Positions 1 to 64,000 of a stretch of 64,000 nt of DNA are shown in pieces. Made by a program: the position numbers and the translations under genes. Position 1 is the stretch's first letter. The number at the start of each line of letters is the position of its first letter. This stretch comes from Sipunculus nudus (taxonomy: Eukaryota; Annelida; Sipuncula; Golfingiida; Sipunculidae), in NCBI GenBank assembly GCA_026874595.1, contig CM049313.1, positions 22,874,008 to 22,938,007 on the forward strand. The letters are read 5' to 3'. The notes beneath the pieces are model-generated. The model was given only the letters and a program-made list of their open reading frames with translations, made no database searches and was not told where the DNA came from.

Positions 1-190
1 CTGGAACCAGGATATGTATCCTTGTGAATTTTCTGGTACCTGAGTAAACGAGTATATTGATGTGATTATATTACCCACATGTTTTCTGAAACACGTCCGC
101 GTTAGTCTATGCAAGTCTAGCCGCAGTTTCTTCAACATCGAGTGTGTTCGACAGTGTCTGATTGATCACAGTATATGCTACTCCATTTTC
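1..190 (+). repeat. Diverged copy of the receptor gene's 5' flank
   Basis: This stretch matches, with substitutions and small indels, the segment at about 2866-3050 just upstream of the TIR receptor gene. Shared landmarks in the same order are a GATATGT..CC.TGTGAA start, GTACCTGAGT.AACGAGTA, ATTGATGT.ATTAT, CACATGTTTTCTGAA, ACACGTCCGCGT and ACTGTGTCTGATT-like sequence. No receptor coding sequence follows this copy, so either only the flank was duplicated or the gene part was lost. The left part may continue outside the window. Confidence 0.75.
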
Positions 191-1646
191 AGACTTAACA
201 TACAAAGGGCTAAGATAGTTTGTTTAATTTATAGATGCAAGATCGATGTAATTCAAAAGGTCGGTCGTCGGTCGTTATGAGCAACGTACAAATTCAATTC
301 GTAATGGCAAAGTAGTTACATGAAAAGCTCTCGGAGTATACAAAGGAGTTTTATTTGGATATATCACGTTCCTTGAATTTTAAACATTTCCTTGTTCAGC
401 TAACAAAGAGATGCAGAGCACAAAACATTCAGTTTGAAACCTTTAATTTTTATTTTGCAATGATTAAATTGTATAATGAGTAATGTCCGGTTAAAAGCCT
501 TTTATTGGTAAGAATGAATGTAATAGTTTAGTACACGAATCACCCACAAGGGAGCAGCTCCTGCATGAGATGAAGACGGTGCACACATTCCGTGTTCGGC
601 AAAAGTGCGTGTCTAATGGATGCAAGGGAGGGTTTCGGAAATCAGTTGCAGAAAACATGAATTCCAAATTGCAGTTTTATAGCCTAAACTAAATGTAAAT
701 GGACCATGGTCCTCAGAGGGCCCAGGAGTTAAATAGGGTGAATTTGGATGGTAAATGGAAATTGTAAGAAAGGCTGTTAGTGTTGTTCAGATGTGAAGAA
801 CGAGCAGGAAAGGTCTCTACAAATTACCTGTTTTTTGGAATGGAGGGGTAGGAGTGATACAGGATTTATGAAACAATTCCATTGGTCTAGAGCCCTCCTA
901 GGTGCTAATCATCCCAGTGAAACTGAGAAAGCTCAAGCATGTTCTTGTTCAGATATCGCTCGCGAAAGAAATTACCGATTGCTCTGTGGCGGCCAAATTG
1001 GATTTTTGACATTTCTTTAATTCGACAGGTCTTTTGCCCTCATAGGTACCATTAATTCCTGTGAATTTGAGAAAATCAAGATAGCGTCACGGATGGACGG
1101 AGGGAAGGACGGACGGTCGGACTGACACAAATAAATGTACCACACAAAGGAAGGGTATTACCTCGTTCAAAGCTAGCACACTACTCCACGTCACAAATTT
1201 CTTTACACATAACTCCACTTAAGGCATTAATATAAACCAATCCCCATGAAAGTAGTTAAGGAGAACCCCTATAATTATAAACCAATAATGTATAACTCGA
1301 TTACACACCTCGCCATTTGATTATTTAACCCCTCACAAAAGTGTTATTGTGCTTCATGCTTACACTTTGTGCGGGGGTTTCCTTACGCCTGGGAGTATAT
1401 CTTTAATATATTACTTTCCACCAGATAGCGCTTTATCACGGCCTCGATAAAAGACACGTTTGTAAAGCTCAGGCAATGAGGTTTGTGTAAAATAATACAC
1501 AATGTGTATAAATATATCAATAAATCATTCTGTCTATCAGTGTGCTGCTCTATTTCTGTCTTATTTTATATGTTTATTAATCAATTAATTAATCTGTTAG
1601 TGATCCAGCTGCCCTTTTCTGTTTATCTTTTGTCTATTTACAAGTT
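191..1646. other. Non-coding stretch, no gene seen
   Basis: Only short open frames without recognisable domains are present. Near 1092-1125 there is a GGACGGA-rich simple stretch of the kind that ends several dispersed repeats elsewhere in this window (about 53515 and 56990). Confidence 0.5.
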
Positions 1647-1647
1647 T

Positions 1648-1703
<56 letters not shown>
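1647..1703. repeat. (TA)n microsatellite
   Basis: Near-pure TA dinucleotide run with one A interruption. It makes a spurious Tyr/Ile open frame. Confidence 0.95.
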
Positions 1704-1707
<4 letters not shown>

Positions 1708-2865
1708 ATATACCTGTGCGTCTATAAAAGTCCAATTCCGAATCAAATTCATCTATAGTTATCTAAATAATATTGAATGTTAATTTGAGATTATCATTTG
1801 TAATTTGGTTACATTTAGCTCATGCTACAGAGCTAAATCTTGGCCTTTTTTGTAATATTTATTTATATATGTTTTTATAGTATGCAACAGAGCTTTTCTA
1901 TCTACGAACTAGAGATGAAGTCAGACTCGAGTCGTCCATTTCTGATCCTGTGAAATATTTCATGCCAATAAAAGATCCTTATTGACATAGATGACTACAG
2001 ACCTCCCTATGTCTAAACCTTAACCTGAGAGTTAAAAAAAAGTGATTATGAATCAAGTCATAATATTCATCCCCGCCCCAGCCCCCCCCCCCCCCACCCC
2101 CCAGGAATTGCACGTTGATAGGATTCGTGAGTTCATTTTTATATCCATCTTTGAGTATTTTTTTATTGACTGACCTACTTAGCTCACCCCGAGGTACAAA
2201 AAAATTGATTTCAAGTTTTTCTTTCCTTTTTCTTCCATTATTTCTGTTTGCGCTAGACCCCGACTTGGCTGATTTTATCTTGACACAATATTGGTACTAC
2301 AGATCACATAATTTTAACTGATTTTTAATTTTCACTTTGACCTTATTCCGAAGGCCGTACACTCCTCCATAGCGGATTACCCATTATCGCTGGTGTCGTA
2401 AAACCGTTTCCTTACTAATATACAAAACCGGAAAAAAATTGGACATACGCCACCTGCAATGGTGGCTGTACCTTGAAACTTCACATCATTTTTCTAGCCC
2501 ATCTGAAGATTCTGTTATTTAATGTTTATTCTCCTTTTCTGGGAGCTGTCACAGTATTGGACTTCTGGTCATACAGCCTCGATATGGTAAACAAACATGT
2601 GGACTCTGTTTACTCACACACAGAACCACGACAACGAATAAAACAGGTGCATTCGAATTAGTAACTCCGTGTGCCGGGATAGTTTTCCGGGAAAAGTTGT
2701 ACAAAGCGGCTAAGCCAACATATACTGATAGTGGAATACAAATGTTCACGTACCTTTAAAGGTGCATATCTGAACCCAACCTTACTGAATTTCTACAGAA
2801 CTAATTACGTGGGAAACTGGAAATGCGTCTCTATATGCTCTCTGGACAATACAGAAATTCTCTCT
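1704..2865. other. Non-coding stretch with poly-C tract
   Basis: No gene recognised. An almost uninterrupted C tract lies at about 2084-2102. The remainder is ordinary AT-rich sequence. Confidence 0.5.
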
Positions 2866-3050
2866 TAACCAAGATATGTTTCCCTGTGAACTTTCTGGCT
2901 TTTTTTTCTAGTACCTGAGTGAACGAGTACATTGATGTAATTATGAAGCCTACATGTTTTCTGAAGTACGACACGTCCGCGTGAGTCAATGTAGGGGTAC
3001 TGCAGATTCTGAAACCCCGGTTGTGTTCTACTGTGTCTGATTTTGAAACC
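2866..3050 (+). repeat. Second copy of duplicated flank, upstream of the receptor gene
   Basis: Partner of the copy at 1-190. It lies about 160 bases before the receptor ATG, so it may contain promoter or 5' UTR sequence. Inside it a pyrimidine run followed by CTAG at about 2901-2912, absent from the other copy, resembles a splice acceptor and could mark an untranslated first-exon boundary. That last point is inference. Confidence 0.75.
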
Positions 3051-3213
3051 TCTTACGCAGTTGATATGAATGTGGATTGGATGTTTATCAGCTGTCAACT
3101 GTCATTAACTGCCCTATAGACACGTCATCTGTTAAAGATAGCTGTATACGTGATTCGGGGCTCTTCCTCTGAAATCATTTGGAGAACCACTGGATGCTAT
3201 ATCTACATACATT

Positions 3214-4902
3214 ATGACCAGGAAGAGGTATTCAAACACATTTAAAGTTATTGCCGTGTTGTTCATTCTTCTGGATATATATACGGTGAACGCTTCAGGT
3301 AAAGATAATGTTAAGGAATCAGGTTTCCTTCTTTGGGAGTCTAAAGGAACACTTAATACAAACTCAAGCTCTGCTCTGAATGACAGCTGGCAATCCCCTC
3401 TATTTACAGAGGTAGACATATACATATATGTGACATTTGGAGCACATCTCTGCAACGACTGCATATCTGATCTTTCTCCTCAGTGTTGCCCGGTTTTAGA
3501 GCTCTATTGGGTGGAAGCTTTCGAAATAAATAGGAGCGCCTCATGCGAAGATTTGTTCAGGATTCGATCCAATTTCCCAGGGGGTGAAAACTGGAGTAAC
3601 CGTTTGGATCCAAGTGTAGCAAATACAGGCTGCATTGAAAAATCATCATTTGTGAAATGCAAGAAACGCATATCCATAGGCGCAGGCGCCCCATCTAGAC
3701 TCGCATGGGCTTTTACGTCATGCAGAAGTCGGGAAGGACTTAAATTGAACTATTCTATCGGGTTCTATCACATAAAAAAAGGAAAAAGATGTGAAAACGT
3801 GATACCGCAGCTGGCTGAAATATGTGGCAATTCGAACATAAACCAGATCATGTTGCCTGGTGCGTTAGGCTTTGTAAGTAAAGATGCATTCCTTGAATCA
3901 GTAGGCAGTTTTAAATATGTATTGAAAGGAGTTTTGGAGCAATGTCACCCCGACGCTCTCCACACAGCATGTTTAGCTTTGTTTCCTGGATGTGTGAATG
4001 GATCTAGCTTCTTCCCGTGTCGTGAACAATGTGAGAATATGAAGACATTGTGCACGGCATCTCTGCCATTTAATGACCTCCGGGTGCACTGTCAGATATT
4101 TGCTCCCAAAGATAGTGGTGCTTTGTGTTATTATAATGCTGATGAATGTCCAAATCTTAAACCACCTAATCACGGGATGGTAAATATCACAGCAGTAGAA
4201 CAAAGAAAAATGGCGGTCTACTCGTGTGACACAGGATATTCACTAACATCTGAGTCCACACGTGAATGCGTCCCACCTGGAATTTGGAACGGAACCACAC
4301 CTTTTTGTACCTGGGACAATATATTAATAATATCTGTGTTAGTACCTGTGTGTATACTGGTGGTCCTCTCATGCGTGACGGGTATTACCGTGTTATGGAA
4401 GCGTGGATGTTTCAAGCGAAACTTAAAAAGCATGCACACAGCTCCGTTTATAAATAACCAATACAAGTATGATGTGTTCATCAGTTACAGTTCATGGGAT
4501 GAGGAATTTGTTGAAGTTGAGTTTTTAGGGAAACTGGAAGCGTTGCAAGATCCGCCATTGCGAGTATGTCTTCACGGGAGGGACTTTATCCCGGGAGAGT
4601 ATATCATAAACAACATCATAAAAGCTATTGACGGGAGTGCATCATGTTTCATCATGCTGTCACGTCATTACATACAGAGCCCGTGGTGCACAGAGGAGTT
4701 CAGTATAGCTTACAGTCGCATGATCAATGACAAACTCCCAAAATACTCCTTACAAATAATAATGCTGGATGATGTACCGTTACAGGATATGCCTGTCCAG
4801 TTTAAAGGATTCTGTCAGTCTGTGACATATATTAAACGGACTGATCCAGGTTTCTGGGAAAAAGTGGTCGATGCCGCGAGACTAGTTTGTGGTAACAGAT
4901 AA
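3214..4902 (+). CDS. Single-pass receptor: Frizzled-type CRD, Sushi and TIR domain
   Basis: Uninterrupted 562-residue frame with A at -3 of the ATG. Residues 1-27 form a signal peptide. Residues 55-185 are an unrecognised Cys-containing region. Residues 193-305 are a Frizzled-type CRD with exactly ten cysteines (193, 204, 244, 253, 260, 269, 273, 280, 293, 305), including the FPCREQC signature. Residues 312-365 are one Sushi/CCP module (Cys 312, 338, 352, 365; Trp358). Residues 370-395 span the membrane. Residues 418-551 are a TIR domain: box 1 YDVFISYSSWDE (419-430), box 2 with R456-D457-x-x-P460-G461, W491-C492 with E494/E495, and box 3 F547-W548-E549. About eight N-glycosylation sequons lie outside. 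By family knowledge, TIR domains recruit TIR adaptors such as MyD88, and CRDs bind Wnt or lipid ligands. A cell-surface innate or developmental signalling receptor is inferred; the ligand is unknown. It has no leucine-rich repeats, unlike Toll receptors, and no seven-helix region, unlike Frizzled. No intron interrupts the coding part. Confidence 0.93.
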   Translation: MTRKRYSNTFKVIAVLFILLDIYTVNASGKDNVKESGFLLWESKGTLNTNSSSALNDSWQSPLFTEVDIYIYVTFGAHLCNDCISDLSPQCCPVLELYWVEAFEINRSASCEDLFRIRSNFPGGENWSNRLDPSVANTGCIEKSSFVKCKKRISIGAGAPSRLAWAFTSCRSREGLKLNYSIGFYHIKKGKRCENVIPQLAEICGNSNINQIMLPGALGFVSKDAFLESVGSFKYVLKGVLEQCHPDALHTACLALFPGCVNGSSFFPCREQCENMKTLCTASLPFNDLRVHCQIFAPKDSGALCYYNADECPNLKPPNHGMVNITAVEQRKMAVYSCDTGYSLTSESTRECVPPGIWNGTTPFCTWDNILIISVLVPVCILVVLSCVTGITVLWKRGCFKRNLKSMHTAPFINNQYKYDVFISYSSWDEEFVEVEFLGKLEALQDPPLRVCLHGRDFIPGEYIINNIIKAIDGSASCFIMLSRHYIQSPWCTEEFSIAYSRMINDKLPKYSLQIIMLDDVPLQDMPVQFKGFCQSVTYIKRTDPGFWEKVVDAARLVCGNR

Positions 4903-7033
4903 GTAGTTCATTAGACTCATTTATTTAAATCAGCCTTAGTTCTTTGGTACAATTGATGCTTCTCATGTCAACTGACTTTTTTGTTTATCCTGATTAATTC
5001 TTGTTAAGGTGTTTCGATCAGCTGATAGTCGCAAGGTCAACGTGGTCACAATGGTTGGGAACATCAGGCTTTCAAGAGTAGAGTACCCAATTCAATAGCT
5101 TCTCCGGGAAATAATTTATCATTTTCAAAAACATTTTGTACATAAAATATGGTCGGTCAAAACTTCAATTGCAAAGGCACATATGAGTTTAGTCCCTGTT
5201 GAACTTGGTCCTTTAACTACTAGAGAAGAGTGAAGAAAGAAAAGTCTTTGTTCCCATTGTCCTATTCCTACTGTTATGCCACGTACGGATGGAGGCACAT
5301 AGAGGTTGTGATTTTAGTCCAACATTAACATTTGGAGTTGATGAGTCTATTATACATTGATAGTTGGCTTGCACTTTTTATTGATGCACTTTCTTAGCTA
5401 CGACGAGTGCAAAACCATCGTTTAAAGTGTTTTTCTGTCCACCTGTGTTTGCCCTATCTATATTTCAAATATGGTTGATTTTCAGGTCTGATCTGTGGGC
5501 ATAATTAAAGCCATAGGTCACAGATATTTATCACTGACCTTTTCCCCAAGGGCATACACTCCGTGGTCAATTCCTCATTATCGCTCAGTTTCGGGCGTCG
5601 AGGGAAGACTTTCAGTAACTGCTTGGCGACTGCTAACATTAAGTTTTATTTCCAAAGTGTCGAGATATTTTTTTCATCCTTGTCATCCTGCGATCTTATC
5701 AACAACCTTTCCGGACTATGTAATTTTTTGTATTCTTATAATCCTTTGATGTTTCTTAACATGAACGTAACACAGTAACTAATGAAAGTAACTTTAGGCC
5801 AGACTGTCTTATAAGGGAGAATATTTTCACTTGTTCCACACAGCTGACCTGGACATTGTTTAAAGTTATACTTTTTTGTACTTAAATGGGACTCAATCTG
5901 CATATGCTGCAAATCTATTTTAGTCATGTTATATTGTGTTATCTGATTCTCGATTCTCTATCAAATTATTATGATGTATCTCAGTAAGTACAGTGCCTAA
6001 GAGCTATTGTATTTAAATTAAATGAATTTGGCACTTTAATATACTTAATTGAATATATATGTATAACTTTACATAAATATATATAAATGAATATATATAT
6101 ATATTATATATGATATATATTATATATTATATATAATATATATATATATATAAATATACATAAATGAATATATATATAATATTTATTATACATATTATAT
6201 ATATACATACATAATATATATAATATTTATAATATACCTATATTTATAAGACTAAGTTTTGTGAGAATGATGATATTGAAGATGAGGCCTACGTTCTTTT
6301 CAAATGTACAAATATAATTAAAATTTTTATTTTATAAACATATATATATAAATAATTATATAAATATATATAGCCTGGTTAATGAAAGCAATTTATCAAT
6401 TATGATTTACGAAGTTTAATAAAATTATTATTGTTTATGGAGCTTCTCATTCATACTTTGTGAGTGTACGACCTATGTCTTGAGGAAGCACATCGGGCTC
6501 GTTTCTTCAATACTTTTGTACAAAAAATTCTGAACATTTCCAGACCTAATGTAATTATACCACTGTAGGGACATTTGGCAAATCAATACGATAGTTGTGA
6601 ATGTGGCCATTGTTTGTGCCCCGCCATTCAATCACATTATCACACCAGCTCTCTTCAAGCCTATACGGGTCAGGCAGAGCTACAGCTCCATTGGATAAAT
6701 TGCCATCTCATGATATCTTATCTAAATTATCCATTATATATATTATACCCGAAGCCATACTTGGGCATTTGCCTACCAGCCAGTGCGCATGCTTTGGGAT
6801 GGGAGCATGAAAAAAATAACAGTTGCGAATCCATGATTAGGAAAAGCGGGGCCCAAGCCAGTAAGATTAATGCCAAAGCCTAAAAGGGTCCCTAGGTCTG
6901 GAAAAGGGGGAGGAGGGGTCCAGGCCACAAAAATTGGTCTGAAACCCTGAGAAAAAGGTTGCGGCGGCTAAAACAAGGGGGGAGGGAGTCTGGATCCCCT
7001 GGATCTTCCCTTCGGATCACCTTCTGATATTAA
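4903..7033. other. Gene-poor flank of the receptor
   Basis: No gene recognised. A strongly AT-rich, partly palindromic TA/ATAT block occupies about 6040-6380. A G-rich purine stretch at about 6897-6920 and 6976-6990 could form a G-quadruplex. The stretch ends where the truncated 5' LTR begins. Confidence 0.5.
6040..6250. repeat. Degenerate TA/ATAT block
   Basis: About 200 bases almost entirely of TATA, ATAT and AATATA units with imperfect inverted symmetry. Low complexity and not coding. Confidence 0.85.
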
Positions 7034-7795
7034 ATATGCAGTATCATGTATCGATGTTTCGAGAACCCAGGTGTTTTATTTTATGTTGGTTTCAGTACAG
7101 TCGTAATTCTGTGAAAATTGGTTCTTGCCGGTCTTTATCTAGTCGGTTTCCTGTAATTAATTTGTTTGCTGTAGACTTCAAAGGCAAAGCACCTGGATAC
7201 TGGAATTTCCCAGAATTTAGAGTCTGGAGGCGTGTCAATTTTAGTATACATGCATTGAACGACAGACCACATAATACTTTAAGGCGATAAGCCAAGAGTG
7301 GTCAGGATGTGTAACGTAAGCTTTACTATCGATGTTGGAAACGAGAAAGTAAATGCACCATCTCCTAAGTCTGTGTGCTAAAAGGTGTAGCCTGAGAGTT
7401 TGGCGGTCAAGAGGAGGGTCCGAGGTTGTGAACTGGTCCGCTGAGGGACGATTTCCCGGTGTATTGTATGTCAGAGTCTGCGGGCGACCAACGTAATCTC
7501 ACTAACGGACTTTCGACTTGTGTTTAGAGAAAGACTTGTAAGAGGCAGATGTGTATATGCAAACAGCAAACAGACCAGGACAATTGATACGCTGATCATT
7601 GTGAGTGGTAAGGAATATTGTCGTGTGCGATGGCATGTTCGGGTACAGATTACTGGATATACCCAGGGTGATTATATAGAGACTGGCATTGTATGAGAGA
7701 GATGCTGCAGCGAAGGCTGAGTGTCTATCTGGCGGTGATTTCGAGAAGCGAGTATTTCAGAGTGTCAAGCCTGTGATTTGTTTCACGTCGAGAAT
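7034..7795 (+). repeat. 5' LTR remnant
   Basis: Aligns by eye with 10706-about 11490 of the 3' LTR. Shared landmarks include GCAGTATCATGTATCGATGTT, GAACCCAGGTGTTTTAT, GAACGACAG.CCACATAATACT, CAACGTAATCTCACTAACGGACTT and GATACGCTGA.CATTGTGAGTGGTA. The copies differ by many substitutions and indels, which indicates an old insertion. Confidence 0.88.
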
Positions 7796-8130
7796 CGCTT
7801 GACTCTAGAGGTCTGGTTTTCGTCATTATGTAGCTTATGGCTAGCTTGACATGATAAAACTTAAAGTCGTGCCAAATCTCGCACTATATCCCGTCAAACG
7901 AGAAAAAATGAGATTTTACGGAAATGCTTTTAACACGGCGACTTTTTAAGCTAGACATGTCTAGTTTTCGGCATTTCGTAACATTTTGCTAGCTTGACAT
8001 TATAAAATTGCAAGACTGGCCAAATCCCGTGTCTGTCTGTCTGTCTTTCTAAGGCTGTCGGTTTTATTTCGATTTCCGGCAAGTGCGTGACCTCTGGTCT
8101 TTTGTATAGTCGGTCAGTTTAGCCGTAAAC

Positions 8131-8692
8131 ATGGGTTCCTTGGAGTCCATTTTCGATTGTGGACAAGCATTAGGGGACAACGCGTAGAGTTTGTTAACAA
8201 GCTTCTTGAGGCTTTAGAAGCCAAGTAGCGGGAAGACGCCGAGCGCCGATATGCTTAAATTGAAGTCAGCATTCAGTAAAGAGATTAGTAGTATGGCCGA
8301 ACAGATGAGGAGTGGGGAATCGGTCCGGAAAATCAAGCTCCCTTCGTTTGGCGAGGAACGCGATATGCTAGATGCGTTTCTAGAGTAAACCAAACGCTTA
8401 GCGTTGTCAAAACGTCGAACGCCGGTTGTTTGATGGCTCAGTTAGGCATATTCCTATAGCCACGATTAGTGTAGATTGTCCCTATTTTGTGGGAACTATT
8501 GAAGCGATGGTAGTCGGAGATGCCGTTTGCGACTTAACCCTAGGAAACGTAACAGGAAGGTGGGATCCGAACGATCCGAATCCAACGCGGAAGTCTGATC
8601 GGAATTCAGATATAGTGCATGACAACGCTGAATCACCAGCGGAAGTGACGTCCGCAGTAGGCGAGATTCGCCGACGTGAAATTTACATGTAG
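8131..8692 (+). pseudogene. Gypsy gag start and protease remnant
   Basis: From the ATG at 8131 a frame with stops reads like the N-terminal capsid region (coil-rich, ending near SVRKIKLPSFGEERDM). From 8426 a 88-residue frame resembles the region after the aspartic protease flap (VRHIPIATISVDCPYFVGT, then DLTLGN). The middle of gag and the protease active-site DSG segment are missing, so a deletion lies between the two parts at about 8390-8426. Confidence 0.65.
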
Positions 8693-8829
8693 CCAGTCCA
8701 GTCGCTGATATGAGTCCGGCCGAATTTTTTTAAGGCCCGGGAAGGAGAGCAGTCGTTAGCTCCGTATTGGAACCTGGCCAAATCTGCTGGCGGAAGTGAT
8801 ACACTTTCAAGGTTTTTATGATTTTTTTT

Positions 8830-9515
8830 CAGTCAGGATTTCACGAGATCAACGCGGTGATCCTGATTGATCGATGATAGTGGTTCATCAGTCATTACAG
8901 TGTAAGGAAAATGGGCCACGAAGCGATTTTTGCGGGCCATAAAGGCGTAGATCGAACGCACGAGCGCGTAAAAGCTCAGTTCTACTGGAAGTGGATGTAC
9001 GGCGATAAAGCAGCGTTCTGCAAGCAATGTCCCATATGCCACGTTAGGAAAGATGCCCCTTTTTGTCGAACCTTGGTGTAGGATCGCCATGGATCTGGTC
9101 GGACCTATCCATCCCGCGCCCGACAATGGTCATCGATTGATACTGAACATCATGGACTACACTACGCACTGTCCAGAGGTAATGGCCTTAAAGTTCATAG
9201 ACATCGCGACCGGAGCCGACGCGTAAGTCGATGTCTATTCACGTGTAGGAGTGCCATCGGAAGTACTCACGGACAGCGGGAGTCAGTTAACCTCTGACCT
9301 CATGAGAGAAGTTAGTCGTGTCGTTGTTACGGAGAAGCTACCACTGACACCATATTACCCAGTGTACAACCTGCTTGTGGAACGATTTAAAGATTAAATA
9401 ATGTTGAGGCGTATTTGCATGGAGAAACCATGAGGTAGATCGATATTTCAAGCGTTGTGCTCTTTGCCTATAGAGATGCATCACATGAGATTCCGATGTC
9501 AGAGGAATCTGAGGA
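8830..9515 (+). pseudogene. Gypsy integrase fragment
   Basis: An H-H-C-C zinc-binding segment (GHEAIFAGHKGVDRTHERV, then FCKQCPIC) is followed, after a frameshift near 9060, by the integrase core: IAMDLVGPIHPAP contains the first catalytic Asp and VPSEVLTDSGSQ the second. It runs to the LFAYRDA-like motif near 9465 and then stops abruptly at the RT fragment. The C-terminal integrase part is absent. Confidence 0.82.
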
Positions 9516-10460
9516 CAAAACGGCATTAGTAACGCCTGAAGGACATTAGTAGTTCATAGTATTGTCGTTTGGTTTAGTGACGGCAGGCTTAACGTTTACG
9601 GGCTTGATACAGAAATTGTTCAACAATACGCCAAATGTGGTATGCTATATAGACGACGTGCTAGTACACATGGAAAGGTGGAACGAATACGTAAGAACGC
9701 TATGTGAAATGCTAGCAAGACTTGAGCGAGCCATCCTTGCAGCTAAACAAGGAAAGACCTTCGTAGAATATCGCAGCCTAGAATGTGTCGGCACCAGATA
9801 TTTAGCAACCAACCCTTCTCTGCTTAAGAAAATCCACAGCGCAGAAAGACCAAAAACCAAGAAAGCCTTGCAAACCTTTCTAGGCCTGACCGGTTACTAC
9901 CGGAAATTCGTGCAGAACTATGCCGAAATAACAGTTCCATTATCTGACATTACGAGGCAAGGGCAGCCTAACAAATAGGATTGGAAAGAGATCCATGAGA
10001 ATGCGTACGGCACACTTAAAGCTAAGCTAGATGATCCCCCATACTGAGAGTACCCGATTTCAATAACGTGATTCTACTTGAAATGCGACGCGTCAGATAT
10101 TGGAGTCGGGAGTATAATTCATGAGGAGCGCGATGGGATGATGCATCTGATAGCTTATGCCAGCAGATAGTTACTGGCTTGAGCAAGGGGATGTATATTC
10201 ATTACTCTACCACTCTGCCATCGAGAGAGAATGTTTGGCAATTGTTTGGGCTGTTCAGAATTTGAGATGTACTTGTCATGTAGACCGTTCACTATACAGA
10301 CAGACCACAGGCCACTCAAGTGTATTAGCAAGTCCAAGTGTGTAAACGTTAATGAGATGGGCTTTAGTGTTACAAGAATTCGGGTTTGATATACAGGCTG
10401 TCTCTGGCAAGCTAAAGCATGGACCAGACTTCTTAAGTAGGTTATCAGAGTGTTGAACAG
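9490..10460 (+). pseudogene. Gypsy reverse transcriptase and RNase H remnant
   Basis: Begins in mid-RT (IPMSEES, with two stops near 9546), then an open 138-residue frame at 9562-9978 with the catalytic YIDD motif (NVVCYIDDVLVH) and the FLGLTGYYRKF thumb/connection motif. After a stop at 9976-9978 the RNase H-like tether follows in shifted frames (CDASDIGVG; IERECLAIVWAVQ; QTDH.PL). It ends near GPDFLSR at about 10440. RT palm motifs before IPM are missing. Confidence 0.88.
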
Positions 10461-10590
10461 CATTTGGTATTGTGGATATTTGTTAAGACATACATTGTTA
10501 TAGATATGAGTTGATATATTGTATAATGTTTTCAAATAGCATGTAGTGGATCCATACGATATATCAAGAAAAATATTTTTTTTTTTTTTT

Positions 10591-10602
10591 ATAAGAGGGG
10601 GA
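10591..10602 (+). other. Polypurine tract before the 3' LTR
   Basis: AAGAGGGGGA immediately precedes TGTCACC, the start of the 3' LTR. This is the expected plus-strand primer site of an LTR retroelement. Confidence 0.75.
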
Positions 10603-11822
10603 TGTCACCAGAGAACTGGGACTTGTTTATTCTATTATTATGGCATTGCACTTTCAAGTTAGGATAGTATAACCAATTGATTTTTTTTTTAATTTATGGT
10701 ATATTTATATGCAGTATCATGTATCGATGTTAGCGTGGGAACGCAAGTTTAGAGAACCCAGGTGTTTTATCTGATGTTGGTTTCAGTACAGTCTAACTTC
10801 CGTGAGAATTGGTTCCTGCCGGTCTTAGTCTAGTCGGTTTCCTATAATAGCAGTGTTTAATGTAGACTTCAAGGGCAACGCAACTGCAACTTGACTTTTC
10901 CCATACTTAATTCTCTGGAGGCGTGTCCATTTTAGTATTCTCGCATTGAACGACAGGCCACATAATACTGTAAGGCGATAGGCCAAAAGGTCAGGATGTG
11001 TGCGTAAGCATCTGTATATATTGCTGGAAACGGGAAAGTAAAGGCACAATCTCCTAAGTCACCGCACTAGAAGGTGTAGTCTGACAGTTTTTCGGTCCAC
11101 AGGAGATCTCTGTGAACTGTTCAATTTAGGGACAATTTTCTTATGTCAGAGTCTGCGGACAACCAACGTAATCTCACTAACGGACTTGTGAGTTGTGTTC
11201 ACAGAAGGACCTGTACGCAGCCGATGTGTATCTGCCATGGTGACGCCAAGCGAACAGACAAGGGCAATTGATACGCTGACCATTGTGAGTGGTACCGAAT
11301 ATTGTCGTGTGCGATGGCATGTTCGGGTACAGATTACTGGATATACGAAGGGTGATTATATAGAAGCAGGCAGTATTTGAGAGAGATGCTGCAGCGAAGG
11401 CTGAGTGTCTATCTGTCAGTGATTCGGGGAAGCGAATACTTTAGGAGTAGAGACTGTGTCAAGCCTGTGATTTGTTTTTCGACGAGTAGCGCTTGCTGAA
11501 TACAGTTGTAAACCGCCTGGACATGAGGAGTATATACCTAAGTCACCTGCACGACGATCATGTGACCAGCAGCAGTGGTGCCAGCTGAACTATCTTTGTT
11601 TTGTGCTTACGGCGAATTACGGTGAATTTGTGTAATCATATCGACTCAAAGGAGAATTGTATTTTGCGTGTGGAACGCCTCATCAGAGAATTGTAAGTAT
11701 AAATTTAATATATTTTATTGTGTTACACACGACTTTCTCATCTTTTTTGAGTGTATGTGCGGGGTTCAGCTGTTTTAGTTCACCGTTTAAAAGAACCTGG
11801 AAAGTCCTTAGGAGGTGTGACA
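10603..11822 (+). repeat. 3' LTR
   Basis: Starts TGTCACC directly after the polypurine tract. The best end is GGTGTGACA at 11814-11822, which is the reverse complement of the start, giving a 1220-bp LTR with short TGTCAC/GTGACA termini. The start is firm; the end is inferred from this symmetry. Confidence 0.78.
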
Positions 11823-12855
11823 CCTTGTATAGTGCTAAGTGTTAAATGAGTGTTCTGAAATGCTATGGCATCGATTAGACAAAACTGATCAAAAGTAATA
11901 GAATAATTAGGTAGAGCTTTCAAGTTTGTTATGACAGGGAGAAAATTTCACATTATTGGCGCCGTTCGACTAAACAATATATCACCGAAGCCCTGGCGAG
12001 TTCTTGGAATAAAAAGTGAGCCTTTGTCCGATTATCTGAGGATTCGGAGAGGCGATTAGTTCTGCAGCATGTCACAAAAACCGACTTAATTTACAGTATA
12101 TTCAGTTGACTCGGAACCGTAGCCAGGATTTAGGGAATGTAAACGGGGTGTCGGAGTTGATTGAGACCATGGAATATTTTGCAAAGAATCAGACTAGAAC
12201 TTCAATATTCTTGTGAACAAGAGAACACATGATATAGATGAAAGCTTAATGAAAAAAAATTCCAGTTTTCGAAAAATATTCAATTCAGTATAATCATTTG
12301 TGTATGATCCATATTTTATTAACTCAAATTTCTTTGTTTCATAAACCCAAATTTCTTAAAAGGTTAAGAAATAGTGTACAGGGAAAAGATCCCTATAATT
12401 TGTTGCAAATTAAAAATACAAAAATATAATTATGACCTATTTTTTATCTTTTAAAAATTACTTTAATACCAACACTTTCACTATGAGAAAATTAAAAACT
12501 TGATGTCTGTAAAAAAATCAGTGTTACATTTTTTTTTGGGGGGGGGAAGGTCATGGCCTCCTGGTTACGGACCTGCACTCGCAAGGGCAAGGTCAAAGAA
12601 GTGTATGAAAGTAGGAAAAAAAATATACTATTACTAATTAATGATCGTGTTAACAAAGGAGGACCAAAAGTACAGTTTGTTGACGTTAAATGTTATTTGT
12701 CGGGCGAGACCACGTGAAATCTGTCAGGCAGGGACAGATAAATGTTTATAGAAAATGGGGATTAAATCCAAAAATCAAGGTGGAATAAATGTATGAGTAA
12801 TACGCCGAGTAATATAAATAAAGCTGTTAATAGATGTGTATTTACAAACAGACCC
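11823..12855. other. Non-coding stretch
   Basis: No gene recognised. A T-run followed by a G-run lies at about 12530-12547. Confidence 0.5.
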
Positions 12856-12859
12856 TAAT

Positions 12860-13115
12860 CATGACCGGCTACCGTGGCTCAGGGGTAGAGCGCAGGACTC
12901 AAAGGTGGGAGATCGTAGGTTCGAATCTCAGCAGGGTGAGCGCTCTGCAGGCTTAATGGGAAGGCTGTGCCCCACAGCCGTGTATCACTCACATAAGAGT
13001 GTGTCTTTGGGGGTTCCTCGGTGTTATGACCCAGCAAAGGAGTTGATTACACATCCTGGACGCAGCGGTGCGGTAGACAGCGGGCCTGGGTGACACCATG
13101 ATACAAAAAATGATA
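12860..13115 (+). mobile_element. tRNA-derived SINE
   Basis: The head carries pol III promoter boxes: box A TGGCTCAGGGG (about 12872-12882) and box B GGTTCGAATCT (about 12918-12928), in a cloverleaf-like context. The body (GAGCGCTCTGCAGGCTTAATGGGAAGG..) matches the element at 63432-63702 on the other strand, confirming a dispersed family. A short A-rich tail lies at about 13104-13110. Confidence 0.88.
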
Positions 13116-13959
13116 GTAAGCAAGAGCTACCGCCCTGTCAAGTAGTCCCAAACCGTAATGGAAACTCTGCAAATGTACATATTTAGGTTAACAGAGTCCC
13201 TCCTTAACCAATGTGCTAAATTACTTGAAACATTTTAGATTTCCCCCGAAAAGGGACACGCGTTCGATTGGAAGTCAACCACATATTTTTATTATGTGGT
13301 GAACATATTAGTTAAAGATGATCTAACATTGTATATATATATTTATAGTACAGCCGTATGCCAAGTGTGAGATAAGTTACTCAACAACTTTGTTTTGCTA
13401 GTACCAGAAAGTGATCCTATTTTAACATTTCAGGCGTCAAACGCAATTTTAAAAAGGACCGTCAAGTTCATACATTATAGGCCTATTATAATATTGCTAT
13501 TTTCCCGTTTTTCGGCTATTTAGTTTTTTATACACCCCCCCCCCCCAAAAAAAAAAAAAAAAAAATTACACCAAACTTTCTCCGTAGATAGATTTAAGCC
13601 TGGACGCTGTCCTTGGAAGACTCTCACGTCGCATCCCGGTGTCCTCATCTGACCCGACCGGTTAATTTTCTTCACAGTTTCTCGAAACCGTTCATTAGGG
13701 CTATCATACGTACACACTAAAACCTAGATATGACGGGTCGCATGTCGGAATGATGAGTATGCCACAAAAAGGTTACACTTATGTCACAATGCTGGCTGCA
13801 CATAACACTGGCTACCATTATATTTTCTATACCTATACCACACATACATATCCCTTTTGAAAGCGACACAGAGCTTTAAATACCTTGTAGGGATGTCTAA
13901 AGTAGAAAATTCAATGGACCGTAACTCCACAGTGGTGGAAAAGCAGGAAAGATACATCA

Positions 13960-14023
<64 letters not shown>

Positions 14024-14070
14024 GTCAGATAATGTGAGTTATTTGATCATATACTTCTTAATCTTTTGAA

Positions 14071-14128
<58 letters not shown>

Positions 14129-14489
14129 TTTGAACAATGCATCTTTTTATATGAGCATGCGTAGGTGATATCAGTTGTCACTCTTTCCTTTCACAGTGAC
14201 ATCATTCCTGTTAGTTTATTTCATTCCAGCTAGAATGAAATGTATTACCATGAATGGAATGCGGCGGCTGCGTGAGGAGTGCAAATAACTGCCTGTATGC
14301 TATGTTAGTGTTTGATATTCCAGCATTCACGCTTTTTTGCCAAATGAATACTGGTATAAGCTGAATATCCGTCGATATGTATAACACGTATGTTTCGTAT
14401 TGCAATATAATGCGATATGTGTTAGCGTATTCCGAAATGTATTTTCATTGTATTAGTATTATAGTTAAAAAAATTTAAATATATAAACA

Positions 14490-14537
<48 letters not shown>

Positions 14538-14600
14538 GAATATAACATGAATTCAAAACATCAAGGTGATGGTGCTCTACCATATGGGAGCATTTATAAT
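13116..14600. other. Non-coding stretch with three (TA)n arrays
   Basis: No gene recognised. (TA)n arrays lie at about 13968-14017, 14073-14126 and 14493-14533. A C-run followed by an A-run lies at about 13535-13564. Confidence 0.6.
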
Positions 14601-15030
14601 TAATTATATATATGGATAAACTGTTTTATTCTTTTATTATAAATCATTCTTTATCATGTTAAATATATATTGAGACAAAGGTTTAGGCATATCAGTTTAT
14701 TTCAAACACGAGTTAAGAATATTTCTTACTATTAAATACCGTATTTGAGGTAATAAGCGCTCTCAAAATTGAATTTGTCCAATTATTCTTAATACCCTTA
14801 TAATTAATACCCTAACATTAATTATAATTAATTAAACATATGTATAAACTGTTTTATTCTTTTATTATAAATCATTCTTTGTCATGTTAAATATATATTG
14901 AGACAAAGGTCTAGGCATATCAGTTTATTTCAAACACGAGATGAGAATATTTCTTTCTAATATATCGTATTTGAGGTAATAAGCACTCTCAAAATTGAAT
15001 TTTTCCAATTATTCTTAAAACCCTAATAAG
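14601..15030. repeat. 228-bp tandem duplication
   Basis: Two adjacent copies start at about 14601 and 14829. The marker ATAAACTGTTTTATTCTTTT occurs at 14616 and 14844, a 228-base offset. Shared sequence includes GTTAAATATATATTGAGACAAAGG, TATCAGTTTATTTCAAACACGAG and GTATTTGAGGTAATAAGC. Few differences separate them, so the duplication is recent. Confidence 0.92.
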
Positions 15031-17034
15031 CACCCCCCCCCCCCCCCACCACGACCCTCTTACACTGCGACTTGTATACGCGTGTTCGACTTCACAGCAC
15101 GTTCTGGGCAGTTCAGAAAAAAACAACGATCTTTAGCGATGGATGTGTTAAGTTTTGAAAAGTAATAACAAATCAACGTAGTCTGTTGGCTAGGAAGGGT
15201 TACGTGCACCCACTCTGGGATTTTATGACATGGGTATTTTTAGATCCCCGAGTATGTCCAATTAATGAATTAAGATGTTAACACTGATTATTTTGGGATA
15301 CACTACCCTTATAGGCAATTTAAAGACAACCGCGTCAGAACGCATGGCACCCGCGGACACGTGGCCTTGATCAGGGCGTAGGGGTATGTAAATGCTTATA
15401 GCTCGCTTAATATTTGACATATTCACTTCAAATAAACTGTATTGTATTTGCAAATAACCGGAAAAAGGCACTGATAAAAATAATCGTAAAAAAGTATTTT
15501 ATGTTTTTGTTGATTAACAAATTAATTACAATACATATAAAACACCCTAAATAAAAAAACATTGAATTTGACGGCTTTTTCTTTAAACCTTTCCCAACAG
15601 AAGTCATTTTTTGAGTTGATATTCACATTTTTGTATTTCTAGTGCATTAATACATTAGTTGTTGACATTCCTAGAAATCCTTATGATAAAATTATGATTA
15701 TTTGACCATATACACAGAAATGAATGACCCGTTGTTAAGTCTATTTTATAGTACTCTTTGTATATAAGATGAATGTGGTGTCCAATGTTTCTCTCCGGAG
15801 GCACTTGATTATCACAATGATCAATGAACAAGTATTCTTCGGAACATGAAGGGGTTAATTGGCTTTTAAAAAAATGAAAGCCGTTGCGTGAGCCTTTTTG
15901 AACACATGTTAATCACAATAAATAATCATATTAATCTTTTAAAAGATTGAGACCCAAATCGTTCTTTGTTAATTTATTGGGAATATTGTGATATATTTGT
16001 CTACAAAATCAAAGACCAATAATAAAGAAATAACTTAATTACTGTGGAAGTCTAAGCTCAGTGTATTAGACCAGTACAGTATGGGATATGTAGTGGCATG
16101 TCCCGAATAAGGACAAAGGCTATGTCCATTTCGGTTTAGAAGCCACAGCTTCTGATTGTTTCATTTTAAGTACATCTATTTGTTTGCTCCTGTTTAGAAC
16201 AAAGACATTCTTTTTGTTTCATTTTAAATACATCTCTCTGTTTGCTTCGCCATTTTTTCTTAATCTTTACAGTCACAAATGAAACGTGCGTTTAAATAAG
16301 ATTCTTTCTGATGAATAGCACAGATATGATCGCGTCCCCCCTGTTTGGTGTAGTGTCATTGTAAAACCACCGCGCCTCTGCTTCCCTGCTGTTGTTTATA
16401 CACTCCCCTCGTCCTACCTTGCATTACTCACGATCGGATTGAAAAAGACATGGTAAGAGCATGCGGTTTCATTGCCTAGTTATGATATAATTGAAGTAAA
16501 CATGAAAAATAAATAAACAAATAAACCCATCAACCAAAACAAGGTTATATTATTAAGCTGATTAATTAATAATTATGCATGATAGCTGAAACTGTTGGAC
16601 AGGCTTTCTTGTTCTTTCTCCTTTGACAAAACTTTAAACCTTATTACCTCAAATATGGTACTAGTTAAGTTTTTTTTTACATTACTTAAATAAACCTTTA
16701 AAAATCATACTTGATTTCTTTAGGCATTACATATGTAAACACCTTGACAACCAGAGAAATTTGGACCGTGGTTCAGCGCAAAGCGTTATAGGTTGTGTAT
16801 ACAAGCGAACCGTGTACCACATCGCAAGGCTGTCGTTTTTAAACAATATTACCTCGACACTCGATCTTAATTGTTATAAGATGCGAGGAAAGAATATTAA
16901 AGAATGATTAATTATTTTGACCCTGTTTAGCACTTGTTTATTGTTGCTGTATTGTTATGTCTTGTATTCCAATAGAGCATCGTGTAGCTATTTCCTGGGA
17001 CAGACCTATATCAGGCCTACTTGAATATTTCCTC
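15031..17034. other. Non-coding stretch
   Basis: Opens with a C tract at about 15031-15047. No gene, RNA or transposon end recognised. Confidence 0.5.
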
Positions 17035-18329
17035 AGCCCCTTTCACACCGGACCTACACGTAGAGTTGCGTATTGCGGCGTACCGAGTGCGCCGAAATTG
17101 GGCTACGTACTCATAAAAAATAACTCTTGCTACGTGCAAGATCAGCGTAGTCCCTGCTCAGGTTATGCTAATAGGCTGGCGTACGATGACATATTTCGTC
17201 GGACTTGGGTAGGGTAGCGTGCGCTTGCTTAAGGCATGGCGTACACTTGTTATGGGTTCATAACTGAAATGAGATTTCAGTTATGGGGATCCACTTAAGG
17301 AAAAGCGTAGCAGGTGTATATTGGGATATTTGCAAAATAAACAGAGAAAATGGAGGCAATTAATTAAGCAAATTTCTTACCAATAATGGCTAATAAACTG
17401 TTCTGGAGTAAAAATAAATTATGTAGAAGTGCCCTTATAAGGAAATTGTTAAGATTTCAATTCCTGTTGTTTTTTTTTTAGCCTGCCAAGCCATGCGGTC
17501 ATGTTTATCTTTTGTCACATGACCCTGTCCTTGACCTTACTGATATGAGAAAAGTTTTCCTCTGATTATTGTCCCAAATAAATTATAGTATATATTGTTT
17601 CCATAACTTCCATAGGTAAATTTGTTAAAACCTTAAAAGATATAGCCATAAACTTATAAGGACTTATTGTAGCCATATATTATCATTTACTCATAAGTAT
17701 TATTCATGAAATAAGATTTTTTTAATAGATTTATTAGCAATAAATTACTCTGGTACACCAGAGGTCAGGTCACAGGTCAGGTCATGGGTGACCAGAGTTC
17801 ATGCCTCAGCAACATGGCTGTGTCAGTGATGGTCTTCTGCTCTTCTCTTCATGATAAAATGCTGTTATATCATATATAACATAAATAATAGACTCCAAGT
17901 GTATGGAAACTGACATATAAAGGATATATAGGTAGAGTGAACATAGTTTAAGCTGCATCTTATTCTTAATTACTCTTTTATTCTTTCCTTCTGATAAATC
18001 AGAAGGACCGCTACGATATTTCGTAAGAACATATTCAAGGCTGAGTATGGAGCTCGGGTCACCTGGTGTGTAATTCTCAGCCTTGCATCAAGGCAAGGCG
18101 TACACCAGCGTTGACTTGCGAAAAAAAAAACAACGTACTTTTCTGCATCTAGTACTCATCGCCGTAAGTACGCGAAAAAAATAAACAGGTTTTATTTCTG
18201 CGTCCATCTCACATACCCCTTTGCGTCCCTCGGCGTATTGCCACGTAGGCCAGCGTAGGGCAGCGTGAGCTCGGCGTAGTCGGGAAGCCGCACTACGCAA
18301 CTCTACGTAGGTCCTGTGTGAAAGGGGCT
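17035..18329. mobile_element. Non-autonomous TIR DNA transposon with GCGTA subterminal repeats
   Basis: The ends are inverted copies: AGCCCCTTTCACAC..GGACCTAC..CGTAGAGTTGCGTA at 17035 onward, and its reverse complement ending GTGTGAAAGGGGCT at 18329. For about 200 bases inside each end, GCGTA/TACG-type motifs recur (for example GGCGTAC, AGCGTAG, TACGTAG), then the core becomes AT-rich. Long TIRs with repeated subterminal motifs suggest a PIF/Harbinger-like element, but no clear 3-bp target duplication is seen and no transposase is present. It contains a 12-base-arm hairpin at 17259-17285 (ATAACTGAAAT around GAG). Confidence 0.82.
17762..17784 (+). promoter_or_regulatory. Cluster of four AGGTCA half-sites
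   Basis: AGGTCA occurs at 17762, 17767, 17774 and 17779, followed by GGGTGACC. AGGTCA is the nuclear-receptor half-site. The cluster is a tiny tandem duplication inside a transposon core, so regulatory function is only a possibility. Confidence 0.3.
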
Positions 18330-19405
18330 TAATACTAAATGTCTGAAGACACGGTAGCGGCTTTCTATATTAGGCTGTCAATAATCCCAACCCACTTAAA
18401 TATTTAGGCACGTTTAAAAAAAATATAAAAAAATGTCGATATTTGAAAGCTTCATGCGATACGCAATATCACCGTGTCGCGATATAGCGATATATCACCA
18501 TTCCGCTAGAGGTCGATCCTAGTCAAAATTAATCTGTTTTCTGTTTATAATAGGCAGTATGGAACCGCATAGACTGCTTTACTGTTAAACTATTAAATCA
18601 ATGTTTTACATCCATGATTATTTAATTTGCCTTGAACAAGTCTTGTCCAACATTTTTGAAGGAACTTCATTACATCTTATCTACATTTATACCTACGCCC
18701 ATGGCGTATTTATATTTTGACTCTCACAAACCCTAACCAGAAGAGTCGTACTCATGTGAGTCCGATTCTGCGCAATGTGGGTTTTTATACATAATAAATA
18801 CGTACAGGTAAATGCACAATAACTATATATTTCTGTGGTGAAACAAATAAAAATGTTCTGAAAATTAAAAAAAAAAATAGTTTGGAATTGTTTCCAACTC
18901 TACGACCTTTAATAAACATGTTCAGGTGATCAGTAAGCTTTCAGCCATTTGCATTAACAACGTTTTTTTAACAAACGCGAACAGGTAAACATACAGTATT
19001 TTTTTTTCGTACAGAATGCAAAAATTATAAATAAATCTATATAAACTAATGAATCGAAACATCTTTTAAAGAAAATTTCAAACATAATTGAGGACAATCT
19101 GAAAAACAGGAGAAACATGCAAGCTATCCAAGAGCAAATCATCGTATTACAATGACGATTACAACCTTGAAAATTAACACTCCGTTTATTATAGGCGTTC
19201 GCATAAATGAGTATTATCATTTGACAAATACGGTATTCAATTAAACGGGACACTGTATAAGCATGCCTTTCATTACGAGGCCTTTTAATTCTTGAGTATT
19301 AATTTGATTATAAAGATAAAATATTTAAGATGTACATTAATTTCTAAAGCTGATCTGTGCTCGTTCGAATTCGAATATGCGAGGCTAAGGAGAGACACAA
19401 TAACT
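18330..19405. other. Non-coding stretch
   Basis: No gene recognised in the stretch between the TIR element and the knottin gene promoter region. Confidence 0.5.
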
Positions 19406-19408
19406 CGG

Positions 19409-19419
19409 ATATAAAAGCC
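19409..19419 (+). promoter_or_regulatory. Candidate TATA box (distal) of the knottin gene
   Basis: GATATAAAAGC is a good TATA consensus about 360 bases before the ATG at 19771. A weaker TA-rich alternative (AATATATATATAC) lies closer, at 19661-19673, about 100 bases before the ATG. The sequence does not decide between them. Confidence 0.4.
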
Positions 19420-19770
19420 CAGGTCACAATAAAATACGTGTTACAAGATCAGATAATCTGATGGTGGCACCCTTGTCAGTCCCCTCCAGGATGTCTCCAT
19501 CAATAGTCTATTGTTGGTATAAGCCGGGACACAAGGATACGTCAGAAATACTGATATTAACAATTCTGAGTAAGGTCAAGGGTCACATGCGGTACATAAC
19601 CATCACTGATTGGTGTAATACTGGTCACGTGAGGCTTCTTTCATACTAATCAAGGAGTTAAATATATATATACTGGAGTAAAAAGCGCTAGTTATATTTC
19701 AATGCAAGATACCTTCATCACATTAGACCAGTAGGCCCAGCAGTAGACAGTTCACTACACGACCGTCAGC

Positions 19771-21401
19771 ATGAAGTGTTATCTGTTCCTTGGTCTGGCA
19801 GTACTGGTAGCTCTGTCCCAGGCAGCATGTAAGTTCACCAGATTACATATTGTGTTTTAAGAATTATTGTTGCTTTTTTTTATATTGTTGAATTCGTAGG
19901 TATTTTTTTTTAAATTTATGAACTAAATGGAAGCTATGAACATTTGCCGGGATTACAATAAGAATGATATATACATAGCCATAAATATAATAGAAGAAAA
20001 CAAATATGACACAATTGAGTTAATAAATGAAAAATAAGAATGATTGAAAAAAATTTATTTTTTAAATCAGTATAACTTAGTAATCATTGTTTTGGGATGC
20101 GATCGTTTATCACCAGTTGTTGAGTTATATCATGAATAAATTCTGAAAAAAACGATTCCGCATAGATTTTTTCCTCATCATTAACTTGTTGCATATGAAA
20201 ATGTACAGCAATGAATCTAAATGTAAAAACGGGAACCCCCGATCATGCGGTCAAAAACCCACTACCCTAATCATTACGCCCCACATATTAAGAGATCGCT
20301 CGATATAGAGCCTTGTTTCTATGGATAATAGATTGAGCCCCCTAATGAACACTTTTTCCATAGCTAGCGGTCTAAGTTAATGAAGTACATCTGTATTATA
20401 ATTGACGGCTGTGCCACTAAACCTTTGTCCCGCAACTCCAGTTTTCACTGCCTGTATAGTCTTGAACTGTTGGGAACCATGACGAATAAATCGTAAAGGG
20501 AATCATATCCCATATTTCCCCAATGGGCTATCGCTTAGCAGAAACTACACGAACGATACAATAACGGGTAACATAATAGGGGTTAGCATATATAAGAAGT
20601 GGTTAAAACTAAAAATTATATTCAAATATTAAATATTGAAAATGCCTTTCTCCTTTTGTGTGACACAATTTGAAATCGATCATTACTGCAGCAGCGTAAA
20701 AGCTTTACGGCCTCACTGCACTGTCGAAGGATTCCAACTGTCCATTTTACTTAACTCTTTTTCTAATTACTTCATACTTGCATACTTCCAATATAGTCAC
20801 ATTTGTAACATGTCAGCGTTACGTATATTTTTCTCTGTTTGGTCTAGCTTTCGAAGATGACGGAGAGCAAGAAGTTGAAAAGAAAATAGCCGAGAAAATC
20901 AGAGAGGCAGTAGCGAACGCGTACGTATCTTTTCTTTCAATATATATACAAACTTAAACCCCTTAAGTATTAATTCCAGGGGTTTAAAATCAAAGTAATA
21001 TATAGGTTGAGGGGAAATCACGGATAGGCCCATGACTCACTGGTGGCACTTTGTTTATATAATGAATGAGCCTCAGGGTATATTTTTAGGGAAACTTTAG
21101 AACTTGTAATCAAGCGTTCCCTAACACAGTAAAATGAGGCTTTTTGAGTGGTGTGGTAACCACAGACAGAACACTTCTTTTTATTTTAAGGTTGAACAAA
21201 TGCCATTCGAACGCTGCATTAGTGGGGCTCCCTAATTTTCATTACAACTTTTTAGTTATGAAACATTGAAAAACGGTCGATTTGTCAATTGCAACCATTT
21301 TTTCTCAATTAAAATGATATTTTCATACATGCTCAAGACCAATTTATGGCCTTATGGTTTCATTTATCTCATTTGAACGATACAAATTGTCCACCCAATG
21401 C

Positions 21402-21452
<51 letters not shown>

Positions 21453-23598
21453 GAGTTACCCTCCGGTGTAAGGTGCTCAGTGGCCTTCAGACAAGGCCAG
21501 AGCAATATAACACTGAAGAAAAACAACACTGTGAATTCACGACAGACTGTTTCACGGGATGCGACCCGATCCTCCGTTGATTGTTGTTAGAATAAAGCTA
21601 ACAGCATGGTTTGAAAATCCGAGACTTTACGAGATTACGAGATTATGCTTTGTCCCAGCATTGCACGTGTACCCCAACTAATCCTATTGTGCCCCCGAGG
21701 ACAATAGGATCAGTGTCAGTCTTTTACTTGCTCCCGATACGCACAAAGAGCCTATAGAGCTAATCTATACATATTTTGTCTCGTACCATTTTCATCCCCA
21801 CATCTGCATGCGAGAGCTAAGTGTAAAGTGGTCTAGCATTCAACGTGTTCATCTCAGCAGGGTTTAACCCTTCACACCCTCCCCCTTCACCATTTATATT
21901 TCTGTTTCCACCACTGGTTAACACATGTATATACTGTAGATTCAGATAATATCGTGGGCTTAAAATTTCGTGGTTTTTGTACAAAACGCATATCGTGGGG
22001 TATTTGAATTCGTGGAAAGACAAGGAAAACTTTAGGAAATTATGTTTATTAATACCTCCATTTGCGCAAGGAAGACGAGCCCGACGTACACAGGTGGTTC
22101 GGCTTTGATGCTTATCACACGGTGCGCCTGTACCGCGGTCATTCGGGTTAATGTTGAACAAACAAGCTCCGCCCGACCGAGTCTAACAAAGAATTAATCA
22201 GCCGTGACCAACACGTGCCGGCCGATACATCTGCTATTAGTTATAACACCCGATCACACCACATAGACAGAAAATGTAAACCATCACTTAACCAGAGGAA
22301 AAATGAAACGGGACCGTCCACATGAAGGTTTTTAACTTTTTTTTTAATCTAGGCGGTAGTCACATGTGGCGCCTGTAAATCCCGGACGGGGCGGTGAGAC
22401 CAGACACGGTTCGTTCGTCATTCATCATGTCAACTATATTTGGAGATTACAAAGAAATAATTTGCATAATAGTATTCTGCGACGCTTACCTACGCTAAAA
22501 TATATGTACAACTATCGGCAATATTCGGAAGAACTATCGCATGCATATATTATCAATGGCTCACTGTTATGCACGCAACTGTTGTCGCAATATTCGGAAT
22601 AGGTGTTCTTTCGCGTCCCGCGGTAATCGCGGTAATGCAAAGATTTTACACGGCCCTTGTCTTTAAGGACAATAGGTAGCGTAAGTCTCGTTTAATCTCT
22701 ATTGAAAGAAGGTTGAAAAGGCCGGTTCCGAAAAAGCCGTGCCTCGGTAACTGTAGTTACGAACATTGGAACTTGTGTACCGTTCTTGGCGTGTTAAAAC
22801 TACCGCTTTGCGCGACAGAAATGTGGTTCTGTTCTTGAATTTTTCACCCGAAATGTTGAGGAAATGAGGAAATTTTTGGATACGTTTTCAGTTTAAATTA
22901 CACGTTGATATTGTCTTGTTGTAAACAAGGGCCGTGTTTGTTCGATGTTAGGGGAAATAATTTGATTGACAAAAAGAATATTTATAAATCCCATATTTTA
23001 ATAGTTATTTACGAAAAAGCAATTCGGTGCATTTAATAAATGTATTAAAGACAATCACTAAACAGTAGTAAACAATTTTTGTATCTTTATTGAAAATCAG
23101 CCGGCGGTAACAATTATATATATAAAGTCGACCAACAGCTACCGTTAGGATTCCGTATATCCTCTGACCGTGTGATTTTTTGATCGTTGGAATCATGAAT
23201 TCGTGGATTATCTTGATCCACGAAAACCACGAAAATAAAATCCCAACTAATATTTCTGATTCTACAGTATTAAGCAACGTATCTGACATAACATATCATC
23301 TAAACGGTACTTTAAATCTCATTCCCTCTGCAGTGCACTGAATGACCTGGAGGCAGACGAAGACGATGAGGTACCGGAAGCTGACAAAGCACGTCAAACG
23401 CGTCACATCTGGTGCAAGGGCCTGGGAGAAGGATGCGGCGGACTAACCCGCTGTTGTGGTTCGACCATCTGCAACCCTGCAACCAAAACCTGCATGCCCT
23501 GCATCCCGAAAGGTTCTCGTTGTACCACCATCAAAAGAAAATGCTGTTCAGGCAGATGCAACAAGCGCTGGTATCACTGGAACGGAATCTGCGCTTAA
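19771..23598 (+). CDS. Secreted double-knottin (12-cysteine) precursor, 3 exons
   Basis: Exons 19771-19828, 20848-20920 and 23334-23598, joined by introns with GTAAGT/CTAG and GTACGT/GCAG borders. Phases agree and give 131 residues with no internal stop. Residues 1-19 are a signal peptide. Residues about 21-61 are an acidic, helix-prone propeptide. A basic mature region follows possible Arg cleavage sites at 64 and 67. It has cysteines at 71, 78, 84, 85, 90, 97 and at 100, 107, 114, 115, 119, 130. Each set of six fits the inhibitor-cystine-knot spacing C-x6-C-x5/6-CC-x3/4-C-x6/10-C, and the units are separated by only two residues (98-99). The second unit is rich in Lys/Arg and aromatics. Knottins act as antimicrobial peptides, protease inhibitors, channel ligands or hormones; which applies here is unknown. 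The prepropeptide form with charge-balanced acidic pro part resembles antimicrobial precursors. There is no evidence of a venom role. Confidence 0.88.
21404..21447. repeat. (TA)n microsatellite in knottin intron 2
   Basis: Pure TA run. It creates spurious open frames on both strands. Confidence 0.95.
21934..23267. mobile_element. TIR DNA transposon inside knottin intron 2
   Basis: The left end CTGTAGATTCAGATAATATCGTGGG and the right end (reverse complement CTGTAGAATCAGAAATATTAGTTGGG) are inverted copies. The similarity continues through repeated TTCGTGG-type motifs. TA flanks both sides (21932-21933 and 23268-23269), fitting a 2-bp TA target duplication. No transposase frame is seen, so it is non-autonomous. 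It ends 66 bases before exon 3. Confidence 0.8.
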
Positions 23599-23707
23599 AA
23601 AGTCTCAATGCGCTTTCAGGACACTGAGGTCTTCATCTTCCTGAAGAGCAGCGTTTGCTTTTAAAGCAGAGAATTTTTTTTTTATTATAGAGATTTTTCA
23701 TAATTAA

Positions 23708-23963
23708 TGCAAAAAAAGGTATGGTTCTCAAGCACTTTTTAACCCCCCGCATCAAAAAGAAATTTTTATTTTTATTTTTATCTTTCAATAAGATAAAATA
23801 TTCAATTAATGTAGGGCTTTTACCTGTTCAGAAAAAAAATGTTATTTTAATGTTTTTTCCTGATCACATGATATTTTTTTAATCGAAACATTCAATAAAA
23901 ATAAAATACCGCCGCCCGGCTGATTTTTTAAAAAAGTGCCTGAGAACCATACCTTTTTTGGCC
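23708..23963. mobile_element. 256-bp MITE in the knottin 3' flank
   Basis: Inverted ends read (T/G)GC(A/C)AAAAAAGGTATGGTT at 23708 and its reverse complement ending at 23963. The similarity extends about 35 bases, past CTCA(A/G)GCACTTTTT. TAA flanks both sides (23705-23707 and 23964-23966), fitting a PIF/Harbinger-type 3-bp duplication. It starts 110 bases after the knottin stop codon, so it probably lies in the 3' UTR. Confidence 0.85.
23894..23899 (+). terminator. Candidate polyadenylation signal AATAAA
   Basis: First clear AATAAA after the knottin stop codon, about 300 bases downstream, and it lies inside the MITE. If used, the transposon supplies the transcript end. ATAAAATA-type variants nearby are alternatives. 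Confidence 0.35.
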
Positions 23964-23966
23964 TAA

Positions 23967-25440
23967 TTGGCTTTACCTTCAAAATTTAAACCTTAACAGT
24001 TCGTGATGTAAATAAACTTTATGGAATTACTGTAAAACAGGGTTTAATACTTGCCGAGGGATTTTCAGGTCAGAACCTCTTTGAGAGGGGTGTAAGCAAT
24101 GTACCTTAACGTGTAAATATATGGGTTAAAGTGTCGATGTGTCCTTAAGTATAGACGCAGCTGAAGTACAAAAGTAGTTTAAAGTTTGACGCAGATACCC
24201 TATTGTGTGGCTGTTGTGAAACATTAAATATATTTTACTTGAAACATTAGGCATATGATATTACCCGGAATGACAAAATATTGATATAATTTACATAATT
24301 ACATCAGGTAAACGGTATGTCATTTGCATACAGCCCCTATACTTTATTCAAATGGAGCTGCACGTGTTTTGAGAGAGATTTTTTTTTTCAATGTATAAAC
24401 CTGTTGCACATAATAGAATAAAATCTTCAACATATCGATACTGAAAATATAGATTATGGATTTTGGTGTATCTCTAGATACTATGATCAGACCAATAAAC
24501 TGCTTTCTTTTCAATATGTCGCATTTATTCGTGTACTTTAATTAAACAGAATGGATGTGATGTATTTAGACAACTGTATATAAATGAATGACGGTCATAA
24601 AAAAATAGGCAATCCCCGACGAAACTAAAATGGCACTCATGGAGCGCATACATCAACCAAGGCAGAACTAGAACTTATACTGGAGCATCCGCTTTGTTTG
24701 AATGCGCACTAAAGTATAACGCGTCTTCTCTAGTCCTTATATCGTACCCACCCAAGTTTCATGGAAATATTCTGATTTTGCTGCTAAATAAAAAAAAAAT
24801 AAAATAAAAAAATAAATCAGACACTTGCGAAAAACATAGCTCTATGTCAGAGGTAAAAATCTGCGTCACTGATGAAGATGTCAGAATAATGTACCTCATT
24901 ATTATTCAATTAATATACGAGTGCAGCCATGAGTCACCGACTCCCCCTTTATATAACTCCGGATGGGCTTCTAGGGCCTATAGACCAGGATCCCCTATAC
25001 AACCTGAATACGTTCATCCCGATAACATCTAGAAAACAAGGATTCCACGAAAATGCTGATGTTAACAGCTCTTGGTAAGAGTCAATGGCACTGAATATAT
25101 ATAAAAGTATTGATTAGCTGGACTCCGTTCACGTATTGTAAAATCTTTAGTACAGTTACAACTACAAACAAATTAGCGCTTACATCAGGATATGGATCCT
25201 AGTACGATAACGGTTAGTCAGACAATATAAGCGCAATCAACACGAAGTATAATGACACATAAAACGTTTCCAGTAGTGTAAATTATACTTCCATGCATAA
25301 ATCAATTGTTGGCACTGTGAATTAATCTCATTATGATGACCTCTTTAAAAAGACAGTAAGCCCTCCCTCCCCTCCTCCTCCCATCTTTGCTACGAGTCTA
25401 GAAACAAGTGACTCCACCTTGTCCGCGTAAAAACAAACGA
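23967..25440. other. Non-coding stretch
   Basis: No gene or mobile element end recognised. Confidence 0.5.
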
Positions 25441-25441
25441 C

Positions 25442-25524
25442 TGAGGGTGATTTTTTTAAGCTTTTGCGACGTCCGGGCGCGAAGTGCTCGGACGACGCAT
25501 ACGCTTAACAAAAATTAACCCTCA
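25442..25524. repeat. 83-nt foldback palindrome
   Basis: TGAGGGT..ATTTTTTTAAGC.TTTGCG.CGTCCG.GC pairs with GTGCTCGGACGACGCATACGCTTAACAAAAATTAACCCTCA around a GCGAA loop. The arms match over about 39 bases with a few mismatches and a one-base bulge or two. Confidence 0.85.
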
Positions 25525-25592
25525 CTTTTACAACTACGACCTTTTCTAAATAGTAGATGCAAACTTCCCACTTCAACCCTAATTCCCAACTA

Positions 25593-25668
25593 GTCCTGCG
25601 TGGCGCAGTTGTAGCGCATAGGACTTTCAATCCATAATTGCTGGTTCGAGAACCGGTGGAGAGCTTCA
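25593..25668 (+). other. tRNA-like sequence (SINE head or tRNA pseudogene)
   Basis: GTGGCGCAGTTGTAGCGC resembles box A and D-arm; GGTTCGAGAACC resembles box B and T-arm, at normal spacing. The anticodon loop would read CTTTCAA (anticodon TTC), but stem pairing is imperfect and no acceptor stem closes cleanly. A functional tRNA is unlikely. Confidence 0.55.
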
Positions 25669-27297
25669 CAATTGCATGTTTTGTGTACTAATTATGGTAT
25701 TTCATATTACAAGTTCGCCACCAAACGAAGACACAGATGTTTACGAAAGACATACGAACAAGAAACCACAAACTCAGACACCAGTAGTTTTATTCATAGA
25801 CTTAAACTTCATATATTCATTCCTTTGGCTTTTTTTTCTTTGACTCCGGCCTCTTTGGTCCATGACATACAGGGACTTTTACAACCTTTGGCATTGGTGC
25901 GGCAGATATTATATTTTGACAAATATACACTTAAAAAAAAGAGGGAATGCTCTCAATGAGAATGGTATAAAGATTGATGTTGGCATAAATAATGGGCTGT
26001 TCCGTGAAACGAGTGAACAGAAGTGACTGAATTAGGGCATATGGTCAATGTTGTCAACCTGTCCTGTCGTGAAAAAACTAGATTTCAACTGAGGTGGACA
26101 CACCACATCGTCACCTTCAAAACGCCTAATATTATACGTGACAGGTGTAGATGACTATTGCAACTGCAGTTGCTCATATTATTAGCAATACTCGGTCGTA
26201 TGATACAGGATATCCCGGTGTATGGAGACGATAAAGAAATCCCCGCTCTCCTGTCAACGCATGGGGTTTTTAACCCAGAAAACACTGGTGTTGGAATCTC
26301 TCTTCACTGTAATGTCGGACGGTGGTTTGCAACCTGGCACTGTTGAAGACCATAAGTTCTGAAATATTTTCCTCCAACAGAAGGGTTTGCGTTCATTTCC
26401 GTTCGTGTGTCTGTCTGGTAATGTGTTTGATCATGAACAGAATCTCATGATATAATCAGGACTTTCAGGAACGGGCCAATGAAGAATCGCTTAAAGTTTG
26501 ATGTGGATCCGGCATATGATCCGAATTCAGAAATGTCATCATGGAATATACAAAAATGTAGGGTCAATAATGCACGAATAAATATTGGAATATGGGGCGT
26601 AATAAGTGAATGCAAACAAGGGTTGGGGAGCGTCTGACAATAGGAACCCCACGTGGTCATTTTAATGAATAATTAAATGATTATAGTCAGTCATTTGTTT
26701 TGTCTTCTTTAAATACTGACTAAGATCAGTTCTTGTCCAAACTAATATTATAAATGTAACGATAAGTGATAATTGTGATTTCCTTTATAAGTACTTGTCG
26801 CTAACGCCATCTAGTGGCCATTTACATAACTATTTGAATGATCCCTGGAAGGTTTCTGTGTATTCAAGGAATTGCCGTGAGGCGACTGAGCCAGGTGTGT
26901 AAGTCTATTCAGGTCACCCGGCGTTATTCATTGTGTTTATAAATGATATGACAACACGTAACAATAAATAATAATAATAATCATACGTGCTTGTCCTTTC
27001 TGTAAAACAATCAGTAACAAAGAAAAAAAACAAGATGAATTTGTAATAGTAAACTTGCAAGTAATGCAATAACATACAAAAATTGTCAGCTTGTTATTTC
27101 AATTGATAGCTTATCACCATAATTTAATGATCTTATCATGCTCTGGAATGATTGAGTTACTAGCTAACAAGGCCTAATACGAACCTGGGCAATGTAATTA
27201 CACCAGATATAATGCTTCAACGCTTGACCAATTACTTTTCAAGTAATGAAAAGTCAACACAAAAAACTAGATATTTCTTGGCACCGCAAGTGCGATA
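25669..27297. other. Non-coding stretch
   Basis: No gene firmly recognised. A 62-residue frame at 26158-26346 starts with a hydrophobic stretch but shows no domain, splice support or second exon. Confidence 0.45.
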
Positions 27298-27329
27298 GTA
27301 TCCCCAGACAATTACCCCCTCCCTTTAAG

Positions 27330-27331
<2 letters not shown>

Positions 27332-27387
<56 letters not shown>
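27332..27387. repeat. (TA)n microsatellite
   Basis: Pure TA run immediately inside the left end of the surrounding repeat element. Confidence 0.95.
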
Positions 27388-27389
<2 letters not shown>

Positions 27390-27522
27390 TGACATTTGGC
27401 AGCGAACTATGGTTTCTTCCATCTATCACATTGAGAAACAATATTTTTCACTAAATATGGGGCCCATACAGTGAATCACTCTTGAGAAAAGAGCATTAGT
27501 TTATTTTACGGAAATGGAAGGT

Positions 27523-27855
27523 AGGTGGCGCCACCTAACTGGTTTACTCGAAAATTTTCCAAGATTGATAGACATGCCAAATTGAAGACCAAGATGGACG
27601 CCACGGCAAAACGATTGCAGATGGCGCCACCAGTTTATGAGAACCATTCCGGAGATATGAGCGATTTTCACCCAAAGCACATGTACAGATGGACGCCACG
27701 CCAAAACCACTGCAGAAGGCACTGACAGTCTTGAGTACAAAATGGAAGAATACAAGATCTATGGATATGCACAATTTCAGCCCAACAAGGCATATCACAC
27801 CTCAGAAAAGGGCTTTAATTTATTCTACAAAAAGGGGAGGTAGGTGGCGCCACCT
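27523..27855. repeat. Tandem units with palindrome AGGTGGCGCCACCT
   Basis: The exact 14-base palindrome occurs at 27523-27536 and 27842-27855, each after GGAA/GGGGAGGTAGG-like sequence and followed by a CTGGTTT..CGAAAA context. A related ATGGCGCCACCAG lies at 27621. Units share phrases such as GATGGACGCCAC and GAACCATTCCGGAGATATGAG. Period is about 320 bases. Confidence 0.8.
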
Positions 27856-28064
27856 GTCTGGTTTTCGAAAACACTTTCCAAGATGCTTTGACGTGCCACA
27901 TTCCAGACCAATACCTTGAACCATTCCGGAGATATGAGCAATTTTCATCGAAAGCAAACGTACGGATGGACGCCACACAATTATGCTTGCAGATAGTGCC
28001 ACAAGTTTTGAATTCAAAATTGAGGTATCCAAGATCAATGGACATGCATAATTTCATATTTCAA

Positions 28065-28660
28065 CCTGTCCATTAGTTTTAGACTTATAATGCTCACAGT
28101 ACTGTCAAGTGGCAATGATGGGATATTAACAGGCACGAAAACAAGAAAAGGACAGAAGACGAAGCCACCTGTCTTCCGCAGAAGACAAAGCTATCCAAGA
28201 TCTTCGGTCAATTTGATTTTTTTTACTAATCGATGCATCCCTTATTGAGATATATATAATTTTGTATGATTTTTACCATATATATATTCAAGGTCAAGGC
28301 CACTCACATAGGAAATGTCATGGTCCAAATTTAAAAATACATCATCCCATAACCCATGTCTATGTATATGCATTATATGAAAGAAATCTGTCTATTGGTT
28401 TTTAACTTATAAGGCTCACAGTACTGTTAAGTGGCAATGATTGGGCTATTAAATGGCACCAAAACAAGAAAAGGATAACAGGTGGCGCCACTAGTTTCCG
28501 GTACATGACAACAAATACACTGTCTTCGGTCAAGTTGATTTTTGGATCAATCCATGCAAGATTTCTTGAGATATTTAAGAATTTGTGTGATTTCCCCCTT
28601 AAACTGGAGCTATTCAAGGTCAAGGTCACTCCTAGTAAAGGGCATTTTAAAAAGCTTTGT
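28065..28660. repeat. Two-copy tandem repeat, about 320-base period
   Basis: 28085-28320 and 28405-28640 share CTTATAA.GCTCACAGTACTGT.AAGTGGCAATGAT, ACAAGAAAAGGA, TCTTCGGTCAA.TTGATTTTT and TTCAAGGTCAAGG.CACTC in the same order. The second copy keeps GGTGGCGCCACT at about 28481. Confidence 0.85.
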
Positions 28661-29074
28661 CCTCTCACCCATATCTGGTCACATTTAAACTCTGGTAAAG
28701 ATCAGTAAAATATTTTTTGAGTTATCGCGTCTGAACGAAATCTGCGACGGCGGCGTGACCGTGCTTAACCATAGCATCCCCACCTTGTCTGGGGATACAA
28801 TAATTGTAGCTGGCACCACCAATCTTGTATACAATAAATAATACAATATCTTGTACACGATAAAGCTACCCAATATGTAAAAATATGTCCAATTTCAGGC
28901 TGATGTATCCAATTCCTCTGTAGAAATAAGCAGGCGCATACACTTGCAAAACACTATGTAGGTGGCGACACCTGTCTTGTGTACGAGAAAGCCATCAAAG
29001 ATGCATAGACAGGTCAAAATAACAGGCCAATACATCAAACTTTCCTTGAGTTTGATGCACTGGGCTGACCAGAC

Positions 29075-29420
29075 TTACGTGAGTAAGGCAATTTCCTTGA
29101 GTGAACTGTGGCAAATTGCTGGCTCTAGCTACTGCACTGAGTGAACCCTTGACCTGCACCTGGCTAGACTGAGTGAAATTTTGACCTGTATCTGGCTGCA
29201 CTGAGTGAACTCTTGACCTGTTGCATAATCAGACACAGTTGGCAGTCTGCCATAGCTATAAATAGATCCAGGTTGAACTTTGATGCAAAATCTGATGCAG
29301 TGGGCAGTCTGCCAAAGGTATGAATAGAATGCAGCTACTGCACTGAGTGAACTCTTTATCTATACCTGGCTGCACTTCTTCCAATTTTGGCACTGTGCCA
29401 AAACTATTTAAAGAGCTGAC
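29075..29420. repeat. Short-period degenerate minisatellite
   Basis: CTGCACTGAGTGAAC.CTTGACCTG.A.CTGGCT units recur about five times, interleaved with duplicated GCAGTCTGCCA.AG.TAT phrases. Confidence 0.7.
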
Positions 29421-31790
29421 ATCATCTTAGCTAATGGACAACATCAAGGCACTGGCAATCTGCCAATGGTAACCAAGTGCTTCCATCTGTACACAAAAGT
29501 GGTCCATCTATGAAATAACTTTGAAATAAATTTTCCTAATACAAAATGCTTTTCAGCTGACTTTTCTAAAAAAAAAAGAAACCAGGAAAATTTATTACAG
29601 ATGCATACTGAATGCAAAATTATAATACAGGTACATCTTACTGATGGCAAATTCTTGAATTGAGTAGGGATAACAATCATTTATAATCCATGTACAGCCG
29701 TCTGATCCATGATTGTAACATTGCCTGGTATGATGAATAATTTAAAACATAAATCTTTTTTTAAAGCTTTTAAAAACAGTCTTGTCAATATTAACCACAG
29801 ATAACCTAAAATCTATATGTCTAGTGGCATGATGTAATAGATGCTGATCAACTGGTGCCAGGCTAGATGTTACAGCATCGCACAGCAAACATATATGGTA
29901 AAATGACTCAATTCAATCTCCATAATTCAGCCAAAAATCATTCAAGTGGAACCATTAAAGACAATTATTATAAGAATTATTGTGGGGATTATTCCTATAA
30001 AATATTAAACAAATTGGTTTCAGTGGCGTCAGTCGAAAAACGTTTTGCAGGTTTATAACTCATATAGGAAGATACAGCAAACTGGCTAAATTCAGCTTCC
30101 AATAACTAAGCCAAAAGTCAATGAACAGAGACCATTCGAACAAACTTCAGAAAGCACTACCCTAGGATAATTTCTGTGCGATATTAAAAAAATTAGCCAT
30201 ATGGTTTCAGAGAAGATGTTTTTTGTAGGGCACTGATGACCCCGTACAAAAAATTCCGATGCAGGTTGCGCCACCAATACCTAAATTTCAGATATGACTC
30301 ATGTGACCAACATTGGCATAAAATTTGGTGATGATAGCTCCAGCCGTTTCAGCCGAAGTTTTAATATGCTTCTTTGGACAAATGACTTAGTTCAATTCCT
30401 GTAACTCGTGCAAATATCACTAAACTGGAACCATTCGAACAAACTTAAGAGAGATTGTTTCTGGGATTATTTCTGTGAAATATTGGACAATTTGGCTGGA
30501 CGGTTTCGGAGAAGAGGATTTTGAAAGGATTTTCAGCTTTTCCCCTATAAAATCTAAATAAATGCAGATAGCCAAAAAAAAAAAAAAATCCGAATGTTAT
30601 ATCTCGCGAAGAGAGGATCTGTAAACATTGTTTACATCATTGATACAATAATTTTGAGGATGAAGTTCACTTTATGCAAAATTTAAACTGTACAATGATT
30701 TTAGGTTAAAATACTTCAGACAAGACTTACATTAACTAAGTGAACAACGTTTCATTATATTGTTAATTTTGGACTAACATTCTGAATTAATAGCAATATA
30801 ATTACTTTTTTAGGAGCCGAAGATTTATAATAGTTAAATTATGTGTTTATCCTCACTTATGATGGCAATATAGGGATATTGTGTACTTAGGCATACAGTC
30901 ATGTTATATGTGATAATGGCATTATTTATTTATAAATATTAGACTGCTGCTTTATGTTATATCTATGCAAATAATTAATTGAAATATAACTGAAATGCTT
31001 GGTACTTTTTTCTTTTCACAGAGATCATGAAGCACAGCAGTGGGAGTTATACTCCCAAGCAGTAGAAACACCGTATCTAGGGTTAGATGAGAAATTAACA
31101 GGATGTGTTAAACATAGTTTGACAAATGAATAGCAGGGAACAGCTCGCTTATTGTTAACAAGACTCGCGATAAAGTGTCAGCCTTGGCTGAGATGACCAT
31201 TGGTGCTACCTTCTGTATATGACGTTAAACTATATACTGATCACGAATCGAAGTAATTTTAAATGCTCCCCTTTCCACCGAAAAGACATCAATCATTTTT
31301 TGGCTTTTCGCAGATATTTGCCTTTCCTCTATAGAGGCATCCTATAGACATACAAATATTTCAGGCAGTTTTGACGTTTCTCAAGCATGTTTTTGGAAAC
31401 CTGATAAAATTCGATGGGCCCATTTGCTGATGGGATTCATTATATAAGGTTGGTACCAAGCCCAGGTACAAGAGCTTGAAAGAAGCCCTCATCAGATATT
31501 TAAAAGCATAGTTGTAACATACACATTTTTTTAGCAATGTTGCGGTTGGCATCTGCATTTTTCGATCACACAGTTAAGCACAAGTCTGGCCCATGCCGCC
31601 CCTTTGTAGAAATAAGCAAACATAAAATCAGGGCTGAAGCCACTATCGTTTTTCATTCAATTCATTTTTTATTATTTATTTTTTCTCAGTGGCTCTGACA
31701 CTTATGGTAATGAAAACCAATAAACGTATTTCAGCATGCATGCATATAATGCTAGTGGAATTATTAACAGCACTGGATGTAAAAAGTCTC

Positions 31791-31844
<54 letters not shown>

Positions 31845-32678
31845 TTATTTACTTATATGCTTGGTAGATTTATGTTTGTGTTAATGCGCTACAGTAATAT
31901 ATAATTACTCTCTACACACATGTTTGTTGGTCAGGTAGATGCTTAGATATCGTTTGTACAGTATGTTTATTTGTTCATGTATAAAAATAATTATAAAAAT
32001 TAAAATACACTGAAAAACGAATATCTATGGATATCCCAATTTTTTAAGACTTGCATAATCTTTGGTCTCAGTAGGACCGGCTCACATAATGTTTCATATG
32101 GCTGACAGCAGAACTTGGTCACAAAAATGAGATAAAATGAATTTAAAATGTTACTGATATGCTAATTTATTATGCAACTTTTTTTAACAGAAGCTAGGAG
32201 TCCATTTATAATGTCCCAGAGATGTCATTAAGACTGCATACATTTGGATATTAGACCTGAAAATCTATCATTTCAGGACACTGGTTGTCTTTTGGTCTGG
32301 GCACCCTAGCTTGAAGTGAGACATGTCAAATTTATTATACAAACGGGTGGTATATCTGCTCATTATGCAATATTTAATAGGCATACTTAAACTACTGTTT
32401 GGACTTCATACAGTGATGGAGGTCCTGTGGTTTAATCTGGGCTTTGTCATGAGTAATCTAGCTCAAATGCATTTAGGTTTTTTTTAATGGCATTTGTTTT
32501 CTTTTTGCCTGGACTTTTTTTCCTAGTTTGAAGTGAGTCATGCAACTAGATTTATGGTGAAAGAAAGACAACAGAAAACATTGCATAACATTGCATGATT
32601 ATTTATCTTTTTTTATTCAGACACACACATATATACACATATTTACATAGATTCTTTATTTTCGTAAGAATTGGGAAG
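29421..32678. other. Non-coding, repeat-derived stretch
   Basis: No gene recognised. About 29860-30560 holds three diverged copies of a unit with AATGACTCAATTCAAT/AACTGGAACCATTCGAACAAACTT phrases and GTTTCAG.(A/G)GAAGA. A (TA)n array lies at about 31796-31840. Confidence 0.55.
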
Positions 32679-33930
32679 ATGTCAGGAAGAAAGCGACGTC
32701 CATCACAGAAGTATGCACAAAGCCTCGACACTGCAAAAAGGAGGAGAGTCGGACAAGCCAGGGTACAGAGAGCCGCATTCCTGACGGAACCAAGAACCCA
32801 AACAGGTCCGAGCAGATCTACTAGAACCAGACACACCAGGACGGAGGGCATGTCAAGCAAGTGACGGTGTTTTGAGCCCATAACTGAGTACAGCGCACAC
32901 CGTCACGCCTGCCACACCCAGATCCAGTGTACAACCAACTGCCATGATGACTGAACAATAGATGTTACTTATGGTCGCGTTGATAACCAAGACAGTGATA
33001 GCTGAAGCCAGGGGACAGATAGCCAACTCAGCAGCAGAAGCCCTGCTGCAGGTGGTCACGGAGGAGGCCACCAACAGCATTATCTCAGGTTAGGAGGTCT
33101 CTGCTGCTAACATATGGGTCAGGTGGTAGTTAGGACTAATGAGCAGGAGGGGCTATTGTTAAGGACCATGATAGACGAATTGTTTAAGTTTAATAAGATA
33201 TAGACTGATACATACGTAGATATATGGAGGTTATCAACATATCAAAAGCAGGGCATAGTTGATGGGGGAAAGGTCTCATCATTCGAAGTGATCCCCAAGA
33301 AAGGGAAAGTAACAAAATCCTTTACTGAAGGGGAGAAGGCTTTTCAGCAATACTTCGCTATCTACTGCCAGAAGCCAACCCTTGCTCTTCAGGCCTCTAA
33401 CTTACTACGTTTACTTATATAGATACAGTTAGGAAAATCAGGACCGGGGGGGGGGGGGGGGGGCTGGCTCACATATGATGCAAATTTCAGGGAGTTGAAC
33501 GATAGAAGTCAGGTAGACTCTGGGAAGCCAGATATCCAGATTTCTGGATGGATGCCATGTCTAGTACCATACACTCCCCAGTAATAGAACAAAATCTAGC
33601 TCCAGGCTTTTTTGTTCGAAAGAAAAAGTATGCTTCAAACAAAACAAGGGTAAGACTGTAGCCCAGCAACATGCACATACACAAATGCTGACAACGCAGC
33701 TGATACAACACAGCGTATAATGCATGCAACAAGTCAGTCAAAGAAATGCAAATGGTCTGGCACAAGAACAAGCTACCCACTCCCAGCAATCCAAATAGGC
33801 TTCAGGCATTCTTAGAGAAATCAGGGTATCCAAAAGATTCAGTAGACTATTTGATGGATGGTTTTAATAAAGGTTTCTCAGTGGATTTTATGGGAATACG
33901 CAAACCCCGTTAGTAAAATAAAATCTGCCC
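32679..33930 (+). pseudogene. DIRS gag-like region and RT N-terminus
   Basis: A basic N-terminus from the ATG at 32679 (SGRKRRPSQKY) is followed in shifted frames by a capsid-like segment (VSSFEVIPKKGKVTKSFTEG at about 33271-33330, then AFQQYFAIYCQK) and, after an 18-base G run at 33446-33463 that reads as glycine, WLTYDANFRELND. RT N-terminal-like sequence (FLEKSGYPKDSVDYLMDGF) follows at about 33808. All parts contain stops. Confidence 0.65.
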
Positions 33931-33960
33931 CTAAATGGCTCTTGGCCATCCCAATGGAGG

Positions 33961-34230
33961 AATTACAATATTTTGGTTTGGGAATTGCTACCTATTGTCC
34001 TGGCTTTAAGAGTTTGGGGTCATGAACTACACAATAAAAGGATCATAGTGCATACAGATACCATGGCATTAGTGCATATTATAAACAAGCAGAGTTCCAA
34101 AAACAAACACAACATGATCCTAATTAGGGCTTTAGTCAGAACAAATTTAAAATATAATATTCAGATTAAATCTAAACACATCCCAGGTGCTGAGAATAAG
34201 CTTGCTGATGCCCTTTCTCGTCTGCAGGAG
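33961..34230 (+). pseudogene. DIRS RNase H domain
   Basis: Open 114-residue frame from 33973. It shows WELLPIVLALRVWG, HTDTMALVHIINKQ with the RNase H Asp, and IPGAENKLADALSRL, the conserved end of retroelement RNase H. Confidence 0.85.
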
Positions 34231-34309
34231 GCTCGCTTTAAGACTCTGGCTTCATGGGCAGACAAATCCCAAGTCCAACACCCAGCACTACCGGTACAGA
34301 TAGATTATT

Positions 34310-35192
34310 TCAGTTAAGACGCAATCTTATAAGAGAAAAAATTTCACCATCAACCCAAAATGCATATAAAGGTGTTTGGGGTCAGCTGAGGCAGTTCTAC
34401 ACTACACATAATCATCCAGAATGCGCATCAGTTCCTCTATCCCCAACGCTAGTCTTCCTTTTTCTAACTTCAATATTTGCAGATGGTTGTTCGGGCACGA
34501 CACTGGCAACTTCAGCTTCAGCACTGTCATATGTCCACAAAATCAGGGGTATACAGGACCTAACTGTCTAACAAACCGTTAAAAGGCTGTTGCAGGCAGC
34601 TCTTAAATAAACCCCACCAGTTGACTCCCGCTAGCCAATAACAAAACGACTGTTAAACTATTGAACAACCTAAAATACACAACGATGTCTCAATACACCA
34701 GATGCATGTTCAAGTCTTTGTACTTGGTATGTTTTCATGGTTTTTTAGGGTATGCGAACTCATCCCTGTGGTGAGGTGGGAAAGCAATAAAGTAATTCAG
34801 TTGAACCAAGTGGCTTTACAAAAAAATGCTGTTCCTGGTACATCTCATGTTGTTAAGCTCAGGTCGCATCTAGCCTCCCATTGCCCAGTTAAAAGGCTGT
34901 GGGAATTTATTGAACTGAGAGGGTCAAGCCCTGGGCCACTTTTCGGGCTCAAATTGTTTGACCAGGGCAAGCTTTAATGATCAACTGGAGAAAAATTTAT
35001 TCTTTTGTGATCTCAACCCTGACAGGTTCAAAGGGCACAGCTTCAGGATAGGAGCAGCAACAGAAGCAGCAGAGTGTGGCAAAACTGATGCTGCTGAAAT
35101 CAGGTTTATGGGCAGAAGGAACTTTGAGAAAATACACCACGTTGCATACGTTACATTAATGACCATGTCAGACATGGCGCCACAGGCAATAT
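34310..35192 (+). pseudogene. DIRS tyrosine recombinase
   Basis: The SAM-like N-terminal part (STQNAYKGVWGQLRQFY; SASALSYVHKIRG) is followed, after stops at about 34570-34700, by the catalytic part. FFRVCELIPV near 34750 corresponds to the first-Arg region with Arg-Val-Gly-Glu altered to RVCE. GHSFRIGAAT at 35035-35064 gives the H-x-x-R motif, and HHVAYVT near 35140 supplies the likely nucleophile Tyr. Frameshifts inactivate it. Confidence 0.82.
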
Positions 35193-35324
35193 AATATGAT
35201 TGTATATTTGTTGATAGACAAAGTCAGCAGCTTCTTCCTTGTAACACGTAGAAAATGTAACAGCCATTAGCGGTTAAACTTTATGCATGTATACTGATAT
35301 ACTTTTCACGAACTAAAGATCAGC

Positions 35325-35765
35325 AATGGATAGGTGTTCCGGGATTGACCCTTTTTCTGGTAGCTCTGCAAAACATACACTAGGACATGTAAACAAAATT
35401 ACATTTTTTTATGGATCAATTGAAATACGGTTAAAATATTTTCTGATAAGCTGAGGATAGGTGTTCTGGAATGACCCTATCTGCAACTTTCTGTAAAATG
35501 AATATCACGCATCAATACTGGATATTATTAAACATTTTCTAATAAGCTGAGGAAGATGTTCCCGGTTTGACCCTATCTGCAACTTTCTGATAAAAGAACA
35601 TAACGCAACAGTACTGGATAATATTTGAAGACAGGTGTCCCAGACTTGACCCTGGCTACTTTCTGAATATATTGTAGGGCATATAAACAAGGCTGAGCAA
35701 TCAGTAAGCTATGTTTAACATAGGTGTTGAAGAATAGGTGTTCCAGGAAAGACCCTGTCATTTTC
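35325..35765. repeat. Degenerate tandem repeat, five units
   Basis: AGGTGTTCC.GG..TGACCCT recurs at about 35331, 35458, 35549, 35633 and 35731, with CTATCTGCAACTTTCTG..AAA.GAA and AGCTGAGGA phrases between. Period varies from about 85 to 125 bases. It lies just after the DIRS remnant. Confidence 0.75.
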
Positions 35766-36603
35766 CTATATCATGAACTGCAATTTTTAATGTTACGGAA
35801 CCTAATAATAACATATCACGTAATCGTGACGAGCATAAATTTTTGTTCCAGAGATATAAAAAATAACAATAGGCAGCGTGAAATGTCCAGGGAAATGAAT
35901 AAAGAAACAGTGTTTTTTGTTAACAAATAATTATAATTTATTAGAACAACTTAACATTACAAAACACCAAATCAATATAGTTACACAGTATTTAAGACAT
36001 AACAATAATAAAAATGTACATCACCAGAGTCCGGATCCTGGGCTTTGATTTCTGGATACCACAACTGCCACAGTCCAACAATATTCCACTTGAACAGTTC
36101 AAGCAAATCTTCCCGGTGAATAGTTCAACTATATCCCGAAGACAATCTGTTGTAATACAGAAGTGAAGTTCAGGTAAAATCAAGAAGGCAAACTGAAGAC
36201 AATCTGTATTAAATCTTTATAAAGTCTGTTTAAAGTCCATAGAATGTCTGTAACTATGTAATTATCGGAGAAGTTCCCGAGACTGTCGAGAAAATCGCAC
36301 CCTTCCGTGCCCGCTGCCCCTATTTATAGCTTTTTCGCCCGAAGCCCACAAACTTCTAGTCCGGAACATTCCAAATAATAAACCCGAAACTTTAGGACTA
36401 CAAAGGACACGCTGTTTTTACACTCTGCGAGCAAGCCAGAGTTCAACAAGTGCAGTTCCCATGCAACGCACAGGGCTTACGCCTTACACGAATCAGAATG
36501 TCAGGCACATGTTAGGCTATGTAAAATCAAGCGCATTATTGACAAATACATGTAACATTAAACATCTGTTACTGTTTCTGTAACACAAAAATGGCTCTAT
36601 GAT
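35766..36603. other. Non-coding stretch
   Basis: No gene recognised. Confidence 0.5.
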
Positions 36604-37331
36604 AATCAGGTTACATGGACCATGTTCGCATAGTGTTGATAATCAGGTTACATGGACCATGTTCGCATACAGTGCTGATGAACATGTTCGCATACACTGC
36701 TGATAATCAGGTTACATGAACCATGTTCGCATACACTGCTGATAATCAGGTTACATGAACCATGTTCGCATACACTGCTGATAATCAGGTTACATGAACC
36801 ATGTTCGCATACAGTGCTGATAATCAAGTTACATGAACCATGTTCGCATACAGTGTTGATAATCAGGTTACATGAACCATGTTCGCATACACTGCTGATA
36901 ATCAGGTTACATGAACCATGTTTGTATACAGTGCTGATAATCAGGTTACATGAACCATGTTCGCATACACTGCTGATAATCAGGTTACATGAACCATGTT
37001 CGCATACAGTGCTGATAATCAGGTTGCATGAACCATGTTTGTATACACTGCTGATAATCAGATTACATGAACCATGTTTGTATACAGTGCTGATAATCAG
37101 GTTACATGAACTATGTTCGTATTCAGTGCTGATAATCAGGTTACATGAACCATGTTCGCAGACACTGCTGATAATCAGGTTACATGAACCATGTTCGCAT
37201 ACACTGCTGATAATCAGGTTACATGAACCATGTTCGCATACAGTGCTGATAATCAGGTTACATGAACCATGTTCGTATTCAGTGCTGATAATCAGGTTAC
37301 ATGAACAATGTTTGCATACAGTGTTGATAAC
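36604..37331. repeat. 39-bp minisatellite, about 18 units
   Basis: The unit reads ATAATCAGGTTACATGAACC then ATGTTCGCATACACTGCTG. Sixteen well-preserved units follow two degenerate ones at the left end. Variants cluster at a few positions (TTCGCATAC versus TTTGTATAC or TTCGTATTC; CACTGC versus CAGTGC). Because 39 is divisible by three, one frame stays open on each strand, giving long repetitive peptides that are not evidence of a gene. Each unit contains GAAC-CAT-GTTC, an inverted repeat. Confidence 0.97.
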
Positions 37332-39160
37332 AAGTACATACAAATGCTCCGGGTTTGTCCGAAGAGATTTCACCCACTTTTTTATGCAATATTTGCGTAT
37401 TACGTGCATAATTAATAATTTTTATATTTATTCCCCCGCGGGCGCCTCTTTTCTTTGTGTCTTCGGGTCCGGTAATATAATGGCCATAGATTGTGTGAAT
37501 TCGGGACAGAGTTATACTCCGGGGGCCCTATCTGGGGTTTCTTTCATTTCGCGGTGGCCGGCCCGAAATAATCCACATCGGCGATGAAGGGGGATCTTTG
37601 AAAGAATTGTTTTGCAGGAGCCCTATTCGAGACCTGATATGCTTGACTGCATATCTACTGGGTCGCAGGAAATCGTGATGAATAGGCCAAAAAAAAAAGG
37701 TATGGTTCTCAGGCACTTTATTTCAGAAACCTTTGAGGCCAGTTTCTCATGTCACACGGTACATGTGTAGGTGACTATATGTAAAAGACCCAGACCACAT
37801 GTTAGGCACTGGCTTCGGGTGACCGTGAGCGACTGTACGCTGTTCCGAAACATGTTCCGAACGCTGTTCCGAAAGATATTTATCCACAACACCATGCATA
37901 TATTGGATCCATATATTGATGGCGAAACGTGATTTGTGTGATTTTCCGTGTCTCCAAATTTTCTGAGGATTTCCGATACCACCGTAAATATTGTCGTGTC
38001 CCCCCCCCCCCCCACCCCCCCCCCCCCACCCCCAAACCGTGCGTAGCACGGGTATTTGCTAATACAGGACATAATATTAAAATATTAGGGGTTTACCACA
38101 CTTGCTTAGCGTCTTGGCCACAGTAGATTTTCATGCTCCGGGCATTATTGGGATGGTGTGTGTTTTTGTGTTATTTTAGGTATTATGACATGTTATATAA
38201 TTGCTCAATATTAAAAAATTAAGTTTTGTCGCAAGCGGTGGCAAAAAACAACATATCCGGTGTAATAGTTTTGATTCCTGAACTCTTGTGAGCTTGTGTT
38301 AGATAGAACAAATGGTGGTAAAACGAGTATTAGCCATCACTGAGCCCAATAAGAGTCTAATACAAGCAAATTGGTATTATTATTCCCCTCCCTTCTAAGA
38401 ACATACCATGTGTGAGGGGCTAGTGGTTCGAATGTTGCAAGGATATTTTGATTAAATACCGTTGCGTTTAGGTGTTTGCCTGTGTAAGACGAGCGGAGAG
38501 GCGTTATTATGAACTCTTGAGTGATACTCCTTAAATTTGCCGACACTGCAGGAGCAGACTTTCCATATTCTGCTTAACATGTTCTAGTACCAAAGTGCCC
38601 CGAAAGGAATGGAAGACGCAAAAGTTTGCCACCACAGAGTTTCAGGTGTTCACGCGACGAACGCAGTCAAATTGTAATACTTGTACCCGCTGGCTGATAC
38701 GATCAAGACGACTTCCGTGTTGACAACTTGCAGTGGCTAAGGTAACCAATACACGGGTTAACACAAATGCTGCTCCCGCCATCTGTGCAGAGGCAACTGG
38801 ACCCACTGTTATAAAATCGTTGCGATAGTGTCTACAATACACTTACATTTTGCCCATGGACCGTCATATTTTACAGTACAGATATATCGTAGGACTCGAA
38901 GGTCCATGTATGGACAACCTTAATACATAATTTGAAGTTCGATTGTTACCAAGCGGGTCGAGCTGTAATGGCTCGCGCGGGTTACAGGACGCAAGCAACT
39001 TGCAGGCAATACAGGAAATGACTCGTTACCATACAGACAGGGTTTCAGTTTGGCTTGTGAGTTCACATGTATTCTCTTGTGTTAAATAATCATCCATAGC
39101 AAAATGTTTGGATTATGGGTGGTTTTACCACAATATGAATGCAACATGATGGAAATAACT
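37332..39160. other. Non-coding stretch
   Basis: No gene firmly recognised. Poly-C with A interruptions lies at about 38000-38033. A minus-strand frame at 38842-38642 contains an internal Met followed by a signal-peptide-like stretch but has no supported second exon. Confidence 0.45.
37686..37722. repeat. Solo end of the 23.7-kb MITE family
   Basis: GGCCAAAAAAAAAAGGTATG followed by GTTCTCAGGCACTTT matches the terminal repeat of the MITE at 23708-23963. No facing end was found nearby. Confidence 0.7.
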
Positions 39161-39164
39161 GTAT

Positions 39165-40018
39165 ATGAACAACTTGATGAGTACTTACAGCCAAACAGTC
39201 TTATTTATCCATATCAGTCTGGTTTTAGATAGTCATAACTGATACATGCCTAACATATTTAACTGATACAATTTAACTTCAGAAGGTCGAAGGAACTTGT
39301 ACAAGTATGATCTTATTGGACCTACAAAAGGCTTTCGATACCGAAAATCATGACATTATTTGTAGTGCAATAGGCTTAACGGAAGATACTGTAAAATGGT
39401 TTTATAATTTTCTGTCTGATAGAACACAGGTAGTAAATGTTAACAGTGCCACATCTGAAGAAATTCCAATAACTTACGGAGTTCCATAAGGATCCATTAT
39501 TGGACCACTGCTGTTTTAAATATCTATGGAAATGGCTACAAAATGCAAGCTTTTAGTATATGCAGATGATTCTACCTTGTTAGTATCAGGAAAAAAGTGT
39601 CAAAGAGAGTAGTTTAAGCTATGAATTAGATGTGTACAGATATTGGTTAATCGACAACAAACTTTCCTGCATCTTGGTAAAACAGAAGCTATACTCTTTT
39701 GTACAAAACACAAATATGCATGACAGCATTTAATGTGACATGTGATGGACATCTGATTAGGAGTAAATTGTAATTAAAATGTCTGGGTCAGACAATAGAA
39801 AAGACATTGAAAGGAAATATAAATATAACTGGAACTGAAATTATTTCAAAATGCAACAATAAATTAAAATTCATGTACAGATATGGAGAAATATTAAATG
39901 AAACAAAAAACTAGAAAAATTCTGTGTTCCGCACTCAGTTTTATTACGCATGTATTAATTGGCGTTCTGCCTTAAGAAAACTTTAAAAGGAAATCTACAA
40001 ATTTGTCAAAATAAAATA
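39165..40018 (+). pseudogene. Non-LTR retrotransposon reverse transcriptase, 5' part
   Basis: RT motifs follow in order with stops between: EYLQPNSLIYPYQSGFR, MILLDLQKAFDTENH (39307), ITYGVP-stop-GSIIGPLLF, and KLLVYADDSTLLVSG with the catalytic YADD at about 39558-39569. Then comes a LGKTEAILF thumb motif and a KLKFMYR.GEILN tail. The reading is cut at 40018 by the DNA transposon. A Jockey/RTE-like clade is likely; exact clade not assigned. Confidence 0.85.
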
Positions 40019-42285
40019 CAGTCGAACCTCTATATTGTTTGCACCCTTGGGGCTTGGCCAAACTGCCCACTTTATAGAGGTGCCCAGAATATGGAAGTAA
40101 TAGCTGCCACACTCACTGCTGCCACCTACTTAGAAATATTACTATAGCTGCTGTTTTAAGAGTACTTCATTGAAATGATGCTTGCACTTAATTAGTTTTT
40201 AAACAAAAAGGCTAAAAAGTAATAATTGTTTATATATATAAATATATATTCGTCGGACATAAGCCACAAACATTGATCCTGTTACTTAAATCTGTCCAAT
40301 ATTTTGATAAGTAACCAAATACATCCGCAGATAAACCATACTCTTCTACGAATATTCTCTAAGACAAACCACTTACATAATCTTTCAACTGGTTCACTTT
40401 TAGGTCTATGAAAAACCTTTATATTTAGGTTTGGGGTTGTCATTTTATAGTTGGACATTTATAGTTGGACAGTGAGAGTGAATATGACTCAATGCATGAC
40501 TATGACCAGTGTTTGGTGTTGATCATAAAGTGCAACTGCTTGCTAAACACCGTTCCCTATATTTTCTTATCTCAGAGTACCAAGTAATACGGGGTATTGC
40601 TAATAGCGTACATCTCTCTCTTGTATATGCAGGCAAGCGTGAATCAGCTGGACACTCATTTGTGTCAGCGCTGACCATCGCCACTTTATTTGTGAATATA
40701 CGCTGTGAAAGTTAATTAATACATGTGAGAGTTCAACAAATGGGATGCTATACTTGTTGCGTGCCGGGATGCACGGCGGATTCGAGAAAACATCGAAAAA
40801 GTGGATGTTTATCCGTGGATGAAAGGTGTTACTTTCCACACATTCCCGACGTAAAATAAGAATCCAGCGCCTAGGAGACAATGGCTGAAAATGCTGTGTA
40901 GGGCGGATGAAAATAACACTAATATGTGTTTTATCGGCGCAAGAACTTGAAACATTAATCAAAGAAAATGAAGAACTTGAGATCATCAATGATTACTGAT
41001 GAAATTAAAAAGAAAGCATTGATCAAAGGGATGATTGCAGATGATGATTCCGTATGCCGTTACACAGGATTTCCATCAAAAGCCGACTTGAATGGAGTGT
41101 ATGAAATATTGGACAATTTAGAGCAAAATGTTAAATTTTGGAAAGGTCAATGTAGCTCAACAACCAAACGATACCAGACACGTGAACAAAACCAGAAACC
41201 AGGGAGGCCACGCACGAAGCTCAGCAGATATGACGAATACATTAATACACTCTTTAGGTTCAGGTTGGCATTGACTGAAAATTGCTGGCAGATTTGTTTG
41301 GTGTGGCTCATGATCAGTCAACAGTGTCACAAATGTATACCACATGGATTAACTACATGGACACATGGGACCAGATGTATCTTTGATTGCACTGAACTGT
41401 ACATACAAAAACCCAGGACCCCAACAGCGCAATAAGCCACTTACAGCTCCTACAAGTCGTATAACACCTTCAAAGCTCTGTAAGGGATTAGCCCATCTGG
41501 CCTGATAACCTGTGTCAGATCTGTGGGCTGGCAATACCTCGGACAGATATATCACAGAACACTGTGGCTTCATTAATCAGACAGAAAACGAGGATGCTAT
41601 CATGGCTGATAGGGGGTTCACTATAAGAGATTTGCTTTTGCGCAAGCAACACTGATCATACCCACTTTCATTAGGAAGTGCAAGTATGGTAAAGGGAAGA
41701 AACTAACGGCAAGTGACATTAAGAAAACAAAGAACATTGCACGGCTTAGGATTCATGTGGAGCGGGCCATACAGAGAGTGAAAACCTTTCAGCTACTGTA
41801 AAATATGTCACTAAAACTCCCATCCGTTGCAAACTCACTGTTGAAACTTGCTTGTATGATATGCCATTTTCCACAAACCACTTTTCAAATTAAATCATTT
41901 ATAATTTGTATGTTACTGATATTCATTAAAATTATTCACATTTCGACAAAAAATGACCATATATAATATGCTGACATAGCTTTAAATGAATAAAGCCTAT
42001 GTTGTACATGAATAATATATATATATATATGATTATATATATGTGAATATATAATTTAATTCAATAATTAATGGTCATTCAGATTGCTAATAATTAAAAA
42101 ATTACAAGATATGAAGCTGCCAAAGTTTAAATAGGAAGACACTTCAACTTGGAAAATCAGTGAAGTGCCAGCATTAGCTGGTGAAAAGTGCCCACTTTAC
42201 AAAGTATAGAGGTGCCCACATTAGCTAACCATAAAAAAGAGAAGAAAAAAAAAAAATGAACTGCCCACTAAGAGGGGTTCGACTG
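40019..42285 (+). mobile_element. THAP/DDE (ISL2EU-like) DNA transposon, 2267 bp
   Basis: Ends are inverted: CAGTCGAACCTCT at 40019 and AGAGGGGTTCGACTG ending at 42285. TA flanks both sides (40017-40018 and 42286-42287). Further inside each end TGCCCACTTTA..TATAGAGGTGCCCA repeats occur in opposite positions. It carries one broken transposase and is inserted in a non-LTR retroelement. Confidence 0.88.
40740..41880 (+). pseudogene. THAP-domain DDE_Tnp_4-type transposase
   Basis: From the ATG at 40740 a THAP finger is visible: CCVPGC, then YFPHIP, then after frameshifts a RRQWLKML-like tryptophan motif. An open frame at 40968-41435 carries a coiled region, a basic GRPRTKLSRYDEY linker and IFDCTELYIQKPRTPTAQ, holding a catalytic Asp of the Harbinger/ISL2EU-type DDE fold. 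Further downstream in other frames come GFTIRDLLL, KLTASDIKKTKNIARLRIHV and ERAIQRVKTFQLL, the C-terminal part with the final Glu. Several stops and shifts make it inactive. Confidence 0.87.
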
Positions 42286-42287
42286 TA

Positions 42288-42480
42288 GTAATAATGCACT
42301 TATTACCTATACTGTTTTAAATAATAATTGTGAAGAGACCATTTCAAGTCGTATAGTATGTAAAATTGTTTATGGACTGCCACCTATACATCTGATATTG
42401 CACAAGGTTTTGTCATATATTGAAGTAAATGCGTGGCAAGCTTCATCTGTGGTTTCACAATTTCTAGTCACATATCCTGT
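42288..42480 (+). pseudogene. Possible 3' remainder of the split non-LTR element
   Basis: Directly after the transposon, short frames such as CKIVYGLPPIHLI resemble the C-terminal region of non-LTR RT polyproteins. The match is weak and inferred partly from position. Confidence 0.4.
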
Positions 42481-44305
42481 TGAATGTACTTCTAGCTAAA
42501 TCCGTGATAACGAATATTTTTTAGTCATATGTTCTGTAAATGTACTGCGAGATTGTGATATAATGGTTCCAAGGGTTCCAAGTCATATATCATGTAAATA
42601 GTCTGCCAACTTTATCTGGGTTGTGCATATACAAAATATTTGCCATTTTAACTAAAACTACTATCTGGTAATTCTATAAATGGATTTTTTAACTTCAACT
42701 AAGAAAAATAAAATCATATATTCTGTAATTTATATTTTGTAATGGTACAAAGATTTTGCCTGCTCTTTCTTGATTACAAGGATCACTATGGAAATTAGTT
42801 TTGAAAACTATTAAGTGCGATCCTTGGTGTATGTCAGGATATCATGATTTATTGTATATGCATGTAGATGACTGCCAGAAAAAAAACAAAATCAATCAAT
42901 TACAATAACATAAACATCACGTGTATCATGTAATAATCTTTATATAATGGTCCTTGGATAATAAATAAATGTGCTTGTACTTTGTCTTTTTCTCTGTCCA
43001 ATTCATCAAGCATCCGGTCTTTTCATCCATTATTTGCGAAAGGCCTTAAAAATAATGATGGAAGTTGTTTTAGTTTTTGCTTGCTTATCCTTTTTCACCT
43101 TTCTTTTTCCTGTTTTGCTTTCTTTTGCAAAACATTAATTAGAGCATATAAAAAATAACTCCAGAAAAAACTCTGGAAGTTTGTTGTTGGGTATAACTAA
43201 TTTGCTCGTCTTGCTGTTACCTTCTGATGGTACAGGCCCCTTGCTGCTGTTCCTTCATCTCTTTGTCTAATAAATAATGAAAATGTGAAAAGCTGTGAAC
43301 AGATGTTTTGCAAGCTGTAATGCCACCCTGTCAACCTCACTGTTTACAATGATCAAACCTACAAACACTTCATCCTTGACAAAAAGGTCTGCAGAGAATG
43401 GATATTTTCCCCCTGATACTAAACGTAATGCATCTTTGGAAGTCTGATCAAAATACTTAAGTGTGACTATGTTAATTCATGGCCAAACCATGATTGTTCC
43501 GCCCTGTGAGTCTTCCACAATGAGGCAGTCACCAGTTTTAATGGAGCCCTAGGATCTTGCACACAGCCAGACAAACTGGTTTCTTTACTGCTTCATATAA
43601 CTGTTAGTGAAGCTTTCGAAACGGGATAAACACTGCTAAAACAACTTGGGTATTCTGTTCTTGTGGTAATAAATAAGGTGTCCCAAAAGGAATATAATAT
43701 TAAAACGGTTCACTTGTGAATCGTTGTTCTTCAACATAATCGTTGTTCTTCGCTCAAAGATGGCTGTCTTGTGATAAATTTAAATATGCCTTGTGGTACC
43801 AGCATGTGCGTTAGCACAATTTAATTATAAATGATGCACACCAATGCTCTGCTTAACGTAACATTTTTGGCTGTTCAAGCACATGGAAACTTTTTTTTTT
43901 AGCAAAACTGGCGACCTAATGACCAGTGTCATACCTGACAGTCCGAGTGCAAGCCCGAGTTTTGCCAAACAAATTTCTTTAAAATGAAAATTTCAGATTA
44001 TCATGAACATTTCCAAATTCGTTCAAATATGCTTTCACTATAATTGTTAATTGTATCTCCGACAAGGGATACTATAGTTTTAGCACGGTCCCGCCGCCGT
44101 CGAAATATATATCTAATAATAAACGTAGACCTCGTCTTTGGCGGCTTTTAACTCGGTGACGCTGTCACCAACCGTTAGATTGGTATTTTACGGAGGCTTA
44201 TTCAGTAGGGATTACGACCCTCTGGTGGCATCCACGATTTTTTTTATTCATTTAAAAAAATAAATGAAAAATTTACAAATGGAAAATTTATTTAAGACCA
44301 TGAAA
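42481..44305. other. Non-coding stretch
   Basis: No gene recognised. Around 44061-44102 GACAAGGGATACTATAG..TTAGCACGGTCCCGCCGCCGTCG is an inverted relative of the sequence at about 28744-28791, marking another copy of that dispersed family. Confidence 0.5.
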
Positions 44306-44309
44306 TACA

Positions 44310-44565
44310 AGTTATACCAGGTATCAATATATATGCATTATGTACAAATGAAAAGTGAAATGATCATGTTATACACTCTCTTTACCAGGTGTTAATGTAT
44401 GTAATATTTACAAATGAAAAGTGAAATCATCATCTTGATATACATATTACACTAGGTGACAATGTATGAAATATTTACAAATGAAAAATGAAATGATCAG
44501 GCATGATGAGGTACACCCGGTACCAGCTGCGTGTCAATGTATTAAATATTTTCAAATGTAACATT
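44310..44565. repeat. Four-unit tandem repeat, about 80-base period
   Basis: AATGTATG.AATATTTACAAATGAAAAGTGAAAT.ATCAT recurs with diverged copies at about 44330, 44390, 44460 and 44530, each preceded by a TA(C/T)ACCAGGTG-like phrase. Confidence 0.75.
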
Positions 44566-44864
44566 CAGTTAGAAACCTTTCTAACAATTAACACACATCC
44601 AAAACCTGCTTATTTTTGGTACTCTGTTTAATTTAATTTACCACAACTGAGGTGATACCAATTAAACATATATCACATTTTCAATTTGAATTTGATTGTC
44701 AAATTCATCTGCAGGTATACATTCTCAGGCAATGCCTATTAATATTTTCATCAAATTTTGGCTTCGGGATGCGTTTCATAAGTGATTTTTTTTTTGGAAA
44801 CGAGATGAAACATTTAATAGATTCGTAGTCTATAATTGTTATAGTGTGCGGCCATAGGTAATTT

Positions 44865-46990
44865 CTTGGAAAATATATATTCCACGATGTTTGCTATAGA
44901 AAATAAACCGCAGTCCCCACTGCCTATTTTTTGTTGTTGTCTAGAAAACTGTATTCTTAGGCTATTTGTAAGCTCCCCTGTATAGCAGGACTATCTAAAA
45001 TATATGTTTCACTTTTCTCCTTTATTACAGCAACTCAGTGTTTGGTGCCAGTAAATAAAATATGTATGTTATTGTCATCGCCAACTTGTGTGAATCTAAA
45101 ATAGTAACCCCATTTCCCAGTGTGTTGATTCTTCACTGGCAATTTTAATGTATCCTGGAGGTCTATGTCATGTAGAGTTTTCTTGAATTGATTTTTCATT
45201 ATCTGACTGGCTGCCTGCATGTGGTCGTTTTCTATATATTCATTATTACATATAATTTTCTTATGTTGCAATGTCAAATTTAAATGATACAGCCATGTAT
45301 TTCCAGCAGGTCTGAGGCAAAGTTTTTAGATGGTTTTTCTTCTTGACTTTCTGTTTTAGTTAAATCGAGTGCTGAAAAATGACTTTTGACATTATCTGTA
45401 ATTTAGCAACTATTTTGAGTGCCAGTGACTTTTTTTCTTTGCATTCAGCTTGTGAGTGTTTGTTTGATTGTGAGTGTACGGCACAGCATTTTTGTTGGAT
45501 GATTGTCTGATGGTGATGGAAGAGTGTCCAAATCATTTGGAATATTCATTTGTTCATTCCCAAATGTGTATGTGTTGAAGTGTGTGTTTTTAATGTAGTC
45601 AATCTTTTTGAAGTACTTTTGAAGACCGGTGATATTGCACCATCAAGCAAACAAGTGTTTTCATCCTCTTTGACTTTACCATTCTCATGCTCGAATCTCA
45701 GTTTTTTTCTTAACTTTTAAGTTTAGTTGTTTTATGGTTTTGTGCTTGTTTGATTTGGAACATTTCAAAATTGGATCTAGGTGTTTCAGTGTCATTATTG
45801 TTCATTACTTTTGCTGGTGACGGAAGGATGTCAAGATCCTGACTGTGTGTGCTGACTTGTGATGCAATGAATTTTTGTTCTGAGTCTGGCGTGGTTTGTG
45901 CTACAGGGTCTGAAATGCATTTTATTTCCGGGTTCAAAGTGTTTTGTGCAATCGTCCAGATGGGGATAATGTTGCATTGAGAAGGATGGAGGCTTCACAA
46001 TCTGGCGCAAAATCTACAATAAAATCGCCTGGCCCTGGCTACTTGCAACCTGGACGCTTATCTTTCTTTGAACGCTGCCTCTTTGAAAGGATGGATTGTT
46101 TAGCTGCCAAGATGTGGCAGCATGTAGCCTCGGCCTTACATTGGCACTCTTCCTTGGGGAAGAGTGTCACAGCATAAGTCTTTTTATCCTTAACCACAAA
46201 AGCATTGAAATTTGGAATGAACTCAATTTTGTTGTTGTTGATCAGATCAACTGCTTTATCAACTTCTGTGTTTCCATGTCTCAACCTGTTGCACATTTTC
46301 TATAAATCATCTACTGAATTTGGACTTGTAACAAAATTATTAATATTTTGTGTTGCTAGCTCTTTTGTCTCTTCTTGGCCCACTGTGTTCTCTATCAGAT
46401 CGCCAGATTTAAGAATCCTTGCTATGTATCTACCTGCCTTAGTTCAAATTGACCAAAGTCAAATGTGCCTCTTGTAATCTCATTTATATAATACGATTGA
46501 AGAGAGTAAGGGTATCCTTAATTACTTCTTTCCACTCCATCAGTCTTTTCAACACTGTATTCAGGGATTCTACTGCGTTGTTGGTAACTTCTGTGAATGG
46601 GCTGAATATTTAAATTGTTTTAATATCTACTTTCCAGCATGGTTCAATGTCATCTTTCAAATGATTAATAAAATAAGTTTTAATTGGTTGGCTGCAATAG
46701 CTGGTAACACGCTTTTTCTGCAAGGAATTCTGTCTCAGATTCTGAGCTCATCAACTGTGTCACCTGATCTTGATGTACTCTAATTTCCTCTTTCTTAATG
46801 CTGTTTTGTTTATGCAGCCTGTGCTTAATGTCATTCTTAATATGATTCCAACAGTATATTAATTTTATATTTGGAAAAACATTTGTAATTGCACTTGGGA
46901 ACCCTGGCTCTCTGTCTGTAATCAAGGAAATGTTAGATAGTGCTAAATTGAGCCTTTCTTTAAAATACATGCAAGAATAAGACTTTTAAT
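44865..46990 (-). pseudogene. MULE-type transposase with SWIM finger and Ulp1/SENP-like protease
   Basis: Read on the minus strand from 46990 downwards. The MULE DDE region is ITDREPGFPSAI, then YCWNHIKNDIKHRL (46970-46680), then in other frames FTEVTNNAVESLNTVLKRLM and RGTFDFGQFEL. A SWIM zinc finger follows at 46296-46039 (C-x-C-x6-C-H in CQCKAEATCCHILAA). After a low-complexity spacer (45937-45710), a C48-like domain begins near 45277 (NNEYIENDHMQAASQIMKNQF), has the His of FTGTKH next to a stop where Trp is expected (about 45036), a LDS Asp in another frame, and SGDCGLF with the catalytic Cys codon at 44912-44910. Stops and frameshifts throughout. MULEs carrying Ulp1 proteases are known in plants (KI-MULEs); fusion of transposase, SWIM and protease in one animal element is inferred from collinearity. 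Confidence 0.82.
44870..45277 (-). pseudogene. Ulp1/SENP-like C48 protease domain
   Basis: C48 peptidases use a His-Asp-Gln-Cys active site to cleave SUMO-like tags. All four positions can be found here across frames: the His before the TGA at about 45036, an Asp in YILDSP, a Gln about nine residues before the Cys, and the Cys of DCGLF. The TGA replaces the usual Trp after the His, a one-base change. Confidence 0.75.
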
Positions 46991-47093
46991 ACAAGTGAAG
47001 TAATACAATATATACAACTTATCATATGCCCAAATTCCTAGATTTTTTTTTAGTGTATAATAAAGAATTGTTTTTATAAAGAAGAGTAATTAC

Positions 47094-47347
47094 CGATACA
47101 ATCTGGTCTCCCAACAGATGAATACAGGTAGACGTGACCACCATCCTGTTACACCGGTGGTGTCGTGCTGGCTTGGAACCCATCTGCACTGTTCAGTCTT
47201 TCCACAGCATCTTGCCAACATAACTTTTCGGATATCTGGAGGATTGGCTCCGGTGGGGTAACTTCCGTTGGTTCCGCTCTTCCTACTTGTTTTCCACATG
47301 TCACAGGCTTACAGGACTCATTCGTGACTTGTTGGCTGTAACACCTG
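47094..47347 (-). pseudogene. Probable exon of the minus-strand gene, MULE side
   Basis: Starts after a TTTCCCAG acceptor with CAGGTGTTA, the same start as the exon at 49030-48916, and ends at a CG|GTAATT donor. It codes for TCGKQVGRAEPTEVTPPEP, then LQISEKLCWQDAVERLNSAD, then a stop and VYLYSSVGRPDCI. It lies between the SGNH exons and the MULE transposase, all on the same strand. Whether it belongs to either is inference. Confidence 0.45.
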
Positions 47348-47419
47348 CTGGGAAACAAGACAGATATGGTCAATCTGTTAAACAATAGGCTGTCCATGGT
47401 TCTTGACAAGCATGCCCCA

Positions 47420-48665
47420 GTCCTGACAAAAAAAAATCACTGTACATCCCGCTCGTCTGTGGGTTGTTTCTAACATTAAAGTAGAAAAACAAAAACGCAG
47501 AAAACTTGAGAAACAGTGGCTGAGATCATAATATGTAAATGACCACAGTCTGTATAAGATTCGAAGGAACTATGTTAATCAGCTCCTTAACGATGCCAAG
47601 ACAACATACTTTTCAAGTAAAATTCTGGACAATCAGTTTGATCAAAGGCGCTCTTCCGGATATCAAAATCATTGTTGAACATCAAACAAGGGTCTAGCAC
47701 CCTGTAACAACAGAGAAGAGCTTGTAGAAGCTTTCAGCGAGTTCTTCACGACAAAGATCAGGGACATCCGGAGGTCCTTAGACTCTGGTACTAGTTCATC
47801 TGAAAATCGCATCTTTTAATGTTGACGTTGTTCAAGCCAAAACTAACAGCGTTCAATCTTTGCGACACATGCAGGATTCTGATATTGAAACACTCATTCA
47901 GCAGTCTTCTCCTAAATCTTGTATGATAAATAGTTCCTACCTATATTTTGAAAGAAAGTCTAGATGTGCTGCTGCCTCCAATCTGCAAATTTGTGAATTC
48001 ATCCTTGGTAAATGGTTGTTTTCCAGACTATTTCAAGCAAGCGCTTGTCACCCCACTGGTTTGGAAACCAGGGCTGCCACGGATATAAAAAAAAATTAGA
48101 CTTGTGTCCAACCTTGCTTTTGCATAAAAAATCATTGATAAGGTTGTAGCTAAACAGCTCCTATAGTATCTAGCTGTAAATGAACTCATAATTTCAGTCG
48201 GCATACAAGCATTTCATAGCAATGAAACAGTGCTGCTAAGAGTACAAAATGACATATTAACCAGCATGGATAACCAACCGCTTGTCCATTCGGATCTCTC
48301 AGCAGCGTTCGATACAATTGATCATCAGATCATGCTTAATCGACTGCCAGTGCGCTACGGACTTCAGTGTTAAATTGGTTTCGTACCTTTTCTAACAGGT
48401 CGATCACAATGTGACCGTTCTAGGAGCAAACTCACCATCCCTGCCTTTGATTTATGGAGTACCACAGGGGAGGGTGTTGGGCCACATTCTATTCACACGA
48501 TATACTACGTAAATTCAAAAGCTGATGATACATGCTTTATCTTCAGTTCAAACCATTCGGTCTGTCAGAGGAATCAGCATCAACAAAACTGCAAATATGT
48601 GTGCAAGAAATTAAAATACGGATGCGTCATAACAAACTAAAACTCAATGATGATAATACTTAACT
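47420..48665 (+). pseudogene. CR1/L2-like non-LTR reverse transcriptase remnant
   Basis: Plus-strand frames with many stops. Near 47410-47540 is a basic linker-like region. At 48286-48326 HSDLSAAFDTIDHQIMLNRL is a clear RT motif, followed by a GVPQG-like site altered to TTGEGVG and a weak ADDT near 48520. It interrupts the minus-strand gene remnants around it. Confidence 0.75.
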
Positions 48666-48915
48666 GAAACTGGAATGGAATCTGAGGGCTGCAAAACAGA
48701 TATGGGCCATCGGGAAACAATTGCGAAAGCGTTAAATCTGTTCTTCAGTCATGCAAGTTAATATTACATTACATGTACATAACATTTACAAATATTAACA
48801 TGAGCAACATTTCTAGCCTGCAGGTTTTTTGTTGACCTATTGATCTTTTTTTAATTTTTTTTTTCTATGACTACAGTTCTATGGCAATTTTAGCCTTTTA
48901 TGCAGTAATACTTAC

Positions 48916-49640
48916 CACTGTGGGCCTGGAAGTGTGTGTCTTTCTCTTGGTTTTGGTGCAGCTGGGCTTACTGGACTCTCCTGATGACTGATTGCTGGAC
49001 ACTGGTTTGGAATCTGAGGGCTAACACCTGCTGGGTAACAGGAAAAGACAGACCATCATGTGCAAAATGGCCATTCGGACTCTTGTTTCTCAGTCATACT
49101 CACCACGGTGGGCTGGGAAGTGCATGCTTCTACCTCGGGTGTTGTGCAGCTGGGCTTACTGGGCTTCTCTGATGACTGGTGGTCAGGTACTGGCTGTGAA
49201 TCTGAGTACTGTTACACCCGCTGGAAAACCTAAGGAAAAGAAAAAACATCATGAATAAATTGACATATGGAATCCATTTTTCTGTCATGCAAGCTGATGC
49301 TACAAAACATGAACATCCGGACCCCCCCCCCCCCCCCATTTAATTAATTGTTCCTTGTATATGTTCCTTGTATATATGCCGAGCTATCCTGAAAATTTCA
49401 TCATAATCACTTATTAACTTTTTAAGCGATTTTCTTAATAGACAAACAAACTAACATTGGCAACATAGGTAGTGTATTATTTAACTTTTTCAACAGTTCT
49501 ATGGCTATGTTTACCTTTTGTGTAGTGTTATTTACCACGGTGGGCCTGGAAGTGTGTGCCTCTTTCTTGGTAGTTGTGAAACTGGGCTTACAGGAATGCC
49601 TTGCTGACGATGTCCATCAACACTGGACAGAACTGCATCA
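48916..49640 (-). repeat. Tandemly repeated proline-rich exon, three copies
   Basis: The 3' end of exon 49847-49536 and the exons 49220-49104 and 49030-48916 end alike: a (S)PVSPAA/VSQL..PR.(R/K)H(T/A)LPGP.W peptide followed directly by GTAAAT, GTGAGT or GTAAGT. The two later exons also share starts (GGTGTTA/GGTGTAAC). A fourth start-related copy is the exon at 47347. Confidence 0.78.
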
Positions 49641-51274
49641 GACAAACTCGGCAAAGAATGTTCAATCAGAAACAAATTGTGAATGAAAATGTAATGCAGG
49701 TATGCATCCTCCGCAGCCATATCCTGGAGAGCAGCATTTACATCTTCAGCCACTCTGTTACATTTGGCGATGTACTCTGATGTGGTGATGCTACATTGAA
49801 ATCTGTCGTCCCCTCTTGGTAGGATACTCATCACAACAATGTCAGCCCTGCAGTATAAAGGCATTCATTTCTGATACATATACAAGGGTGTCTGTGCTTA
49901 CTTGGTAATATTAAGTGTTCTTTTATGGTTAAAAATTGGGTATTGCTGAATGTATATATGAATTAGAATTATTTGATAGCACACCATTCTCAAACTGGCA
50001 TGATATGATCATGTATGATACAAATACAAGACAGATATCAATTACTTAGCATATTAAAAGTGAAAGATCTCAAGTCAAAATATCTTTCCACTTAAAGAAT
50101 GAACATAAATGTGTCAATGTTGATATGTTGTATGATTAAAACACATTACATAAGGTAATCGCTCACCAAGGCTGAGCATCGTAAAGATCAGCTATAACAG
50201 CTGCTGGAAGTGGTTTATCAGTCTTTGGATGAGCCTATGGCAGGTCATTAGTTCCGATGATCAGGACAATGATCTACAACATCAAAAGTTGCCCTTCAGG
50301 TATTTACAGTGATATTTAATTTCAGTTCGGATGTGACATATTACCAATCAGAAATATTGCATTTCTCCAACTGGTACACTTCTTTCAAAGGTTAGGGTGT
50401 ACTGAGTATGTGTATCAATCTTATAATATCAATGTTAAGTTCAATTTTTTGTTGAAAAAAAATCTACATATTGCAAATTAATGTTGTTAATAAATTTCTT
50501 TACTATTCAAATGCTATTTAATATTAGGAGTATAAGTGCTCATTGACATGCTGGAATATATAATAAGGTGTAAATACTTTGTAGCATTTCATTATCTCTT
50601 AAAGTTGGCTCGACCTTGCCTTGAATAACACTGGTACACTAAAATAATTAGGAATATTGGGCAACCTTTCATGGGGTTTAATGTTTAGCTCACATGGCCA
50701 TATTACATCTGCACTTTTTTCAGATGTATCCCTGCATGTAACATTTGGGCCAATTACTATTTTTTTTTATTACTTTTTCATTATTAAATTGCCTCAGGCC
50801 ACGTTTCAAATATTACACAGTGCAGAATCAATGTATACCTTACTGACCTGTTATAACTTACTTATCTAATTAAGTTTATGTCCATTTGAAAATGGGATAT
50901 TTTAATTTAAAAGCTTACATATATAAACAAATAGAAATAAGTATCATATATCTTAACACGAATTGGAAATTAAAATCCACGACCTGTTTTGCTTTGGATA
51001 ATGAGCTAGCTGCTAATTTATACTAGAAACTAATCCTTACAGAATCAATAGTCATAATTCTGTTACATGTCATAGTTTGCACTTAAACTGATATTAAAGG
51101 GCATAATGAATATTGAAAAATAAAACTCGCGTTGTGGAATATCACAGCTTTTGAAATATCTGGGAACAGTTCTCTGGTCCTGCATCCTCGCTTTGAGATA
51201 AAATAATACCTTTCATCTTCAGCATGCTTGTGCAGGTACTTCCCCTGGGAGTGACCACAGACCAGAGCAGCCAT
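48916..51274 (-). pseudogene. SGNH-hydrolase-like gene, spliced, one in-frame stop, repeated exons
   Basis: Minus-strand exons: 51274-51146 (ATG with G at -3 and +4), 50273-50167, 49847-49536, 49220-49104 and 49030-48916, each with AG and GT borders; the first three join in phase. SGNH blocks appear in order: GHSQ (block I Ser), then IIVLIIGTNDL (block III G-x-N-D), and VDGHRQQG (block V Asp-x-His type). The family hydrolyses ester or acyl groups; the substrate here is unknown. A TAG at 50237-50235 interrupts exon 2 right after GTNDLP. No other stop is seen in the first three exons apart from that one, so the lesion is recent or polymorphic. An additional stop lies in the fourth exon. The segment between exons 1 and 2 is short for the family, so an exon may be missing. 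Confidence 0.7.
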
Positions 51275-52364
51275 TACAGCAGAAGGTTCAGGAGAAAGTT
51301 GAAAATGTGAAATCAGACATGATGCAACGAGAGTCATATAATATACTGATATTCTAGATTGTAACTTACTATTTATAAGAACAGCCTCTTGTGTATATTT
51401 ATTTGACATGTTGCTACAGCAGTCCAACAAGTAAGGGGATTTGCTTTACATTTTACATCAGTCATAAAAATTACTGCTCTGCTATGGCATCTGGCCAACC
51501 GTGACTACTTCATTACTAGCCACCGAGGGTGACTAAAATGTTAAATATAACTGAGGGTAGGTCTACATTTTAGTCACCATTCCATATATGCACTTGGGTT
51601 GGATTTTAAGATCAGTATTATCTGTGTCTATAAATGTGAGAAAACCCATCCTTATCTCGGGTTTCTCATTTTTTAAGACAAAATTCTGTTATGATAAGAT
51701 AATTGCATAAATCCCAGTTTAAATATGTCTACAACCCTTATAAAACGGGACCAGTAAACAAAGCATTGTCGCTTTGCACCACTCTTACTGCAACTGTCAT
51801 GGAGGTTATGAGCAGTACGACCCGTGTCTTCTTTTGGTCTAGTCTTCTGAGACCAAAATACAGAGTAACTAGAGTAAATGCACTTACAGTTGCCAATATG
51901 TTACAGTTGTATTGAAAATAAGATACTTTTGCCATGGTGAAGAAGTTTTAATGTCACCCCATCCGTAAAACTGAAAATATAACTGCCTTTCCCGGAAAAT
52001 ACGATCATATCGTGGTCAAACACCACTTATCTCTATATTTTGGGAGGCGACGAAACAGTTGTCCGTTAACGGTGCTAGACGTTTTTTCGCTGCAGGCGGT
52101 TACTTCATTACAAGCGCCCATTCAATTGACCCCCCCCCCCCCTGTTTTATGACACTAACCTTGTCATTTATAGACTGGGGTCAATGCAGGTGTCTGAAGG
52201 CAGGCAATGCCCTGGGATGCAGTTTGGAGAGGAATGAACATTTGCATCACAATGAAACATGATTTTGTTTCTAACAGACAAAGAGTTAAATAACACAAAT
52301 ACAGAAAATAAAGATAAAACACACATACCCTAACAAATATCAACTTATATGATTATGTATATAA

Positions 52365-52416
<52 letters not shown>

Positions 52417-53025
52417 TCTATGTATATAAGTATTTGACCCAATTTTTAATTTAGATACATGATTTTAAATATTTATTCATATATATATTTATATATATAT
52501 ATGTATATATATATATTTATCATTTTGCCGATTCCCAAAATACCGAGTCCAGTTTGCCGAATCTGCACTATTCAGGTTTTTGGAGCGTCGGAGTATTCAG
52601 GGAGTGAACACGACATAAACAGTATAAAACGGCATTGACGGAATGCTAATTTCAGTGTGTACAAACAAGAAGCACTCGCCCAAATTACCGCGTCTAAACA
52701 GTTACCTGTCCGCAACGAGTCACGCATGACTTGTCATAGCCGACTCTTTTAGGTCCCCGGAAACAAGCGATCGAACATGATTTTCTCGTGTTGCTGCTGA
52801 CGTAATCTTGTTGCTTTTTATAATAATTATCGTTTTAGTTATGCATATTGTTTTAGTTTGTGGTTACTTTTGTTGTTGATCATAATACCTAGCCCGACTC
52901 ACTAAAACCAGAGCGGTTCCTAAACAAGTGACCCCTGGGTCATGACGCTCAGCCGACTGGTATTTTGAAAACGTCCTTGCACAGGCATCTATTTAAGATA
53001 ATGTAATTGGCATCATAGTTCATGC
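51275..53025. other. Non-coding stretch
   Basis: No gene recognised. (TA)n array at about 52370-52412 and a C tract at about 52131-52142. Confidence 0.55.
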
Positions 53026-53029
53026 ATAT

Positions 53030-53530
53030 TAGCTTTGAGAATACGGGTAACAGTGACCTAAATTTAGGTTTCCAAGAAGTCTTTTCATGGACCTCCCTAA
53101 ATGTCAAAATAGAAGATTCTAGGTCCAATGGTTGTGATTTGTGCCCTGCTTTTGTATCAAATTTCCATTATTCTGGAGGGTATTTAAAAGCCCCATAGTT
53201 CCGACAATATGGGTGACAGAGACCTAATTTCCGGTTTCCAAGAAGACTTTTCATGGGCCTCCCTGCATGTCAAGAAAAAAGATCCTAGGTCAATTTACAT
53301 GCAAAGAATCATGGTGATCCATGCATTAGTTGATCAGATACTTGAGCTTTTGTATCAAATTTTCCATTATTCTGGGGGGTACTTCAGAGCCCCTTAGCTA
53401 AAGAATTAGGTAACAGAGAGCTAATTCCAGGTTTCAAAGGAGATTTTCATGGACTTCTCTGGATGTCAAGTTAGAATATTCCAGGTCCAGCGGTTACAAT
53501 TTGTGCCTTGTTAACGGACAGACGACCAGA
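53030..53530 (+). repeat. Three-unit tandem repeat, about 175-base period
   Basis: GGGTAACAG.GACCTAA.T...GGTTTCCAAGAAG.CTTTTCATGG and TTGTATCAAATTT.CCATTATTCTGG.GGGTA recur from about 53043, 53209 and 53410. The array ends in GGACAGACGACCAGATGG, a GGACAGACG-type terminus seen in other repeats here. Confidence 0.85.
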
Positions 53531-53873
53531 TGGACAACGGACAAAGAGTGATTGCTAAAGCTCAGATGACTAACAGTCAGCTGAGCTTAAAAATAGTGAC
53601 AATACATGATCGACCCGTGTTTCTCCTGACTTAATCTCGTTGCTTTTTTTGCATCCTTTGCTACGGGGAAAATATAATTAATGTATGTTAACATAAATAA
53701 CATTAACTTATTATTAAAAAGGACTGTCATAACATGAAGTAATATGAAATGAATAGAAACTCGTTCTCTGATGGTTTATGATTTAAGGCTGTTTTTTTTA
53801 ATCTTTTGATGTAATTAATTAATGTTGTAATAACAATAACCTGAGTTCCCTATCGAACCTGAGTTCACCATGC

Positions 53874-54062
53874 TTGGCAATCGAGAAGATCTCTGATGAA
53901 CAAACACTGTGTCATGAACAATGTTGGTACGCTGAGAGAGAGAAAGAAAAAGCAAGTTTGCAGAGGGAGTTATTGGAAAGCTTGGCGGAGGTGGGTGGTT
54001 CAGCTGATGAGACACGTTCGCCGGCAGGGAGCAAGCATCAGGGAAAAACACTTCATATATAA
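53874..54062 (+). CDS. Possible small ORF or exon with coiled-coil character
   Basis: 62-residue frame rich in Glu/Lys heptads (ISDEQTLCHEQCWYAEREKE, then LQRELLESLAEVGG). Composition is more protein-like than its surroundings, but no domain, splice partner or transcript signal is recognisable. It may be an exon of an unseen gene or chance. Confidence 0.2.
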   Translation: MAIEKISDEQTLCHEQCWYAEREKEKASLQRELLESLAEVGGSADETRSPAGSKHQGKTLHI

Positions 54063-54165
54063 TCACACCGTATATATAATTACATTGGTTAATATACTTG
54101 CATATATATATAATTACTTGCATATATATATGTGTGTGTGTGTGTGCCAAACGCCGCCGTGTTGA

Positions 54166-54725
54166 TAATGCGTTTCACACATTTTCATGATCCACGTCTG
54201 ATTTAAATCTGCTTTACAAACCTTCTCCCATCACTGATATGGTGTATCCGTAACATGTCAGTCCAGATGAGTAAATATGCAAACAACACGGGTGTTACAT
54301 CAACATCGGTACACAGGAGTACACAAAGTGCACATTTGAAAGTCACCCCACTTTATAGAGAAAAATGATCTGCGGATTAATTGAATGATTAGTGAGAACA
54401 AGCTCGGACAAATACCGTGCCCATTGATGAAAATAACGTAACAGGTCATTCCTGATGAGTATATTTGCAAACAAAACGGGTGTTACGCGAAATTGTGTCA
54501 CAACTGAAATATGAATCATTGAATGTGTATATATGTATGTATATGATCGTATGTATTTAAATGATAATGTTATTGTATATGTATAATTTTCACAGGGCCT
54601 TAATGGAAGAACCGAATGACTTCTGAACAAGTTGCCCATGCAGTGACTGTTTTTTTTTTCAAATGAACAATTAACCATTTATTTCATGGATCTACAATCC
54701 ATAGTGTCCTTATTTAGCAATATAT

Positions 54726-54787
<62 letters not shown>

Positions 54788-55185
54788 ATGAGAGTGGGTC
54801 TGTCTCTGTTCAGTGAAATAATGTTTGATCGTTTTTCCAAAACCCTTCAAATGAGGTGTCCTTAAAAATTAATATTGAAAATAAAACCAGTATACATGTT
54901 AAATGGCTATTTATTCAAAAGATAGACTGATTGTCAATATTTCCACAGAATTTATACAGTAAACGCTTGTTCATAAATAAAAATGTTTTTCTATGAAGCA
55001 ACTGAAAAAGACTGACTGTCCATATTTCCACAGAATATATACAATATATACGCTTGTAGATAAATTAAACAGTTGTTTGAGCAACAATAATCTAATGAAC
55101 ATGTGCATGATTTTAAATGCAATATGACTGTGTAAATTGTCTAAGCTAAATTAGATACCGAAATTAAAACATATGGATATTGTTA
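54166..55185. other. Non-coding stretch
   Basis: No gene. A (TA)n array lies at about 54731-54782. Two copies of GACTG.(T/C)TGTC.ATATTTCCACAGAAT.TATACA lie about 95 bases apart at 54926 and 55010. Confidence 0.6.
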
Positions 55186-55189
55186 TATT

Positions 55190-56209
55190 TTGAAAATCTC
55201 TTGTAGCCCTCGTGACGACGCATTGCTGGCATGTACTCATCGACTTCTCGACACTCGCTGTAACTCTTGCTGCAAGTGCTCCATCATAGCTGCCCTCTCA
55301 CGATATATCCTCCTCGAAGGCGGTGGCTCTGCTCCTAGGATGGCGTTTCTCCTGGTGCGGTCGGTTGTTGCCTGCTCCTCCTTAAGCTGTGTTATGAGTT
55401 CATAAATGTTTGGATGACACTTGCCTGCAGCCTGCGCGAACCCATTGTGCCATCCCTTCAGCATTTGTTCGTCTTTATCTCTTGCCGAAAACGTTCCACA
55501 TGGAAATTTGGAATGGACTGTCCGACCAGGTATTTCGGAAATAGTGAAGCAGGTCCTGTACGACCGGGCGATTCGCGGCTGACATGCAGATTTTAAAATT
55601 GAAGGTTTGACGCACAAAATTCCGTGGAACGTAAGCGAAAGTCGTCAGTGATCGCACAAGCTTTCATACATCCTTATCCCTGTGATATGATGGCGCCAAC
55701 CCCAGAGCCTGCACTTTACGATACACGGCTTTCACGAGTGCAGAAAATCAAGTGCAATTGTAGGTACCATGGCAGATTCAAAGTCGGACATTATCTTGGT
55801 TGGGTGCAAAGCCAAACCGATTCGCGCCATCTTTCTTTGCAGGATGCAAAACATATCGAAATTTGTCTCAGCGTGAGTAAGTAACCACGATAGATAATGT
55901 GAAGTGTGTAGAGCGGTTTGAAAAGTGGAGGCGCCACCATAAAAGTTCCATCCATGAATACTGTGTTAGCTTCCGTAGCTTGTGCAGGTTATCTTCTGTT
56001 GCGAACAGTATAATTTCTTCGTCCTGATGAAGAAGGACAGTTTTACTGTTCTTGGAAGTAGCCCATTCACCGGGAAGATCGATATCCAAACGTGCTGTTG
56101 GAAAAGGAGACACGTTTTCGTGGCGAGAACGATACATCTGTGATTTACATGATGCGAGCTGAGGCACAATCACGTCATCATCGGGGGCTGGTGCCTCGCA
56201 GCATCCCAT
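55190..56209 (-). pseudogene. Second MULE-type transposase (FLYWCH-associated type)
   Basis: Minus strand. The N-terminal side (SRHENVSPFPTARLDIDLPG, then EEIILFATEDNLHKLRKL, then SWMEL near 55950) resembles the region leading to the first catalytic Asp; here DG is read as EL. The C-terminal side (LLHYFRNTWSDSPFQISMWN at about 55560-55500, then after a one-frame shift EQMLKGWHNGFAQAAGKCHP and PPPSRRIYRERAAMMEHLQQ) matches the conserved end of these transposases. Intervening frames are shifted. It is a different lineage from the SWIM-bearing MULE at 45-47 kb. Confidence 0.75.
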
Positions 56210-56550
56210 GTAGCTGCGATATACCTGTAAAACAATAACAAAATATATTTAAATAGTCATAACATATTTTCTTCAAGTTGGACATGAAGTCCGCATTTGC
56301 TATTGAATCATTTGTCTCTACAAGCTTTTTATCTTACGAGTAAAACTGAAGCAGTCTGGTCAGCAAACAGATTTATTTGTTAAAATTACTAAAACATATT
56401 ATTATATATTTATACATGTAAATTTAATAAGACAATTATACATTTTAATCACTAGACCTAACATATGAAATTATAATAAAAATAATGTAGAAGAATTAAA
56501 CGTGGTAATCCAACAGGGAAAAAAAATTGTACAAATTAACTTTCGTTGTT

Positions 56551-57274
56551 TTAAGTGGGCTGGCCCGGTCGCTGTGGGTCTGGATCCTCCGGTAATTCTC
56601 CATGGCAGTTGTCCAGGGTCGTTTCCCGCTTGTTGATGGAATACCTGGGAAAAAAAGTTGTGAATATCTGAGATGGGTCAATGTCATCCACAAAGATTAC
56701 CTCTGTGATCTTGAAAACTAAATCAAGGTCATCCATATTTGTACTAGACCTAGCCCTTCTTGCGGGACGTCAATGCTGCAAGTTTGGTGACTGTGCCTTG
56801 AATTCTTTTCAAGTTACTCATTAAATTCATTTTAGCATGATCGCCTCTGTGACCATGAAAAATGCGTCAAAGTCATCACTTTTCCATATTAATCTAACCC
56901 TTGATAAGATGCATCAATGCTGCCAGTTTGGTGACTGTGCCTCAAATTCTTTTCGAGTTATTGCGTTAACATCATTGTGACGGACAGACGGACGGACGGG
57001 AAGACGGACGGACGCTGACCATTTCTATGTCCCCCGCCGACGGCATGTAAGAAACACTCCGGCTCGTGCCGTTCCTTAGGCCTCCATCGACTACTGACAA
57101 ATATTAAATAATAAAATTGGGAAAATTTATAGCTTGATTATATAGATGTTTTTATATAAATGTTGTTCTTATTAAATAAACATACCATTCGGTATTGTCC
57201 AGTGGCGGATCACTGACTCTGTTGATATCCTTGTCTGTTTCATCATCACCACCGTCACTTGAGCGGTCGGACAT
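56551..57274 (-). CDS. Two-exon 60-residue acidic ORF, function unknown
   Basis: Exon 1 is 57274-57186 (ATG with A at -3, G|GTATGT donor). Exon 2 is 56644-56551 (TTTTTTTCCCAG acceptor). Joining completes a Trp codon and gives 60 residues: Asp/Ser-rich N-terminus (SDRSSDGGDDETDKDINRV) and a hydrophilic C-terminus ending GQPT. There is no signal peptide or known domain. The 541-base intron contains a dispersed repeat. It lies 340 bases upstream of the MULE remnant on the same strand, so it could be an N-terminal exon pair of that element rather than a host gene. Confidence 0.4.
56690..57030. repeat. Dispersed repeat with two internal copies, inside the small gene's intron
   Basis: AATGCTGC.AGTTTGGTGACTGTGCCT..AATTCTTTTC.AGTTA occurs at about 56772 and 56910. 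It ends in GACGGACAGACGGACGGACG (about 56980-57000). Confidence 0.75.
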
Positions 57275-57735
57275 CGTCCTGGGCCTGTACGAGAGTGGCT
57301 TAAACATATAGCTCTGGATTGTTATATCTAAATCACAAGTTCGCTTTCCTTGTCACTCATTTTAACAACAACAGAAATTTATAGCGCTGCACACTCGTGC
57401 GTAATAAACTGGCTACCCCACTAACCTCTCGGATATTTACTGCAGCAGTGCTGCATTGTGCAAATGCAAGCGCTCCTACCGGCAGTACTTTGAACTATGA
57501 TTGAACTATGGAGGATTTATTTATTTATTTTTTTTACAGATATTTTACCAGGATCCCCTATTTACCATTGTCAGCTCTTTTTCGATGGGGTCCTGGAAAT
57601 ATCACATAGAAAAATACATTAACAAAGAGATATGCATTACATGCTCATATTTAATTAAATCAAGAAAATAAATACTTATCTAAACATACACATATTTAAA
57701 ACATAGATTGCTAAATATGACACAAATTTAAACAT
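57275..57735. other. Non-coding stretch
   Basis: Upstream flank of the 60-residue ORF. No distinct promoter element recognised. Confidence 0.45.
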
Positions 57736-57739
57736 ATAA

Positions 57740-57960
57740 ATTATAAAGGTCGAGTAACTGAGATGCTCAGTTTAAACACATGGAAATCATCGTAGGATTT
57801 ATATTGTTGTTTAAAACGCTTAACATCAGTGGCTTGTCTTAAAGTATCGAGAAGTTGATTCCAGTGAGGCTGGCCTGCGTAAGGAAAGCTCGATATAAAC
57901 CGGTCAGTTCTCGGTTTTACGATGGCAAGATTGCCACTGGTCATGTGTTGTGTATTGTAT
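57740..57960 (-). pseudogene. 3' end of a non-LTR retrotransposon ORF2
   Basis: Minus-strand frame reads GNLAIVKPRTDRFISSFPYA, then HWNQLLDTLRQATDVKRFKQ. The R-T-..-F-...-WN.L....R....+..FK pattern is the conserved C-terminal tail of Jockey/CR1-like polyproteins. The rest of the element is absent, as expected for an opposite-end truncated or decayed copy. Confidence 0.7.
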
Positions 57961-60072
57961 TAAATAGGTTACATGCATATGCGAGGCCATGTCTAAAAGA
58001 AGAAGGTGAATCACCAAATAAATATTTAAAAACCAAAAGAAATACCAAATAGTAATGTCTCTGTTCCACGTTCATCAAACCTTTTTTGACCTAGTCAACT
58101 CTTTTGAAAAAAGCATTTTTCGCATAACAAAATAGCGAGAGCTTACCAGGTATTGGCTTGCTGCAGAAATATAATTCGACCATGAACTGCTTTTGCTTTC
58201 ATTAGCAGCACGTGTCTTTTGCAGTTCTTCACTTTTGTTAACTGATATAGAAAGGAAAACACATATTTCTGGGTTTTTTTCTGACGCGAAAAATATCCCA
58301 GCTTTTTGTCTGAGGATTCTCAGGTAAGTAATAAGCTAATGATGCCGTTATATTGAAATTCTTCCATAACTTCAGGTCTGTGCAGGGGCTCAAGTATTAT
58401 TTTGCTTTCATCTTCACTTTTCTCATTCCCATTTATAGTTGTGGAAAGTCTTACTGAAGCTACACATATTATTACGCTATAACTGTCTGATTCAGTTGGC
58501 ATGACCTGTTGCCAGCATTCTCAAAGGTGACCGGCAAAGCATTGGATATTTCACGGCAATAATACATGATATCAACGTAACATATTCACAAGAACTGAAA
58601 AGTAGCCTAAATCGACATATCATTAACTTAATATACAGGGAAACGAATAAAATATAGCACAACCATAACGGTCACGAAAGTGTCCGATTCTATTACGCTC
58701 GTATTGTTATAAAAAATAGATATAAATACTTCTCAAGCAATACTAATTAGTGTAATTAGGGCATAAAAAGACCATCTGTGCTCGCCTGGTTCCTAAGTGT
58801 GAACTTCATGTGTTTGAAAACAAAGCCAGTAAAATCAGTGAAGAACAAGTGGGAAAAGCAGATCAGACAATGCAGGATCCAGAGTTCCAAGCTGGACATC
58901 GAGAAGCCTTCAGTGCTAAAATTAGGTAGAGGGGGCGAATTGCTTGTATATGTCAGAGGCCTTGTAAAATAATTAAAAACAAGTTTCACTCGTCCAAAAC
59001 AAATGCCGACAGTTAATTCATGAACTGTGCTTGCGTGCCAGGATTCTTTCTACTTTAAGAATCCAAGAGGATGAACGACAACAGGAAACAAACACCTCTC
59101 AGGGATTAGAGTCATTATGGACTGCTTAGTTATTTCTGAAACACCAAAAGACCTTTAGTAACAAACAGCTACCTAGTCCGACTATTAGCACGTCAACACC
59201 CTTAAGTATAAGATAGCCGTGGCTCCAAATTTAGCAAGTACTTATGTCTCCTGCTTATGGAAAAAAAAAGGATCAGGCAGGGAAATCAAATTGTGGTTTT
59301 CTGGACGTGTGTGATCAATATGATGTAATCCAAGCAGATAATGGATTCCGTATTACAGAAAATTCTGCCGCAAGATTCTTTTAACATTTAATGCCTCCTG
59401 GCAAGTCTGGCAAGTACCTCTGCACAGATAACTGTAGCTGCAGTTATTGGATGACATACTAACTTGAGAGTCCTGGTCGAGCATGTCATTCGTCGCCACA
59501 AAACATTTCGCATTATCAAAAATAAAAAAGTCTTCTGACCCTGGCTCCATGCATTGTCAAAATATTAAATATTTGCAATCTGGAAAAATATAATGACTAA
59601 TTATAAACGTAATTATTATAAAGATTAAAGGTTTAACTAAAAGTGTCGCCCAACTGCTGGGGCCAGCGAAAACTTTGAATATTTATAAGATGTATTTATT
59701 CTCTAGAGTCTGTTTGATAGATATGGATTTCAATTTAGAGACAAATATGAGCATGTAACATATTTTGTGGGACAGTATTTGGGGTTCTTATTTATCTGTG
59801 TTGCATTGGAAGCATGTGTAAATATGGTATTCATGGCCACGTGATTAGTTTAACGCAAGGATTTCAAAAGACAGCATGCAGCTGTAACTGATAAATAAGA
59901 AAAAGTTGACATTTGAAAAATGCATCCAATCGATCAGACTGAAGACATGCCTACCCTGTAGAATTTAGTGCAGTGTGTTAAAAAAATTAATTCATCGTAC
60001 TCTTTGGATTCATGTGAAAATGCAAATTGTCACTATGTGCATCATCAAGAAATTTCGCTCTGTAAAAATATT
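57961..60072. other. Non-coding stretch
   Basis: Several short frames without recognisable domains. No gene or mobile element end identified. Confidence 0.5.
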
Positions 60073-60074
60073 TT

Positions 60075-60435
60075 AGGTAGTATCTCACTGGGCTGCGACA
60101 GTTGCGACTAGTTGGAGACACGACAATTGCGAGAAAATACGCGAATTAGCGACAATTTTCACCAGCAATCACACTGAATTGTACTTGCGACACGTTTGCG
60201 TACATCGCACGAATGTTGCACAAATGTCGTAAGAACTCCTGGCGAATGTTGGCCGAACATTCGGCTGGTGTTCGCATACCTGTCGCGCGATTGTCGTGCG
60301 ATGTTCACAGGACATTCTCACAACATTTGTGAAATATTCGCACGACTTACGCAAAAAACAATTGCGATTTTGTTGCACTTGTGAGTCCCATGCGACAGTC
60401 GAACAAATGTCGTGCAACAATCATGGGACAGCTAG
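60075..60435. repeat. Array of short GCGA-type repeats ahead of a Harbinger transposase
   Basis: About 360 bases dense in TTGCGA, GCGAC, TCGCACGA, GTCGTGC and CGAACA motifs in both orientations, in a window where CG is otherwise uncommon. It begins abruptly after GGTAGTATCTCACTGGGCT. Position and pattern suit a transposon terminus with transposase-binding subterminal repeats. Confidence 0.75.
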
Positions 60436-60510
60436 GCGTCACATTTGAGAAAAAAATCAACTATATAAATATGGATTCGCTCTCCATACTTTTATCACAT
60501 ATCACGCAAG

Positions 60511-61550
60511 ATGGCCCTGAGGGAAGAAGTACAGGCTCCGCTTCATGATGATTCACATCTGGATGAGGATCAGGTTGACATGCTGAGGGCTGCAGCATGT
60601 CTTCTTGTTGCTGCTGCGATTAAGAAAGCTAAAACTAGTGATAGGAGGCTTAAAAAAGCAAGGAAAAGAAACAGTGTGGGTGAGAGAATGGCCCTTGACG
60701 AGACAAAAGTATGGCATGTATGAGAAGCTAATGGAGCAACTCAGAGACGGGGATGCCACATAATTCCGGAACTTTGTCAGAATGGATCCAGATATGTTCA
60801 ACCAGATGGTCGACGATCTGACTCATATGCTTCAGAAAAAAAACCGAAAACTGCAGGCAGCCACTATCACCTGGACTCAAACTGGCCATCACTTTAAGAT
60901 ATCTTGCCACGGGGGACTCTTACAAGTCGCTGTCCTATGGGTTCCGGGTTGCCCCCAACACCATCGTTAGTGTTGTGAAAGAGGTGTGCCAAGCAATCTA
61001 CGAGTACTACCACGAGACAGCCTTCACGTGTCCAACAACAGAAGAGGAGTGGAGAGTGGTAGCCAAGGTTAATTTCAGACACATGAAACTTCCTTCACTG
61101 TTGTGGCTGCATAGATGGCAAACATGTAAGGATACAAGCTCCTCCTCGCTCTGGCAGTTTTTACTACAACTACAAAAACTACTACTCCATCATCATGCTG
61201 GCCTTGGTAGATGCCAACTATAATTTATGTTTGTGGATGTTGGTGCCTATGGTGGTGATTCTGATTCGGGAATCTTCAGGGAGTGTGGACTGTATCATGC
61301 CATGGAGCAGGACAAAGCTGGTCTGCCACCAAGTGAGCCCCTGCCAGGTGGTGACACTAACATCCCCTACTTTATTGTTGGGGATGATGCATTTGCCTTG
61401 AGAGGCTGGATGATGAATCCACACTCCAGGACAAACATGACCACAGCAGAGCGCATCTTCAATTATAGGTTGTCCAGGCTCCGTAGGATTGTGGAGAATG
61501 CTTTTGGCATATTAGCAAACAGGTATGTACAATCATATTTATACAATTAA
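60511..61550 (+). pseudogene. PIF/Harbinger transposase, lightly broken
   Basis: Starts at the ATG at 60511 (ALREEVQAPLHDDSHLDEDQ) with a basic stretch, then in successive frames: VRMDPDMFNQMVDDLTHML (60780), LKLAITLRYLATGDSYKSL (60885), PNTIVSVVKEVCQAIYEYY, an IDGKHV-like region disrupted near 61110, RSGSFYYNYKNYYSIIMLAL, FVDVGAYGGDSDSGIF (61228; a catalytic Asp) and RIVENAFGILANR (about 61480, the final Glu). Only a handful of indels or stops break it, so inactivation is fairly recent. GTATGT after ILANR at about 61530 could be a donor for a further exon. Confidence 0.9.
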
Positions 61551-61639
61551 AGGTGTACTTTGAATCTCACTCGCGATTATGTAGAAAAAAAAATGTGAAG
61601 ATACCCTTTAATGGAAACCATATATCACGAATGGGGCCT

Positions 61640-61780
61640 GGACAGCTGATTGGTAAAACGCTCGGCCTTCTCCGCTGGCGACCCGGGTTGGATTCCCGAT
61701 GTGGCTGTGAGAGTGGGTTGTATTGGCCTGTCCAAGGTCGGTGGTTTTCTCCGGGTCCTCCGGTTTCCTCCAGTTGAGAA
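61640..61780 (+). mobile_element. tRNA-derived SINE fragment, family 2
   Basis: Box A-like CTGATTGGTAAAACG and box B-like GGGTTGGATTCCC are followed by a body ending GGTTTTCTCCGGGTCCTCCG. A related copy lies at 63793. The CCGGTTTCCTCC 3' domain resembles conserved SINE 3' domains of aquatic animals; family name not assigned. Confidence 0.7.
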
Positions 61781-62825
61781 ACTGTATTGGTAAATATACA
61801 TAATGAATTTCATGAAAATCTATCAGATTTGGTAAGTACTCACGGCGTCACCAAAGTCTGGTGACCTCTAACCTCATAAATATGCATGAATTTTGCTGGA
61901 AATCAGATTTACGCGAGATATTATATTGATAAATATTTCTCTTGAGTTTTGATCAAAATCCATCATATTCATGGTAGGTTATCGCAGAGACACTTAACGT
62001 TTACAGACGGATGGACCATAGGAATACCACATCACAGTTAATCAACATAAAGTAAAGCCTAAAGTAAATATATATGTTAATAGAGACAAAAGACAAAATA
62101 AAACAAAGTGCGAAATTATGACAGAAAAAAAGATCCCAACATTGAAAAAGAGTGACATGAATGAGCCAAACAAAACCCTTCGATTAGGATTAAACCTGAA
62201 GTTAACTTTTTTTCTCTGTAGGTAACATCTGATGATAGTGATTAGGACGAAAGAGAAGTGGACGTCAGTGGCTCTGTGTCGGAGAACGACCAGATGACTC
62301 ACAGACAACTAGGTCAACTGAGAAGTATAATGTAGACTGAAAAGGAAAATCATGTTACGTGTTCACACTAAACGACCTGTCCCATTGTGATGAAACAAAA
62401 TAAGAGGAATAGGATAAAAAGTACTCTGTGCAGCTCTAGAATGTATGCACAGAATAGCAAAATAAAATATCTAAGCGTTAGTCAGGTAGCTGATGATGAT
62501 ATTTTAGCAGATTAATTGCTCAGAAAATCAGAGGCTTTCCGAATGAGTGACTAAAATACTTTTATTTCCTTTTTCAGATTTTGTATGAAGCAAAGGCAAA
62601 ATAGCTCTTTAGTAGTAATGTCATAAAGGAATTATCAGCCGACCAGTAAAAGATTTAAAACATGCATTACAGGGTCCTCATGCTAACGGGAATTCCCTGT
62701 GCACTGACCGCCGTTCATATAACCACAAAGAGGATAGTCCAGCGGTTATGCTCCCATATTTGGATGAATTGTGCAAAAAATGAACGAAGCATGAAAGTTG
62801 GCAAAAGTATTCTTTGGCGCTTATT
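61781..62825. other. Non-coding stretch
   Basis: No gene recognised. Confidence 0.5.
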
Positions 62826-62829
62826 GATG

Positions 62830-63330
62830 AATTTCAGATATAGGGCCAAGCTGAAAATAAATTATCTTGGCCAAAATCCAAGATGGCCGCCAATTTAGAA
62901 AATGTCAATAACTTGTGTTAAAATGTCCCGAGAAAGCATTGCAAGTACTCAAATATTATGTTTTTTGGACTGGGAAATTCAATTTTTGAGGTTTCAACCC
63001 TCTCCAGGTACTCATTAGCTGTTTTTTATCACGAATTTGGCAATATTCCCATTAGTCTTACAGTTCGGCTGCATATTAAAAAGAATTGAAATGAAATCCT
63101 GAAAAGAAGATTGAAACTTGGATAATAATTTTCCAGACCAAATTCTATATCTTCAGATATGGGGCCGAGCGGAATTCACAATATCTTGCTAAAACTCCAA
63201 TATGGCGGCCAAGATGGCCACCAAAAAATAAAATACCAATATAGTCGGTTATATTTTTCCTGGAATGCATTGCAAGTGCACTGTAACTATGTTATTAGGC
63301 TCGAAAAATTTATTTATAAGGGTTCCAGGT
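62830..63330. repeat. Two-copy tandem repeat, about 320-base period
   Basis: TTCAGATAT.GGGCC.AGC...AAT..A.TATCTTG.C.AAA.TCCAA.ATGGC occurs at about 62833 and 63152, and GCATTGCAAGT at about 62936 and 63268. Each copy has AAGATGGCC/ATATGGCGGCC motifs. Confidence 0.78.
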
Positions 63331-63431
63331 CTGCATCATGCATGTGTGAAGGAAGTCTGATTTTGTTGGTATTGATATTGTGTTAAATTACCTTTTTTTC
63401 CCAGCTCATTTAACGATAAAACGTATTTGTT

Positions 63432-63702
63432 TTTTTTTTTATTTTTTAATGCGTTAACCAGGCCCGATGACTACTGCACCTGCGGGCCCTGGGTTGGTAA
63501 TCATACCACCGGGGACCCCGAAAGGCGCACTCGTTTGTGAGTGAAACACGGCCGTTGGGCACGACCTTCACATTAAGCCTGCAGAGCGCTCACTCTGGGT
63601 GCGGGCCGACCGTGAAAAACCTCACCGCCTCGGCTGAGATTCGAACTCACGGTCTCCCGGCTTTGAGTCCTGCGCTCTACCCCTGAGCCACAGAAGCCGG
63701 TT
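63432..63702 (-). mobile_element. tRNA-derived SINE with 14-bp target duplications
   Basis: AAAACGTATTTGTT occurs exactly at 63418-63431 and 63703-63716, bracketing the element. On the minus strand it begins with a tRNA-like head (box A TGGCTCAGGGG; box B AGTTCGAATCT) and ends in an A-rich tail next to the left duplication. It shares its body with the SINE at 12860. Perfect duplications indicate a young insertion by non-LTR machinery. Confidence 0.94.
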
Positions 63703-63792
63703 AAAACGTATTTGTTGATAACCCTGCCGAAATTTAATATATTTGCTAATTTTAAGTATTTTAACACTGTGTCTCTTTCAATGTAATGAAAA

Positions 63793-63930
63793 GGACAGTC
63801 GATTGGTAAAACGCTCGGCTCTTTTCACTGGCGACTGAAGTTTCTGTTCCCTGTTGTTGCTATGAGAGTGGATTGTTGTGATCCATACAGAGTCGGTTGT
63901 TTTCTTCGTGTCCTCTGTTTCCATCCACCT
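63793..63930 (+). mobile_element. SINE fragment, family 2, second copy
   Basis: GGACAG.(T)CGATTGGTAAAACGCTCGGC and TATGAGAGTGGATTGT..TGATCCATACAGAGTCGGTTGTTTTCT match the copy at 61640-61780 with many substitutions. The box B region is degraded. Confidence 0.65.
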
Positions 63931-64000
63931 CTTCGCCATCCGAGCCACAGAAAGTGCCTTGTAGTAGTTATTATAACCAGTAGTAAAAATCAATGTAAAA

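Follow-up and report, generated by a model that had tools for sequence, protein, structure and literature searches.

A candidate single-pass receptor combining a Frizzled-type cysteine-rich domain, a Sushi module, and a TIR domain in one open frame of Sipunculus nudus

The locus lies at 3214..4902 on the forward strand of the window, by which we mean the whole 64,000-nucleotide stretch of Sipunculus nudus DNA that was analyzed. It consists of one open frame, running from an ATG at 3214 to a stop codon at 4900-4902, with 562 codons for a protein of 562 amino acids, in a single exon as read. An in-frame stop is located upstream of the ATG, at 3151, and the first AATAAA or ATTAAA appears about 600 bases downstream of the receptor stop. 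An earlier note on this DNA had described the frame as intact, and indeed no internal stop interrupts it. It is the longest stop-to-stop frame of the window (582 codons), followed by two frames of 301 and 257 codons, both within a tandem array. In 60 first-order Markov simulations of the 64-kb window, the longest frame averaged 150 codons and reached 193 at most. The length of the receptor frame is therefore far above simulated chance.

The composition of the protein is illustrated by the Pfam scan. Against curated cut-offs of 21.3 bits for TIR, 28 for TIR_2, 32.1 for Fz, and 20.7 for Sushi, the whole protein scores 51.8, 50, 32.9, and 28.5 bits, respectively. Scored as separate fragments, Fz (36.8 bits), Sushi (34.1 bits), and TIR (55.1 bits) are each higher than on the whole protein. 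The profile check for these three families, which the earlier note had proposed, placed all of them above the curated cut-offs, and its reading of a Frizzled-type cysteine-rich domain (CRD), a Sushi module, a membrane helix, and a TIR domain within one exon stands. Its count of the ectodomain cysteines does not. The ectodomain contains 22 cysteines rather than 14, and the eight additional ones, at residues 80-170, precede the CRD.

The protein begins with a hydrophobic leader at residues 1-28 (3214..3297, forward strand), a probable signal peptide with a hydropathy peak of 1.74 at residues 9-28. A single membrane helix is placed at residues 369-391 (4318..4386, forward strand). In a simple hydropathy scan with a 19-residue window and a threshold mean of 1.6, only two regions reach 1.6, namely the leader (7-28) and the segment 363-397, whose peak is 3.17. 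The membrane helix previously suggested is thus the one such segment besides the leader. It is followed by the basic residues KRGCFKR. All nine NxS/T sequons of the protein are located N-terminal to the helix (residues 26-359), and the cytoplasmic part contains none. The placement of the helix and the sequons therefore fits a topology in which the N-terminal part would be extracellular and the TIR domain cytoplasmic.

The first part of the predicted ectodomain is an eight-cysteine module at residues ~60-188, with limits set by eye (3391..3777, forward strand). Its cysteines are at positions 80, 83, 91, 92, 111, 140, 149, and 170. No Pfam family scores above its cut-off in this module, and no PDB match appears at E 10. 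By eye, the cysteine order in residues 60-188 (CC, C, C, C, C, then GL.L.Y) resembles that of the N-terminal domain of TMEM145. A GOLD domain of the TMEM145/GOST type was considered for these residues, but the comparisons lend it no support, and the module is left unassigned. It has no TMEM145_N match in Pfam, whereas the TMEM145 segment used for comparison scores 172.6 bits as TMEM145_N. A BLASTP comparison of the module with that segment gave E 0.20. Of 2000 shuffled sequences, 316 reached the local alignment score, and reversing the sequence gave the same score. The GOST family takes in the Wnt chaperone Wntless (PMC9711517).

The Frizzled CRD follows at residues 193-305 (3790..4128, forward strand), assigned from the Pfam Fz profile and an alignment with Frizzled-7. 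Its ten cysteines occupy positions 193, 204, 244, 253, 260, 269, 273, 280, 293, and 305. The whole-protein Fz score is just 0.8 bits above the Pfam cut-off, and Frizzled proteins are absent among the best 60 of the 88 PDB matches to the whole receptor. The CRD call therefore also leans on a PDB search with the CRD segment alone. In that search, Frizzleds account for 16 of the 19 sequences listed, the other three having E values of at least 0.07, and the best match is the CRD of Frizzled-7 (E 8e-5). The two domains share 33 identical residues among 101 aligned. The gaps between cysteines 2-10 are 39, 8, 6, 8, 3, 6, 12, and 11 residues in the receptor, compared with 36, 8, 6, 9, 3, 6, 16, and 11 in Frizzled-7. 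The claim that ten CRD cysteines are arranged in Frizzled order is borne out by cysteines 2-10, which match in 9 of 9 positions; cysteine 1 (residue 193), 10 residues from cysteine 2, lies outside the alignment. Single-sequence structure prediction reached a pLDDT of 40 for the CRD alone and of 34 for the whole receptor, too low for a usable model in either case. The CRD model is poor, and a fold search with it, which returned no PDB match at E 0.001, is uninformative either way.

Relative to Frizzled-7, the receptor CRD contains a three-residue insertion just before cysteine 3. In Frizzled-8 bound to Wnt, the region before cysteine 3 touches the lipid, and we take this segment to be the site of Frizzled's lipid-groove helix. 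Judging from the alignment, the insertion may mean that Wnt-type lipid binding by the CRD has been lost.

Between the CRD and the membrane lies the Sushi (CCP/SCR) module at residues 312-365 (4147..4308, forward strand). The four cysteines attributed to it are present at positions 312, 338, 352, and 365, separated by gaps of 25, 13, and 12 residues, and the module is recognized by the Pfam Sushi profile both within the whole protein and as a fragment. Its PDB matches are complement-receptor and complement-protein chains, among them 2q7z (E 3.4e-14) and the short chain 1ppq (E 0.0023). The low E value for 2q7z, a chain of 1931 residues, is likely helped by the many modules it contains.

The cytoplasmic part carries the TIR domain at residues 418-562 (4465..4899, forward strand). 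As had been proposed, all three boxes and the BB loop can be located: box 1 starts at residue 419 (YDVFISYS), box 2 with the BB loop at 456 (RDFIPG), and box 3 at 547 (FWEKV, containing FW). The nearest PDB matches to the TIR domain, among the best 60 of 88, are TLR2 (E 1.5e-18), TLR1, and TLR6. We aligned the domain with seven proteins hand-picked from the 12 returned by the protein searches. The alignment contains 11 invariant columns, including R-D-F-I-P-G of the BB loop, shared by the receptor and all seven proteins. One returned protein with several TIR stretches (P0011), in which no RDFIPG was seen, was left out of the alignment. The BB loop is important for MyD88 recruitment in TLRs, and the RDFIPG motif of the receptor would be consistent with such recruitment. 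Bacterial TIR families were also considered and rejected; the TIR region scores 19.3 bits in NCBIfam, where the cut-off is 600, and has a weak PADLOC match, both of which we attribute to general TIR similarity.

Relatives were sought in protein databases by a search that required shared five-residue words and was limited in length, so that the absence of a match counts weakly. With the full-length receptor as a query, 10 proteins among 4944 candidates were found at E 0.001, with a coverage of 16-34% of the query. All 10 contain the TIR family and none the Frizzled family. The top match is an LRR-TIR protein of the chiton Liolophura (P0002). The TIR region (366-562) gave three matches at E 0.001 among 181 candidates, the best being an LRR-TIR protein of Mytilus galloprovincialis (P0012) with 34% identity. 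Both of these top matches are molluscan, which taken alone would make a mollusc host plausible. The remaining protein matches are named for fish, snakes, an insect (Henosepilachna), and Antedon. A Pfam scan of five comparison proteins detected LRR in the three LRR-TIR ones (P0002, P0004, and P0012). The ectodomain (residues 25-400) gave no match at E 0.001 among 2016 candidates. Relatives that combine a Frizzled CRD, a Sushi module, and a TIR domain were thus not returned by the full-length, ectodomain, or TIR-region searches, whose sensitivity is limited. With no homologue of equal architecture among the matches of these searches, there is no sign that selection keeps this arrangement.

The architecture can be compared with several known systems. 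With Toll-like receptors (LRR-TM-TIR), the receptor shares a type I topology, a single membrane helix, and a TLR-type cytoplasmic TIR domain. It differs from them in carrying the CRD, the Sushi module, and the eight-cysteine module instead of leucine-rich repeats; no LRR family is detected in it by Pfam at E 1. With Frizzled receptors, it has in common a CRD in the ectodomain whose cysteines follow the Frizzled pattern. Whereas Frizzleds have seven helices, the receptor has one helix followed by a TIR domain and lacks the KTxxxW motif, which marks the Dishevelled-binding tail of Frizzled. The Frizzled membrane family is not found in it by Pfam at E 1. A CRD on a single-pass protein is known from ROR and MuSK. 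The receptor resembles these two in that respect and differs in that a TIR domain replaces the tyrosine kinase, with no kinase, Ig, or Kringle family detected by Pfam at E 1.

TIR domains joined to domains other than LRRs have already been reported from several invertebrates. Sponge TLR-like receptors combine extracellular immunoglobulin domains with TIR (PMC8242945), IG-TIR and EGF-TIR proteins are described in oyster (PMC4346834), and two EGF-TIR genes of Aplysia are grouped with adaptors (PMC9334734). The present receptor is similar to all of these in joining TIR to a non-LRR domain. The published proteins use other partner domains, and in the sections of these sources that bear on them, an extracellular placement is stated for the sponge proteins only. 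The oyster and Aplysia EGF-TIR proteins, which appear among adaptors or without a stated topology, need not be surface receptors. Unlike the IL-1 receptor, IG-TIR, and EGF-TIR proteins, the receptor contains no Ig or EGF family detectable by Pfam at E 1. Further TIR combinations include novel TIR genes of actiniarians, in a study that also gives 381 unique TIR architectures in a public domain database (PMC5094078), 28 TIR combinations in amphioxus, of which 20 are amphioxus-specific (PMC2575513), the ecTIR-DC class of placozoans and a clam (PMC6321704, PMC6836662), and the TIR-DC proteins mentioned by a review on the TLRs of molluscs (PMC12521104). The legend of the sponge receptor figure lists FZ among the receptor domains, with no indication of the proteins to which it belongs, and the corresponding section text places no FZ with TIR (PMC8242945). 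In the literature searched, a Frizzled-TIR pair is not named; the lists of TIR partners sit in figures and supplements, where the pair may stand. The suggestion that no such receptor class has been described is therefore not contradicted by the literature or the protein searches, both of which are limited in reach. Since non-LRR TIR proteins are already in print, the Frizzled CRD receptor represents a variation on a known theme. It is a further type within this published group, built with a different ectodomain.

We propose that the gene encodes a type I single-pass surface receptor of the innate type, in which a CRD ectodomain replaces the LRRs and a ligand drives TIR signaling through a MyD88-type adaptor, and we assign this reading a probability of roughly 0.6. 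It builds on features that are established at the level of sequence, namely the open frame, the CRD and Sushi module of the ectodomain, the single membrane helix, and a TIR domain of the TLR type. That Fz and Sushi precede the one membrane helix and TIR follows it counts in its favor. In the mechanism we envisage, the ectodomain, with the CRD foremost, would bind either a ligand that is acylated or lipidic, or a secreted protein with affinity for CRDs. Ligand binding would pair two receptor chains and bring their TIR domains together. Once paired, the TIR domains could use the RDFIPG loop to recruit a MyD88-type adaptor, which would switch on an NF-kB-type response. The Sushi module would most likely serve as a near-membrane stalk or a co-binding site. 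A narrower version, in which the receptor forms an undescribed class that detects an acylated, secreted ligand, either Wnt-like or a microbial lipid, by its Frizzled CRD and signals directly through TIR to MyD88/NF-kB, appears doubtful to us.

The nature of the ligand is the point on which an alternative deserves the most weight. The CRD could be a protein-binding or dimerizing module rather than a Wnt or lipid receptor, the ligand then being a protein, or a pathogen surface contacted through the eight-cysteine module and the Sushi module, while the CRD would do no more than pair the chains. This is a real possibility, which we nevertheless regard as falling somewhat short of even odds. It is in line with a CRD that has kept its cysteines, yet shows limited identity to Frizzled-7 and carries the insertion before cysteine 3, and CRDs also occur on the single-pass ROR and MuSK. 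It is less probable, though still conceivable, that the TIR domain pairs with true TLRs and damps or redirects their signaling, so that the protein acts as a regulatory or decoy receptor. The odd architecture would suit such a role, and it has been proposed that TIR-only MyD88-like proteins of oyster compete with MyD88 (PMC4346834). We consider this rather improbable for a protein whose RDFIPG loop and box 3 are intact, as in an active receptor.

Two further explanations concern the gene itself. It may have formed recently or be in decay, and so be out of use, as a lineage-specific domain fusion whose frame is still open. The protein searches, in which no relative of equal architecture was found, would agree with this, as would the presence of transposon remnants in the window and the lack of a second copy within it (besides the gene, tblastn returned two matches, which have E values above 4 and are put down to chance). 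Against it stand the stop-free codons of the entire frame, three families above their cut-offs, and a leader and one membrane helix where they are expected, and we judge disuse unlikely. The idea that the ectodomain and the TIR domain come from separate loci misjoined during assembly is the least credible of all, because a random join would rarely be in frame with one membrane helix between the two halves; the window also contains no N. The reading as an innate-type surface receptor is therefore the one we prefer.

If the receptor is expressed and functional, a CRD, a domain best known for Wnt reception, would be coupled to TIR signaling within one chain. The CRD ectodomain would then be an addition to the invertebrate TIR repertoire, apparently assembled by domain shuffling. 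Should the ligand prove to be acylated, the receptor would link a developmental ligand-recognition module directly to innate immunity. An expressed and functional receptor would also provide a simple way to ask if a Toll-type response that does not involve leucine-rich repeats can be driven by lipidated ligands.

Several other features were observed elsewhere in the window. Of the 36 listed frames, 10 were scanned for protein families. Transposon remnants were found at 9553-9975, 33922-34568, 46683-46985 (reverse strand), and 60822-61547, with matches to reverse transcriptase, to RNase H together with a SAM-like integrase below threshold, to a sub-threshold MULE, and to a DDE_Tnp_4 transposase. 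The frames at 34657, 40959, and 55240 gave no matches in the same family scan. The tandem array mentioned above, at 36678-37330, is built from a 39-bp unit repeated about 17 times, with 93% matches. As the unit length is divisible by 3, the array is open on both strands, and its long frames are probably not genes. A stop-to-stop frame of 103 amino acids at 23287-23595 (forward strand) ends in a C-terminal knottin-like, cysteine-rich stretch with CC pairs. It matches the Pfam Conotoxin family below the cut-off (15.5 versus 25.1 bits) and might represent one exon of a gene for a small, secreted peptide rich in cysteines. Finally, a segment at 63626-63697 (reverse strand), which received no ARAGORN call, gives a borderline Rfam tRNA match (30.5 bits against a gathering threshold of 29) and is perhaps a tRNA-derived SINE.
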